DNA from: a virus
Reading direction: 5' to 3' (one strand)
Virus record (IMG/VR): IMGVR_UViG_3300025132_008407
Location: 1-43,559 of that record
DNA length: 43,559 bases
Part shown: piece after piece, positions 1-43,559 of the stretch
How the letters are laid out: each line of letters starts with the position of its first letter
Numbering within the stretch: the stretch's first letter is position 1
Made by a program: the position numbers and the translations under genes
The notes under the pieces: generated by a model
Seen by the model: the letters and a program-made list of their open reading frames with translations, nothing else
Told to the model about the DNA's origin: nothing
Database searches by the model: none

Positions 1-235
1 TAAGCTCCTCTAAAGCAGCATATATTGCAATATACGTTTTAGCTGAACCTGCCGGTCCGTCGACTAGTACCATATTTGTTGTAGAGTTTCGAATTTGTGA
101 ATAAAATTCTTTATGGTTATGATTAAGATAAAAAGGTTTCTTAATTTTGAAATCAAGTAAGAAATTGTCTTTCATTTGCTCCTCGATATCTTCCAACTGA
201 GTTTCGCGAACAAGTCGCGTGGTTTTTTTTCTCAT
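1..235 (-). CDS. phoH: PhoH-like P-loop ATPase, N-terminal part (runs off left edge)
   Basis: The 78 visible residues begin with a basic stretch (MRKKTTRLVRE). They continue to a KPFYLNHNHKEFY segment and a Walker A motif, VDGPAGSAKTYIA, at about residues 61-73. Spacing and motif fit the PhoH family, which many T4-like marine phages carry; the cellular role of PhoH is unsettled (ATPase, possibly RNA-linked or phosphate-stress-linked). The C-terminal Walker B part lies outside the window. The ATG at 235 follows a CATAAATA late-type box by 9 nt. The gene diverges from queE. It could be another PhoH-related helicase-like ATPase, but the GPAGSAKT signature is typical. Confidence 0.85.
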   Translation of the reverse strand, partial: MRKKTTRLVRETQLEDIEEQMKDNFLLDFKIKKPFYLNHNHKEFYSQIRNSTTNMVLVDGPAGSAKTYIAIYAALEEL

Positions 236-244
236 GTCTACTAT

Positions 245-252
245 TATTTATG
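245..252 (-). promoter_or_regulatory. Late-type promoter box for phoH
   Basis: CATAAATA read on the minus strand, one mismatch from the T4 late consensus TATAAATA, 9 nt before the phoH ATG. It directly abuts the -35 box of the rightward promoter at 253. Confidence 0.5.
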
Positions 253-280
253 TTGAAATACCTTAAATTTAATATATTAT
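253..280 (+). promoter_or_regulatory. Sigma70-like promoter for queE, leaderless geometry
   Basis: TTGAAA (253-258), a 16-bp spacer and TATTAT (275-280). The ATG follows after 7 nt, so transcription should begin at or next to the start codon. No Shine-Dalgarno sequence can fit. Confidence 0.6.
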
Positions 281-287
281 TACGTAT

Positions 288-1043
288 ATGATTGACTGTG
301 ATAAAGAAACGTTGTTAATATCTGATGATAAAGCTTTCTATACCCTTGAGGGTGAAGGTGAATTTGTAGGTATGCCTTCGGTATTTTTTAGAATGGCAAT
401 GTGTAATTTAACTTGCGAAGGATTTGCTTCTGAAGACTCACCTCATGGTTGTGATTCTTTTGTTTCATGGTCTATTAAGAATAAGATGACTTTTAATGAA
501 ATATTTGAATATTTTGAAGAGCATCACTTAGTAGATAAGTTAAAAGCTGGTGCTATTTTTAAGCTTACTGGTGGTGAACCTATGGTACAGCAAAAGCAAT
601 TACTTAAATTTATAGAAGCTTTTATTAATAAGTATGATTTTCATCCTATAATTGATTTTGAAACTAATGCTACTATTAAACCTGATGAAAAATGGGTAAC
701 TCACTATAGAGCTACCTTTACTACATCTCCTAAATTAACTACTAATGGTGATCCGGAAAAGAGAACCTACAAGCCTGAAGTATTAAAGTGGCATAGAGAT
801 GTAGGATCCGGATTTAAATTTGTTATTAATGCTTCTGAGGATATAGATGAGATTTGGCGTAAGTATGTTGATGATGGTGAGATTAATATACCTAAAAGTA
901 GGATTTGGTTTATGCCTTGTAGTGGGAGTAGAAAAGAGCATATAGAAAAAGCTCCTGCGGTAGCTGAATATGCGAAAGGTATGAATGTAAATTTCTCACC
1001 TCGTTTACATTTATGCATATGGGATATGGCATTAAAAGTCTAA
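288..1043 (+). CDS. queE: 7-carboxy-7-deazaguanine synthase QueE
   Basis: A radical SAM enzyme converting 6-carboxy-tetrahydropterin to 7-carboxy-7-deazaguanine in queuosine/preQ0 synthesis; in phages this pathway also feeds 7-deazaguanine DNA modification. FYTLEGEGEFVGMPSVFFRMA (residues 17-37) is the characteristic QueE N-terminus and TGGEP (94-98) is the SAM-binding motif. The cluster cysteines are C39, C43 and C55: the usual Cx3Cx2C-D-S/T core is interrupted by about nine extra residues before the final C-D-S. Length (251 aa) is slightly above bacterial QueE. No queC, queD, folE or DpdA-like gene is in this window, so the partners must be elsewhere in the genome or in the host. Confidence 0.9.
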   Translation: MIDCDKETLLISDDKAFYTLEGEGEFVGMPSVFFRMAMCNLTCEGFASEDSPHGCDSFVSWSIKNKMTFNEIFEYFEEHHLVDKLKAGAIFKLTGGEPMVQQKQLLKFIEAFINKYDFHPIIDFETNATIKPDEKWVTHYRATFTTSPKLTTNGDPEKRTYKPEVLKWHRDVGSGFKFVINASEDIDEIWRKYVDDGEINIPKSRIWFMPCSGSRKEHIEKAPAVAEYAKGMNVNFSPRLHLCIWDMALKV

Positions 1044-1046
1044 ACA

Positions 1047-1054
1047 AGTAAATA
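1047..1054 (+). promoter_or_regulatory. Late-type promoter box before the P-loop kinase gene
   Basis: AGTAAATA followed by 5 nt and the ATG at 1060. The identical box and spacing recur before groES at 21370. The first two bases differ from T4 TATAAATA. Confidence 0.4.
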
Positions 1055-1059
1055 AGCAT

Positions 1060-1797
1060 ATGCGTATATCGATATCAGGCACTGCACATAGCGGTAAAAG
1101 TTCTTTGGTAAAAAGTTTTTTATATACCTGGAAAAATTATAAGAGTCCTGAAAAGACTTATAGAGACCTTTTAAAAGAAGAAGGGTTAGATCATTCATCT
1201 AAGACGACGACTGATACACAGGAACGTATCTTAGATTTTATGATTGATCAATTGCAATCATATGATGATACGAGTAAAGTTATTTATGATAGGTGTCCTC
1301 TGGACAACATTGCTTATAGTATGTGGTGTCATGATAAAAATAAAGAAGGTTTTACGCGAGAGTTTATTTCGAAGCAAATTACTCTAGTACGTGAATCTAT
1401 GAGACATTTAGATATTATTTTTATCTGTCGATATAATGAACAAGTTGGTAAAACTACTGAAAAGGAAAATGAACTAAGGGAGAAAGATCCATCTTATATT
1501 AAAGAGGTAGATAATATTTTATATTCACTGTACCAGCAGTGGATGCAAAATCCAGAATCAAATGTATTCTTTCCTAAAGAAGATGTACCATGTTTAATTG
1601 TCTTGCCAGATGATCAACAACAACGTATTGACTTGATAGCAGAATATGTTAACCCACAGGGTGAGTTATTTGCTGACGAAGAATCTATTCTTAATCCAGA
1701 TAATCTAAATGAATTAGAACAACTGGTTAAAAGTCAGCAAGCGAGTCTAGATCAGGAAGAAAAGGAAAAAGAACTCCTTAAAAAGTTTGGTATATGA
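1060..1797 (+). CDS. P-loop NTPase, deoxynucleoside/thymidylate-kinase-like (AAA_28 type)
   Basis: Residues 7-14 (GTAHSGKS) form a Walker A loop and residues 75-79 (IYDRC) contain the Asp-Arg motif typical of the dNK/TMP-kinase fold (base D77-R78). The rest is mostly alpha-helical, with a C-terminal Glu/Gln/Lys-rich helix after about residue 200 that may be a coiled coil. The fold suggests an ATP-dependent kinase acting on a nucleoside, nucleotide or other small molecule, but the substrate cannot be read from the sequence. It is the first gene of the long operon that continues into the glycosyltransferases, and the next gene overlaps it by 4 nt (ATGA). Confidence 0.65.
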   Translation: MRISISGTAHSGKSSLVKSFLYTWKNYKSPEKTYRDLLKEEGLDHSSKTTTDTQERILDFMIDQLQSYDDTSKVIYDRCPLDNIAYSMWCHDKNKEGFTREFISKQITLVRESMRHLDIIFICRYNEQVGKTTEKENELREKDPSYIKEVDNILYSLYQQWMQNPESNVFFPKEDVPCLIVLPDDQQQRIDLIAEYVNPQGELFADEESILNPDNLNELEQLVKSQQASLDQEEKEKELLKKFGI

Positions 1798-2627
1798 AAC
1801 CTAAAATAGGTGTAGGTATTATTACTTGCGATAGACCTGAGTTCTTCACTAAATGTAGAGACTCAATTAAGGATAATACTTATGATCATATAGTAGTAGT
1901 TAATGATGGCTTTGATGATGTAGTTAATCCGCGGTCTGAAGTAATTAAAACTACAGGACGTGAGGGTGTAGGTAAGGGTAAAAATAAAGCTTTAAAATAT
2001 CTTTATGAAAAGGAATGTGATTATTTCTTTCTCTTCGAGGATGATATGATAGTTTTAGATACTTCGGTTTTTGAAAAATATATTGAAGCGCATAAAATAT
2101 CAGGTATACATCATTTTAACTACGGGCCAGGTTCGCCTTTTAATAGAAAGCAAACTATAAAGAATTTTGATTTACATAATAGACATGAATTAGATCAACA
2201 CTCCGAGCCCAATCCAAAATTAATAATTGATTATAAAGAAACAAAAATATCACTTTTTGAGCATACCGTAGCTATGTTTTCTTTTTACACTAAGTTAATT
2301 CTAGATGAGGTGGGTTATATAGATGAAGATTTTTATAATGCATGGGAGCATGTTGATCATACATACAATATAATTAAAGCTGGTTACCATCCACCGTTTT
2401 GGTATTTTGCGGATTTATACGATTCGCATAAATTACTTACAGAAGCACCGCAAGCTATTGATAAGTCTTCAATTGCTGGTGATAGTGAGCAATGGAAAAA
2501 GAACGTATATGGTGGTAGGGAAATATACTTAAAAAAGCACGGTCATTATCCTAATGAACCGCCTTTTACTTCTAAAGAAGAAGTTTTAAGAATAGTTAAA
2601 GAACTAAAAAGTAATTATGGTACCTAA
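1794..2627 (+). CDS. GT-A glycosyltransferase, family 2-like
   Basis: The N-terminus KIGVGIITCDRPEFFTKC is a typical GT2-like opening strand, and FEDDMIV at residues 81-87 holds the acidic metal/nucleotide-sugar site (E82-D83-D84). A later segment with EHVDHTY resembles the second acidic region of GT-A enzymes. No membrane segment or signal peptide is seen, so it should be cytoplasmic. It probably transfers a sugar from a nucleotide donor; donor and acceptor are unknown. It starts in the stop codon of the preceding gene and overlaps the next by 11 nt. Confidence 0.7.
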   Translation: MKPKIGVGIITCDRPEFFTKCRDSIKDNTYDHIVVVNDGFDDVVNPRSEVIKTTGREGVGKGKNKALKYLYEKECDYFFLFEDDMIVLDTSVFEKYIEAHKISGIHHFNYGPGSPFNRKQTIKNFDLHNRHELDQHSEPNPKLIIDYKETKISLFEHTVAMFSFYTKLILDEVGYIDEDFYNAWEHVDHTYNIIKAGYHPPFWYFADLYDSHKLLTEAPQAIDKSSIAGDSEQWKKNVYGGREIYLKKHGHYPNEPPFTSKEEVLRIVKELKSNYGT

Positions 2628-3417
2628 AAGTTGTATATATTATCTAGTATATGAACACCCGATTCATTTAAGAAGGCTAGAAGCTAGTCTTAAATTACTA
2701 TCTGAAAATTTTACTAAAAAAAATCCATATCCTATAGTTTTTGGACATGAAGGCTTATCTAAAGAAGCTAAAAATTTTATTAGAAAAGCAGCTCCTATTG
2801 AAGTAGATATATATTTTAAGCAAGTTGATTTTTCTTTACCAGATTATTCAGAAGAAATACTATCTAAAATACCAGAAAAATTTGTATGGGATGGTATATG
2901 GGATAAAAACGCTTTTTTTAGTATGGGATACAGGCATATGTGTAGATGGTTTTCAGGAGCTATGTATCTTGATCCTTTCTTTGATAAGGTTGATTATGTT
3001 ATGAGACTTGATAGCGACTCTTATATTATAGATAATATTAAAAATGATCCTTTTCAAGTTATGAAGGATAAAGATGCTATATATGGTTGGGTTGACACTT
3101 TTGTAGATGATGAAAATGTAATAGTAGGTTTAAATGATTTTTGTCAGGACATAGCACCATCAGATAATGATATTCAATCAAACTTAGCATACGAAACAAA
3201 CTTTTTCATTCAGAAATGTAGTTGGTTTAAATCTGATAAATGGATGAATTTCTTTAAACCTATTGATGAAAGTGGTTACATTTATAGTAGGCGCTGGGGC
3301 GACGCACCTATACATTATCAAGGTATAAAAAGACTTGCTTCTGAAGATAAAGTAATTAAAATAGATATACCCTATCATCATGGAGGCGATTTTCATGATG
3401 GTTTATTAAAAAAATGA
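2617..3417 (+). CDS. GT15 (KRE2/MNT1-type) alpha-1,2-mannosyltransferase-like protein
   Basis: Several blocks match my recall of the yeast Kre2/Mnt1 family: YRHMCRWFSG (105-114), where yeast has YR-M-CR-F-SG; a LDSDS site (131-135) at the position of the family's acidic motif, followed by NDPF (143-146); YSRRWGDAPIH (223-233) matching the family's Y-ERWGDAPVH; and PYHH (252-255) near the end. Fungal members add alpha-1,2-mannose from GDP-mannose in the Golgi. This 266-aa protein is the bare catalytic domain without the type II membrane anchor, so it should be cytoplasmic. GDP-mannose as donor is inferred from the family. GT15 is known mainly from fungi, so a phage copy is unusual. Confidence 0.75.
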   Translation: MVPKSCIYYLVYEHPIHLRRLEASLKLLSENFTKKNPYPIVFGHEGLSKEAKNFIRKAAPIEVDIYFKQVDFSLPDYSEEILSKIPEKFVWDGIWDKNAFFSMGYRHMCRWFSGAMYLDPFFDKVDYVMRLDSDSYIIDNIKNDPFQVMKDKDAIYGWVDTFVDDENVIVGLNDFCQDIAPSDNDIQSNLAYETNFFIQKCSWFKSDKWMNFFKPIDESGYIYSRRWGDAPIHYQGIKRLASEDKVIKIDIPYHHGGDFHDGLLKK

Positions 3418-4208
3418 AAATTTCAATATTAGTACCAACAAGAGAGAGAATGAATCATCGTTTAACGTTGATTTTTTCAATATTATCTACCGTAGATGAC
3501 ATTAATAATGTAGATATATATTTTGGAGTAGATAAAGATGATCCTACTTTAAATACTATCAAAAAAATTGCTGCTGGTATAACTTGCTTAAAGGTGGTAG
3601 AAATAGAAAACAATGGTGAGTTTTTAGGACTAGGTAAACTTTGGAATAAACTTGCTGATGAGTCAGATGCAGAAATTATTTCTATGATAAATGATGATTA
3701 TGTATTCAAAACGCAAGGCTGGGATACAATGTTATTAGAAGAATTCGCAAATATGCCTGAAGATAAGATTCAAGCCATACATTGTAATGATGAAAAACAC
3801 GGTAAAGATTTACCGGTAAATTTATTCTGTCATAGAAGGTACGCTGAAGTACTAGGTCAATTTATGAGACCAGAATTTACAATCAACTGGGTTGATCAGT
3901 GGTTACATCAAATGTTTTTAGCGTTTGATAGAATAAAGTATAGAGATGACTATACTATTGAACATAGACATTGGGTATATGGTAAGAGAGGTCGCGACAG
4001 TACAGCAGAACGCATGGCAGTTGCAGATACAGCAGTAGTCAATAATCAGCCTGTTAGTCATAGTGATAATTTATGGCATCAAATGGTTGATGAAAGAATA
4101 GAAGATGTTAAAAAATTATCAGCTTATCTTAAACAGGAACCTAATTGGTCAGTAGTTGATACAGGCAATAAAATAGTAAATTATGAAAATAGCCCTGTTA
4201 CTACCTAG
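3414..4208 (+). CDS. GT-A glycosyltransferase, family 2-like (paralogue A)
   Basis: It opens with MKISILVPTRERMNHRL, a GT2-type first strand, and carries an acidic NDD motif at residues 93-95 within SMINDDYVF. The first 55 residues align without gaps to those of the next gene (MKI-LP-R-R-N, GVD-DDP at 38-44), so the two arose by tandem duplication. The last 26 nt overlap the following gene in another frame. There is no membrane anchor. Donor and acceptor are unknown. Confidence 0.7.
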   Translation: MKISILVPTRERMNHRLTLIFSILSTVDDINNVDIYFGVDKDDPTLNTIKKIAAGITCLKVVEIENNGEFLGLGKLWNKLADESDAEIISMINDDYVFKTQGWDTMLLEEFANMPEDKIQAIHCNDEKHGKDLPVNLFCHRRYAEVLGQFMRPEFTINWVDQWLHQMFLAFDRIKYRDDYTIEHRHWVYGKRGRDSTAERMAVADTAVVNNQPVSHSDNLWHQMVDERIEDVKKLSAYLKQEPNWSVVDTGNKIVNYENSPVTT

Positions 4209-4914
4209 TAGAAATAGATTGAACAAGTTTCTAACTTTTCTAACTAGCGTTTTAGCCACTACAAACAATATTAAAAATATACGTATTGTATTAGGGGTAG
4301 ATGAAGATGACCCTGTGTACGAGAAGTATAAGCGGATAGCTGATAATCTAGATTTTATAGATTTTATAACTTTCCCGGAAGGATCCTTTAAGAAAGGAGG
4401 TTTATCAATTTACTGGAATACTATGGTTCAGAAAAATAACTATGATATTTTAGCAATGGTAGGTGATGATATGATTTTTAAAACTAATGATTGGGATAAA
4501 AAAATTATTGAAACCTTTGAAAGTAAACAAGATAATATCCACTTAGTATTTTGTAATGATGGTATGAGAGGACCTGGTAATAAGTACGAAAATGCACCAC
4601 CCTTCCCAGTTAATTCTTTTGTTCATAGAGATTACGTTGATACAGTAGGCTGGTACGTGCAAGATATTGAACCTAAAGGATTTCAAGATACATATTTAGA
4701 TAAAATTTTCGAAGTATTAGATAGAAAAATATACTATCATGATATAATAATTAAACATATGCATTTTTCTGAATACGGTAATAGAGACTCTACTACTGAT
4801 TCAATTGAAAGTGATAGAGAAGGTATATGGGATAATAATGATATATGGGAACAAAAGTTATTACCTATAGTTTATCGGGAAGAAAAACTACTTAGAGAAA
4901 AATTTAAAATATGA
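4183..4914 (+). CDS. GT-A glycosyltransferase, family 2-like (paralogue B)
   Basis: Tandem paralogue of the preceding gene: MKIALLLPSRNRLNKFL, GVDEDDP at 38-44 and an acidic GDDM motif at 94-97 sit at equivalent positions. Divergence is high outside these blocks, so the duplication is old or function has split. The ATG lies 26 nt inside the upstream gene; the matching N-terminus supports this start. The stop overlaps the next ATG by 4 nt. Specificity is unknown. Confidence 0.7.
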   Translation: MKIALLLPSRNRLNKFLTFLTSVLATTNNIKNIRIVLGVDEDDPVYEKYKRIADNLDFIDFITFPEGSFKKGGLSIYWNTMVQKNNYDILAMVGDDMIFKTNDWDKKIIETFESKQDNIHLVFCNDGMRGPGNKYENAPPFPVNSFVHRDYVDTVGWYVQDIEPKGFQDTYLDKIFEVLDRKIYYHDIIIKHMHFSEYGNRDSTTDSIESDREGIWDNNDIWEQKLLPIVYREEKLLREKFKI

Positions 4915-5822
4915 TAGATGAATCCAAAATATTAGTAACAGGTGGTAGGGGCTTAGTTGGCTCCTGTGTAAAGGGTTATCATAAACCCAGTTCAGAAGAT
5001 TTAGATCTAATGGACTTTAAAGCTGTAGACAATTATATAGCGCTTAATAGAATTGAATATGTTATTCATTGCGCTGCGTTAGTAGGCGGGGTAAAGGAAA
5101 ATACAGAAAGATTAGGTGAGTTCTTTTATAAAAATATGCAAATGAACCTTAATGTTTTAGAAGCATGTAGAATTAATAAAGTCAAAAAGGTAGTTTCATT
5201 ATTAACCACTTGCATCTTTCCCGCAGAAAATATAAAGTATCCTCTTACTCATGATCAACTTCATAACGGAGCTCCACATGAGTCAAATTATGGATATGCG
5301 CATGCAAAACGAATGCTTGAAGTAAACGCAAGAGCATATAGAGATCAATATGGGATGAATATAGTTAATATAGTTCCTTGTAATGTTTATGGACCTAGAG
5401 ATAATTTTAACTTACAGAGCTCTCACCTAGTTCCAGGATTAATACATAAAGCTTTTATAGCAAAGCAAAATAATGAACCTTTAAAAGTTTGGGGTGACGG
5501 TTCACCTAAAAGGGAATTTATATATAGCGAAGACTTAGGTAAAATTATTGATTGGTCGTTGCAGCATTATGAACTACCTGAGCCATTAATTGTTTCATCA
5601 GATAATGAAATTAGTATTAAAGAAGTAGCAGAAAGAATACGAGATATATTTGATTTACCAGGCATTGAGTATGAGACAGATATGCCTAAAGGTCAATATA
5701 GAAAGCCCTCAGATAATACTCTACTTAAAAGTTTATTAGATTTTCCATATACATCTTTTAATGAGGGGTTAAAAGATACTGTAGAATGGTTTAACAATAA
5801 TTACGAGACACTAAGAAAATGA
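4911..5822 (+). CDS. fcl: GDP-L-fucose synthase-like epimerase/reductase (TSTA3/FX type)
   Basis: An extended SDR with a Rossmann motif GGRGLVG (11-17), the family's catalytic segment TTCIFP (99-104, with the conserved Cys at 101) and the YxxxK pair Y129/K133 in YGYAHAKRM. YGPRDNF and WGDGSPKREFIYSEDL further support the assignment. Fcl/TSTA3 turns GDP-4-keto-6-deoxymannose into GDP-L-fucose by 3,5-epimerisation and 4-reduction. LHNGAPHESNYGY and GLIHKAF resemble the animal TSTA3 version as I recall it. GDP-mannose dehydratase (18358) would supply the substrate and two GT11-like enzymes could use the product. Because it abuts a ColD-like gene, a GDP-colitose synthase (ColC) role is the main alternative. 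Confidence 0.85.
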   Translation: MIDESKILVTGGRGLVGSCVKGYHKPSSEDLDLMDFKAVDNYIALNRIEYVIHCAALVGGVKENTERLGEFFYKNMQMNLNVLEACRINKVKKVVSLLTTCIFPAENIKYPLTHDQLHNGAPHESNYGYAHAKRMLEVNARAYRDQYGMNIVNIVPCNVYGPRDNFNLQSSHLVPGLIHKAFIAKQNNEPLKVWGDGSPKREFIYSEDLGKIIDWSLQHYELPEPLIVSSDNEISIKEVAERIRDIFDLPGIEYETDMPKGQYRKPSDNTLLKSLLDFPYTSFNEGLKDTVEWFNNNYETLRK

Positions 5823-6955
5823 TTAAATGGCCACTAATGGATAATGCGATCCCTTTGGATCAACGTACAGCTCTTTCAGACTTTATACTAAACGGTGATA
5901 AATTTTCACAAGGTAAATATGTTAGAGAGTTTGAAGAAGAGTGGTCAAAATGGCAAGGTTGTAAATATTCTGTTTTTGTAAACTCTGGATCGTCTGCTAA
6001 TTTTTTAGCAGTACACGCACTAAATAACTACGATGAAACTAAAGGTTGGGTATCTCAAGCCTGTACCTGGTCGACCACAGTATCACCTATAATATTATCT
6101 AAAAATAAATTAAGCTTATGTGATGTTAATTTACCTAATTTAGATCCGGATCTCCATACCTTAGAATATATTTTTAATTTAAATAAACCTAAATACTTAT
6201 TCTTAGCTCACCTACTAGGTTTTTGTGCTTTATCACAAGAACTATTAGATCTTTGTAAAAAGTATAATGTCGAGCTACTTGAAGATTGCTGTGAATCACA
6301 TGGAACTACATATGATGGGGTAAAAATAGGTAATTTCGGTAAAGTATCAACTTTTTCATTTTACTACGGTCATCACATGACTACTATTGAAGGTGGTATG
6401 GTGTGTACAAATGATAAAGATATATATGAAAAACTTTTATTGCTTAGATCTCATGGGTTATTAAGAGAACTGCCAGAGGAAAGTCAGCAAAAGTATAAGA
6501 AGGTAAATAAAAATTTTACCTTTATAACTCCTGGGTTTAATGTAAGATCGTGCGAATTAAATGCATACTTAGGTTTATTACAATTAAAAAATTTAGATAA
6601 ACATAATAAAATTAGACAAAATAACTTTAATCATTTTGCTAAAAATTTAGATAATAAAAAATATTTTAATAATTTTAAAGTAGAAGGTAACAGTAGTTTT
6701 TGTTTCCCTATTATTACTAAAAATAAAGATCAAAAAGATATATTATTAGAAAAATTAACTAAAGAAGGTATTGAAACCAGGCCAGTTATAGCTGGTAATC
6801 TTTACAACCACCCATTTATAGATGGGGTAGTTGATAAGATAATGAATGTAGATGATAAAGCTAATTACGTTCATGAAAATGGATTTTATGTAGGTAACAA
6901 TCATAATATATCTATAACTGAAGTAGATTGGTTGCTTAATCTTTTAAATGAATAA
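5819..6955 (+). CDS. DegT-family PLP enzyme with His for catalytic Lys (ColD/RfbH-like sugar 3-dehydratase)
   Basis: A fold-type I sugar aminotransferase homologue of 378 aa with VNSGSSAN (54-61) and EDCCES (155-160). In the active-site motif, normally SFxxxK-xxxxEGG, the sequence is SFYYGHHMTTIEGG (180-193), so His185 stands where the Schiff-base Lys should be. In ColD (GDP-4-keto-6-deoxymannose 3-dehydratase) and the CDP-sugar E1 enzymes the same Lys-to-His change marks 3-deoxygenation instead of amino transfer. Gmd in this window makes the ColD substrate and the adjacent Fcl-like gene could complete GDP-colitose. The exact sugar is inference. It overlaps both neighbours (4 and 8 nt). Confidence 0.75.
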   Translation: MIKWPLMDNAIPLDQRTALSDFILNGDKFSQGKYVREFEEEWSKWQGCKYSVFVNSGSSANFLAVHALNNYDETKGWVSQACTWSTTVSPIILSKNKLSLCDVNLPNLDPDLHTLEYIFNLNKPKYLFLAHLLGFCALSQELLDLCKKYNVELLEDCCESHGTTYDGVKIGNFGKVSTFSFYYGHHMTTIEGGMVCTNDKDIYEKLLLLRSHGLLRELPEESQQKYKKVNKNFTFITPGFNVRSCELNAYLGLLQLKNLDKHNKIRQNNFNHFAKNLDNKKYFNNFKVEGNSSFCFPIITKNKDQKDILLEKLTKEGIETRPVIAGNLYNHPFIDGVVDKIMNVDDKANYVHENGFYVGNNHNISITEVDWLLNLLNE

Positions 6956-7652
6956 ACTCGGTATAATACAGCCAGGTAGATTGGGTGACTTAATTATATG
7001 TCTACCGGCAGCAAAATATTTATCTGAAAAGGGTTATAAAGTATACTGGCCTATATTTGATAAGTATGTTAAAATGTTTGAAGAGGTAGTTGACTACGTT
7101 AACTTTTTACCAGTAAGTGATAATGTTTATACGTGTGTAAAGGAGTCATATAAAGCTTTATCTGATAATAATGTAGAATTAATAAAAGATATAGCTGCTA
7201 CCTTTCCTGATAGCACCTCAACGGAGATGTATGTAGCGCTTGGTGACGGTAAAGAGCAACCATTTGATTTATTTAAATATAATTTACTTAGTGTACCTAT
7301 TGAAGAAAAATGGAATTTTAAAATTAACAGAAACTATATTGAAGAAGAAAAACTTTATAATAAGTTAGTTAAAAATAAAAAATATGCTGTTGTTAATTTA
7401 AAGCATTCTAGAGGTAAACTTAATTATAAGTTTGATTTTAAAGATGGTCAACTTATAGAAATGAATGAAAATTATAGTATATTTTATTGGCTTAAGATTT
7501 TAGAAGAAGCTACTACTATAGCTTTGGTTGAGAGTAGTATTTCAAATTTAGTAGAACAGCTTAACATTAATAATAAAAAAATATTATTTAAAAAAGAAGA
7601 TAACCACTTTATGAAGTTACCGGTTATGAAGAATGAATGGAAGATTATATGA
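6948..7652 (+). CDS. GT9-like (heptosyltransferase-type) glycosyltransferase, short
   Basis: The N-terminus KLGIIQPGRLGDLIICLPAA is the hallmark opening of GT9 heptosyltransferases (P-G-G-D-I). A C-terminal segment, ALVESSISNLVEQL, lies where GT9 enzymes carry their donor-binding region, but the usual D-S-G-H-A signature is weak. At 234 aa it is shorter than bacterial GT9 (about 320-350 aa), so the central part is reduced. An ADP-sugar donor is typical of the family and would fit the ADP-sugar operon at 13026-16844. A second GT9-like gene lies at 25317. Confidence 0.55.
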   Translation: MNKLGIIQPGRLGDLIICLPAAKYLSEKGYKVYWPIFDKYVKMFEEVVDYVNFLPVSDNVYTCVKESYKALSDNNVELIKDIAATFPDSTSTEMYVALGDGKEQPFDLFKYNLLSVPIEEKWNFKINRNYIEEEKLYNKLVKNKKYAVVNLKHSRGKLNYKFDFKDGQLIEMNENYSIFYWLKILEEATTIALVESSISNLVEQLNINNKKILFKKEDNHFMKLPVMKNEWKII

Positions 7653-8431
7653 AAAGAGTAGCATTTACAATTATATTAAATGGTCATAGACATTTAGTTC
7701 ATAAAAACTATTATGATACTATGAGTAAGAATTTTGATCTATGGGTAATAGTAGAAGGTTTATCTAATCCAGGCGGTTCAACTTCATGGTGTAATGAATT
7801 AGATTCTAAGTTTCATAATAATTTTATATCAAATGACGGAACAAGTGAGTTTTTAGATAATAATAAAAAGGATAATGTAGTTGTAGTTAGACCAGAAAAT
7901 AGACCTTGGGATAGTAAAGATGAGCAAGTAAATGCTGCTATTATTGAGATAAAAAAGCATTATGAAGAATGCTATCTATGGCAAATAGATATAGATGAGC
8001 AATGGTCTATAGATCAGTTACAAGAGTCTGAAAAACATTTAGAGCAAAATAAAGGTAAAACTGGCTGTTTTCTTTGTAACTATTTTGTAGGTACTAATCA
8101 ATTAGTTTTTGGTGAATGGGGTGAAGGTACTGGAGGACCTTATCGCAGACTTTGGAAATGGGAAGGTGAGAGTTTTAAAACTCATGAACCACCTCAACTC
8201 GATGGTAAAAATGGACCAGGACTTTTAATACCTGTTAGGTTTAATCATTATGCTTATTACTTCGAAGAAGATGTAAAGTTTAAAGAAGAATATTACGGTA
8301 ATTATGATGGTTTATATGAAAGATGGCTTAAGGTTCAAGAAAATAGAGGTACTATACCGGTATCTGAATTATTAGGACCTAATTTAATGTGGAGTTTTAC
8401 AAAAACTAATATAAAATATATAAATGGCTAA
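7649..8431 (+). CDS. GT-A type glycosyltransferase
   Basis: The start at ATG 7649 (MKRVAFTIIL) overlaps the upstream stop by 4 nt, the spacing used throughout this operon; an in-frame ATG four codons earlier is less likely. WQIDIDEQW (111-119) gives a D-x-D motif (D114, D116), and the N-terminal alternation of strand and helix with a DLWVIVEG strand fits GT-A folds. Downstream GGPYRRLWKW and NHYAYYFEED may form the acceptor side. Family assignment (GT2 versus GT17-like) is uncertain and the substrate is unknown. Confidence 0.55.
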   Translation: MKRVAFTIILNGHRHLVHKNYYDTMSKNFDLWVIVEGLSNPGGSTSWCNELDSKFHNNFISNDGTSEFLDNNKKDNVVVVRPENRPWDSKDEQVNAAIIEIKKHYEECYLWQIDIDEQWSIDQLQESEKHLEQNKGKTGCFLCNYFVGTNQLVFGEWGEGTGGPYRRLWKWEGESFKTHEPPQLDGKNGPGLLIPVRFNHYAYYFEEDVKFKEEYYGNYDGLYERWLKVQENRGTIPVSELLGPNLMWSFTKTNIKYING

Positions 8432-9248
8432 ACATATCGACGGTAATAATTTCTTAAGACATCATATTAAGAATAATAAATCTTTTGCAGCAGGTAAAAT
8501 AGGTGGTACAGAACTTAAATTATTGTATACATATTTAAGTGGTCAAATGATACATCCAGACCTTAAAAAAGAGGCAGAAGATGTATCAGGCTTAGTACCA
8601 ACTAATAAAGAAACCTTAGAATGGTTTTCTACTACATTTTTAGAAGCTTTAAGTAGAATGGATCTTCTTTGTAAATGGAGTGCTATTATCCCTCAATTGG
8701 AAGAAGAGTTAATTAATGAAAAAACTAAAGCTTATACAACACCCTTACAACATATTGAACCATACTTTTTTGATAATCCATGGACTGACTGCTTAGAGGG
8801 TAAACGGGTATTAGTATTTTCACCTTTTGCAGATAGTATAGATAAAAATTTTCCTAAATTAGATAAAATATGGAATAATAAGATAAAGCCTAATTTTGAT
8901 ATTATACCATACCGATATCCTACCTCGATAACTATTACTAAAGATAGTAAGTCAAAATCTGCTAAAGAAATTTACGATAAGTTTAAGGCTATTATACATA
9001 CAGAGGATTTTGATGTAGGTATATTTGGTACAGGTTATACCGGTTTGTTATTTGCGTCGGAATGTAAAGTTATAGGTAAAGCTGGTATACATCTAGGCGG
9101 AGCTACTCAAATGCTTTTTGGAGTATTAGGTAATAGATGGAGGGCTATAAAAGAATTCGAACCATTTATAAACGAGCACTGGACTACTCCAACAAAAGAT
9201 GAAACTCCTGAAAGGGTAAGCGTAGTAGAAGAAGCTTGCTACTGGTAA
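8424..9248 (+). CDS. Putative GT-D-like glycosyltransferase-associated protein
   Basis: No canonical motif is certain. Two segments stand out: KSFAAGKIGGTELKLL near the N-terminus and VGIFGTGYTGLLFASECK followed by GKAGIHLGGATQMLFG near the C-terminus. This order (early G-x-G-E-like strand, late G-G-hydrophobic Rossmann-like strand) reminds me of GT-D fold enzymes (DUF1792 type) that act on protein-linked glycans in streptococci. The context of overlapping glycosyltransferase genes supports a glycan role. No membrane segment is present. It may equally be an unrelated Rossmann protein. Confidence 0.35.
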   Translation: MAKHIDGNNFLRHHIKNNKSFAAGKIGGTELKLLYTYLSGQMIHPDLKKEAEDVSGLVPTNKETLEWFSTTFLEALSRMDLLCKWSAIIPQLEEELINEKTKAYTTPLQHIEPYFFDNPWTDCLEGKRVLVFSPFADSIDKNFPKLDKIWNNKIKPNFDIIPYRYPTSITITKDSKSKSAKEIYDKFKAIIHTEDFDVGIFGTGYTGLLFASECKVIGKAGIHLGGATQMLFGVLGNRWRAIKEFEPFINEHWTTPTKDETPERVSVVEEACYW

Positions 9249-10024
9249 TGAACGATGTATATGTACAGTTTGATCCTGCAGGTAGGATGGGAAACAGAAT
9301 GTTTCAATACGCTTTTGGTTGGCTATTAGCTAAGGAAAGAAATTGTAAATTATTTCATGAAGGTCTACCAAACTTTAATATACCACCTAATTTAGAATCT
9401 CTTCGATCAACAAAAGATATAACTAAAACTAGATCTATTGGCGATCAAAAAGTTAACTTTAATGAACTAGTTAAAGATGAAAATGCTATAGTAGTAGATA
9501 GTTATTTACAAAGAGCAGAGTACTATATAAATCATAGAGATAAATTAAGAGAATTATTTTCTATCAAAGAAAATCACGAATATATTAATAAGGGTAAACT
9601 CATAGTACATGTTAGAGAAACCGATTACCATCAAGTTAATTGCTTTCTAGGGTACGATTATTATTATAAGTTAATAAAAGACTCAGGTTTTACGGATATA
9701 GGTATTATTACTGATAATTCATATTGTGAAACTGTTCAAAAATTATTATCTGATGGTTGCGAAATTCTTTCAGAAGGATTAGTAGACAAATTCGAACTAT
9801 TTAGTAATCAACGATCTATGAACGATTGGATGGCGCTATTACTAAGTGAAAATATAGCCCTTTCACAATCATCATTTTCTTGGTGGGCAGCTTTTTTAGG
9901 TTATCATAAAAAAATAATCTTTCCATATTCACATAAAGTAAGTATGTGGCCTGTTAATCCAGAAGGAGACGTTCAAGATCTATTTTTTGATTTTGATAAT
10001 AGTAATGTTAAATATATTTTGTAA
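9248..10024 (+). CDS. GT11-like alpha-1,2-fucosyltransferase, degenerate donor motif
   Basis: The start is the ATG at 9248, sharing one base with the upstream stop (TAATG). Residues 11-20 (AGRMGNRMFQ) match the GT11 opening G-x-x-GN-x-x-F-Q, and SQSSFSWWAAFLG (206-218) matches the C-terminal motif. The GDP-fucose motif normally reads H-x-R-R-G-D; here it is HVRETD (121-126), losing the second Arg and the Gly. The canonical version is kept in the paralogue at 19329. This copy could therefore use another donor, such as a GDP-colitose made via the ColD-like enzyme, or be weakened. That is inference. Confidence 0.65.
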   Translation: MNDVYVQFDPAGRMGNRMFQYAFGWLLAKERNCKLFHEGLPNFNIPPNLESLRSTKDITKTRSIGDQKVNFNELVKDENAIVVDSYLQRAEYYINHRDKLRELFSIKENHEYINKGKLIVHVRETDYHQVNCFLGYDYYYKLIKDSGFTDIGIITDNSYCETVQKLLSDGCEILSEGLVDKFELFSNQRSMNDWMALLLSENIALSQSSFSWWAAFLGYHKKIIFPYSHKVSMWPVNPEGDVQDLFFDFDNSNVKYIL

Positions 10025-10710
10025 TGGCTGAGATAACTCTAGAAGATCCTTTAGGTATAATGATACGTGATGCAGTCCGGTTTATTGGATTGAAAAATAA
10101 TTTAGAAATTGGAGCATGGGACGGTTCAGGTTCTACACAATGCTTTATAGAAGGAATGAAAGAGTTTGAAGAAAAATCTTTAAAAAGTATAGAGATTAAT
10201 GAGGAGAGATTTTTAGAATTAAAGGAAAGGGTAAAAAGCTATGATTGGATAGAATGCATACATGATTCATCTATAAGCTCTGATACTTTACCGCCTTACG
10301 AGTATATATGGGACTCTAATCATTTTAAATGCCCTATAGAAAAAATGAGCTATGATGAAAAGCAAGTCGAAAAAGCTAATATAAAAGTATGGTATGATAG
10401 AGATATAAAATTAATGTCTAACTTCGATGGGTATTTACATACTGATAAAGATTATTATGATTCTGTATTAATAGATGGAGGCGAATTTTGCGGTTATGAA
10501 GAATTCTTATTACTCAAAGATAGAACAGATGTATTCTTTTTAGACGATTGTCATATAGCTTATAAAACTAGTAAAGTATTTGATGTACTTAAAAATGATA
10601 ATGAATGGTCGTGTTTAATGAATTGTGTTCCACCTCACCCTAATTCCAGAAATGGATCTGCGGTATTTATAAGAAATGAAAGATATATAAAACATATACA
10701 AAAGCAATGA
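10024..10710 (+). CDS. SAM-dependent methyltransferase-like protein
   Basis: LEIGAWDGSGST (27-38) resembles the class I methyltransferase motif I, which binds SAM, and YYDSVLIDGGEFCGYEEF about 120 residues on looks like the motif IV region of macrocin-O-/FkbM-type sugar methyltransferases. FFLDDCHIAY would be the following strand. It likely methylates a glycan or a nucleotide sugar, given glycosyltransferase neighbours on both sides. It shares one base with the upstream gene and overlaps the next by 4 nt. The substrate cannot be inferred. Confidence 0.55.
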   Translation: MAEITLEDPLGIMIRDAVRFIGLKNNLEIGAWDGSGSTQCFIEGMKEFEEKSLKSIEINEERFLELKERVKSYDWIECIHDSSISSDTLPPYEYIWDSNHFKCPIEKMSYDEKQVEKANIKVWYDRDIKLMSNFDGYLHTDKDYYDSVLIDGGEFCGYEEFLLLKDRTDVFFLDDCHIAYKTSKVFDVLKNDNEWSCLMNCVPPHPNSRNGSAVFIRNERYIKHIQKQ

Positions 10711-11540
10711 TGATTAGTGGAGAACAATTTCAAGAATTAGCAGATATATGCCTAGCTGCAGAAGTTAATTCAACGATGGCTAGCCAAAAAATTAAAGGTA
10801 ATTTAAAACTTATTGATGATATTTCCATTAAAGACATTAAACAATATAAAAAAATATTTGTTTATACTCAGGATTTAAATATATTCTTTCAAAAATACTT
10901 CGATCATTTAAATGACGATACAATTTTAATCACACATAATAGCGATTATCATATTACACAAGAATCAAAACAATTTTTAGATTCAAATAAAATAAAGAAG
11001 TGGTACTGTCAAAATAGAGATTTTAATCATGAAAAACTTGTAACTATACCTATAGGATTAGCTAATTCACAATGGCCTCATGGTAATCAAGAGCTAATAA
11101 AAAGTGTAAAAGAACAAAATATAACTAAAGAAATTTTAGTATATAAAAACTTTGATGCTAATACTAATTTAAACTACCGTATACCATGTCATGAGATAAC
11201 AGCAAAGAATGGTATACCTATGTACCCTAATAGATCCAACAAAGAATATTGGGAAATGTTAGCTCGTTCAATGTTTGTTATTTCACCAAAAGGCAATGGA
11301 GTTGATTGTCATAGAATTTGGGAATGTTTATATTTAAATTCTATACCAGTAATTTTAGATCATGAAAATTTTTCTAAATTTAAACATTTACCTATTTTAT
11401 TTGTACCTAATAATAATTGGGAAGAGATAACTATAGATTTTTTAAGATCTCAAGTATCAAATTTTGCAAATAAATTTAATAACTCTATACCAGAACTTAC
11501 AATTGAATATTGGAAAAAACGAATCAATAAGGGGGAATAA
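10707..11540 (+). CDS. Exostosin/GT47-like (RXYLT1-like) glycosyltransferase
   Basis: The C-terminal half carries a block starting FVISPKGNGVDCHRIWE and ending YLNSIPVI (190-216). This is the nucleotide-sugar binding signature of exostosin-type GT47 proteins and the related RXYLT1 domain: P-x-G, a conserved Arg, W-E and G/N-x-I-P-V-I. The N-terminal half is variable and probably holds the acceptor domain. Animal and plant relatives work in the Golgi; this 277-aa copy has no membrane anchor. A second gene with the same C-terminal signature is at 16900. Donor unknown. Confidence 0.6.
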   Translation: MMISGEQFQELADICLAAEVNSTMASQKIKGNLKLIDDISIKDIKQYKKIFVYTQDLNIFFQKYFDHLNDDTILITHNSDYHITQESKQFLDSNKIKKWYCQNRDFNHEKLVTIPIGLANSQWPHGNQELIKSVKEQNITKEILVYKNFDANTNLNYRIPCHEITAKNGIPMYPNRSNKEYWEMLARSMFVISPKGNGVDCHRIWECLYLNSIPVILDHENFSKFKHLPILFVPNNNWEEITIDFLRSQVSNFANKFNNSIPELTIEYWKKRINKGE

Positions 11541-12350
11541 ATGAGATATTTTCTATTTCATCAAGGTGTAGATATACCAGATTACATTATTCATTGTATT
11601 AACCAGATTAATATACAAGATAATACTGCAGATATATATTTTTGCTCGAATGTCTATTTACATAGCGATAAAGTAAACTTTATAGATTTAAATTCTTTGA
11701 ATTTACCAGATTTTAATTATTTTAAAAATGATCCTAACCCCCTATGGTTTACATCCTTATTAAGGGTATTTGCTATTAATGCTTTTGCACAAAAATACGG
11801 TGATAATTTTATACACTTTGATAATGATGTAATGTTATACGGAGATTTTTCAAATATTAAAGAACATTTTGATAAAAAAAATTATATAACTCCTCATAAA
11901 GATACTGAATTTGCTTTTGGATTTTCTTATATTAATAATAAAGATCTTTTTAATGATCTTACAAATAATATATATGAAATGTTAAAGAAAGGGGAAGATG
12001 AGGTTAGAAGACTTACAGGAGATCAAATTCATGAAATGAGACTATTAGGGTATTGTAATAATGGGTTAATAGAGCCGCTACCAATACATCCAAAATTAGG
12101 TAATATTGAAAATATAATATTTGATCCTTCATCTTGGGGGCAATATGTTGGAGGTACTCATAGTGGTATACCTCCTGGATTTATAGATAATGAACAAATA
12201 GCAGGTAAAATATTTTTAGAGAATAAGCCTGAAATAAGATTTGATAACAAAAATAATAAAATGTATGTAGAATATAATGATAAACTTTATCAATTATTTA
12301 ACTTACATATTCATAGTAAAAAATTAAATAGTTTTAATCGTTATGTCTAA
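11541..12350 (+). CDS. GT-A glycosyltransferase with DxD (GT32/GT8-like)
   Basis: IHFDNDVML (91-99) gives a clear D-x-D (D94, D96) preceded by a LWFTSLLRVFAI helix, the arrangement seen in GT32/GT8-type enzymes. LHIHSKKLNSF near the end supplies a late His typical of the metal site. Unlike most genes here it has a recognisable ribosome binding site, AGGGGG, about 6 nt before the ATG at the very end of the upstream gene, so it may be translated more independently. Donor and acceptor are unknown. Confidence 0.6.
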   Translation: MRYFLFHQGVDIPDYIIHCINQINIQDNTADIYFCSNVYLHSDKVNFIDLNSLNLPDFNYFKNDPNPLWFTSLLRVFAINAFAQKYGDNFIHFDNDVMLYGDFSNIKEHFDKKNYITPHKDTEFAFGFSYINNKDLFNDLTNNIYEMLKKGEDEVRRLTGDQIHEMRLLGYCNNGLIEPLPIHPKLGNIENIIFDPSSWGQYVGGTHSGIPPGFIDNEQIAGKIFLENKPEIRFDNKNNKMYVEYNDKLYQLFNLHIHSKKLNSFNRYV

Positions 12351-13029
12351 GAGATGTATAGTTAGTTTCGGTAAGGGATATAATTTTGAAAAAGGATTAG
12401 ATAGACTTCAAAAAAATATTGATGATATAGTAAAGGTACCTTTTGTAAGATTTACAGAGTATCCAGAAAATTGCCCGGATCATAAAGTATCACCTTTTGC
12501 TTTTAAATTTTATTGTATCAAAGAATGTGCTAAAAAATATGATACAATTTTATGGGTAGATTCATCTGTAATTATTAAAAATAATTTAGAAGATATCTTT
12601 AATACTTTAGATAACCAAGGTTATTTCTTTATTAGAAACCACCACTCTGTAGGAGAGTACTGTCATGATAAAGCTCTAGATACACTTAAAATAGATAGAG
12701 ACTTATCATTTAAAATACCATGTGTACAAGGTACACAATTTGGATTAAATTTTAAATTTGAAAATACCCATAAGTTTTTAGATAAAATTATAGATCTAGC
12801 AAATGATGGTATAACCTTTCCAGGTCCTTATACAAATGAAAATAATATTGCTTCAATTCATGAACATGTTTGCGGTCATAGACATGATCAGACTGCTATG
12901 TCAGTTGAAGCATTAAGATTAGACATGAATCAATGGTGGCAGGGCGGAGAAAGCCAGTGGTTTATTCATGACAGAAGTTACGTCAAAGATTGCGATAGTA
13001 CCGTAGTAGATATAAGGATGAGTTATTAA
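12343..13029 (+). CDS. Putative GT-A glycosyltransferase
   Basis: DTILWVDSSVIIKNNLEDIF (67-86) looks like the D-x-D-containing strand of retaining GT-A enzymes, with D73 followed by Ser in place of the second Asp. HRHDQTAMSVEAL near residue 183 resembles the conserved H-D-Q-T/S block that follows the active site in many such proteins. It is the last gene of the first glycan operon. Its stop codon overlaps the convergent HAD gene by 4 nt. Family and substrate are uncertain. Confidence 0.5.
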   Translation: MSKRCIVSFGKGYNFEKGLDRLQKNIDDIVKVPFVRFTEYPENCPDHKVSPFAFKFYCIKECAKKYDTILWVDSSVIIKNNLEDIFNTLDNQGYFFIRNHHSVGEYCHDKALDTLKIDRDLSFKIPCVQGTQFGLNFKFENTHKFLDKIIDLANDGITFPGPYTNENNIASIHEHVCGHRHDQTAMSVEALRLDMNQWWQGGESQWFIHDRSYVKDCDSTVVDIRMSY

Positions 13030-13340
13030 AAGAAATCCTTATCTAGGCAACCTTTATCATCTACAAAAATATCAGCGCCGGGTTTACCTAAAAATAAATC
13101 ATGATATTTTAAATTCCATGAATCAAGCTGCTCTTTAGTAAGATTATAATATTTTGCGTATGCTTTTATAGGGTTATTATTAGTACTACCCATACCTCTA
13201 GCAGTTAACACATATATTGTATGACCATCTTCATATAAACTATTAACATAATCAATTCGCTCTTTTATAGGAGTACTATCTCTATAATCACTACCTTCAG
13301 TAACACATAGTGTGTTATCAACATCAAAACAATAAGTCAT
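13026..13340 (-). CDS. Small HAD-superfamily phosphatase
   Basis: All HAD motifs are present in 104 residues: FDVDNT (5-10, nucleophile D6 and acid/base D8), LTAR (45-48), K86 in LGKPG and the DD pair at 94-95 in IFVDDK. There is no cap domain, as in small C0-type phosphatases such as GmhB or capsule-linked KdsC-like enzymes. It is the last gene of the minus-strand sugar operon. After a kinase and before an adenylyltransferase, a phosphatase step is exactly what the ADP-heptose pathway uses (GmhB removes the 7-phosphate). Assigning that step here is inference. The ATG shares one base with the talC stop. Confidence 0.75.
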   Translation of the reverse strand: MTYCFDVDNTLCVTEGSDYRDSTPIKERIDYVNSLYEDGHTIYVLTARGMGSTNNNPIKAYAKYYNLTKEQLDSWNLKYHDLFLGKPGADIFVDDKGCLDKDFF

Positions 13341-14020
13341 TATATCCAGTTTTTAAAGTCATTAGTAAATTGCTCAATCGAAGCAGTTGTACCAGGGTGT
13401 GTAGAACTTTCTTTAACTACATTAAAACCTGCTGTTACGATATGGGAACCAGAACTCCAAGCATCTGTAATATCTTCAGGTTTTCTAATACTACCAGAAA
13501 TAATTTCGCAATTTAAATTATTCTCTTTAATAAATTCATTAGTTTCTTGAAGAGCGAAATGAACCGGTACTTTGCTATCTCTAGCTCTGTTATAGAATAG
13601 AGAAACATATCTAGCACCAGCAGCTGCTCCAAGCATTAATTGAGCACTTGTATAACAACACGTACAATTAATATCAACTCCTATACCAGCTAATGATTCA
13701 ATTACAGGAAGCTCATCCCACCCAATAGGAATTTTAATATTTAAATTATCATAGTCGATATGTTTTTTCAAGCTAATTGCTTGTTGTTTAATTTCTTCTG
13801 GTTCAATTGCAAACACTTCAACACTAAAAGGAATTTCATTACCGGTAATATCACTCTTATCCTTCAAAAGGTTAGCAATTTTTTGCATATGTTCAATATA
13901 ATCAGCTTTAGGTTCTTTTGACATAAGAGATGGGTTAGTAGTTACCCCGCTAATTATACCTCGATCGATAGACTCTGAAATCTCATCAATATTAGCAGTA
14001 TCAATAAATAATTCTCGCAT
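13340..14020 (-). CDS. talC: Transaldolase / fructose-6-phosphate aldolase family (TalC type)
   Basis: A 226-aa protein of the short TalC/FSA class: FIDTAN (5-10), GVTTNPSL (25-32), the Schiff-base Lys K96 in NIKIPIG, and SLFYNRARD (140-148). These enzymes swap dihydroxyacetone units between sugar phosphates (fructose-6-P, sedoheptulose-7-P, erythrose-4-P). TalC is a known cyanophage metabolic gene, usually linked to pentose-phosphate flux. Here it lies within a sugar-activation operon, so it may also supply a ketose phosphate precursor. The start is the ATG at 14020; the frame opens further upstream only with TTG. It lies 22 nt after the cupin gene. Confidence 0.85.
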   Translation of the reverse strand: MRELFIDTANIDEISESIDRGIISGVTTNPSLMSKEPKADYIEHMQKIANLLKDKSDITGNEIPFSVEVFAIEPEEIKQQAISLKKHIDYDNLNIKIPIGWDELPVIESLAGIGVDINCTCCYTSAQLMLGAAAGARYVSLFYNRARDSKVPVHFALQETNEFIKENNLNCEIISGSIRKPEDITDAWSSGSHIVTAGFNVVKESSTHPGTTASIEQFTNDFKNWI

Positions 14021-14042
14021 ACTATATTTTATATTATTATTT

Positions 14043-14453
14043 TTAATTTTCAACAAATTTATACGTTTTACCGTCTTCTACTATATGCGAATCATTATCA
14101 TCATCTGTAGTACTTACTTCTATAATAACAGTATCTTGTATTGCCATACGCATATGCATTAAACCTACAGGTATATGCACTACATCTCCTTCATTAAGAA
14201 TAATTGATTTATTTTCTGCTCTCCCTATTCTTAACCCTAGTTTAAGTTGACCTTTATCGATATAATAAGATTCTTTTTTATGAACATGATACTCCATACT
14301 ACTTTGTGTACCAGCTCTCATAAAAATTTTCTTTATACTATAACCATCTTGATCAAAAAGAGTTGACATATTACCCCAATACTTTTCTTCAGCTTTAACT
14401 ACCCCTTCTACGTTTGGTAGCTCTCGTATTCCATATTTGTTATCTTTGTCCAT
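14043..14453 (-). CDS. Cupin protein, sugar-phosphate isomerase/mannose-1-P guanylyltransferase C-domain-like
   Basis: A single-domain cupin of 136 aa. HVHKKE (56-61) and HIPVGLMH (93-100) provide the metal ligands H56, H58, E61 and H100. The surroundings (KKIFMRAG, YHVHKKESYYIDKG, VIIEVSTTDDD) resemble the type II phosphomannose isomerase cupin that follows ManC. It might isomerise a sugar phosphate or nucleotide sugar in the operon. ATG 14453 lies 14 nt inside araD; a TTG ten codons earlier is possible but less likely. Exact activity is unknown. Confidence 0.6.
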   Translation of the reverse strand: MDKDNKYGIRELPNVEGVVKAEEKYWGNMSTLFDQDGYSIKKIFMRAGTQSSMEYHVHKKESYYIDKGQLKLGLRIGRAENKSIILNEGDVVHIPVGLMHMRMAIQDTVIIEVSTTDDDNDSHIVEDGKTYKFVEN

Positions 14454-15141
14454 AATATTTTGTTGTTCCGTGTTTTCTATCAAAATGTTTATCTAATAAA
14501 GACTTCGATAGTTTGTGATCACAAACTCTCATCTTTTCAGTTAAGAAAGCTAATTTAGCTATCTCTTCTATTACTATAGCATTTTCTAATGCTTGTTGTT
14601 TTGTGGTACCCCAAACATACACCCCATGGTTCGGCAACAAACACCCAGGCATTTTATTGTAATCTATTTTATTATCCTTAAAATAATTCACAATACTCAA
14701 TCCTATATTTCTTTCGTAATTATTCTCTATTTCATTTTTGAGTAAATCGTAGACTATAGGTATATCACCGTAAAAATAGTCAGCATGAGTTGTACCGTAG
14801 CAGCTAATAGGCCTTCTAGCTTGTGCAAAAGCAGTACAATATTGAGAATGAGTATGAATAATATAATTCACCTCCTTAAAACTTTTGTATAGTTCGATAT
14901 GAGTCGGAGTATCTACCGAGGGGGATTTACCCCTTGCAGTAGTACCGGTAGTAATAGTCACTCTACTTAAGTTACCTACTTCGAGTTTAAATACGTCTAT
15001 ACCTGAAGGTTTTATAATTACTTGATTGTTAACTCTATCAATACCGCTAGCATTACCCCATGTTAGCTTAACAAGCCCCTCACTAACAACTTCCTGATTT
15101 AGTTCTATAACGTTCTGATATAATTGATTTAAATAGTTCAT
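14440..15141 (-). CDS. araD: L-ribulose-5-phosphate 4-epimerase (AraD family)
   Basis: It aligns along its whole length to E. coli AraD as I recall it. TWGN (27-30), KPSGID (44-49), D77, H96, H98 and H172 match the zinc/substrate site. D121 in HADYFYG, H219 in LLDKHF and Y230 in KYYGQ match E. coli catalytic residues 120, 218 and 229, all shifted by one. AraD interconverts L-ribulose-5-P and D-xylulose-5-P. In an operon with an isomerase, kinase and adenylyltransferase it probably provides an unusual pentose phosphate. The start at 15141 overlaps the kinase by 59 nt; the N-terminal length agrees with AraD, so this long overlap appears real. Confidence 0.9.
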   Translation of the reverse strand: MNYLNQLYQNVIELNQEVVSEGLVKLTWGNASGIDRVNNQVIIKPSGIDVFKLEVGNLSRVTITTGTTARGKSPSVDTPTHIELYKSFKEVNYIIHTHSQYCTAFAQARRPISCYGTTHADYFYGDIPIVYDLLKNEIENNYERNIGLSIVNYFKDNKIDYNKMPGCLLPNHGVYVWGTTKQQALENAIVIEEIAKLAFLTEKMRVCDHKLSKSLLDKHFDRKHGTTKYYGQR

Positions 15142-15982
15142 AACTTGGAGGTGTTGCGCCTTTCGTTTCAGTCGCTAAGCTAGCCCATATATTACAATAA
15201 TCTAAAGCTTTTAAGGAATTATCCAAACTAACAAGAGATGCCATAGCTGTAAAGCTATCTCCCGCACCGCAAGTATCGACAACCTCTGTCTCTCTTGGAG
15301 GGTAAATTATACCGTTATATTTACAGCCTCTGCTACCTAAAGTAGTAATACTTTCTGACCTTAAGTTATAAAATTGTTCCTCCTCTTCATTTAAAATAAA
15401 TAACGAGCAATTTTCGAATTTTTGTAGTTTAAGATCTTTTTTTATACCCCAATCAGAAAGTTGTGTATTAACTATACAAGGTTTTTTCTTACTTCTACAA
15501 AGCTTAATAGTAGAAATAGTTAAATTTTCTGATAAAAATCCCCCTCTATAATCGCTCAAAATAACCGAATCATATTCATCAATTATTTTAACCAATTCGC
15601 TTAAAACTTTATCCTCTTCCTCTTTTTTTAAGGTTAAAATACTTCCATAATTTATCTGAAGATGCTTGTAATTATTACCCTTACGATTTACGTAATATCT
15701 ACTTTTTACAGTATGCTGTCTATCTAGGTTAAAGTATTTTACATTATTTTCATTTAATATGTCCGATATAGTAGAATCATTAAATGTAGTAAAGAAACAA
15801 ACCTCTCGATCTAAAGCCCTTAAATTCATTACCAGATTTCCAGCTCCTCCGAGTTGCTTCTTTTCTGAAATATACTCAGCCTTAAGAGTCGGTGACTCTA
15901 GTGAGAGACCAACAGCTTCTGTATACGTATATACATCGGAGATCAAGTCTCCTATTACTAAAACTTTTTTACGTTCGAACAT
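15083..15982 (-). CDS. PfkB-family sugar kinase, HldE N-domain/HldA-like
   Basis: It opens KVLVIGDLISDVYTY, close to the HldE kinase start (V-GD-D-Y-Y), then GGAGN (45-49) and the catalytic GAGD (239-242) in VVDTCGAGDSF. LNEEE (197-201) fits the P-loop-proximal ribokinase region. The 299-aa size equals one HldE kinase domain. HldE phosphorylates heptose-7-phosphate at C1; its partner adenylyltransferase domain is encoded by the gene just upstream, fused to RpiB. The true substrate may be a pentose phosphate because AraD and RpiB are in the operon. Its 5' end overlaps the fusion gene by 14 nt. Confidence 0.75.
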   Translation of the reverse strand: MFERKKVLVIGDLISDVYTYTEAVGLSLESPTLKAEYISEKKQLGGAGNLVMNLRALDREVCFFTTFNDSTISDILNENNVKYFNLDRQHTVKSRYYVNRKGNNYKHLQINYGSILTLKKEEEDKVLSELVKIIDEYDSVILSDYRGGFLSENLTISTIKLCRSKKKPCIVNTQLSDWGIKKDLKLQKFENCSLFILNEEEEQFYNLRSESITTLGSRGCKYNGIIYPPRETEVVDTCGAGDSFTAMASLVSLDNSLKALDYCNIWASLATETKGATPPSYELFKSIISERYRTKSGSC

Positions 15983-16844
15983 TTTCTTTAACCTTTTCTA
16001 TAACTTTAGTTGTTGAATACGTTACCTTATCAAATAAAGGAGATATTTTTATATCTATATGTGATGGTATATTATCTCTCTCCCTTACCTCATCAGCAGT
16101 AAACTCCCCTCCCTTAACAACTATATCTGGATTAATATCATTTATTATATCTTCAGTTTTGATATTATCAAAAATTACTACCTCATCTACTACAGATAAG
16201 GAAGTAAGAATATTTTTTCTATCGTTTTCATTAGTTACTGGTCTTTCTGGACCTTTTAATTCTTTAGTAGCTCTATCTGAGTTTATACCAACAACTAATT
16301 TGTCTCCTAAACTCTTAGCAAAATTTAAAACTTCAATATGACCTAAATGTAGCAAGTCAAAAATACCATTAGTAAAAACTACCGTCTCGGGCTTATGGTC
16401 TGATATTTTTTCAACTCGTTTTACATGTCTTCCTTCACCAAAAGGTGTATCAAGCCACTGCTCTAAAATTTCCTTAGCATTTCTTGTAGTAGATATCCAA
16501 CTACCTAAACATAATACATTAGAATTATTATGCTCTCTACATTTTGGAGCAGAATCTAAATTATGAACTAATGCTGCTCTTACATTTTTAAATCTATTAG
16601 CTGCTATACTCATTCCTACTCCCGTTCCGCAAATAAGAATGCCTTTTTCTATGTCTCCGTTATGTACTATAGAACTAAGTTGATTCGCGTAATCAACATA
16701 ATCTACGCTATCAACATCACTATAAGGTCCTATATCGATAGGATTATAACCCGCCTCTTTGAGCATACTTTTCAACTCATTTTTTAATACGACACCGTTA
16801 TGATCGCTAGCTAAAACTATATTTTTGTCTATCGTTTTCAACAC
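15969..16844 (-). CDS. Fusion: RpiB-type sugar-phosphate isomerase + HldE-type nucleotidyltransferase
   Basis: Residues 1-148 are ribose-5-phosphate isomerase B: SDHNG (13-17), catalytic Cys72 in ICGTGVGMSIAAN and REHNNSN (103-109). Residues 150-291 are a HldE C-domain/RfaE2 adenylyltransferase: FTNGIFDLLHLGH (157-169) with H166-x-x-H169, NSDRATK, KGPERPV (197-203) and a final YSTTKVI. RpiB moves aldose/ketose phosphates; HldE-C attaches AMP to a sugar-1-phosphate. I know of no described fusion of these two. Together with the kinase, AraD and HAD phosphatase it suggests an ADP-pentose or ADP-heptose route. The start is GTG 16844 (TTG next codon), placed 5 nt after a -10 box. Confidence 0.85.
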   Translation of the reverse strand: MLKTIDKNIVLASDHNGVVLKNELKSMLKEAGYNPIDIGPYSDVDSVDYVDYANQLSSIVHNGDIEKGILICGTGVGMSIAANRFKNVRAALVHNLDSAPKCREHNNSNVLCLGSWISTTRNAKEILEQWLDTPFGEGRHVKRVEKISDHKPETVVFTNGIFDLLHLGHIEVLNFAKSLGDKLVVGINSDRATKELKGPERPVTNENDRKNILTSLSVVDEVVIFDNIKTEDIINDINPDIVVKGGEFTADEVRERDNIPSHIDIKISPLFDKVTYSTTKVIEKVKENVRT

Positions 16845-16849
16845 TATAT

Positions 16850-16878
16850 TTTATATAATTGATTGCATTAATCAACAA
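16850..16878 (-). promoter_or_regulatory. Sigma70-like promoter of the ADP-sugar operon
   Basis: Minus strand: TTGTTG (16878-16873), a 17-bp spacer, TATAAA (16855-16850), then 5 nt to the GTG start at 16844. A leaderless mRNA is expected. Confidence 0.55.
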
Positions 16879-16887
16879 CTACTCCTA

Positions 16888-16893
16888 TATATT
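16888..16893 (+). promoter_or_regulatory. Weak -10-like box before the 16900 glycosyltransferase
   Basis: TATATT followed by 6 nt and the ATG at 16900. The -35 is poor (TTGCAT at 16863, 19-bp spacer). It faces the divergent operon promoter at 16850-16878. Confidence 0.3.
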
Positions 16894-16899
16894 ATATTA

Positions 16900-17757
16900 A
16901 TGATATTAAATATTGGGTTGATATGCCATGGAGATCAAAAAAAGGTAGGTCACATAAATTTTGATAACTACCGAAAAGCATTAAAGAATTATTTTAAGGG
17001 TAGTAATTTTACTGATATAACAAATGAAGATCAACTTTCTGAAATAAACCTACTTATAATAGTGGATGAACATTTTGGCCCTCATGTAGATATTTGGAAA
17101 AGAGACAGCTTTATAGAAAAACTAAATAATCTTAACTTAAAAGTTTTACTTTTTAACATTGAAAAAATTTATAGCAGTCAGTTTCCATGGAATGTGGATC
17201 ATCAAAATAAAGTAGAAACTATTAATAATTTAATTCAGCTATTTGGTGATATTGAAGATCGTAAAATTAAAAATGCTATTTTAAATAAGCATGGTTTATT
17301 ATCTAAAAGTCAAAAATTAAAAGTTCATAATAAAGAAAAGAAAGATAGTATAGTATTTTTAGGACAAGCAGAAGGTCCTCAGTATCATAGAAGACAACAA
17401 ATTTTAAATTATATAAGCAGCAGGTCTACTAAGGTACCTTTAGAAATAAAAGTTACAAATAGAAAACTTACCTATCAAGAATATATTGAGACTTTAGCTG
17501 AGTATAAATATGTTCTTAACCCACTTGGTTGCGGAGATTTTATAAATTTAAGATTTTACGAAGCTTTAGAGTTAGGTTGTATACCAATTCAACAAGTCAC
17601 TCCGGAGATGTTAGATTTATACAGTAGGGAGTTAGAATATAGTATTAACTTTATACAACCCGAAGATATTAATCTTAAGAAAGAATTTAAAAAAATGAAC
17701 TACTATCTTGAAGATTATTTTGAAGAATTAAACCTAGAAAGTATATTGAATTTCTAA
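16900..17757 (+). CDS. Exostosin/GT47-like glycosyltransferase
   Basis: The start is the ATG at 16900 (MILNIGLICHGDQ); an upstream in-frame start would overlap the divergent operon promoter. The C-terminal block YKYVLNPLGCGDFINLRFYE (202-221), continued by ALELGCIPI, is the donor-binding signature of exostosin/GT47-type enzymes, matching the gene at 10707 (P-x-G, Arg, E-x-L, G-x-I-P). The N-terminal 150 residues are unrelated in detail. No membrane segment is present in the 285-aa product. Donor unknown. Confidence 0.55.
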   Translation: MILNIGLICHGDQKKVGHINFDNYRKALKNYFKGSNFTDITNEDQLSEINLLIIVDEHFGPHVDIWKRDSFIEKLNNLNLKVLLFNIEKIYSSQFPWNVDHQNKVETINNLIQLFGDIEDRKIKNAILNKHGLLSKSQKLKVHNKEKKDSIVFLGQAEGPQYHRRQQILNYISSRSTKVPLEIKVTNRKLTYQEYIETLAEYKYVLNPLGCGDFINLRFYEALELGCIPIQQVTPEMLDLYSRELEYSINFIQPEDINLKKEFKKMNYYLEDYFEELNLESILNF

Positions 17758-17765
17758 AATATTAG

Positions 17766-17771
17766 TATAAT
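17766..17771 (+). promoter_or_regulatory. -10 box before the DUF366-like gene
   Basis: A perfect TATAAT, 8 nt before the ATG at 17780. The best -35 options (TTGAAT with 14 bp, ATATTG with 17 bp) are imperfect. It would drive DUF366, gmd, fucosyltransferase and gp62. Confidence 0.45.
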
Positions 17772-17779
17772 ATATATAT

Positions 17780-18361
17780 ATGATTATTGATCAACAAGTT
17801 TATAACGGAGACCTAATTCACGAGCGCTTTGCTTATAAATTCTTTCGAAAAGACGTCTCACCTTTTGGTAATATTGTAGCTTTTAGAGCTCCTATGTATG
17901 TTAGTGATAACCTTATCGATTTAGAAGATACTTTAGCTAAAGATTTTATTCATTCTGATGACTCTATTAATTTTTGCTGGGAGATACCTAATCTCTGCCC
18001 ACTTGGAGCTGTAGCCTTTCAACGGCTATTTAATACTACTATTGCATCGATGTTAGGTCAATCGATTAATAAGAGTATATCCATGGATGGTGATGATATC
18101 ATGGTAAATGATACATTTATTGGAAGTGATGATAAAAAGTATGAGCGCGGTAAAGTTAGTGTTTCTATTACCTATAGTAAGGATAATGTAGCGCTAGGTC
18201 ATACCGGAATTAATATTAATGCTGGAAAGAAAGCCCCGGGGTTTGCTTATTCTTCTGGATTAGAAGATTCGCAAGCTGAAAACGTCATGGAGGCTGTTAT
18301 TAGTGCTTTTAATAGTGAGGTAAAAGATCAGTGGATAGCAACTACTAAAATTATTGTATGA
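17780..18361 (+). CDS. DUF366-like protein
   Basis: The segment IVAFRAPMYVSDNLIDLED (residues 32-50) and the following FIHSDDSINFCWEIP match my recollection of the DUF366 family, known mainly from archaea and some phages. The later KVSVSITYSKDNVALGHTGI also fits its conserved second half. DUF366 has no established activity; a fold resemblance to lipoate/biotin ligases has been suggested. The gene begins a transcription unit and overlaps gmd by 4 nt, hinting at co-expression with GDP-sugar synthesis, but no functional link is known. Confidence 0.55.
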   Translation: MIIDQQVYNGDLIHERFAYKFFRKDVSPFGNIVAFRAPMYVSDNLIDLEDTLAKDFIHSDDSINFCWEIPNLCPLGAVAFQRLFNTTIASMLGQSINKSISMDGDDIMVNDTFIGSDDKKYERGKVSVSITYSKDNVALGHTGININAGKKAPGFAYSSGLEDSQAENVMEAVISAFNSEVKDQWIATTKIIV

Positions 18362-19329
18362 AAAGAGCTCTTATAACAGGTATTAATGGACAAGATGGTT
18401 CGTATTTAGCAGAATTTCTTTTAGAGAAAGGCTACCAAGTATACGGAACAGTAAAGCGAAATTCAGTTTCTGAAAATCAAACTGCAAGATTAGATAAAAT
18501 ATTTCCTAAAATAGTAGATAATTTAATATATGCAGATCTTAGTGATCTTTCTTCTCTTTTAAATGCAATTCATATATCTAGACCTAATGAGATTTATAAT
18601 CTTGCTGCACAATCGCATGTGAGAATTAGCTTTGATCAACCGGTTTATACTGCGCTTACTACAGGAGTGGGTACGTTAAATTTACTTGAAGCTGCGAGAA
18701 TTTATGATCCATCGGTAAAAATCTATCAGGCATCTTCATCAGAGATGTTTGGTAACAATATAGATGAGGATGGTTTTCAAAGAGAGACTACTCCAATGAG
18801 TCCAGTTTCACCGTACGGTTGTTCAAAAGTATTTTCTTATAATATATGCAGAAACTATAGAAAGTCTTATAACATGCATGTATCAAATGGAATTTTATTT
18901 AATCATGAATCACCAAGAAGAGGAAGTAACTTTGTTACTTCAAAAGTAGTTAAGACTGCAGTACAAATTAAGAAAGGTTTAGCTACAGAACTTAGATTGG
19001 GTAATTTAGATGCTGCAAGGGATTGGGGTCATGCTAAAGACTATGTTGAAGCTATGTGGCAAATACTACAGCAAGATACTCCCGACGACTATGTTTGCGC
19101 TACGGGTATATCGCATACTGTCGGTGATTTAGTTAATTATACCTTCAAAAAGTTAGATCTAGATCCAACACAATACATAAAAACTGATGCAAAATATTTT
19201 AGACCTGAAGAGCTTGATGTTCTTAAAGGTGATAGCTCAAAGCTAAGAGACAAAGTAGGATGGGAACCTAAATATTCTTTTGAAGATCTAATTGATGAAA
19301 TGATTGAATATTGGGATGAGAGAATATAG
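18358..19329 (+). CDS. gmd: GDP-mannose 4,6-dehydratase
   Basis: A full-length (323 aa) extended SDR. GINGQDGSYL (8-17) is the Gmd-specific NADP loop, ASSSEMFG (125-132) holds the catalytic Ser-Glu pair, and SPYGCSK (151-157) gives Y153/K157. FNHESPRRGSNFV and GNLDAARDWGHA are further Gmd blocks. It converts GDP-D-mannose to GDP-4-keto-6-deoxymannose, the branch point for GDP-fucose (Fcl) and GDP-colitose (ColD/ColC). Homologues of both branches are at 4911 and 5819. No ManC or ManB is in the window, so GDP-mannose must come from the host or another phage gene. The next gene starts at its stop (TAGTG). Confidence 0.95.
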   Translation: MKRALITGINGQDGSYLAEFLLEKGYQVYGTVKRNSVSENQTARLDKIFPKIVDNLIYADLSDLSSLLNAIHISRPNEIYNLAAQSHVRISFDQPVYTALTTGVGTLNLLEAARIYDPSVKIYQASSSEMFGNNIDEDGFQRETTPMSPVSPYGCSKVFSYNICRNYRKSYNMHVSNGILFNHESPRRGSNFVTSKVVKTAVQIKKGLATELRLGNLDAARDWGHAKDYVEAMWQILQQDTPDDYVCATGISHTVGDLVNYTFKKLDLDPTQYIKTDAKYFRPEELDVLKGDSSKLRDKVGWEPKYSFEDLIDEMIEYWDERI

Positions 19330-20093
19330 TGATTATTCCTGAACTATATGGAGGGTTAGGAAATAATCTCTTTCAAATAGCAGCTGCTTATGCTATAGCT
19401 AAAGAATTAAATTCTTTTGTAGCTATAAATTATAAAAAGCATTGCAATCCTTGTTTTTTTCACCCTACTAAATATAAGAATAATATATTTAAAAATATAG
19501 TAAGTACTAATTTAACGTTTTCTGAAATTTATAATGAACCTACTTTTACTTATTCAAAAATACCTGTTAAAAATAACATAATACTAAATGGTTATTTTCA
19601 AAGCTATAATTACTTTAAAAAATATCATAAAGAAGTTAAAAGTTTATTTAACTTTCCTAGATTAAGAAAAGGTAGAATAGATAGAGCTATTGCAAATATT
19701 GATGGTCAATTTATAATAAATCATATTAGACGAGGTGACTACAAGGATAATAACGTATACTCGTTTATTTCGAAAGATTACTATAAGCAAGCTCAGGATT
19801 ATATTCAAAGTAAAACAAAGACAAAATTAACAAATATTTTGGTAACTGATGATAAAGAAGCAGTTAGAAAAGAATTTGATAATGATCTAATTATTGAGAC
19901 TCAAGATGAAATAGAAGACTTATACCTACTAACTAGAGGTAAATATTTCGTTGGGTGTAATAGTACCTTTTCTTGGTGGGGAAGTTTTTTAGGAAATCAT
20001 AAAATAGACATTTTTCCAAAAAAATGGTTTAATAAAGGAGGTGAGCTACTAAAATCAAAAGATATATATAGAGATAGTCTATTATGCATATAA
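19329..20093 (+). CDS. GT11 alpha-1,2-fucosyltransferase
   Basis: Complete family motifs: GGLGNNLFQ (8-16), HIRRGDY (132-138) for GDP-fucose binding, LVTDD (171-175) and NSTFSWWGSFLG (211-222). The length (254 aa) is typical of small bacterial or viral GT11 enzymes. It starts with GTG overlapping the gmd stop by one base, so donor synthesis and fucosyl transfer are translationally linked. The expected reaction is transfer of L-fucose from GDP-fucose to a galactose-like acceptor with an alpha-1,2 bond. The acceptor polymer is unknown. Confidence 0.9.
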   Translation: MIIPELYGGLGNNLFQIAAAYAIAKELNSFVAINYKKHCNPCFFHPTKYKNNIFKNIVSTNLTFSEIYNEPTFTYSKIPVKNNIILNGYFQSYNYFKKYHKEVKSLFNFPRLRKGRIDRAIANIDGQFIINHIRRGDYKDNNVYSFISKDYYKQAQDYIQSKTKTKLTNILVTDDKEAVRKEFDNDLIIETQDEIEDLYLLTRGKYFVGCNSTFSWWGSFLGNHKIDIFPKKWFNKGGELLKSKDIYRDSLLCI

Positions 20094-20096
20094 ATT

Positions 20097-20459
20097 ATGA
20101 ATTTTTTTCAATTACAAAATAAATTATTTTACTCTAAAAAAGATAATGCTGATTATTTAGATGCGGAAGGTGAACAAGCTTTTGTACCTTTCTTGTTTAA
20201 TCGATGGCTTTCGTTTTATGATAAAAGTATGTCGATTTTTACTAATGAAACTTTAAATAAATTTAGTACTATATTTGAAGATAAGCAGAGAGTGTATAGG
20301 CTATACTACTATCTTATTCCTAGGCTTAAGTGGAAAAAGATATCTTATATTAAGAAAGTTAAGAAAGAAAAAGATGAAGATCTTAATTTAGAAATAATGG
20401 CTAAAAATAAAAATATATCAGTACGAGAACTTAAACAGTATATTGAAGATTATGAGTAA
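20097..20459 (+). CDS. 62: Clamp-loader small subunit, T4 gp62-like
   Basis: The pattern FFQLQNKLF, then EQAFVPFLFNRWLSFY (residues 29-44), TNETLNKF (50-57), DKQRVYRLYYYLIPRLKWKK (62-81) and a final helix resembling RELKQYIEDY follows T4-like gp62: P-F-hydrophobic-N-R-x-L-S, N-E-x-N-like helix, YRLYY-LIPRLKWKK in place of the YDYLLN-I-RKKRF-KW block. gp62 partners with gp44 to load the gp45 sliding clamp. At 120 aa it is shorter than T4 gp62 but near the marine T4-like versions I recall. It is isolated between a fucosyltransferase and an epimerase; genes 44, 45 and 43 are not in the window. Confidence 0.6.
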   Translation: MNFFQLQNKLFYSKKDNADYLDAEGEQAFVPFLFNRWLSFYDKSMSIFTNETLNKFSTIFEDKQRVYRLYYYLIPRLKWKKISYIKKVKKEKDEDLNLEIMAKNKNISVRELKQYIEDYE

Positions 20460-21357
20460 AGCATTAGTTACCGGTGGTTGTGGATTTATTGGATCTAACT
20501 TAGTTGATAGATTAATTGATTTATTTGATGAGATAGTTGTTATTGATAATTTATCTAGCGAAACAAATGAAAAATTTTATTATGCTAAAAATAAAAAGGT
20601 ATCTTACTATAAAAGAGATATATGCGATTATGAAAATACACGTATCTTGTATGATGGAGTAGATGTTGTTTTTCACCTTGCAGCAGAATCGAGAATACAA
20701 CCAACTTTAAAAAATCCTATTTTAGCCGCTAAAACTAATACTGTTGGTACTTGTACGGTATTACAGTGTTCAAATGAAGCAGGAGTTAAACGTGTTATAT
20801 ATAGTTCAACATCTTCTGGGTATGGATTAAAGAACAGTATACCGCTTGATGAAGAAATGGAAGATGATTGCTTAAACCCTTACTCTGTAACTAAAGTAGC
20901 TGGTGAAAAATTATGCAAAATGTATTATGATATATATGGTTTAGAAACTATAGTATTTAGATATTTTAACGTTTATGGAGAACGTCACCCAATTAAAGGT
21001 CAATACGCTCCTGTCATTGGTATTTTTATTAGACAAAAGAATGACGGAGAGCAGCTTACTGTAGTTGGAGATGGAGAAAAGACTAGAGACTTTACCCATG
21101 TTTATGATATTGTAGAGGGTAATATTTTAGCTGCTGATTTAAAAAATAAAAAACCAGTAGGTCAATTAATAAATTTGGGTACTGGTACTAATCATAGTAT
21201 ACTTAAAGTTGCTGAATTAGTAGGGGGGGATATAACCTTTATTCCTGCTAGATTAGGTGAAGCACAAGATACAAAAGCTAATAATAGCAAAGCTAAAAAA
21301 TTATTAGGTTGGGAACCTAAGGTTAAATTAGAGGATTGGATAAAAGCTAATAACTAA
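20452..21357 (+). CDS. NAD-dependent sugar epimerase/dehydratase (UDP-glucose 4-epimerase-like)
   Basis: An extended SDR with GGCGFIG (8-14), the catalytic STSSGYG segment, NPYSVTK with the YxxxK pair, and FRYFNVYGERH, all typical of GalE/WbpP-type 4-epimerases acting on UDP-hexoses. I chose ATG 20452, 8 nt inside gp62, over a TTG three codons earlier. The product would be UDP-galactose or an N-acetyl/uronate form; specificity cannot be called. It would supply galactose-type residues that GT11 enzymes commonly fucosylate. Confidence 0.8.
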   Translation: MSKALVTGGCGFIGSNLVDRLIDLFDEIVVIDNLSSETNEKFYYAKNKKVSYYKRDICDYENTRILYDGVDVVFHLAAESRIQPTLKNPILAAKTNTVGTCTVLQCSNEAGVKRVIYSSTSSGYGLKNSIPLDEEMEDDCLNPYSVTKVAGEKLCKMYYDIYGLETIVFRYFNVYGERHPIKGQYAPVIGIFIRQKNDGEQLTVVGDGEKTRDFTHVYDIVEGNILAADLKNKKPVGQLINLGTGTNHSILKVAELVGGDITFIPARLGEAQDTKANNSKAKKLLGWEPKVKLEDWIKANN

Positions 21358-21364
21358 GTAAATA
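21357..21364 (+). promoter_or_regulatory. Late-type promoter box before groES
   Basis: AGTAAATA, then 5 nt and the ATG at 21370; identical box and spacing to the one before 1060. It overlaps the epimerase stop region. Confidence 0.4.
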
Positions 21365-21369
21365 GCTGT

Positions 21370-21789
21370 ATGGCAATGGCAAGTATAGACAATCTGGCAC
21401 CTACTAGAAGTCTTATTGATTTAACTCAAAAAGATAAAGGTGATTTCGGTTTAGATGATTATGATCTAGATTTTATTTTTGATGATATTCTACTAGTAGA
21501 ATATGTCGATGAAACTGATGAGGGGGATGAAGTTATTAGAAATGGAATTGTAGTACCTACAAATGCGCTTACTAAAGCATGGCGAAAGGGTAGGATTATC
21601 TTAGCAGGACCTGAAACCAAATATGCAAAAGAAGGAGACATTGTTATCTTTCCTAATAATATGGGAGTAAGTATTTCTAATATATCAGTTGCTGGTAAAA
21701 AGAAAGTAGAAAAGGGAATCTTTCTTAACGAAGAAAGAATGTTTGGTATTTGTAAACGCAAAGATGATAGTACAGAGAGCAGCTCTTAA
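21370..21789 (+). CDS. groES: GroES-like co-chaperonin (gp31-type)
   Basis: A 139-aa protein with a GroES core: DDILLVEYVDE (about 38-48), NGIVVPTNA (58-66, the mobile-loop neighbourhood), KGRIILAGPETKYAKEGDIV (76-95) and IFLNEERMFGIC (115-126). It caps the host GroEL chamber and, in T4-like phages, is needed for folding the major capsid protein. The mobile loop is short and the first 30 residues are extra. It begins a transcription unit with its own late-type box. The following small gene starts 26 nt before its stop. Confidence 0.8.
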   Translation: MAMASIDNLAPTRSLIDLTQKDKGDFGLDDYDLDFIFDDILLVEYVDETDEGDEVIRNGIVVPTNALTKAWRKGRIILAGPETKYAKEGDIVIFPNNMGVSISNISVAGKKKVEKGIFLNEERMFGICKRKDDSTESSS

Positions 21790-22141
21790 TTCTATATTAC
21801 TAAATAACGTAGTAGATATTAGATTTGCAAGGAGAACCCCAAAGCCTGGGTTTCCTCCTACACGAAGGATGCTATGTACTAAATCAACAGAACTTTTAAA
21901 TTCAACTAACGGTAGAATCACTCTTAACTATAAACCTCCCAAAGGAGGTCCACAAACAAATGTCGTAGAGCAAAATTTAATTATAGTTTGGGATATTTTA
22001 ATGCAGTCATTTAGAACCATTAGCGCTGACCAAGTTAATCTTATTGAGCAATGGCCAGCTAATGATGATTTTTGGGTACATTTTAACGAGAGTGTATATC
22101 CGATGTCAGCGGATCAAAAGTTAGAATTTTTAAAATCATGA
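21764..22141 (+). CDS. Conserved phage protein, SH3-barrel-like (DUF2693-like)
   Basis: It resembles a small protein widespread in T4-like marine phages: NNVVDIRFARR, PPTRRMLCTKS, GRITLNYKPPKGG and NLIIVWDILMQ are blocks I recall from phage proteins annotated as SH3-like. The function is unknown; the gene usually lies near replication or structural genes. I chose the ATG at 21764 (MIVQRAALN), 26 nt inside groES, because the family begins just before this point. It is 125 aa. The downstream gene overlaps by 4 nt. Confidence 0.5.
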   Translation: MIVQRAALNSILLNNVVDIRFARRTPKPGFPPTRRMLCTKSTELLNSTNGRITLNYKPPKGGPQTNVVEQNLIIVWDILMQSFRTISADQVNLIEQWPANDDFWVHFNESVYPMSADQKLEFLKS

Positions 22142-22476
22142 ATTTTAATTTAGAAAAGGTCACTCAATCATTAAAGCCTCTGCTTTTATCTAACGTAGAG
22201 ATACGAACAGATAAAAAATTGCTTAAGAGAGGTCGATTGAAACTTTTTCAAATTAAACAATATAATGTTTTCTTAACGTTAGAATATGAGGGTAAAACAA
22301 AAAACTTAGAATTACCTTACCCTTTCAGAATTGAACCTAGAGAAGATAGTCTCGTGTTTAATTATGAACTTAGTGCCTTTATACCAGATAGAAATTCAAT
22401 TTTTGTAAAATGCATGGATAGTAGTTCAAAATCTAAGCTTTACGATAATCTATTATACTTCTTGATTACAGATTAG
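22138..22476 (+). CDS. Hypothetical protein (112 aa)
   Basis: No family recognised. It is a mixed alpha/beta protein with alternating charged strands (VEIRTDKKLLKRGRLKLFQ, VFLTLEYEGKTKNLEL) suggesting a small beta-barrel. It has no signal or membrane segment. It is co-transcribed with groES and the SH3-like gene, with ATGA overlap upstream. A promoter for the next gene begins in its last codons. Confidence 0.5.
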   Translation: MNFNLEKVTQSLKPLLLSNVEIRTDKKLLKRGRLKLFQIKQYNVFLTLEYEGKTKNLELPYPFRIEPREDSLVFNYELSAFIPDRNSIFVKCMDSSSKSKLYDNLLYFLITD

Positions 22477-22489
22477 ACTATAGTATAAT
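22462..22489 (+). promoter_or_regulatory. Sigma70-like promoter for the helicase, leaderless geometry
   Basis: TTGATT (22462-22467), 16-bp spacer, TATAAT (22484-22489), then 5 nt to the GTG start at 22495. Confidence 0.65.
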
Positions 22490-22494
22490 AAGGC

Positions 22495-24129
22495 GTGATT
22501 GCCGGTCTTCTAAATAGCTTTCCTCAAGGATATGATCCTAATCCGCAGCAAGTAAAGCTTCTTAAAAATATAGATCAAGCATTTGAAGATGGTCATAAAT
22601 TTGTAGTTTGTAATGCCCCTACCGGTTCAGGTAAATCGTTTATATCAAAAACTATAGGTAATATAGCTAATCAATGCTCTAAAGAATATAGATCTACGGT
22701 AACTAGCTATTTAGCATATAAACGGACACAAGGGGGAGGCTATGCGTATGAAGAAGAATGCTTAGGGGAGAAGCCCTTTGGCTGTACTGCCTTAACTATT
22801 ACCAAGGCTTTACAAGATCAATATAAAGACTTGTTTGATGATATAGAAGTTTTAAAGGGCAAGTCAAACTATCAATGCTCTGTAGATGAAAGCTTTAATG
22901 TTGAAGTAGCTCCTTGTTTGCATTTACCTAAGATAAGAGAAGAATGCTGGAATAATAGAACGTGTCCATATTATGAGCAACGTAACGTGGCACTTACATC
23001 ACGATTTAATACTTTAAATTATAATATGTTCTTCTCATTACCTGAACATTTAAAAAGAAGACAATATTTAATTTGTGATGAAGCTTCTGAGCTAGAAGAT
23101 CAATTAGTTAAAGAGTTTTCTTGTAATATTAGTTTTGATTTTTTAAAGAGATCAGATATAGAAATACGACCTCTCTATACTAAAGGTAATAATGTAGCTA
23201 AGTGGATTAGTATATTGACTCTTGACTTAAAAGAAAGGATAGACTGGCTCAAAGAAATTATAACTACTACTTCTAAAGTAAAACAAAAATATTTAATAGA
23301 GAAGAAAAGAGAGCTTATTAGTTTAAATAATTTACATTCGAAACTTTCACTAATTATAGAGACTTGGCATGATAGCGAATACGTATATGATAAAGATTCA
23401 AAAGGTATTACTTTTATGCCTCTTAAAGTAGATAAACTATCTAATTATCTTTTTAAATATGCAGATAAAGTAATATTAATGTCTGCTACTATTATTGATC
23501 CTTCTAATTTTTGTAAAACGCTAGGAATTAAAAAGTTTAAGTACGTTGAAGCGGAGTCTTCTTTTGACTCTCAAAAAGCTCCTATATATTGTAACACAAA
23601 AGTGAAGCTAAATTACTATAATATGGATAAGAATCTTCCTAAAATAGTAAAGCAAATAGATGAAATTTGCAAGTTTCATGAAAATGATAAGGGCATTATT
23701 CATTCTAGAAATAAAAATATTACAACGTTTATAGCTGATAGATTAGCAGGTAGAAGATTCCTAGCGCGTGAGCCTGGTGTACGTAACGAAGAAATATTAG
23801 AGCAGCATGTAAATAGTAAAGATGCAACAGTACTTATATCACCTTCTATGTCTTATGGAGTAGATTTAAGAGACGATTTAGCTAGATTTCAAATTATTAT
23901 TAAAGCTCCTTATCTACCTACTAAAGATAAGCGAATAGAAAAAATGATGAAGGATGATTTTATATGGTATGAGAATAAAATGCTTTGTTCTCTCATACAG
24001 TCATGCGGACGAGGTGTAAGATCTCATAAAGATTTTTGTACTACGTATATTTTAGATGCAGCTATAGTAGAAAGTGTTATTAAAAATAGTCATAAGTTGC
24101 CAAAATACTTTATAGATAGGTTTTGCTAA
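22495..24129 (+). CDS. FeS-cluster superfamily 2 helicase, XPD/DinG type
   Basis: Motif I APTGSGKS (41-48), motif II DEAS (195-198), motif III-like MSATIIDP, motif V-like SPSMSYGVDL and motif VI QSCGRGVR. Between motifs I and II lie four cysteines, C128, C141, C151 and C157 (YQC, APC, EEC, TCPYY), arranged like the 4Fe-4S ligands of XPD/DinG helicases, which unwind DNA 5' to 3'. The 544-aa size is somewhat below DinG. It probably works in phage recombination or repair. GTG is supported as start by the promoter spacing; no ATG precedes the conserved Q-x-x-Q region. Confidence 0.85.
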   Translation: MIAGLLNSFPQGYDPNPQQVKLLKNIDQAFEDGHKFVVCNAPTGSGKSFISKTIGNIANQCSKEYRSTVTSYLAYKRTQGGGYAYEEECLGEKPFGCTALTITKALQDQYKDLFDDIEVLKGKSNYQCSVDESFNVEVAPCLHLPKIREECWNNRTCPYYEQRNVALTSRFNTLNYNMFFSLPEHLKRRQYLICDEASELEDQLVKEFSCNISFDFLKRSDIEIRPLYTKGNNVAKWISILTLDLKERIDWLKEIITTTSKVKQKYLIEKKRELISLNNLHSKLSLIIETWHDSEYVYDKDSKGITFMPLKVDKLSNYLFKYADKVILMSATIIDPSNFCKTLGIKKFKYVEAESSFDSQKAPIYCNTKVKLNYYNMDKNLPKIVKQIDEICKFHENDKGIIHSRNKNITTFIADRLAGRRFLAREPGVRNEEILEQHVNSKDATVLISPSMSYGVDLRDDLARFQIIIKAPYLPTKDKRIEKMMKDDFIWYENKMLCSLIQSCGRGVRSHKDFCTTYILDAAIVESVIKNSHKLPKYFIDRFC

Positions 24130-24135
24130 TAAATA
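24128..24135 (+). promoter_or_regulatory. Late-type promoter box before the virion protein
   Basis: AATAAATA, one mismatch from TATAAATA, then 6 nt to the TTG start at 24142. Confidence 0.5.
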
Positions 24136-24141
24136 TATATA

Positions 24142-25320
24142 TTGAAGAATAGAGCTTTTCATTTTGAGATTAAGGATCTTCTAACGCAGTTTGTAGCAGC
24201 GTTTGACGATACAGTTATTTCACGTTTCGATAGAAACAGAAACCCTAAGCAGGATATTGAAGTACGTTATGTATTCGCTCCTAAGCAAAGGGTAATGTAT
24301 GATATTGTTAATAGAGCGCAAAATTTAACTTTACCCGTTGTAGCAGTTAACTTAGCTAGCGTAACAAGAGATGAATCTCGTGTTTTTAATAAACTTACAC
24401 CTACTTTTGTTCCCGGTAGTTTAACTGATGCACCTGAAAAGTCATCTAAATTTCTAATGCCTGTTCCTGTTAATTTGGAAGTTAATATGTCAATAATGAC
24501 TAGGTACATGGCAGATGCAGATCAAATAGTATCTAACTTTGCTCCATATAATAATCCATATATTATATTATCTTGGAAAGTACCTCAAGATTTTGGAGCT
24601 GAATACGATCAAGAGATACGATCTGAAGTATTATGGTCTGGTAGTCTTAATTATAATGCACCTACCGATACAACATATTCAGATAAATTTAGAGTAGTAA
24701 TAGATACCTCTTTTACTATTAAGGGGTGGTTATTTCCAGAGCAAAAAGATACTGTTGGCACAATATATGAAGTTAATAATAATTTTATAAATGTTGATTT
24801 AAGAAATAGATTATATAACCCTCTTGATGAAACAGTTGAATTTTTATCTTACGAGCAACAAGGTTATTCAGCTTTATCGGGGTACAACGATTCTGTACCA
24901 ACAAACTATTCAGAATTAGCTGCAATATCAGCTATTCCTGAATTTACGAATGTTTTTTATTCAACGACAGGATCTATTTTTCCTCTAAGAGGTAATACAG
25001 GAGCGTTAAGTAGCAGAGATAATGATTATATTTTATATGGTAAAAGATTTAGTTATAATAATAACTGGTATCTATCTTCAAATGTAGATGATTTCTTTTC
25101 GAATTATCAAGAAATCACTTCTGCAGTCAGCCCGACAATTAGCGGATATAAATTAGATAATCAAAAGTTTAGTGTAGGTAATGATAATATAGCTACCATA
25201 CATTTACCTTCAAGTACGCTTTCTGCAGCTGGTAAATTTACATTTATTACTTCTAATGAAGCCGGCTGGGCGTCATCATACGACGCGTTAAGTAGTGTAC
25301 TTAATGTATTAAAATCTTAA
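24142..25320 (+). CDS. Virion structural protein of T4-like marine phages
   Basis: The opening KNRAFHFEIKDLLTQFVAAF, then FAPKQRVMYDIVNRAQNLTL and VTRDESRVFNKL, matches a virion-associated protein I recall from T4-like cyanophages and related marine phages, probably tail or baseplate linked. The C-terminal half (from about residue 200) is Ser/Asn/Tyr-rich and less conserved, as in surface-exposed modules. It starts with TTG directly after a late-type box, in keeping with a structural gene. The exact position in the particle cannot be stated. Confidence 0.6.
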   Translation: MKNRAFHFEIKDLLTQFVAAFDDTVISRFDRNRNPKQDIEVRYVFAPKQRVMYDIVNRAQNLTLPVVAVNLASVTRDESRVFNKLTPTFVPGSLTDAPEKSSKFLMPVPVNLEVNMSIMTRYMADADQIVSNFAPYNNPYIILSWKVPQDFGAEYDQEIRSEVLWSGSLNYNAPTDTTYSDKFRVVIDTSFTIKGWLFPEQKDTVGTIYEVNNNFINVDLRNRLYNPLDETVEFLSYEQQGYSALSGYNDSVPTNYSELAAISAIPEFTNVFYSTTGSIFPLRGNTGALSSRDNDYILYGKRFSYNNNWYLSSNVDDFFSNYQEITSAVSPTISGYKLDNQKFSVGNDNIATIHLPSSTLSAAGKFTFITSNEAGWASSYDALSSVLNVLKS

Positions 25321-25339
25321 AAGTCTTTAAGAATTTTTT
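25316..25339 (+). terminator. Possible weak terminator between convergent genes
   Basis: A 6-bp AT-rich stem (CTTAAA / TTTAAG, 4-nt loop) followed by AATTTTTT, overlapping the stop codons of the two convergent genes. The stem is weak, so this is tentative. Confidence 0.25.
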
Positions 25340-26204
25340 CCACGTCGTACATATGTTCGACGTTTTCATAAGGACACTCATGCATTACACCAGTGAAGTT
25401 ATAATCATAAATGTAACTATCTACGTGACCTTCAGAGTGTTCGACAGGTGGGGTAATATTTGTATGCTCCTCGTAACCGAAAATTTTAGGAGAAGTACCA
25501 ACCCATACAACAGTTGAAGGAAGTTTCATTGCTGCAGCTGCATGTTGAAGAGAAGAGTCTATAAGTAACCTTTTATCCGAATATCTTAATAAATTAAATA
25601 ATTCTTTCTTAGGTACAGTTTTTTCATACCGTATTACATTATCAAGTTTAGGATGAAACTCATAGCATACATGAATTATCATATATTTTTCATTAAGCTC
25701 ATTAACAATATGTTGAGCTACCTGTGGATGAATATCTCTTACCCATGAATATGGATGAGGTTGATGATCCTTACCAGGCCCTCCAAAAGGTTGAAATATA
25801 AGTAGAGGCTTAGTCTTTTCAAGTTGCGATAAAGCTGGGTCGATCGCATCTTTTTCCCTGATATTAAAATTTAAATTTAAATTACCTTTTTCTCTCTCTA
25901 CTCCTACCATATTGCACCACGTGTCTATTAAATGTGACCTTTTTACAATATGAGCAGTCTCTCTGTAGGGATCATGAGAAAAAATTTCAACATCTTTATT
26001 TAAAATAAAATCTCTATAAAAATAAGGTACATTACCTATTCTATAAACTCTATCGATATCTTTATTGCCTAAATAAACTTCTGGCCAAGCACATACTACG
26101 ATAATCGTTTTATCAGGATATGTATTTTTATAAGCGCTTATAACTGCCGTACTAGCAACATGTTTACCAATGCCCCCTTCAATATGAAAAATAGTTGTAG
26201 CCAT
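25317..26204 (-). CDS. GT9-like glycosyltransferase (heptosyltransferase fold)
   Basis: The N-terminus FHIEGGIGKHVASTAVISA is a GT9-like glycine-rich opening. LLIFQPFGGPGKD marks the start of the C-terminal Rossmann domain, and LLIDSSLQHAAAAMKLPSTV is the donor-binding block (usual pattern D-S-G/x-x-x-H-x-A-A-A), followed by VWVGTSP. The length (295 aa) is a little short for GT9. ADP-heptose or a similar ADP-sugar would be the donor, which fits the ADP-sugar operon at 13026-16844; GT9-like phage genes can have other roles. It is transcribed leftward after the Cys-rich fibre gene. Confidence 0.6.
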   Translation of the reverse strand: MATTIFHIEGGIGKHVASTAVISAYKNTYPDKTIIVVCAWPEVYLGNKDIDRVYRIGNVPYFYRDFILNKDVEIFSHDPYRETAHIVKRSHLIDTWCNMVGVEREKGNLNLNFNIREKDAIDPALSQLEKTKPLLIFQPFGGPGKDHQPHPYSWVRDIHPQVAQHIVNELNEKYMIIHVCYEFHPKLDNVIRYEKTVPKKELFNLLRYSDKRLLIDSSLQHAAAAMKLPSTVVWVGTSPKIFGYEEHTNITPPVEHSEGHVDSYIYDYNFTGVMHECPYENVEHMYDVEKILKDF

Positions 26205-26242
26205 TGATATAGTTAATCAATAAAAGGTAATATTGCAACTTA

Positions 26243-27367
26243 CTACTGAGATAACATTAGGTAGGTGTTGCTACCACATACACACTTCCATACAACTCCT
26301 GCAACACCGGTATCCGAAGTAGGTAGAGCTGAAGACATAAGATACAGCGTACAAGCATGTAACATATTTGCACTTACAGAATCCATGTATGAAGCTCCAG
26401 CGATTGCTGAACTACTATGAGTACATTTAACTGTATTACAACAACCACCGGCAATAAAGCTAGCATTTGCCCCGTCACATATAGTATTATTAAGACCACC
26501 TCCAACAGTTCCCAAAGTAGCATTAATTGAATTTTGTTTCCCTCCCCCTATGGTACCTGCATTAGACTTTACTTCATTTTGGTACCCACCAGCTATTGTA
26601 GAACATGCTGCGGTAGTATGATTTTTACAACCACCTCCTATAAATGACAATGTTCCACAGGCATCATTTTCTCTTCCTCCGACTACAGCATTAAAGTTAT
26701 TTCCTACACTGTTACATTCCCCTCCTCCTATAACAATACAACTTCCACAACCAACATTACAATGTCCTCCACCGATAAAAGAAAAAGATGCCGTTGAATT
26801 ACAACAACCTCCAGCAATAACTGCACATGCACTTGATCCTAAATTATTTTTAACCCCACCTAAAATACTAGAAGCAGTTCCTGATATTACATGTTCACTT
26901 CCTATATAAGCTGATCCTGTAGCTGCTATATTTCTACCAGAACTTAGATTACCTGAAGTAGTTATACCACCTGTTCCTGCAGATAAAAGTGAGGTACCTT
27001 CAATGCTACTTGCTGTTAAATTAGTTGCTACTGAAATATTATTAGCAGATAAAGGGCTACTTCCAGCAGCTAAGCTGCCTGCAGTTAAAGTTAAACCTGC
27101 TGTAGTAATAGAAGCAAAGGCTGGGCTATCTCCTGTTGAAAGACCAAAACCAACAGTAGCTCCTCCAGCTCCTCCTAAAGTAACTACTCCTTGTTGGTTA
27201 CCTGCTATATTAGTTGAACAAAAATACCTTGCATCTCCCTGTGCAGTTATACCTGAAAAAACACTACTTACTGAAGTTTGCCTAGTCTGGCCACATTGTA
27301 TAAAAGGTTGATCCTCAAAACCCACTATGTGAGTTGCTGCTGGAAGGTCTGAAATCTTTATGCCCAT
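26243..27367 (-). CDS. Tail-fibre/adhesin-like protein with Cys-rich head repeats
   Basis: It starts MGIKISDLPAAT, an opening I associate with T4-like phage fibre proteins, followed by a TGDSPAFASITTAGLTL region of the type seen in fibre shafts. Residues 167-311 contain ten copies of a repeat with core [I/V]-x-G-G-x-x-N, mostly 15 residues apart, resembling the left-handed beta-roll heads of trimeric adhesins (YadA type). Fourteen cysteines fall in this stretch. The C-terminus (about 320-374) looks like a short cap. It probably contacts the host surface. ATG 27367 follows a late-type box by 5 nt. Confidence 0.7.
   Translation of the reverse strand: MGIKISDLPAATHIVGFEDQPFIQCGQTRQTSVSSVFSGITAQGDARYFCSTNIAGNQQGVVTLGGAGGATVGFGLSTGDSPAFASITTAGLTLTAGSLAAGSSPLSANNISVATNLTASSIEGTSLLSAGTGGITTSGNLSSGRNIAATGSAYIGSEHVISGTASSILGGVKNNLGSSACAVIAGGCCNSTASFSFIGGGHCNVGCGSCIVIGGGECNSVGNNFNAVVGGRENDACGTLSFIGGGCKNHTTAACSTIAGGYQNEVKSNAGTIGGGKQNSINATLGTVGGGLNNTICDGANASFIAGGCCNTVKCTHSSSAIAGASYMDSVSANMLHACTLYLMSSALPTSDTGVAGVVWKCVCGSNTYLMLSQ
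26435..26869 (-). repeat. Ten degenerate 15-residue beta-roll repeats, Cys-rich
   Basis: Cores begin near residues 167, 183, 197, 212, 227, 242, 257, 272, 287 and 304 of the fibre protein, each with G-G and a final Asn (for example VIAGGCCN, FIGGGHCN, TIGGGKQN). Cysteine often occupies the positions just before the Asn. Confidence 0.8.
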
Positions 27368-27372
27368 ATATT

Positions 27373-27380
27373 TATTTATT
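27373..27380 (-). promoter_or_regulatory. Late-type promoter box for the Cys-rich fibre
   Basis: Minus-strand AATAAATA, 5 nt before the ATG at 27367. It shares base 27380 with the -35 box of the rightward promoter. Confidence 0.55.
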
Positions 27381-27407
27381 TGATTTTCTCATTTTATCAT
27401 GTAAAAT
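27380..27407 (+). promoter_or_regulatory. Sigma70-like promoter for the nuclease gene, leaderless geometry
   Basis: TTGATT (27380-27385), 16-bp spacer, TAAAAT (27402-27407), then 6 nt to the GTG at 27414. Confidence 0.6.
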
Positions 27408-27413
27408 ATGTAA

Positions 27414-28115
27414 GTGAAAATTATTTTTGATCCGGAGTCACATACGTATACTCATAAGGATACAGGGGAAAAGTTCGTTTCGGTTACTACTCTACTAGGT
27501 AAATTTAAAAAACCGTTTGATAAAGATAGGCATTCTGCGAGAGTAGCAGAAAGAGAGGGTGTTCCTCAAGAAATGGTCTTAGAGCTTTGGGAGCAAGAAA
27601 AAAATAAAGCTTGTGATAGAGGTACTGCTATACATGAATTATTAGAAGAATATATTAAGTACGGCGAGACAGCAGATAATTATGGGTGGCTTTTTAAATC
27701 ATATGATAAAGCAGTAGAGCGTCATATAGATAAATTTAAGGATGTTCTTAGTGAGAATTTAGTATATGACGAAACGTTTAAAGTATCAGGTACTGCTGAT
27801 TTAATATACGAACATAAAGGTAATGAATTTACTCTAGGTGATTTTAAAACTAACAAAAAATTTAGATTTAGTTCTTCTTTTGGAGAAAGAATGTTAAAAC
27901 CGTTAGATCATTTTCAGGTATGTGAGTTTAATACTTATGCTTTACAGCTTTCTATGTATGCTTATATGTATGAAAAGCTTTCTGGTAAAAAATGTAGAAA
28001 GTGTATTATTTTTTATTTAAATGATGATAGGTTCTCAGGCTATCATGTTAATTACCTTAAATCTGATGTAGAAAAATTATTTAAATACTATAAATTATCA
28101 TGTAATAATATATGA
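27414..28115 (+). CDS. PD-(D/E)XK nuclease, RecB/Cas4-like
   Basis: The RecB-type nuclease order is visible: DRGTAIHE (68-75, motif I His74), SGTADLI (125-131, Asp129) and the catalytic LGDFKTNK (141-148, D143-x-K145). There is no FeS cysteine cluster and no helicase domain, so it is a stand-alone exonuclease-like protein of 233 aa. Such proteins in T4-like phages are thought to act in recombination or host DNA degradation. The GTG start is set by the adjacent promoter. A downstream cupin gene overlaps by 4 nt. Confidence 0.8.
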   Translation: MKIIFDPESHTYTHKDTGEKFVSVTTLLGKFKKPFDKDRHSARVAEREGVPQEMVLELWEQEKNKACDRGTAIHELLEEYIKYGETADNYGWLFKSYDKAVERHIDKFKDVLSENLVYDETFKVSGTADLIYEHKGNEFTLGDFKTNKKFRFSSSFGERMLKPLDHFQVCEFNTYALQLSMYAYMYEKLSGKKCRKCIIFYLNDDRFSGYHVNYLKSDVEKLFKYYKLSCNNI

Positions 28116-28468
28116 AAGCCGGTAAAATTTGGGGTGAAACTAAACTACTGCATGCAAATGGTGTATTAGAGTTTCATAGAATAGATTTTAAATCTAATGT
28201 ACAATGCTCAAAGCATAAGCACCAATTTAAATGGAATGGTTTTTTTGTAGAGTCAGGTGAATTGTTAGTAAGAGTGTGGTCAAAATCAGATGAAATTGAT
28301 GTTGATGTGGTTGATACTATTCTTAAGCCGGGTGACTTTATGCAAATAAAGCCCGGGTTATATCACCAATTCGAAGGTGTAAAGGCAGGCGTAGCCTTTG
28401 AGCTATATTGGGCAGAATTTAATCACAATGATATAATTAGAGAAACCTTTGGTAAGAAAATAAAATGA
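28112..28468 (+). CDS. Small cupin protein
   Basis: A single cupin barrel of 118 aa: KHKHQFKWNGFFVESGEL (32-51 region) supplies the H-x-H and following residues, and LKPGDFMQIKPGLYHQFEG carries the second motif with its His. The metal site seems complete. It might isomerise or epimerise a sugar or bind a small ligand; no closer call is justified. It overlaps the nuclease and radical SAM genes by 4 nt each, so the three are one unit. Confidence 0.65.
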   Translation: MKAGKIWGETKLLHANGVLEFHRIDFKSNVQCSKHKHQFKWNGFFVESGELLVRVWSKSDEIDVDVVDTILKPGDFMQIKPGLYHQFEGVKAGVAFELYWAEFNHNDIIRETFGKKIK

Positions 28469-29406
28469 CAGAGGAAGAATACGACAGTGGTTTTTTTTAT
28501 AAACCATCTAAAGTAGCGGATGATGAAACTCGTAAGTGGTTACCTAGAGATTTCAGTACTAAACAAATTACACATAGCGTAAAAAGAAACATAGATAGAA
28601 AGAGAACCTCAATTGATCACGTACAAGAAGTTTTAAACATACCTCTCTTTAGCTGGGTAGAATTAAATCTTAATGAACTATGTAATCGTAAATGTCCCTT
28701 TTGCCCTAGAAGTGGAGAATATCCAAATCAAAATTTACATATGGACCCGGGCCTAGCTGCAGCTATAGCAGTTCAACTCGATGAATTAAATTTTTCAGGT
28801 TCAGTAAATATAAGCGGAACAGGTGAACCTCTACTAACAAGAAATCTACTTCAAATAGTAAAAGTATTTTGCGACAAACAAATTCATATTGAAATAGTAA
28901 CTAACGGGGATAGATTAAAAGCAAATCTTATTAAAGATTTATATTCAATTGGACTTTCACAGCTAGTAGTAAGTATGTATGATGGCCCGGAACAAATAGA
29001 GTATTTTAACAATTTATTTAAAGAATGTGAGATTGATAAATCTAAGTATACTCTACGTGATAGGTGGTATAGTGAAGATGAAGATTTCGGTCTTATTTAT
29101 ACTAACCGAACAGGCGCGCAAAAAGAACTAAATAAAGCAGCAACTAGACCATGCTACTATCCACATTATGCAATGTACATAGATTGGAATGGTGATGTAC
29201 TTTTATGTTGTCAAGACATGTATAACAGGACCGTAAAATTTGGTAATGTTTCAGAAAAATCTATTTTTGATATATGGCAAGATAAACGCTTAATGGATTT
29301 TAGGCGGGTGCTAAAAGACGGTAAGAGATGTATGTCCCCGTGTTCTAACTGCGATGCTAATGGAATGTTATTTGGTGAAAACCATGCAAAAAAATGGACG
29401 ATATAA
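28465..29406 (+). CDS. Radical SAM/SPASM-domain enzyme
   Basis: C73, C77 and C80 in LCNRKCPFCPRSGEYP form the Cx3Cx2C SAM cluster, and SGTGEPLL is the GGE-like SAM-binding strand. The C-terminus holds SPASM-type cysteines: PCYYPHYAMYIDWNGDVLLC with the adjoining C, then RCMSPCSNC. SPASM enzymes typically modify peptides or act on sugar or cofactor substrates with extra FeS clusters. The IWQDKRLMDFR segment is common in this family. No precursor peptide gene is adjacent; neighbours are a cupin and a DUF115-like protein. The substrate is unknown. Confidence 0.8.
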   Translation: MTEEEYDSGFFYKPSKVADDETRKWLPRDFSTKQITHSVKRNIDRKRTSIDHVQEVLNIPLFSWVELNLNELCNRKCPFCPRSGEYPNQNLHMDPGLAAAIAVQLDELNFSGSVNISGTGEPLLTRNLLQIVKVFCDKQIHIEIVTNGDRLKANLIKDLYSIGLSQLVVSMYDGPEQIEYFNNLFKECEIDKSKYTLRDRWYSEDEDFGLIYTNRTGAQKELNKAATRPCYYPHYAMYIDWNGDVLLCCQDMYNRTVKFGNVSEKSIFDIWQDKRLMDFRRVLKDGKRCMSPCSNCDANGMLFGENHAKKWTI

Positions 29407-30119
29407 AAAAATATATTAATTTACACAAAGGTAAGAAAGCTATTATATGTGGCTCTGGACCATCTATTAATGAAATAGACTTTAAATTAGTATCAGATGA
29501 ATATATTATATTTTGTTGCAATCAATCTGTTACCGCTTTAGATAAATGCCATTATTTTTGTATAACAGATAACTCCGTAATATGTATGGATTTTTTTGAG
29601 CATGGTGTAAAAATATGCGATGAGTTTATAGCTTTAGGTCCATTTGGTACTCCAGCAAATTTGATGGCGAATAATAATAATTCTAAAATAAGAAACAAAT
29701 ATGCAGAGTTAATTAAAAACAAATCAAAATTTTTTAAAAGATCTGGAGGATTACCTTTTAAAAAAAGAGGACCGGTTACAGAAGGCCCTGTAGGTAATGA
29801 TGTAGTTCACATTACTACACACTTAGCATACCTTTTTGGATGTAGAGAAATAGTCTTAGCTGGAGTAGATTTAACTACTAAAGGTGGTGTATATTGCAAC
29901 CCAACTTCATATAACAATGAAGTGAATTGGGAAGGAGTGGCTCTGGAAAATAGTGATGAACTATTAGATAATTCTTTCAAAGGCTGGGAGGAGATAAAAG
30001 AAAAAACTAAAGATGTTAAATTTCTAAACGCATCTTCAAAAAGTAGGTTAAAAGAACTTTTTGATACTATTGATAAAGAGACACTTTATACTAATCGTCA
30101 TCATCAGGACAATTCATAA
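29394..30119 (+). CDS. DUF115/MptE-like or GT42-like protein
   Basis: KKAIICGSGPSINEIDF (14-30) matches the opening of DUF115 proteins, a group linked to flagellin glycosylation (Maf) and to pterin diphosphokinase MptE, and also of GT42 sialyltransferases. VHITTHLAYLFGCREIVLAG with following D-L-T is the second conserved block. It is therefore likely a nucleotide- or CMP-sugar-handling enzyme. At 241 aa it has the core domain only. It overlaps the radical SAM gene by 13 nt and the convergent oxygenase by 29 nt. Confidence 0.55.
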   Translation: MDDIKKYINLHKGKKAIICGSGPSINEIDFKLVSDEYIIFCCNQSVTALDKCHYFCITDNSVICMDFFEHGVKICDEFIALGPFGTPANLMANNNNSKIRNKYAELIKNKSKFFKRSGGLPFKKRGPVTEGPVGNDVVHITTHLAYLFGCREIVLAGVDLTTKGGVYCNPTSYNNEVNWEGVALENSDELLDNSFKGWEEIKEKTKDVKFLNASSKSRLKELFDTIDKETLYTNRHHQDNS

Positions 30120-30807
30120 AGAATATTTGAAATGAATTTCTAGAACCTTGTAGAGTGCTATTTTTATGATCGACAGCATGCCATGATTTATCCGTTACTT
30201 TAAAACATACTAAACGGTTAGGTAAAAATTCAGCTTTTTTTATTTCTTTTAAATTTTTTTGTACACCATCTCTAGTATGTACTCCACCACGACCAGAATC
30301 TTCTTCATAAATAGACAATCCTAATTCTTTATTTTTTTTATCTACAGGGCAATAAAATAAAAGGGTGAATACTTTAGTAGTTTGATCTGTATGAGGTAAA
30401 ATTTTATAGTTAGTCTCATCTTTACATACCGAGAAGTCCAAGTATTTATTTTTATAATTATCCTCTACGTTAAACTTTTTACACAAAGCTTGAAAAATTT
30501 TTTTTTGTTCTTTAACCCATTTTGAAGAAAAATTATTTATTGCTAACCAATTAGGAAAACTATCTTCTTCCTTTACAAATGAGCAAACCCTCTCTCCAAC
30601 TCCTTCACCTTGTTCTGTCCAATATTCAACACTTTCACTATTATCTGATTTCTTTAAATTAATATCATTTAACTCCTCAGCTAACAATTTGTAATCTTTA
30701 TTAGGAATAAAATCATCAATTATTATATGATCATAAGGTGAACTTAATAATTGTGTATCATTAATTTTTTTTAATATATGGTCTATCATTTGGTTATCTA
30801 CATACAT
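30091..30807 (-). CDS. 2-oxoglutarate/Fe(II) dioxygenase, prolyl-hydroxylase-like
   Basis: The iron-binding H-x-D is HTD (139-141), the distal His is H210 in KSWHAVDH, and R223 in GSRNSFQIFF would bind 2-oxoglutarate. LLFYCP and the IYEEDSGRGG segment fit the double-stranded beta-helix core. Phage members of this superfamily are common and hydroxylate proteins, nucleic acids or small molecules; the substrate is not evident. It is co-transcribed with the upstream aminotransferase, overlapping it by 14 nt. Confidence 0.75.
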   Translation of the reverse strand: MYVDNQMIDHILKKINDTQLLSSPYDHIIIDDFIPNKDYKLLAEELNDINLKKSDNSESVEYWTEQGEGVGERVCSFVKEEDSFPNWLAINNFSSKWVKEQKKIFQALCKKFNVEDNYKNKYLDFSVCKDETNYKILPHTDQTTKVFTLLFYCPVDKKNKELGLSIYEEDSGRGGVHTRDGVQKNLKEIKKAEFLPNRLVCFKVTDKSWHAVDHKNSTLQGSRNSFQIFFMNCPDDDD

Positions 30808-31816
30808 GCTTAAAAAATTTACTCTCTACCTCTTTATTAGCAGTAACAGCAAATTGTAAATTTTTATCATCAATTATATTTACTACAATTTTATCTTTAA
30901 AGAGATTTTTATATATCTTCTTTATTAAATTTTTATTATTAGAATATAGTCTTATAGTATAGAGAGTAGAATTAAAAACTGTTAAGTCGCTGTTAAGCTT
31001 AAATTTTTGAATCCATTTATTTTTAATCTCTAATAAATTATTTTTTAATTGATTAAAATAATCTTTATTTTCAATAATAAATTCTAGAGTCTTGCAAGAA
31101 AAATAATCTAACTCGTATGATCCTCTGGTAGCTTCAAGTTGAAGCTTTAAAATTTTATTACAAGCTAGCCATCCCGTCTTAATACTCGGAAATCCAGATT
31201 TTGAAAAACTAGAAGAAATAATTAAGTTGTTATGTTTATCTAAAAAAGGTAAATAGCTTTTACTCTCCCATCCAATATAAACTTCATCTAAAAATACTAT
31301 TACATTTTTTTCTTCACAATAGGTTATTATCTGCTCTAACTCGCTATTAGTAAAATTATTTTCTAAATGTGCCATAGGATTGGTTAAAAACAGCACCTTT
31401 ATATTAGGTACTATTTCTTTAACTAGATCAACTGTAATATTATAATCTGGAGCTTTAGCTTTAATTGAAACCAACTCAACATTAAATACATCTGCATATA
31501 CCTTAAACATTGCAAAGGTAGGGTCAAACGTTCCCACTTTATCAGTGCTCTTTAAATTAAGTGATTCAAATACAGTTTTAATAGAGCCCTCAACACCTCG
31601 AGTAAGTAATAGTTTGTCTTTTTCAACACCAAGATACTCACTTAAGGTGTTATAAGAAGTAAACATGTCAGGGTATTGATGCAAATCCTCGCATTTAAAT
31701 TTCTTTAACAAATTTTTTAAAATATAATCAGGATGCTTATCTATGATAGTATTTCTATTTAGATATGTATATCCCTCTTTAAATTTTTTTCTTACTCGGG
31801 GTATACTCCTTACCAT
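30794..31816 (-). CDS. Fold-type I PLP aminotransferase, HisC-like
   Basis: The catalytic Lys is K206 in SSSFSKSG, preceded by the PLP-binding DEVY (177-180) and N146 in LTNPMAH. GWLACN follows where HisC/AspC proteins have R-x-G-W; here the first residue is Lys. The 340-aa length suits histidinol-phosphate aminotransferase-like enzymes. I chose the ATG at 31816, 5 nt after a GTTAAATA box; the longer open frame to 31990 would run through the divergent gene and encodes no recognisable domain. The substrate is unknown; decarboxylation is a possible alternative activity. Confidence 0.7.
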   Translation of the reverse strand: MVRSIPRVRKKFKEGYTYLNRNTIIDKHPDYILKNLLKKFKCEDLHQYPDMFTSYNTLSEYLGVEKDKLLLTRGVEGSIKTVFESLNLKSTDKVGTFDPTFAMFKVYADVFNVELVSIKAKAPDYNITVDLVKEIVPNIKVLFLTNPMAHLENNFTNSELEQIITYCEEKNVIVFLDEVYIGWESKSYLPFLDKHNNLIISSSFSKSGFPSIKTGWLACNKILKLQLEATRGSYELDYFSCKTLEFIIENKDYFNQLKNNLLEIKNKWIQKFKLNSDLTVFNSTLYTIRLYSNNKNLIKKIYKNLFKDKIVVNIIDDKNLQFAVTANKEVESKFFKHVCR

Positions 31817-31821
31817 ATTTT

Positions 31822-31829
31822 TATTTAAC
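31822..31829 (-). promoter_or_regulatory. Late-type promoter box for the aminotransferase
   Basis: Minus-strand GTTAAATA, 5 nt before the ATG at 31816; two mismatches from TATAAATA. Confidence 0.4.
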
Positions 31830-31854
31830 CCCTCTTTAAAAATATTAAAGGGGT
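31829..31854. other. Imperfect inverted repeat between divergent genes
   Basis: CCCCTCTTTAA and TTAAAGGGG can pair with a small bulge, leaving a short AT loop. It separates the two outward-facing late-type boxes and could terminate or insulate, or be an operator. Function unknown. Confidence 0.35.
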
Positions 31855-31861
31855 ATAAATA
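31854..31861 (+). promoter_or_regulatory. Perfect T4-type late promoter box
   Basis: TATAAATA exactly matches the T4 late consensus. The ATG of the small acidic protein follows after 7 nt. Confidence 0.65.
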
Positions 31862-31868
31862 CCTTTTG

Positions 31869-32084
31869 ATGGCTAAGAATTTAAATAAAAGTTTAGACGA
31901 AACTATAGAAAAGCTATATGATACTCTATATGAAGTAAAAGAAGTATTAGACAGTGCCGAGGATGGAGAGTTAGAACAAATGGCAGACATATTAATTGAG
32001 AGTGTAGAGGAAGCACTTACAGTAAATGAAGTTAATATTGAGTCAATTAAAGAACATATTAATAGTTTAAATAATTTAGAATAA
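31869..32084 (+). CDS. Small acidic helical protein (71 aa)
   Basis: No family recognised. The product is rich in Glu, Asp and Leu with heptad-like spacing (LDETIEKLYDTLYEVKEVLD, then EQMADILIESVEEAL), predicting one or two long helices, probably a coiled coil. I chose the ATG at 31869 because it follows a perfect late promoter box; the frame is open upstream only as the shadow of the divergent gene. Late expression suggests a structural, scaffold or adaptor role, but this is guesswork. Confidence 0.65.
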   Translation: MAKNLNKSLDETIEKLYDTLYEVKEVLDSAEDGELEQMADILIESVEEALTVNEVNIESIKEHINSLNNLE

Positions 32085-32090
32085 ACACAT

Positions 32091-32118
32091 TTGCTAAGTT
32101 AAATAACTCTAATATAAT
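32091..32118 (+). promoter_or_regulatory. Sigma70-like promoter for guaC, leaderless geometry
   Basis: TTGCTA (32091-32096), 16-bp spacer, TATAAT (32113-32118), then 6 nt to the ATG at 32125. Confidence 0.65.
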
Positions 32119-32124
32119 AAGAGT

Positions 32125-33165
32125 ATGAGGATTGAAACTGATCTGAAATATGACTTTGATGATGTCTTAATTAGGCCAAAAAGATCGACGTTATCGTCGA
32201 GAAAAGAGGTTGACTTAAATAGAACGTTTAAATTTAAATATGGTGGTTCATATCATGGTATACCTGTTATGGCTGCTAACATGGATGGAGTTGGTACGTT
32301 AGAAGTAGGAAGAACTTTAAGTGACTTAGATCTTTTTACTTGTTACAAGAAGGACATTGATGAAAAGGAGCTTATTGAAGAGCTAAAAGATAATCAAGGT
32401 AAACATGTAGCTGTTACTGTAGGTAGAAGTCATCATGATTATGATACGTTGTCTATTATTAACAAGAAAGTACCATTACGTAATATCTGTATTGATGTAG
32501 CAAATGGTTACTCACAGGCATTTGTAAGTTGTGTAAGGGTGGTAAGAAAAATGTTCCCTAAGAGTAATATTATTGCAGGTAATGTTGTAACAGGTGAAAT
32601 GGTAGAAGAGTTGCTTTTAGCTGGAGCTGATATTGTTAAAGTAGGCATTGGTTCAGGAAGTGTGTGTACAACTAGAATTAAAACAGGTGTAGGTTATCCG
32701 CAGTTTAGTTGTATTGCTGAATGCGCTGACGCTGCTCACGGTTTAGATGGTCATATTATTGCTGATGGAGGTTGCACGACACCTGGTGATGTAGCTAAAG
32801 CGTTTGGCGCCGGCGCTGATTTTGTAATGTTAGGGTCTATGTTAGCTGGATCGACAGAAGGAGGAGGTGAAAGGATTACTATAGATGATAAAGAATATGT
32901 TGAGTTCTACGGAATGAGCAGTAAGAAGGCTAACGAGAAACATAACGGAGGCTTAAAGGACTATAGAACTTCTGAAGGACGTAGAGTTGTTCTTCCATAT
33001 AAAGGACCTATGCGCTATATTGTTCAAGATATTTTAGGAGGCATTAGAAGTACATGTACATATGTTGGAGCAGCTAAGCTAAAGCATCTAAGTAAATGTG
33101 CTACTTTTGTAAGATGTACAAAAACTCATAGTAAAATATATGAATCAAATACTTTAGAAATATAA
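32125..33165 (+). CDS. guaC: GMP reductase
   Basis: It matches E. coli GuaC almost end to end as I recall it: MRIETDLKYDFDDVLIRPKR, VANGYS, AGNVVTGEM, the catalytic Cys181 in GSGSVCTTR, GVGYPQ, DGGCTTPGDVAKAF and FYGMSS. The length is 346 aa against 347. There is no CBS domain, which separates it from IMP dehydrogenase. It reduces GMP to IMP with NADPH, releasing ammonia, so guanine nucleotides can re-enter the adenine branch. In an AT-rich phage this could raise dATP; it also touches the pool used for GDP-sugars. It heads an operon with a glycosyltransferase and a rhamnose-type enzyme. Confidence 0.95.
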   Translation: MRIETDLKYDFDDVLIRPKRSTLSSRKEVDLNRTFKFKYGGSYHGIPVMAANMDGVGTLEVGRTLSDLDLFTCYKKDIDEKELIEELKDNQGKHVAVTVGRSHHDYDTLSIINKKVPLRNICIDVANGYSQAFVSCVRVVRKMFPKSNIIAGNVVTGEMVEELLLAGADIVKVGIGSGSVCTTRIKTGVGYPQFSCIAECADAAHGLDGHIIADGGCTTPGDVAKAFGAGADFVMLGSMLAGSTEGGGERITIDDKEYVEFYGMSSKKANEKHNGGLKDYRTSEGRRVVLPYKGPMRYIVQDILGGIRSTCTYVGAAKLKHLSKCATFVRCTKTHSKIYESNTLEI

Positions 33166-33166
33166 A

Positions 33167-33985
33167 ATGTCTGAACCAAAAGTCTTAGTAGCTGTACCTA
33201 CCTATGGTCGACCTTCTTACTTACCTAGATTAATAGCTAGCTTTAAAAAAATAAATTATAATAATAAAAAATTACTAATCATTAATGATGATAATAGAGT
33301 AAAGTATAAGCTTGATAAGCCTGATGCAGAAATTGATATTTGTAATTTAGATTTACACTTAAATTTATCTGTTAAGCGTAATTTATTTGCTTCGTGGGAT
33401 TGGGATATTTATATGCCTTTGGATGATGATGATATGTTTCTACCAGAGAGGATCAATAATCATGTAAGACAGTATGAAGCTCGTCCAGATATAGTATGTT
33501 ATAGAAATGAAGCAGCTTATTATTTTGGAGAGAATAGAGCTTACATTACAGACTATACTTCGTTTACAAATCATAGTTTAAAAAGGCAAGGGTGGTTTGA
33601 GAGTTTAGGATACACGTCTTTTGAAAGAAGCAACTTTGATGATCAGAGCATTCACCATAATATAGTTAACAGATGTGAATGTTTAATAGAAGCTGATTAT
33701 TTAAATTTAGATTTTATATACTGGTGGGGAAATACAGATGATGAGACAAAGTATAGAAATACCTTTAATAGCGACATTATGAAAAATGAAACTGTTGAAC
33801 TAGCTTCTAAAAAAGATTATATAGGCAAGATTAACAAACAAGGTTATATAACTTTAAAGCCAGATTACGATTGCTATAATAAAATTACAGATATAATTAA
33901 GAGATTGAATGTATATAGAAGAACTGAACATGATATACATCTTAATCAAACTACAGCGAGCGAAAAAATAAAAATTAATTTTTAA
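33167..33985 (+). CDS. GT2 glycosyltransferase
   Basis: PKVLVAVPTYGRPSYLPRLI (4-23) is the classic GT2 opening, LLIINDDN (36-43) the uracil-binding strand, and MPLDDDDMFLPERI (83-96) the D-x-D-containing acidic motif. Its inverting GT-A fold most often uses UDP- or dTDP-sugars. There is no transmembrane segment. It lies 1 nt after guaC and 1 nt before the rhamnose-type epimerase/reductase, so an NDP-rhamnose donor is a reasonable but unproven guess. Confidence 0.75.
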   Translation: MSEPKVLVAVPTYGRPSYLPRLIASFKKINYNNKKLLIINDDNRVKYKLDKPDAEIDICNLDLHLNLSVKRNLFASWDWDIYMPLDDDDMFLPERINNHVRQYEARPDIVCYRNEAAYYFGENRAYITDYTSFTNHSLKRQGWFESLGYTSFERSNFDDQSIHHNIVNRCECLIEADYLNLDFIYWWGNTDDETKYRNTFNSDIMKNETVELASKKDYIGKINKQGYITLKPDYDCYNKITDIIKRLNVYRRTEHDIHLNQTTASEKIKINF

Positions 33986-33986
33986 T

Positions 33987-34847
33987 ATGAATATAATAAT
34001 ACTAGGCAAAGGTTATGTTGGTAATCACCTGTTTAATACTCTAAGTGAGCACTCCGGTAGATATGGAGAGCGTCCTAACGTCCAAATTTTCTCAAAAGAA
34101 GAATTAGATTATACAGATGAAACTTGTTTAATGGAAGAAATTAACGTAATGGATGATACTTACATTATAAACTGCTCCGGCTTTACTGGTAGACCTAATG
34201 TAGATGAAGGTGAAAACAAGAAAGAAGAATGCTGGAAATATAATGTACAGGTACCTCTTAATTTAAATAAGGTTTGTAATGAAACAGGTGCAGAGATTAT
34301 TCATATTACTTCTGGTTGTATTTATACAGGGTATGAGAAAGAATGGGAAGAAGATGATACTCCTAATTTTGGAATTTATAGTAACGAAGCCTCTTTTTAT
34401 TCTAAAAGTAAACATGCTTTCGAAACGCTAAGTGATACAGGCCTCCATTTGAGAATAAGAATGCCTTTTTGCGATACAATGCATGAACGGTCAGTGTTAA
34501 CTAAAATCTACAATTATGATAATTTAGTTGATACAATAAATTCTAAAACTTATATACCCGAACTTTGTAATTTTATACAACATTATATTAAAGAAGGTTA
34601 TAAGGGTTATGAAACTATTCATTTTGTAAACAAGGAGCCTATATCAACAAAAGAAATAGTAGAAAAAATGAAAGCGGCTGGTATTGAAAATCCTAACTGG
34701 AAATGGAAAGAAATGGACCAATTAGGAATGAAAGCTAACAGATCAAATTGCATATTAGATACTACTAGACTAGAGCAACAATATAATTTTAATATTAGTT
34801 CAGAGTATACAGCATTAGATAGAGCCCTTGAAAAAATGACTTCTTAG
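33987..34847 (+). CDS. NDP-4-keto-6-deoxyglucose 3,5-epimerase/4-reductase-like (plant NRS/ER, mimivirus L780 type)
   Basis: The Rossmann loop is GKGYVGNHLF (7-16). GFTGRPNVDEGE (65-76), SGCIY (109-113), EEDDTPNF (121-128), YSKSK (138-142) and LRIRMPF further on follow plant UER1/NRS-ER block by block (G-TGRPNVD-CE, TGCIF, EEDxPNF, FYSKTK, LRVRMPI, later RSNxxLD). That enzyme does epimerisation and reduction in one chain, giving UDP-L-rhamnose; bacterial RmlC and RmlD split the job. An RmlB-type dehydratase lies two genes on, so a two-enzyme rhamnose route seems encoded. Whether the carrier is UDP or dTDP is unknown. RmlD-like reductase only is the fallback. Confidence 0.75.
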   Translation: MNIIILGKGYVGNHLFNTLSEHSGRYGERPNVQIFSKEELDYTDETCLMEEINVMDDTYIINCSGFTGRPNVDEGENKKEECWKYNVQVPLNLNKVCNETGAEIIHITSGCIYTGYEKEWEEDDTPNFGIYSNEASFYSKSKHAFETLSDTGLHLRIRMPFCDTMHERSVLTKIYNYDNLVDTINSKTYIPELCNFIQHYIKEGYKGYETIHFVNKEPISTKEIVEKMKAAGIENPNWKWKEMDQLGMKANRSNCILDTTRLEQQYNFNISSEYTALDRALEKMTS

Positions 34848-34855
34848 ATTAATAT
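34828..34855 (+). promoter_or_regulatory. Sigma70-like promoter inside the gene 33987 end
   Basis: TTGAAA (34828-34833), 16-bp spacer, TAATAT (34850-34855), then 5 nt to the ATG at 34861. Confidence 0.5.
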
Positions 34856-34860
34856 ATTAT

Positions 34861-35307
34861 ATGCACAAAGAAGGTTTATTGGGTTTTACCGCAGGTAATT
34901 TTGATTTATTACACCCGGGATATATTAGATGCTTTAGAGAGGCTAAGCGTCATTGTGATAAGTTTATAGTTTTTTTGCAGAAAGACCCCTCCTTGCATAG
35001 AAAGAGTAAATATAAACCAGTTATATCTCTCTACAATCGTTATGAAGCGTTAATGGCTATAAAATATATTGACGATGTCTATACATATCAAACTGAAGAA
35101 GAGTTAGTTAATCTAATTAAATTCTGGAAACCTGATATTAGAATACTTGGCGAAGATTATATTGAAAAAGAATCTTTTACTGGAGATGATTTACCTCCTA
35201 AAATAATTTACACTACACGATCGCATGAATGGTCAACTACTAAATTAAAAGATCTTATTACGTTACAAACTATTAAACAAAATCCAGATATAATAAAGAA
35301 AAAATGA
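34861..35307 (+). CDS. Nucleotidyltransferase (cytidylyltransferase/RfaE2-like)
   Basis: GFTAGNFDLLHPGYIRCF (8-25) is the nucleotide-binding signature of the glycerol-3-P cytidylyltransferase/HldE-C superfamily, but the usual H-x-G-H reads H18-P-G-Y21, losing the second His. A late segment, RSHEWSTTKLKDL, contains the conserved S-T-T-K. Length (148 aa) is that of a single catalytic domain. It would join CMP or AMP to a sugar or polyol phosphate; loss of the second His may lower or alter activity. It has its own promoter and is followed at 4 nt overlap by rmlB. Confidence 0.65.
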   Translation: MHKEGLLGFTAGNFDLLHPGYIRCFREAKRHCDKFIVFLQKDPSLHRKSKYKPVISLYNRYEALMAIKYIDDVYTYQTEEELVNLIKFWKPDIRILGEDYIEKESFTGDDLPPKIIYTTRSHEWSTTKLKDLITLQTIKQNPDIIKKK

Positions 35308-36284
35308 GTACGTACTTAGTTACTGGAGGTTGTGGATTTATAGGCTCTTATGTAGTAAAAGAGCTTTTAAAACTATCTGATACTGAGAAAATTTATCAGA
35401 TAGATAAGATGGGTATAGGCTCTAGTAGAGAAAATTTAATAACCGATGATCCAAGGGTACAAAATTACTTTTTTGATTTAGCTAATACTAATCACTGGAA
35501 GTTAAACATGTCTAACTCTATGCAATTTATAGATAGAGATGTTGATTATGTTATACACTTAGCAGCTGAATCACATGTAGATAGATCCATTGAAGGGCCC
35601 TTGGTATTTATTGATAGTAATGTTAGAGGTACAGCTAATGTTCTAGAATTTGTAAAAGAGATGAAATCAAGAATGGTGCATGTCTCAACTGATGAGGTAT
35701 ACGGTCACCTTACCGAAGACGATTCACCGTTTTTAGAAACTCACCCATTACGACCTCGTTCTCCATATGCAGCTTCCAAAGCTAGCTCTGATCTAGTAGT
35801 TCAATCATATATACATACATATGGTATTAACGCTTCAATTACAAGATGCTGTAACAATTATGGACCACGACAGCATGAAGAAAAACTAATACCTACTGTT
35901 ATTAAATCGATTATAGAAGGTAAAAATATTCCTGTTTATGGGAAGGGAGATAATATTCGCGAATGGATCCATGCAGAAGATCATGCTAAAGCTATTATAG
36001 AAATAGCACATACTGTTGAAGATGTAAAAGAAATATACAATATTGAAGGATCTAGATCAGTGCGTAATATTGATTTAGTTAATGAAATAATTTCAACGCT
36101 TATAGAGAAATATCCTCAGTATAGTAGAGAAGGTGAATATATTGAATTCGTAAAGGATAGATTAGGTCATGATTTTAGATACGATTTAGATACTATTCAT
36201 CCTAAGCTACAAAGCGTAGTCGATCAAAAAAAATTCAACTTAGAGAAGACTGTAGAATATTATGTTAAAGGCTATCAAGCTTGA
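35304..36284 (+). CDS. rmlB: dTDP/UDP-glucose 4,6-dehydratase
   Basis: A full-length 326-aa extended SDR with GGCGFIGS (8-15), LAAESHVDRSIEGP, the catalytic STDEVYG, SPYAASKASSD with the YxxxK pair, RCCNNYGPRQHEEKLIP and REWIHAEDHA, all diagnostic of RmlB. It converts NDP-glucose to NDP-4-keto-6-deoxyglucose, the precursor of L-rhamnose and many deoxysugars. The epimerase/reductase at 33987 can complete rhamnose. No RmlA (glucose-1-P thymidylyltransferase) is visible in this window; the host might supply NDP-glucose. Confidence 0.9.
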   Translation: MSTYLVTGGCGFIGSYVVKELLKLSDTEKIYQIDKMGIGSSRENLITDDPRVQNYFFDLANTNHWKLNMSNSMQFIDRDVDYVIHLAAESHVDRSIEGPLVFIDSNVRGTANVLEFVKEMKSRMVHVSTDEVYGHLTEDDSPFLETHPLRPRSPYAASKASSDLVVQSYIHTYGINASITRCCNNYGPRQHEEKLIPTVIKSIIEGKNIPVYGKGDNIREWIHAEDHAKAIIEIAHTVEDVKEIYNIEGSRSVRNIDLVNEIISTLIEKYPQYSREGEYIEFVKDRLGHDFRYDLDTIHPKLQSVVDQKKFNLEKTVEYYVKGYQA

Positions 36285-36286
36285 AT

Positions 36287-36763
36287 TTAGCTAACTTTAA
36301 AAAATTTAACTAACATCTCTTCTTCTGTCATTTGCGTCTCTACAGTATCATTATCAACCTCCTCAGTATCACTATAGTAGCTGCTATATATATCATCTTC
36401 TTCTTTACTATAATCGAAAGCGGATGAAGTAACTATTGTAGTTTCAAACCTACTCTTAATATCACCAATAATAATATGCTTTAAATGCTTTGCATCTGTT
36501 TCTTTTTCTGCCCTCTTTAAAAAATCTTTGATATCTTCTATCTTAAACTTTCCCTTCAACGCGTCAAAAGGATCTTCAAAAGTAGCCCATATGTAAGGAG
36601 CCAGGTATTTTGATGTAATTAATGCGCAATCTCTAATAACATAATAGGCAGATTTATTATTAATATCCACGCCAATATCGGGTTTTTTATAAGCTCTAAG
36701 AGCGGGTTCCTTTAGTTTCGCTTGTTTTTCCTTACTATTGGCTAGAATTATTTCTTCAAACAT
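36287..36763 (-). CDS. Hypothetical protein (158 aa), late-expressed
   Basis: No family recognised. The N-terminal two thirds look globular and helical with aromatic residues (APYIWATFEDPFDALKGK). The last 50 residues are strongly acidic and low in complexity (EEDDIYSSYYSDTEEVDNDT), probably disordered. It ends 3 nt from the convergent rmlB stop. ATG 36763 follows AATAAATA by 5 nt, suggesting late expression. Confidence 0.6.
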   Translation of the reverse strand: MFEEIILANSKEKQAKLKEPALRAYKKPDIGVDINNKSAYYVIRDCALITSKYLAPYIWATFEDPFDALKGKFKIEDIKDFLKRAEKETDAKHLKHIIIGDIKSRFETTIVTSSAFDYSKEEDDIYSSYYSDTEEVDNDTVETQMTEEEMLVKFFKVS

Positions 36764-36768
36764 ATAAA

Positions 36769-36776
36769 TATTTATT
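36769..36776 (-). promoter_or_regulatory. Late-type promoter box
   Basis: Minus-strand AATAAATA, 5 nt before the ATG at 36763. It overlaps the position (36775-36780, TTTAAA) where the -35 of the rightward promoter would lie. Confidence 0.5.
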
Positions 36777-36796
36777 TAAAATAATAGGAACTACGA

Positions 36797-36802
36797 TATA
36801 AT
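36797..36802 (+). promoter_or_regulatory. -10 box TATAAT touching a start codon
   Basis: A perfect TATAAT within GATATAATATGAGTGTG. The ATG at 36803 immediately follows, but a GTG at 36809 is 6 nt away, the same spacing as at the other leaderless genes. The -35 (TTTAAA, 16-bp spacer) is weak. Confidence 0.5.
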
Positions 36803-36808
36803 ATGAGT

Positions 36809-36994
36809 GTGAAGAAGAGATTTCCCAAGAAACCTTTCGAATTCGGTAGATATATTATCGAATATAGAGAGAGTCGAGACGCTGTCTTGCGGTTTCTAAA
36901 GGAACGTCTCGATACTTTCGATGAAGCTAAGATTGCAAGAGATAAATTGCTTAGTCAAGGCTGCACAGAACCGGTTATTAAAAAAGTAGGATGA
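36809..36994 (+). CDS. Hypothetical small basic protein (61 aa)
   Basis: No family recognised. The sequence KKRFPKKPFEFGRYIIEYRE and a helix with RFLKERLDTFDEAKIARDKL suggest a compact alpha/beta domain. I favour the GTG at 36809 because transcription from the adjacent TATAAT should start there; an ATG two codons earlier (36803) touches the -10 box and would precede the transcript. The next gene overlaps by 4 nt. Confidence 0.55.
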   Translation: MKKRFPKKPFEFGRYIIEYRESRDAVLRFLKERLDTFDEAKIARDKLLSQGCTEPVIKKVG

Positions 36995-37443
36995 TATTAT
37001 TAGAACCTTCAAAGGGAATAAAGCAAGAAACTAAACTAGATTTTAAATTATTAGAAACTTTACTTACTACTATACTTGAGTATAATCATAAGAAAAAAAT
37101 CTATCTAAAAGTAAAAGTACATAAAAGTAGAATACCTGGTACTTCGTATGTTCATCAAAAAACTAAGCGTAACTATTTGATTGGCTTAGATACTAGCAAT
37201 ACTAAAAAAAGATATTTAATTAGCTCTCTACTACATGAAATACGTCATTGTCTACAGTTTAATCTCTTTGGTTTTTGGAATCACGCGGTTCAATTTAAAA
37301 GCTGGAAAGAGTATTATACTTCTAGAGAAGAAGTAGATGCTAGAAAAATGGAACGGCTAACTACTCAATTAATTAAAATTTATGATTCTTCTACTAAGTT
37401 AAATGATACGTTCAGAGATCTTGAACTTAGTAGAATGCGTTAG
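36991..37443 (+). CDS. Putative zinc metallopeptidase-like protein (HExxH)
   Basis: SSLLHEIRHCLQFNLFGFW contains an HEIRH zincin motif at about residues 77-81, followed some 30 residues on by SREEVDARK, where the Glu or Asp could be the third ligand. This order resembles SprT-like and other minigluzincins (150 aa total). A protein-cleaving or merely zinc-binding role is possible. The N-terminus is Lys-rich. It is co-transcribed with the 61-aa gene. Confidence 0.45.
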   Translation: MILLEPSKGIKQETKLDFKLLETLLTTILEYNHKKKIYLKVKVHKSRIPGTSYVHQKTKRNYLIGLDTSNTKKRYLISSLLHEIRHCLQFNLFGFWNHAVQFKSWKEYYTSREEVDARKMERLTTQLIKIYDSSTKLNDTFRDLELSRMR

Positions 37444-37452
37444 GAACTCTGA

Positions 37453-37458
37453 TATAAT
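37453..37458 (+). promoter_or_regulatory. Extended -10 promoter of the DUF932 gene
   Basis: TGATATAAT is an extended -10 with no clear -35. It is followed by about 40 nt of A/C-rich leader containing ACAAACAAACAAACAA and no Shine-Dalgarno sequence; unlike the others here, this mRNA has a leader. Confidence 0.5.
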
Positions 37459-37502
37459 AAAAGAGTAACAAGATAAAACAAACAAACAAACAATAAAATA
37501 AA

Positions 37503-38327
37503 ATGGGATTCTTCACAGAAATCGAATCGTTAGAGCAAGTACCTCAATTTGAGGTTAGTAAAGAGCCGGTCTTTGATCGGAATAGTAATAGTATTCCTGG
37601 AGCGTTTTCGCTACGGCGTACTGATACAGGTCATCATCTAGGTATGGTGGGTGAGAGTTATCGACCTATTCAAATGGAGGAAATGGTTGATGTTATTAAT
37701 AAGGCGTCAAAGAAAATTGGCGATATTAACCATGTAGGCTATACTGAGTCGAAAAATGGTAAAAAATGCGTTATTCAATCTAAACTACCCGAGCCTATTA
37801 ATGTAGATGGTGATAAGGTTAATCCTTATTTTTATACCGTGATTGATCATTCCGGTATGGGATCTAATAAAGTTGTCCCTTCCACTATTCGCATTTCATG
37901 TGATAATGCTTTTCACCTTATTAAAAGCACCGGAGATAATCGCGCTCATCACGCTAGTACCTTTGATGATAGAGTAAAATCTATGATTGATAGTATTATT
38001 ACCTCAGTAGAGTCTGCTAAAAACTTTGAAGGTATTATGAAAAAGCTTAAAGGACTTAAGTTTTCAAGAAACGAGATGGTAAAGCTTACGCAAAAATTAA
38101 TTCCTGTTGAAGCGGAAGAGTCTACACGACGCGTTAATAAGCGTGAAAGAATCGTAGAGCTTTTTGAAAGTGGTAGAGGTAATTGCGGAGAAACAAGATG
38201 GGATGCATTGAATGCTCTTACTGAATATGAAACTCATAACGGGAAGCAGTCCGCTGCTAAGTTTATCCGCAATATGACTAACTCTAATCTCTCGCGGAAA
38301 GGACTTACACTACTTACTGCTGCTTAA
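37503..38327 (+). CDS. DUF932 family protein (phage/plasmid-like)
   Basis: The order GAFSLRRTDTGHHLGMVGESYRPIQ, QSKLPEPINVDGDKVNPYF, VVPSTIRISCDNAFHL and the C-terminal RWDALNALTEYETH follows DUF932, a family common in phages and plasmids that often lies beside replication or defence genes but has no proven activity. The length of 274 aa is typical. It uses more GC-ending codons than its neighbours, which together with the unstructured leader suggests strong expression. The next gene shares one base (TAATG). Confidence 0.75.
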   Translation: MGFFTEIESLEQVPQFEVSKEPVFDRNSNSIPGAFSLRRTDTGHHLGMVGESYRPIQMEEMVDVINKASKKIGDINHVGYTESKNGKKCVIQSKLPEPINVDGDKVNPYFYTVIDHSGMGSNKVVPSTIRISCDNAFHLIKSTGDNRAHHASTFDDRVKSMIDSIITSVESAKNFEGIMKKLKGLKFSRNEMVKLTQKLIPVEAEESTRRVNKRERIVELFESGRGNCGETRWDALNALTEYETHNGKQSAAKFIRNMTNSNLSRKGLTLLTAA

Positions 38328-38575
38328 TGATACAAGTTCATAGAGTATATCTCCCGTCGCCTATAGAACCAGGCGACGGGATACTCGCCGACGCTACTTG
38401 GAGTTTAAATAATAATGAGGAGCCTGTAGTTGATAATCTAAAGGTATACTTTATATTAGATAGTAATGTTGGTGAAAATGTATCAAATGAGATTGAATTG
38501 AATATATATCTATGGCTAGCGAGAATGGCATTAGAAGAGATTAAAACCTTTGTATTAAATGGAAGCGAATATTGA
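38327..38575 (+). CDS. Hypothetical protein (82 aa)
   Basis: No family recognised. The first third (VYLPSPIEPGDGILADATW) is unusually GC-rich because it encodes both arms of an 11-bp hairpin; the remainder is AT-rich like its neighbours. The predicted fold is one strand pair plus a C-terminal helix (LNIYLWLARMALEEIKTFVL). It starts within the DUF932 stop codon and overlaps the next gene by 17 nt. Confidence 0.55.
   Translation: MIQVHRVYLPSPIEPGDGILADATWSLNNNEEPVVDNLKVYFILDSNVGENVSNEIELNIYLWLARMALEEIKTFVLNGSEY
38352..38381. other. GC-rich perfect 11-bp hairpin inside a coding region
   Basis: TCCCGTCGCCT and AGGCGACGGGA are exact inverted complements around an 8-nt loop. It lies 25 nt inside the 38327 gene in an otherwise AT-rich region. 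No T-run follows, so it is not a classical terminator; it may regulate translation, protect the upstream DUF932 mRNA, or bind a protein. Confidence 0.8.
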
Positions 38576-38741
38576 AAATTATATTTTTAGGTTAGATTCA
38601 ATTGATAAACGAATCTTAGTTTATGAACGTGATGATATGAATGAAGCTTATAGCTTTATTGATATTGATGATGAAAATATTTCTGAAAAGGATTTTCATT
38701 ATGAAATTAGTGACTGGTACATGCAATTTATAAACAGATGA
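38559..38741 (+). CDS. Hypothetical small acidic protein (60 aa)
   Basis: No family recognised. It is acidic and aromatic (RLDSIDKRILVYERDDMNEAY), likely a small alpha/beta domain. It overlaps its upstream neighbour by 17 nt and the downstream basic protein by 4 nt, so it is probably translated by coupling. Confidence 0.5.
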   Translation: MEANIENYIFRLDSIDKRILVYERDDMNEAYSFIDIDDENISEKDFHYEISDWYMQFINR

Positions 38742-38878
38742 AAAGAAAAAATACTACAGTAAAAGAACGAAAAGTTAAAAGGCGTCCGGGCTGCCCTTCT
38801 AAAAAGAAAAGCTCAAATAATAAAAATAGTAAATGCTATAAAAAGAAGTATAGGGGTCAGGGTAAGACTAGAAAGTGA
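38738..38878 (+). CDS. Tiny highly basic protein (46 aa) with AT-hook-like core
   Basis: The product begins MKRKNTTVKERKVKRRPGCP and ends YRGQGKTRK; nearly half the residues are Lys or Arg, with two cysteines. KRRPGCPSKKK resembles an AT-hook (R/K-R-R-P-G-R-P-x-K) with Cys for the central Arg, and a late RGQGK may be a second basic patch. Such a protein could bind AT-rich phage DNA or RNA. Tight overlaps on both sides (ATGA upstream, TGATG downstream) support that it is a real gene. No homologue is recognised. Confidence 0.6.
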   Translation: MKRKNTTVKERKVKRRPGCPSKKKSSNNKNSKCYKKKYRGQGKTRK

Positions 38879-39435
38879 TGCCTAGATGTTTAGTATTTAG
38901 CACAGTTACAGATAAAGATAAAAGAGCTGTAGCTTTTAAGTATTGGATAAATGTTGAGAAAGACTATAGAACTGCTATAGCGTATACGGGATTTGATTAT
39001 GATAGAGAGGAGGAGCTAGATGGTATTTCAAACTACTTTTTTAACTCTTCTGATAAATGTAACATTAAAAATTTCTTAACATTCTTTAACTATTTTAAAG
39101 ATGAAAGTAAGCATCAATACGATTACTATTTTTTAGTTAACAGTAACTTGCTATTTCCTAATTATTTTTTACGTGATTACTTTAAAGAGGTAACAAATAT
39201 TAAAGCGGATATAAGTACCCCTGTCTTTGAAAAAGGTAGTAAGCATAAAAAGCTTACTCAACGCAGTAATTGTAGAACTTTCGAAATAAATTCATGTAGC
39301 GATGAAGTAGTATGCCTATCTAAGCGAGCTGCTAAAAAACTTGTTTCTTTAGATAAAAAAGTAAAATTTAACACAAAAACGTTTGATAACCTATCATTCA
39401 TGGCAATAAATTTTACTCCCATTAAATATGTATAA
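38878..39435 (+). CDS. Hypothetical protein (185 aa)
   Basis: No family recognised. YDYYFLVNSNLLFPNYFLRD in the middle resembles, distantly, the strand-turn-helix around the D-x-D of GT-A enzymes but has Asn instead of the acids, so a transferase call is not justified. The C-terminus is basic. ATG 38878 is preferred to the GTG one codon earlier because it shares its A with the upstream stop. It precedes the fibre genes with one-base overlap. Confidence 0.5.
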   Translation: MPRCLVFSTVTDKDKRAVAFKYWINVEKDYRTAIAYTGFDYDREEELDGISNYFFNSSDKCNIKNFLTFFNYFKDESKHQYDYYFLVNSNLLFPNYFLRDYFKEVTNIKADISTPVFEKGSKHKKLTQRSNCRTFEINSCSDEVVCLSKRAAKKLVSLDKKVKFNTKTFDNLSFMAINFTPIKYV

Positions 39436-40043
39436 TGGGTAGATTTTTTAATTTCAAAGGTTTAAGCGGAATAAGAGTTTCATTTGAACCAGAAGTAGTA
39501 GATGGTAATCAACTACTAACTTATAATTTTAGCTTAACAGGTAATCAGTTTAATGAACCTAATCCCATTTATCTATCAGCTGGTAATGATGTATCTCTCT
39601 TAAGAAACGATAAAAATTTTATTACAACAGGTGATGCTGATAATAGATTTTTAGAAAGAAGCGGAGGTACTATTGAAGGTAGTCTTAACATACAAGACAC
39701 TCTTTCAATTGAAAGAGAAGGTTATAGGATAGAACAAAAAAGTTTTATAACTGAAAATATAGGAACTTCCACAGCTAAAGTAGCTGTATTTAATAGAACA
39801 AATTTAAAGTTAATAAAATATTTATTAACAATTTTTGGATCAGGTTCAACCTCATGCGAGGTATTGGTAACACATAACGGTACTTCCGTCTCAGGTACTG
39901 TTTACGGTATAGTTGATGCTCAAGATGAGAGCGAATTAGACGATATAAATATATCGCTTTCTAACGATGAAGTATTTTTAAATATATCATCAACTGATGA
40001 AGGGAGAACTGCTATAATTAAAGCAGAAGCTATATATTCTTAA
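39435..40043 (+). CDS. Fibre/structural protein with C-terminal domain shared with the next fibre
   Basis: The middle contains the fibre-type phrases YLSAGNDVSLLRNDKNFITTG and GGTIEGSLNIQDTLSI, as in phage fibre shafts. The C-terminal ~100 residues (GTSTAKVAVFN, CEVLVTHNGTSVSGTVYGI, TDEGRTAIIKAEAIYS) align with the C-terminus of the gene at 40068. The N-terminus MGRFFNFKGLSGIRVSF has no obvious domain. It is probably an attachment or fibre-joint protein. A box ATTAAATA lies 6 nt before the ATG but inside the previous gene, so it may be chance. Confidence 0.55.
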   Translation: MGRFFNFKGLSGIRVSFEPEVVDGNQLLTYNFSLTGNQFNEPNPIYLSAGNDVSLLRNDKNFITTGDADNRFLERSGGTIEGSLNIQDTLSIEREGYRIEQKSFITENIGTSTAKVAVFNRTNLKLIKYLLTIFGSGSTSCEVLVTHNGTSVSGTVYGIVDAQDESELDDINISLSNDEVFLNISSTDEGRTAIIKAEAIYS

Positions 40044-40051
40044 TGGTTCTA

Positions 40052-40059
40052 AATAAATA
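40052..40059 (+). promoter_or_regulatory. Late-type promoter box before the long fibre
   Basis: AATAAATA, then 8 nt to the ATG at 40068. Confidence 0.5.
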
Positions 40060-40067
40060 TATACAGA

Positions 40068-42050
40068 ATGTTAGCTACTCAAGAGGTTGATTTATCAGAA
40101 ATTAAAAAGCTTGAAAACTTTTTAAAGGAGAGCTTACATTCACTAAAAAGAGAGCTTAAAAACGATTCATCTTTTTTGTTAAATAAGATTAATAATCTAG
40201 ATTACAAAAAGGTTATTACAGAAGATACAGAAAAAAACAATATTCTTCTTAAAAAAGAAATTGATTATGAGCTCGAATCATTTTATGAGCAAAAAGTTCT
40301 AGCCTTATCTCCAAGAATAGAAAATAATAAACAAGTCTTAGAAGAGTATGGAATCAAGTTTAATTTACTTAAAGAGCAATTTGCGGAGGAAATAGCCAAT
40401 TTAGTAAGAGCAGATGAAGCAACTGCTGATAAAGTTAGTGAAGCTTATAATAATTTAAATATAAATTTACAAGAAAGCTTTTCTACAGCTTCACAAAAGG
40501 TAGAAGAAGTAAAGTCTCATTTAAATGAATCATTAAAGATAATTGATGAAGCTCATACTGACATAACTTCAAAGGTTGATAATCTAAAAGAAGAGATGAA
40601 TTCTTCCTCTTCTGTTCTTACAAATAAAATAACATCAATTAAAGATCAATTATCTAATTCAATAAAATTACTTGATGAAAAGTTATTAAAGAGAATAGAT
40701 GATCAGACTTATAGTAAAGTAAAAGAAGATATATTTTTAAAATCTATTGAAAAGAGTAAAGAGTTAACTGAAAAAGTTGATAAAGATAAAAGTATACTTG
40801 AGCAAAAGCTAGAAGAGGCTGAACAATTAATTGAAAATAAGTATCAGCAATCTAAGAAAGACTTACAACAATATAAAGAGCTTTTAGAGAAAAAGGATTC
40901 TATACTTGAAGATAGTATTAGATCATCAACTAAAAAATATAGCAGACTCCTCAATAAGAAAACTAAATCTTTTTATTCTTCAATAGAAGTTGTAAAGGAA
41001 GAACTGACAGAAAAAGCTGAAAAAGCTAATTTAAAAATAAATGAATATTTTAATTCCAGAATTAATAAAATTCAAACTGAATATGCGACGCTAAATGATA
41101 ATACAAAACAAGGTATTATAAAGCTTATAGAAGATAAAAAGAAGGTATTAAAGGAAGATATACAAAGAGAGATTAGAAGCTTAAAAGATATTATAAACAA
41201 CGATGTAAAGAATGAAGTAAGGCAATTAAAAGATTTTATAACAGATAATATACCTGAGCAACCTGAAGAAGAGGAAGAAGAGTTTAATCCGGAAAAATTT
41301 AAATCTCAGTTTGAAAGTACAATCAATCAACGATTTAGTGATGAGCTAAGAAATTTACGACGTCATATAGAAAATTACGGTGGCGGAGGAGGATCTGTCG
41401 GAGTACAAGCTAAAGACAGTAATTTAGATGTAAAGAGCTTAGATGCATCACAAACCCTACTTTCAGCAGGTAGAGATTTAGCTGACATCTTTGCTAAAGC
41501 AGCTGATGCAGGTGTTACAAATGTAGTAGCTGGAGATGGTTTAACCGGCGGCGGAACTTCAAGCACGGTGACTTTAAATGCTGCAGCCGGAGATGGTATA
41601 ACTGTTAATGCAGATAGTATTCAGGTTAACGATACAGTAGCTAGAACTAATGCTACTAATACCTTTTCCCAATCTTTAAGCGCTAGTAATAAAGTAGTTT
41701 TATCTGATGAATTGCAACAAAGAAGCAATACTACTATAACTAAAAGAAATATTTTTAATGGTACTGTAGGGACTAGTGAAACAACTATTAATACTTTTGA
41801 TAAAGGAGGATTAAAATCTGCTAAATTAGTAGTAACATTATCAAAGAGTACTAAGCGTACTACATTCGAAATGTTAGTGAGCTATAATGATACATCTGTT
41901 TTTTCTACTACATATGCTATTTTAGATTCTCAAGCTGATTCCTTACTTGAATCAGTAGATGCTAGTAGTTCAGGCTCAACAATTGATATAGACATAACAG
42001 GATCAGAAAGTGGTATAGCTTGTATAGTAGAAGGTACATCTTTTTATTAA
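40068..42050 (+). CDS. Long tail-fibre-like protein: coiled coil, Gly hinge, fibre modules
   Basis: Residues 1 to about 430 are a near-continuous coiled coil rich in Lys, Glu, Leu and Ile (repeated K-E-E-L and heptads). An acidic PEEEEEE stretch and a GGGGGS hinge at about 438 follow. Then comes a module SAGRDLADIF (about 466) through GDGLTGGGTSSTVTL and GDGITV, shared with the next gene. The final ~110 residues match the C-terminus of the gene at 39435. This layout suits a trimeric long fibre or whisker-like virion appendage. No enzymatic motif is seen. Confidence 0.7.
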   Translation: MLATQEVDLSEIKKLENFLKESLHSLKRELKNDSSFLLNKINNLDYKKVITEDTEKNNILLKKEIDYELESFYEQKVLALSPRIENNKQVLEEYGIKFNLLKEQFAEEIANLVRADEATADKVSEAYNNLNINLQESFSTASQKVEEVKSHLNESLKIIDEAHTDITSKVDNLKEEMNSSSSVLTNKITSIKDQLSNSIKLLDEKLLKRIDDQTYSKVKEDIFLKSIEKSKELTEKVDKDKSILEQKLEEAEQLIENKYQQSKKDLQQYKELLEKKDSILEDSIRSSTKKYSRLLNKKTKSFYSSIEVVKEELTEKAEKANLKINEYFNSRINKIQTEYATLNDNTKQGIIKLIEDKKKVLKEDIQREIRSLKDIINNDVKNEVRQLKDFITDNIPEQPEEEEEEFNPEKFKSQFESTINQRFSDELRNLRRHIENYGGGGGSVGVQAKDSNLDVKSLDASQTLLSAGRDLADIFAKAADAGVTNVVAGDGLTGGGTSSTVTLNAAAGDGITVNADSIQVNDTVARTNATNTFSQSLSASNKVVLSDELQQRSNTTITKRNIFNGTVGTSETTINTFDKGGLKSAKLVVTLSKSTKRTTFEMLVSYNDTSVFSTTYAILDSQADSLLESVDASSSGSTIDIDITGSESGIACIVEGTSFY

Positions 42051-42067
42051 ATTAGACATACATGCGG

Positions 42068-42075
42068 AATAAATA
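42068..42075 (+). promoter_or_regulatory. Late-type promoter box before the last fibre
   Basis: AATAAATA, but with a 28-nt leader to the ATG at 42104 that includes a purine-rich GAGGGGAGAG, a possible ribosome binding site about 13 nt before the ATG. It is the exception to the leaderless pattern among late boxes. Confidence 0.45.
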
Positions 42076-42103
42076 ATAGCGAGGGGAGAGTGAACCTCAT
42101 GTT

Positions 42104-43559
42104 ATGTCCAATAAAGATTTTAAGGTAAAGAACGGGCTTACTGTCACTGAAAGTTTATCAGTTGGAGCAGGAGCTAATGTAGTAGGCTTAAGTGCATCGT
42201 CAACACGTAACGGATTTGTCTCAGCAGGACGAGACTTAGCTGATATTTTTGGAGGATCTGGATCTGGAACAATACAAGGAGTAACTGCTGGTTCAGGTTT
42301 ATCTGGAGGAGGTACATCCGGTACAGTTACATTAACTGTAGGAAGAGGGGATGGGGTAACTATAACAGATAATACTGTAGCTGTTGATAGTACAGTAGTA
42401 AGAACTTCCGGTAATCAAACTATAGCAGGTTGTAAGACATTTTCCGATAACACAACAATAACTGGAAACTTATCAGTTACAGGAGATATAACATGTATAG
42501 ATACTACCATATCTACTACTTCAGCTCTTTCAGTAGTAAATGCAGGTACAGGACCAGCTTTATTTGTACAACAAGATGGTAGTCAACCTATAGCTCACTT
42601 TGTTGACAAGAACGGTGATGATATATTCTTTAATGATAATGGTACTATTCAAACGCCTTACTTAAGCGCCGGTAGAAACACATGCTTTGGTAATTGCGTA
42701 GGTATAGGTACTAACTCTCCGGACTATACTTTGGATGTAGCCGGCGACATTGGCGTTGACCAATACATCTACCACAACGGAGATCCTAACACTTATCTTA
42801 ATTTTACAGATGATAGACTTAGATTTAATATTGGTGGTATATCATACATAGATTTAAACGATGCTGGTACCCAGCCACATGATATTACATTCAATGATGG
42901 TGGTAATAATGTAGATGTTACTATAAAGGGTACCGGTGCAAATGAAGGTAACCCGTTATTGAAGACTGATGCATCTACAAATAGGGTAGGAATCAACGGT
43001 ATAGGTGCTCCTGAAGCCGAATTGGAGGTTGATGGTACTATTCTAGCCACTGGCTCCGATCCTCATATTGGTATTGGTACAACTTCACCCGGAGAAGCGC
43101 TTACTGTATCTGGAAACATAAGTTCTAATGGTAGTCTTAGTGCTTCAGGTTCAGGATTTAATTATTTGGAGGGAAGGCTAGGTATTAATACAAATAGACC
43201 AGATTATATGCTCGATGTAGCTGGTAGTGTTGGTATTGGTGCATGCCTTATTCATAACGGCGATGATGATACTTTCATTAGTTTTTCTGATGATGATATT
43301 AATATTCAAGCAGGTGGTGTTAATTTTATAGACATTACTCAGGATACTAACAACGAAATCACTTTTAACGAAACAGGCGCAGACATAGACTTTAGAGCTG
43401 AGGGAGACTCTGACACACACTTACTTTTTGTTGATGCTGGTAATGATAAAATAGGTATAGGTACTGCTGCACCTGGAGAAAAACTTACCGTTGGAGGAAG
43501 TATAAGCTCTAACGGTCACTTTACAACAGAGTCATTAAGCGTTTCATCAACTAATAACG
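42104..43559 (+). CDS. Large tail-fibre protein, partial (runs off right edge)
   Basis: At least 485 codons without a stop, starting MSNKDFKVKNGLTV, a start typical of phage fibre proteins. Residues 40-49 (SAGRDLADIF) and the following AGSGLSGGGTSGTVTL repeat the module of the preceding fibre. From about residue 200 the sequence alternates GIGT-x-x-P-x-x-x-L-x-V-x-G-x-I motifs with beta-rich spacers, a pattern often found ahead of an intramolecular chaperone (peptidase S74) domain; that domain, if present, lies beyond the window. It probably binds host receptors. Confidence 0.75.
   Translation, partial: MSNKDFKVKNGLTVTESLSVGAGANVVGLSASSTRNGFVSAGRDLADIFGGSGSGTIQGVTAGSGLSGGGTSGTVTLTVGRGDGVTITDNTVAVDSTVVRTSGNQTIAGCKTFSDNTTITGNLSVTGDITCIDTTISTTSALSVVNAGTGPALFVQQDGSQPIAHFVDKNGDDIFFNDNGTIQTPYLSAGRNTCFGNCVGIGTNSPDYTLDVAGDIGVDQYIYHNGDPNTYLNFTDDRLRFNIGGISYIDLNDAGTQPHDITFNDGGNNVDVTIKGTGANEGNPLLKTDASTNRVGINGIGAPEAELEVDGTILATGSDPHIGIGTTSPGEALTVSGNISSNGSLSASGSGFNYLEGRLGINTNRPDYMLDVAGSVGIGACLIHNGDDDTFISFSDDDINIQAGGVNFIDITQDTNNEITFNETGADIDFRAEGDSDTHLLFVDAGNDKIGIGTAAPGEKLTVGGSISSNGHFTTESLSVSSTNN
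42699..43530 (+). repeat. Tandem fibre modules built on GIGT-type repeats
   Basis: Five cores occur: GIGTNSPDYTLDVAGDI, GINGIGAPEAELEVDGTI, GIGTTSPGEALTVSGNI, GINTNRPDYMLDVAGSV and GIGTAAPGEKLTVGGSI. The first and fourth are 480 nt (160 codons) apart, the third and fifth 384 nt, because the first unit carries an extra core the second lacks. Confidence 0.75.

Follow-up and report, generated by a model that had tools for sequence, protein, structure and literature searches.

The operon and its occurrence in viruses

The window analysed here is the whole of a viral DNA stretch of 43,559 nucleotides (IMG/VR record IMGVR_UViG_3300025132_008407). Six genes occupy positions 13026-16844 on its minus strand (Table 1), and from the HAD end to the fusion end their neighbouring ORFs overlap by 1, 14, 44, 59 and 14 bases. 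An original prediction made from the bare sequence had described six overlapping genes in this region, and all six ORFs were recovered at the claimed positions with the claimed families. The fusion of an RpiB-type isomerase to a nucleotidyltransferase, which it had also put forward, is real: one 291-aa ORF matches both the LacAB_rpiB and the CTP_transf_like models.

Table 1. Genes of the operon in the window
Feature	Position	Strand	Details and basis
Fusion of RpiB/LacAB-type isomerase (residues 9-147) and HldE-C-type nucleotidyltransferase (158-283)	15969..16844	-	GTG start, 291 aa; Pfam, NCBIfam
HldA-type PfkB sugar kinase	15083..15982	-	TIGR02198 below cut-off; AlphaFold fold match
AraD family (L-ribulose-5-phosphate 4-epimerase), facultative operon member	14440..15141	-	match to E. 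coli AraD 1JDI
Single-domain cupin, proposed sugar isomerase/epimerase	14043..14483	-	Cupin_1, GMP_PMI-like
TalC-type transaldolase	13340..14056	-	TAL_FSA; structure alignments
HAD phosphatase of 104 aa, EcbF-BcbF type, homologue of cyanophage T4-GC306	13026..13340	-	TIGR01689 below cut-off, phrog_1238

Searches for the fusion in viral and bacterial sequences, as proposed along with the prediction, recovered the full-length form on 49 viral contigs as well as bacterial copies. The viral versions are 45-95% identical to that of the window and conserve the gene order; since both gene set and order recur in these further contigs, the operon is not a chance arrangement. At 90% identity, the 49 viral contigs and one bacterial contig form 32 groups, and in the 28 group representatives that are not truncated by a contig end the kinase, the cupin and TalC are each present in 28/28, the HAD gene in 27/28 and AraD in 24/28. 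AraD had been predicted to be an addition to the pathway, and it is indeed an add-on: the fusion tree shows three or more gains or losses of AraD, the other genes being retained, so that AraD may serve an auxiliary purpose instead of catalysing a pathway step. In some loci the HAD gene sits apart from the operon, and none was found in the L144 locus. A comparison with 50,697 records of phage isolates at E 1e-5 gives 71 matching records, not one of which spans 80% of the fusion at a single location, and none of the 763 matching plasmid records does so either.

Altered active sites in the fusion and the kinase

The N-terminal half of the fusion matches LacAB_rpiB (Pfam, 1.9e-49) and the NCBIfam rpiB model at 153.1 bits, over its cut-off of 138.65. 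The catalytic Asp, Cys, Thr and His and the C-terminal Arg pair of RpiB are all kept, with D14, H15, C72, T74, H105, R139 and R143 being invariant in 32/32 relatives. In contrast, position 116, the phosphate-site Arg of RpiB, is Trp in 33/33 fusions, as against Arg in 74 and Trp in one of 79 bacterial RpiB. Likewise, Asn at position 16 and Gln at position 55 are each found in 33/33 fusions and in 0/79 bacterial RpiB; the comparison sets were chosen by motif patterns among the matches listed, which biases some alignment columns, while RpiB 16 and 116 and the kinase columns of E. coli R31, R118, D120 and K179 are free of this bias. The one RpiB of these 79 with Trp at 116 (L032) is not fused, and no operon genes were recognised beside it.

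Alignment and spacing suggest that the Trp116 site corresponds to the phosphate-binding Arg113 of MtRpiB. LacAB galactose-6-phosphate isomerase, of the same superfamily, also lacks this Arg and uses Arg39 of LacB instead (PMC3755991). The fusion differs from LacAB too: the position aligned with LacB Arg39 is mostly Ser (17/33) or Lys (12/33), while Arg does not appear among the residues listed for it. Of the best 80 of 187 viral RpiB, 73 are stand-alone and seven are fused versions, which disposes of the notion that all viral rpiB genes are fusions. The former have Gly or Ala at position 16 in 73/73 cases, with Arg (71) or Phe (2) at 116, whereas the latter combine N16 with W116 in 7/7. Hence, a viral gene annotated as rpiB may, if it bears the marks of the fused type, serve the metabolism of nucleotide sugars and not that of nucleotides.

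The C-terminal half matches CTP_transf_like (5.4e-20) and, at 144.1 bits, falls under the cut-off (181.5) of rfaE_dom_II (TIGR02199). Its nearest solved relative is 5x9q, which we take to be HldC. While its nucleotide motifs are unchanged, the GGD...VG of its relatives is replaced by GGE...RxRD: GGE and RxRD each occur in 33/33 fusions as against GGD in 49/51 ordinary relatives.

The kinase matches PfkB, with TIGR02198 scoring 108.6 bits under a cut-off of 345, and its AlphaFold model (pLDDT 92.1) has B. cenocepacia HldA chains as all of its top seven PDB matches. R31, R118 and K179 of E. coli HldE are invariant in 78/78 related viral kinases, whereas the operon kinases have G, Q and Q in 32/32 and Asn at the D120 position in 29/32; the corresponding pocket changes in the window are G25, Q109, N111 and Q174. 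The loss of several basic pocket residues fits poorly with a 7-phosphate at an unchanged distance, and a shorter sugar may be favoured by it. Taken together, the alignments suggest that residues facing the sugar have been altered jointly in the isomerase, kinase and transferase, and such altered active sites suggest in turn that the activated sugar differs from that of the closest known relatives. On three contigs, of which L105 and L106 are near-copies and L112 is the third, the operon lies close to an ordinary HldE-type cassette, each cassette having its own residue set. These residue sets of kinase and transferase separate two viral sugar-activation cassettes that are both now annotated as heptose or LPS genes.

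SIS_2 (PF13580), the GmhA family, was found in 0/50 operon records including the window, all of them fragments, and a host GmhA is possible; the same model matches 9/14 named control genomes and, in the same search, exceeds its cut-off in 2/50 records of the RpiB-less kinase cassette. Apart from the cupin, RpiB is then the only enzyme seen that is a candidate for interconverting aldose and ketose. The proposal that RpiB replaces GmhA is hence borne out as to the absence of SIS_2, but RpiB is not the sole candidate in these fragmentary records.

AraD, transaldolase, HAD and cupin components

The AraD protein scores 264.5 bits against the PRK08193 subfamily (cut-off 257) and 237.5 against the equivalog TIGR00760 (cut-off 389.1). 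It aligns with E. coli AraD 1JDI (6e-55) with the complete catalytic set in place, as had been claimed: D77, H96, H98, D121, H172 and Y230 are kept in 27/27 relatives, with H96, H98 and H172 presumably being the Zn-binding His triad and D121 and Y230 the epimerase acid/base. The AraD versions of the L018, L139 and L144 loci are only 28-34% identical to that of the window.

The best NCBIfam match of the transaldolase is to the F6P aldolase model, under its cut-off (136 against 245.95 bits). F6P aldolase has Gln and Tyr where the transaldolase active site has Glu and Phe, and alignment with 3r8r, 1vpx and 6yrm places Glu80 and Phe154 as in solved transaldolases; E80 is present in 28/29, F154 in 29/29 and the Schiff-base Lys108 in 29/29 relatives. 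The HAD protein matches EcbF-BcbF (TIGR01689) at 39.7 bits, under the cut-off of 162, is 41-51% identical to its cyanophage homologues and retains the catalytic Asp residues, D6, D8 and D95 being present in 25/25 relatives. The cupin (model pLDDT 90.3) has the CapF cupin domain, phosphomannose isomerase, D-lyxose isomerase and many other cupins as inseparable nearest folds; with a top Z of 15.5 for the CapF cupin domain and 14.6 for a nucleoside dehydratase amounting to a tie, we do not assign its function from the fold.

The proposed route and its alternatives

We consider it probable that the operon encodes a self-contained pathway by which phages make a nucleotide-activated aldose other than ADP-D-glycero-D-manno-heptose, with the pentose branch being assessed apart. 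The sequences show the gene set and its conservation, the kept catalytic residues and the joint changes at sugar-facing positions; the reactions and the sequence in which they occur, the choice of ATP and the destination of the sugar are inferred as follows. The transaldolase, whose textbook product is sedoheptulose-7-phosphate, would draw on pentose-phosphate intermediates of the host to form a ketose phosphate, and AraD, where present, would invert the C4 of this ketose phosphate. The RpiB half would then turn the ketose into an aldose phosphate, whose anomeric O1 (C1) is the proposed target of the HldA-like kinase, and the HAD enzyme would cleave off the distal phosphate. The transferase half would join the sugar-1-phosphate to AMP, the cupin would act somewhere along the chain or on the product, and glycosyltransferases would use the finished sugar for a surface or virion glycan. 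The activating nucleotide is most likely of the ADP type, ATP being taken by analogy from HldE. Given such a route, a heptose of non-manno configuration has a somewhat less than even chance of being the sugar, a pentose is a tenable candidate not far behind, and something else is rather unlikely; these gradings, and that of the route, rest on rounded figures. It is about an even call that this is a dedicated, mobile six-gene phage route, independent of host nucleotide-sugar metabolism, to an undescribed nucleotide sugar such as ADP-D-glycero-D-galacto-heptose (sedoheptulose inverted at C4 by AraD) or ADP-L-arabinose, with the sugar-binding sites of isomerase, kinase and transferase retuned together.

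In one alternative, the same route yields an NDP-pentose: AraD would turn D-xylulose-5-P into L-ribulose-5-P, the altered RpiB half would form L-arabinose-5-P, and the kinase, HAD and transferase would produce ADP-L-arabinose, with the transaldolase merely feeding the pentose phosphate pool. L-arabinose-5-P (2R,3S,4S) has the configuration that LacAB handles in galactose, and the complete catalytic set of AraD, the kinase pocket devoid of the basic residues invariant in HldE-type kinases, the absence from the RpiB half of the same phosphate Arg as in LacAB and the Lys at the Arg39-aligned position in 12/33 fusions all agree with this. Phage RB69 moreover arabinosylates its DNA and has a different candidate NDP-arabinose module (PMC6024577). 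Nevertheless, AraD is missing from 4/28 uncut operons and TalC from none, the opposite of what the pentose route needs; the six genes include no transketolase, and Ser predominates over Lys at the Arg39 site. We therefore hold this alternative to be unlikely, though with an appreciable chance.

The ordinary ADP-D-glycero-D-manno-heptose pathway with RpiB in the place of GmhA would have an identical order of chemistry and would fit the absence of SIS_2 from the 50 operon records and the nearest solved relatives, HldA for the kinase and 5x9q, presumably HldC, for the transferase half. It is improbable in that all three enzymes deviate at invariant or nearly invariant positions of their ordinary relatives, and an ordinary cassette accompanies the operon on the three contigs mentioned above, two of them near-copies. 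Even less credence attaches to an auxiliary pentose-phosphate set feeding ribose-5-P to phage nucleotide synthesis, comparable to the proposal for viral rpiB in PMC4022391. TalC occurs commonly among the carbon-metabolism genes of cyanophages, and rpiB has been reported as enriched in viral metagenomes (PMC3037559, PMC4022391), but nucleotide supply explains neither the nucleotidyltransferase fusion nor the linked 1-kinase, HAD and cupin genes, and the phosphate site of the fused RpiB is changed where, of the 73 stand-alone viral versions among the best 80 of 187, 71 keep the Arg and all keep Gly or Ala at 16.

The preferred route to a distinct nucleotide sugar is compact, and its enzymes belong to known families for which clear assays exist, so that the sugar could be identified directly. 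Glycans of phages can influence superinfection, the use of receptors and resistance to restriction, yet little is known of the sugars that uncultured phages carry.

Relationship to known systems

The operon shares the logic of isomerase, C1 kinase, distal phosphatase and adenylyltransferase with the GmhA-HldE-GmhB pathway of Gram-negative LPS, and its kinase and transferase are homologous to the HldE domains. It differs in having no GmhA-family match (50 records), an RpiB fused to the transferase, a HAD of the EcbF-BcbF type, the additional transaldolase, AraD and cupin, and changed sugar-facing residues in three enzymes. The original prediction of an ADP-heptose-like logic thus stands as to the four enzyme homologues but not as to its GT9 partners: the two GT9-like transferases placed at 6948 and 25317 match no Pfam model even when E values as high as 5 are admitted, and the record of the window has no match to PF01075 (GT9) at E 0.001. 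PF01075 exceeds its cut-off in 9/50 operon records (the window and the 49 others) against 4/50 control records, the latter being 50 of 80 loci returned by a GDP-mannose-dehydratase query (Fisher p 0.23); at E 0.001 the counts, with near-copies retained, are 14/50 and 5/50 (p 0.04). We do not count this weak enrichment as support.

A related core occurs in the cyanophages S-SSM7, P-TIM68 and S-SM2, in which separate transferase, kinase, HAD and cupin homologues lie near each other. T4-GCs 304, 305, 307 and 308 of P-SSM2, S-SM2 and S-SSM7 were noted in 2010 as co-occurring LPS genes (PMC3037559), and the GC306 HAD accompanies the LPS-type cluster in its records. These clusters keep the HldE-type residues in kinase and transferase, and RpiB, TalC and AraD, which distinguish the operon, occur in 0/78 viral loci with a related kinase but no fusion (flanks up to 8 kb); a cupin is found in 53/78 of these and an NDP-sugar epimerase homologue in most (44-48/78). 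RB69, a T4-like phage that is believed to produce an unusual nucleotide sugar by itself for arabinosyl-hmC, offers SIS-type and other unrelated candidates that are presented as speculative, its sugar being known from DNA chemistry (PMC6024577). No paper describing the fusion or the six-gene operon was recognised in the open-access PMC literature, in line with the claimed novelty, which does not extend to the transferase-kinase-HAD-cupin core known from cyanophages.

Bacterial copies of the fusion

The bacterial genome scan contained one full fusion among the best 80 of 591 stretches. Using the L018 fusion as a query at E 1e-40, we recovered it from 1/396 genomes of the phylum of L018, namely L018 itself, 0/398 in that of a Rhodospirillales genome, 1/298 in that of a Gemmatimonadetes genome and 0/245 in that of a Neomarinimicrobiota genome; the full fusion is absent from the 4/4 genomes that served as centres of these searches. 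Although their source genomes are filed under two phyla, the two bacterial fusions share 98% identity; a recent transfer, a mobile element or contamination common to both genomes could equally account for this. Reading by eye, we also noticed polysaccharide flippase and methyltransferase ORFs upstream of the fusion on the longer of the two bacterial contigs.

Organization and spread of the fusion operon

The window is a linear, 43.6 kb IMG/VR virus record. A tail sheath stabiliser gp15 and DNA helicase phrog_2488 mark it as T4-like, and it also encodes nucleotide-sugar epimerases/dehydratases, aminotransferases and some recognisable glycosyltransferases. Family searches bore out the original prediction of six overlapping ORFs coding for an RpiB-nucleotidyltransferase fusion, a kinase, AraD, a cupin, TalC and a HAD protein; the first is a genuine in-frame fusion, with the RpiB/LacAB domain at residues 9-147 and the HldE-C-like nucleotidyltransferase at 158-283.

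Coordinates of the operon and of other window genes
Feature	Position	Strand	Remarks
Six overlapping ORFs (ORF calls)	13026-16844	minus	both neighbours on the opposite strand
DUF366 protein	17780-18361		neighbour of same length and family in viral loci L003, L004, L100, L101
IMPDH/GMP-reductase-family gene	32125-33165		within the sugar-gene region
Second, stand-alone HldE-C-like nucleotidyltransferase (phrog_7878)	34861-35307		flanked by RmlD-like and GDP-mannose-dehydratase-like genes; no related kinase recognised alongside

An alignment-based scan of IMG/VR recovered 51 loci, 49 of which (L003-L005, L100-L145) encode the full-length fusion, at 45-95% identity and with many near-copies; of the other two, L146 matches the RpiB half only and L147 ends at a contig edge. 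The viral records are all fragmentary, none of them from an isolate. When the copy in bacterial contig L018 is counted in, the resulting 50 fusions fall into 32 groups at 90% identity. The prevailing order is fusion, kinase, AraD, cupin, TalC, HAD, with AraD preceding the kinase in L139/L140, L144 and L018. Among the 28 representatives that remain after leaving out four whose contigs end no more than 3.5 kb past the fusion (L004, L107, L116, L018), the kinase, cupin and TalC are each present in 28, the HAD protein in 27 and AraD in 24. The HAD gene closely precedes the fusion in L108, L110 and L139 and is over 5 kb distant in L125, L132 and L136; it was not found in the L144 locus. AraD is absent from L100, L101, L123 and L143, and its presence changed at least three times on the fusion tree (e.g. 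two losses and one gain); hence, the operon can do without AraD but not without TalC.

No other clustered family reaches half of the groups, the next best occurring in 14 of 32. In 12-14 of the 32 groups (e.g. L104, L105, L112, L113, L141), the fusion has a conserved four-gene block upstream of it; by eye, its families 7, 8 and 11 resemble GT4-type glycosyltransferases and family 10 a PD-(D/E)XK nuclease, with Pfam supporting only the family 8 member. The DUF366-type neighbours of L003, L004, L100 and L101 are upstream of the operon, about two genes from the fusion; Pfam matched DUF366 in the two tested. This pattern suggests one insertion site common to these loci and the window.

The bacterial contigs L018 and L313 carry the same operon, with fusions 98% identical, in MAGs filed in two phyla, which suggests that the operon was transferred recently, belongs to a mobile element or reflects contamination common to both; both contigs stop before the expected TalC or HAD positions. 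Only L313, a 6.1 kb contig whose genome belongs to the phylum of the Gemmatimonadetes query, extends further upstream. Here the fusion is preceded by a membrane protein resembling a flippase and by an ORF resembling a methyltransferase (both named by eye), a setting similar to that in surface polysaccharide clusters.

Conserved catalytic residues with altered putative sugar sites

Judged by alignment, the operon enzymes retain their catalytic residues: RpiB D14, H15, Y49, C72, T74, H105, R139, H140 and R143 (32/32 relatives); AraD D77, H96, H98, D121, H172 and Y230 (27/27); kinase K93, R95, D144 and D242 (31/31); cupin H66, E71, H110 and E122 (31/31); HAD D6, D8 and D95 (25/25); and TalC D19, N41, K108, F154, R157, S189 and R191 (29/29) with E80 (28/29). 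Gln and Tyr at the Glu80 and Phe154 positions characterize F6P aldolases; the TalC residues agree with aligned transaldolases of solved structure. Searched against the PDB, the kinase model (pLDDT 92) comes closest to HldA, which supplies the top seven chains.

Against this background, three enzymes differ from their relatives, the comparison sets being products of pattern-based scans. In the RpiB half, N16, Q55 and W116 occur in all 33 fusions (window included) as against 0, 0 and 1 of the 79 bacterial RpiBs listed (from the best 80 of 591 stretches), 74 of which have Arg at 116. Position 50 is Val in 28/33 fusions but Pro in 74/79 bacterial sequences listed, and position 101 is Lys in 27/33 as opposed to mostly Leu (31) or Met (27) of the 79. 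By alignment and spacing, W116 appears to sit where M. tuberculosis RpiB has Arg113, described in a passage of PMC3755991 as phosphate-binding and likewise missing from LacAB.

We compared 32 operon kinases (window included) with E. coli HldE, Azospirillum RfaE1 and 78 viral kinases from fusion-less loci (best 80 matches). In E. coli HldE numbering, R31, R118 and K179 are found in 78/78 of the viral relatives listed, whereas all 32 operon kinases have G, Q and Q. D120 (78/78) becomes N in 29/32, and in place of K154 (78/78) Cys, His and Gly are the commonest residues. The search pattern that found the relatives touched the K154 column and left the other four columns untouched. In the transferase half, all 33 fusions have GGE and RxRD, against GGD in 49/51 others, most of which show V/I-G where the fusions have RxRD; both kinds keep the nucleotide motifs NGxFDxxHxGH, KG..RP and S[TS][TS]. 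No comparable shift was seen in the HAD protein against 22 cassette homologues. The changed residues presumably face the sugar, and the predicted sugar sites of isomerase, kinase and transferase are changed together.

Relationship to RpiB-less cassettes

The compared stretches of cyanophages S-SSM7, P-TIM68, S-T4 and S-SM2 hold separate homologues of the transferase, HAD and cupin, with an annotated sugar kinase in all but that of S-T4. The relevant section of Sullivan et al. (PMC3037559) describes T4-GCs 304, 305, 307 and 308 as co-occurring with 260, 265 and 266, as LPS genes of then unknown function. Cyanophage records L007-L010 label a T4-GC306-type protein as phosphoheptose isomerase; its alignment is to the HAD protein of the window rather than to an isomerase. 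The 78 fusion-less kinase loci (best 80 matches; flanks up to 8 kb) contain the transferase half in 50, the cupin in 53 and the HAD in 22, and RpiB, TalC and AraD in none of those listed. So the fusion operon would combine a known viral sugar-activation core, itself apparently retuned, with its own precursor supply and isomerase. SIS_2 (the GmhA family) was found in 0/50 operon records, which are fragments; of 50 cassette records taken from the 78, two have a match above the cut-off.

Candidate route and destination of the sugar

We favor a route to an ADP-type sugar other than ADP-D,D-manno-heptose. The transaldolase would transfer a dihydroxyacetone moiety onto an aldose phosphate, erythrose-4-phosphate giving sedoheptulose-7-phosphate (S7P). 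AraD would invert C4 by breaking the same C3-C4 bond, and the RpiB half would yield an aldose phosphate for conversion by the kinase, HAD and transferase to a nucleotide sugar, the nucleotide being assumed. From general stereochemistry, S7P would lead with AraD via manno-heptulose-7-phosphate to a galacto-configured heptose, and without it to a gluco-configured one. A pentose substrate would instead give L-arabinose-5-phosphate through AraD and the isomerase. Two observations point in opposite directions: the universal TalC as against the variable AraD favors a heptose, and the loss of basic residues from the kinase pocket leans towards a pentose.

Viral rpiB has also been read, in a passage of PMC4022391, as support for nucleotide synthesis. 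A scan with canonical RpiB gave 73 stand-alone proteins and 7 fusions among the best 80 of 187 viral loci. Position 16 is G or A in all 73 stand-alone proteins, and position 116 is Arg in 71 of them and Phe in 2; the 7 fusions all have N16 and W116. As the stand-alone proteins look canonical, that reading may hold for them but probably not for the fused type.

For the activated sugar that we favor, a glycan fits as destination, because Pfam (E 0.01) identified GT9 (7), FkbM methyltransferase (7), Glycos_transf_1 (6), Glyco_trans_1_2 (6) and GT11 (4) among 89 neighbouring proteins picked from both flanks, of 231 listed. No single partner family stands out among these 89, and GT9 is not clearly enriched near the operon relative to control records.

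In L105 and L106 (mutual near-copies) and L112, a second kinase and transferase, part of an ordinary kinase-transferase-cupin cassette, lie about 4-5 kb from the fusion. At the compared positions these carry R, R, D, K, K and GGD...VG/IG, as HldE-type enzymes do, whereas the operon's own pair has the altered set; the simplest reading is that each such phage makes two activated sugars.
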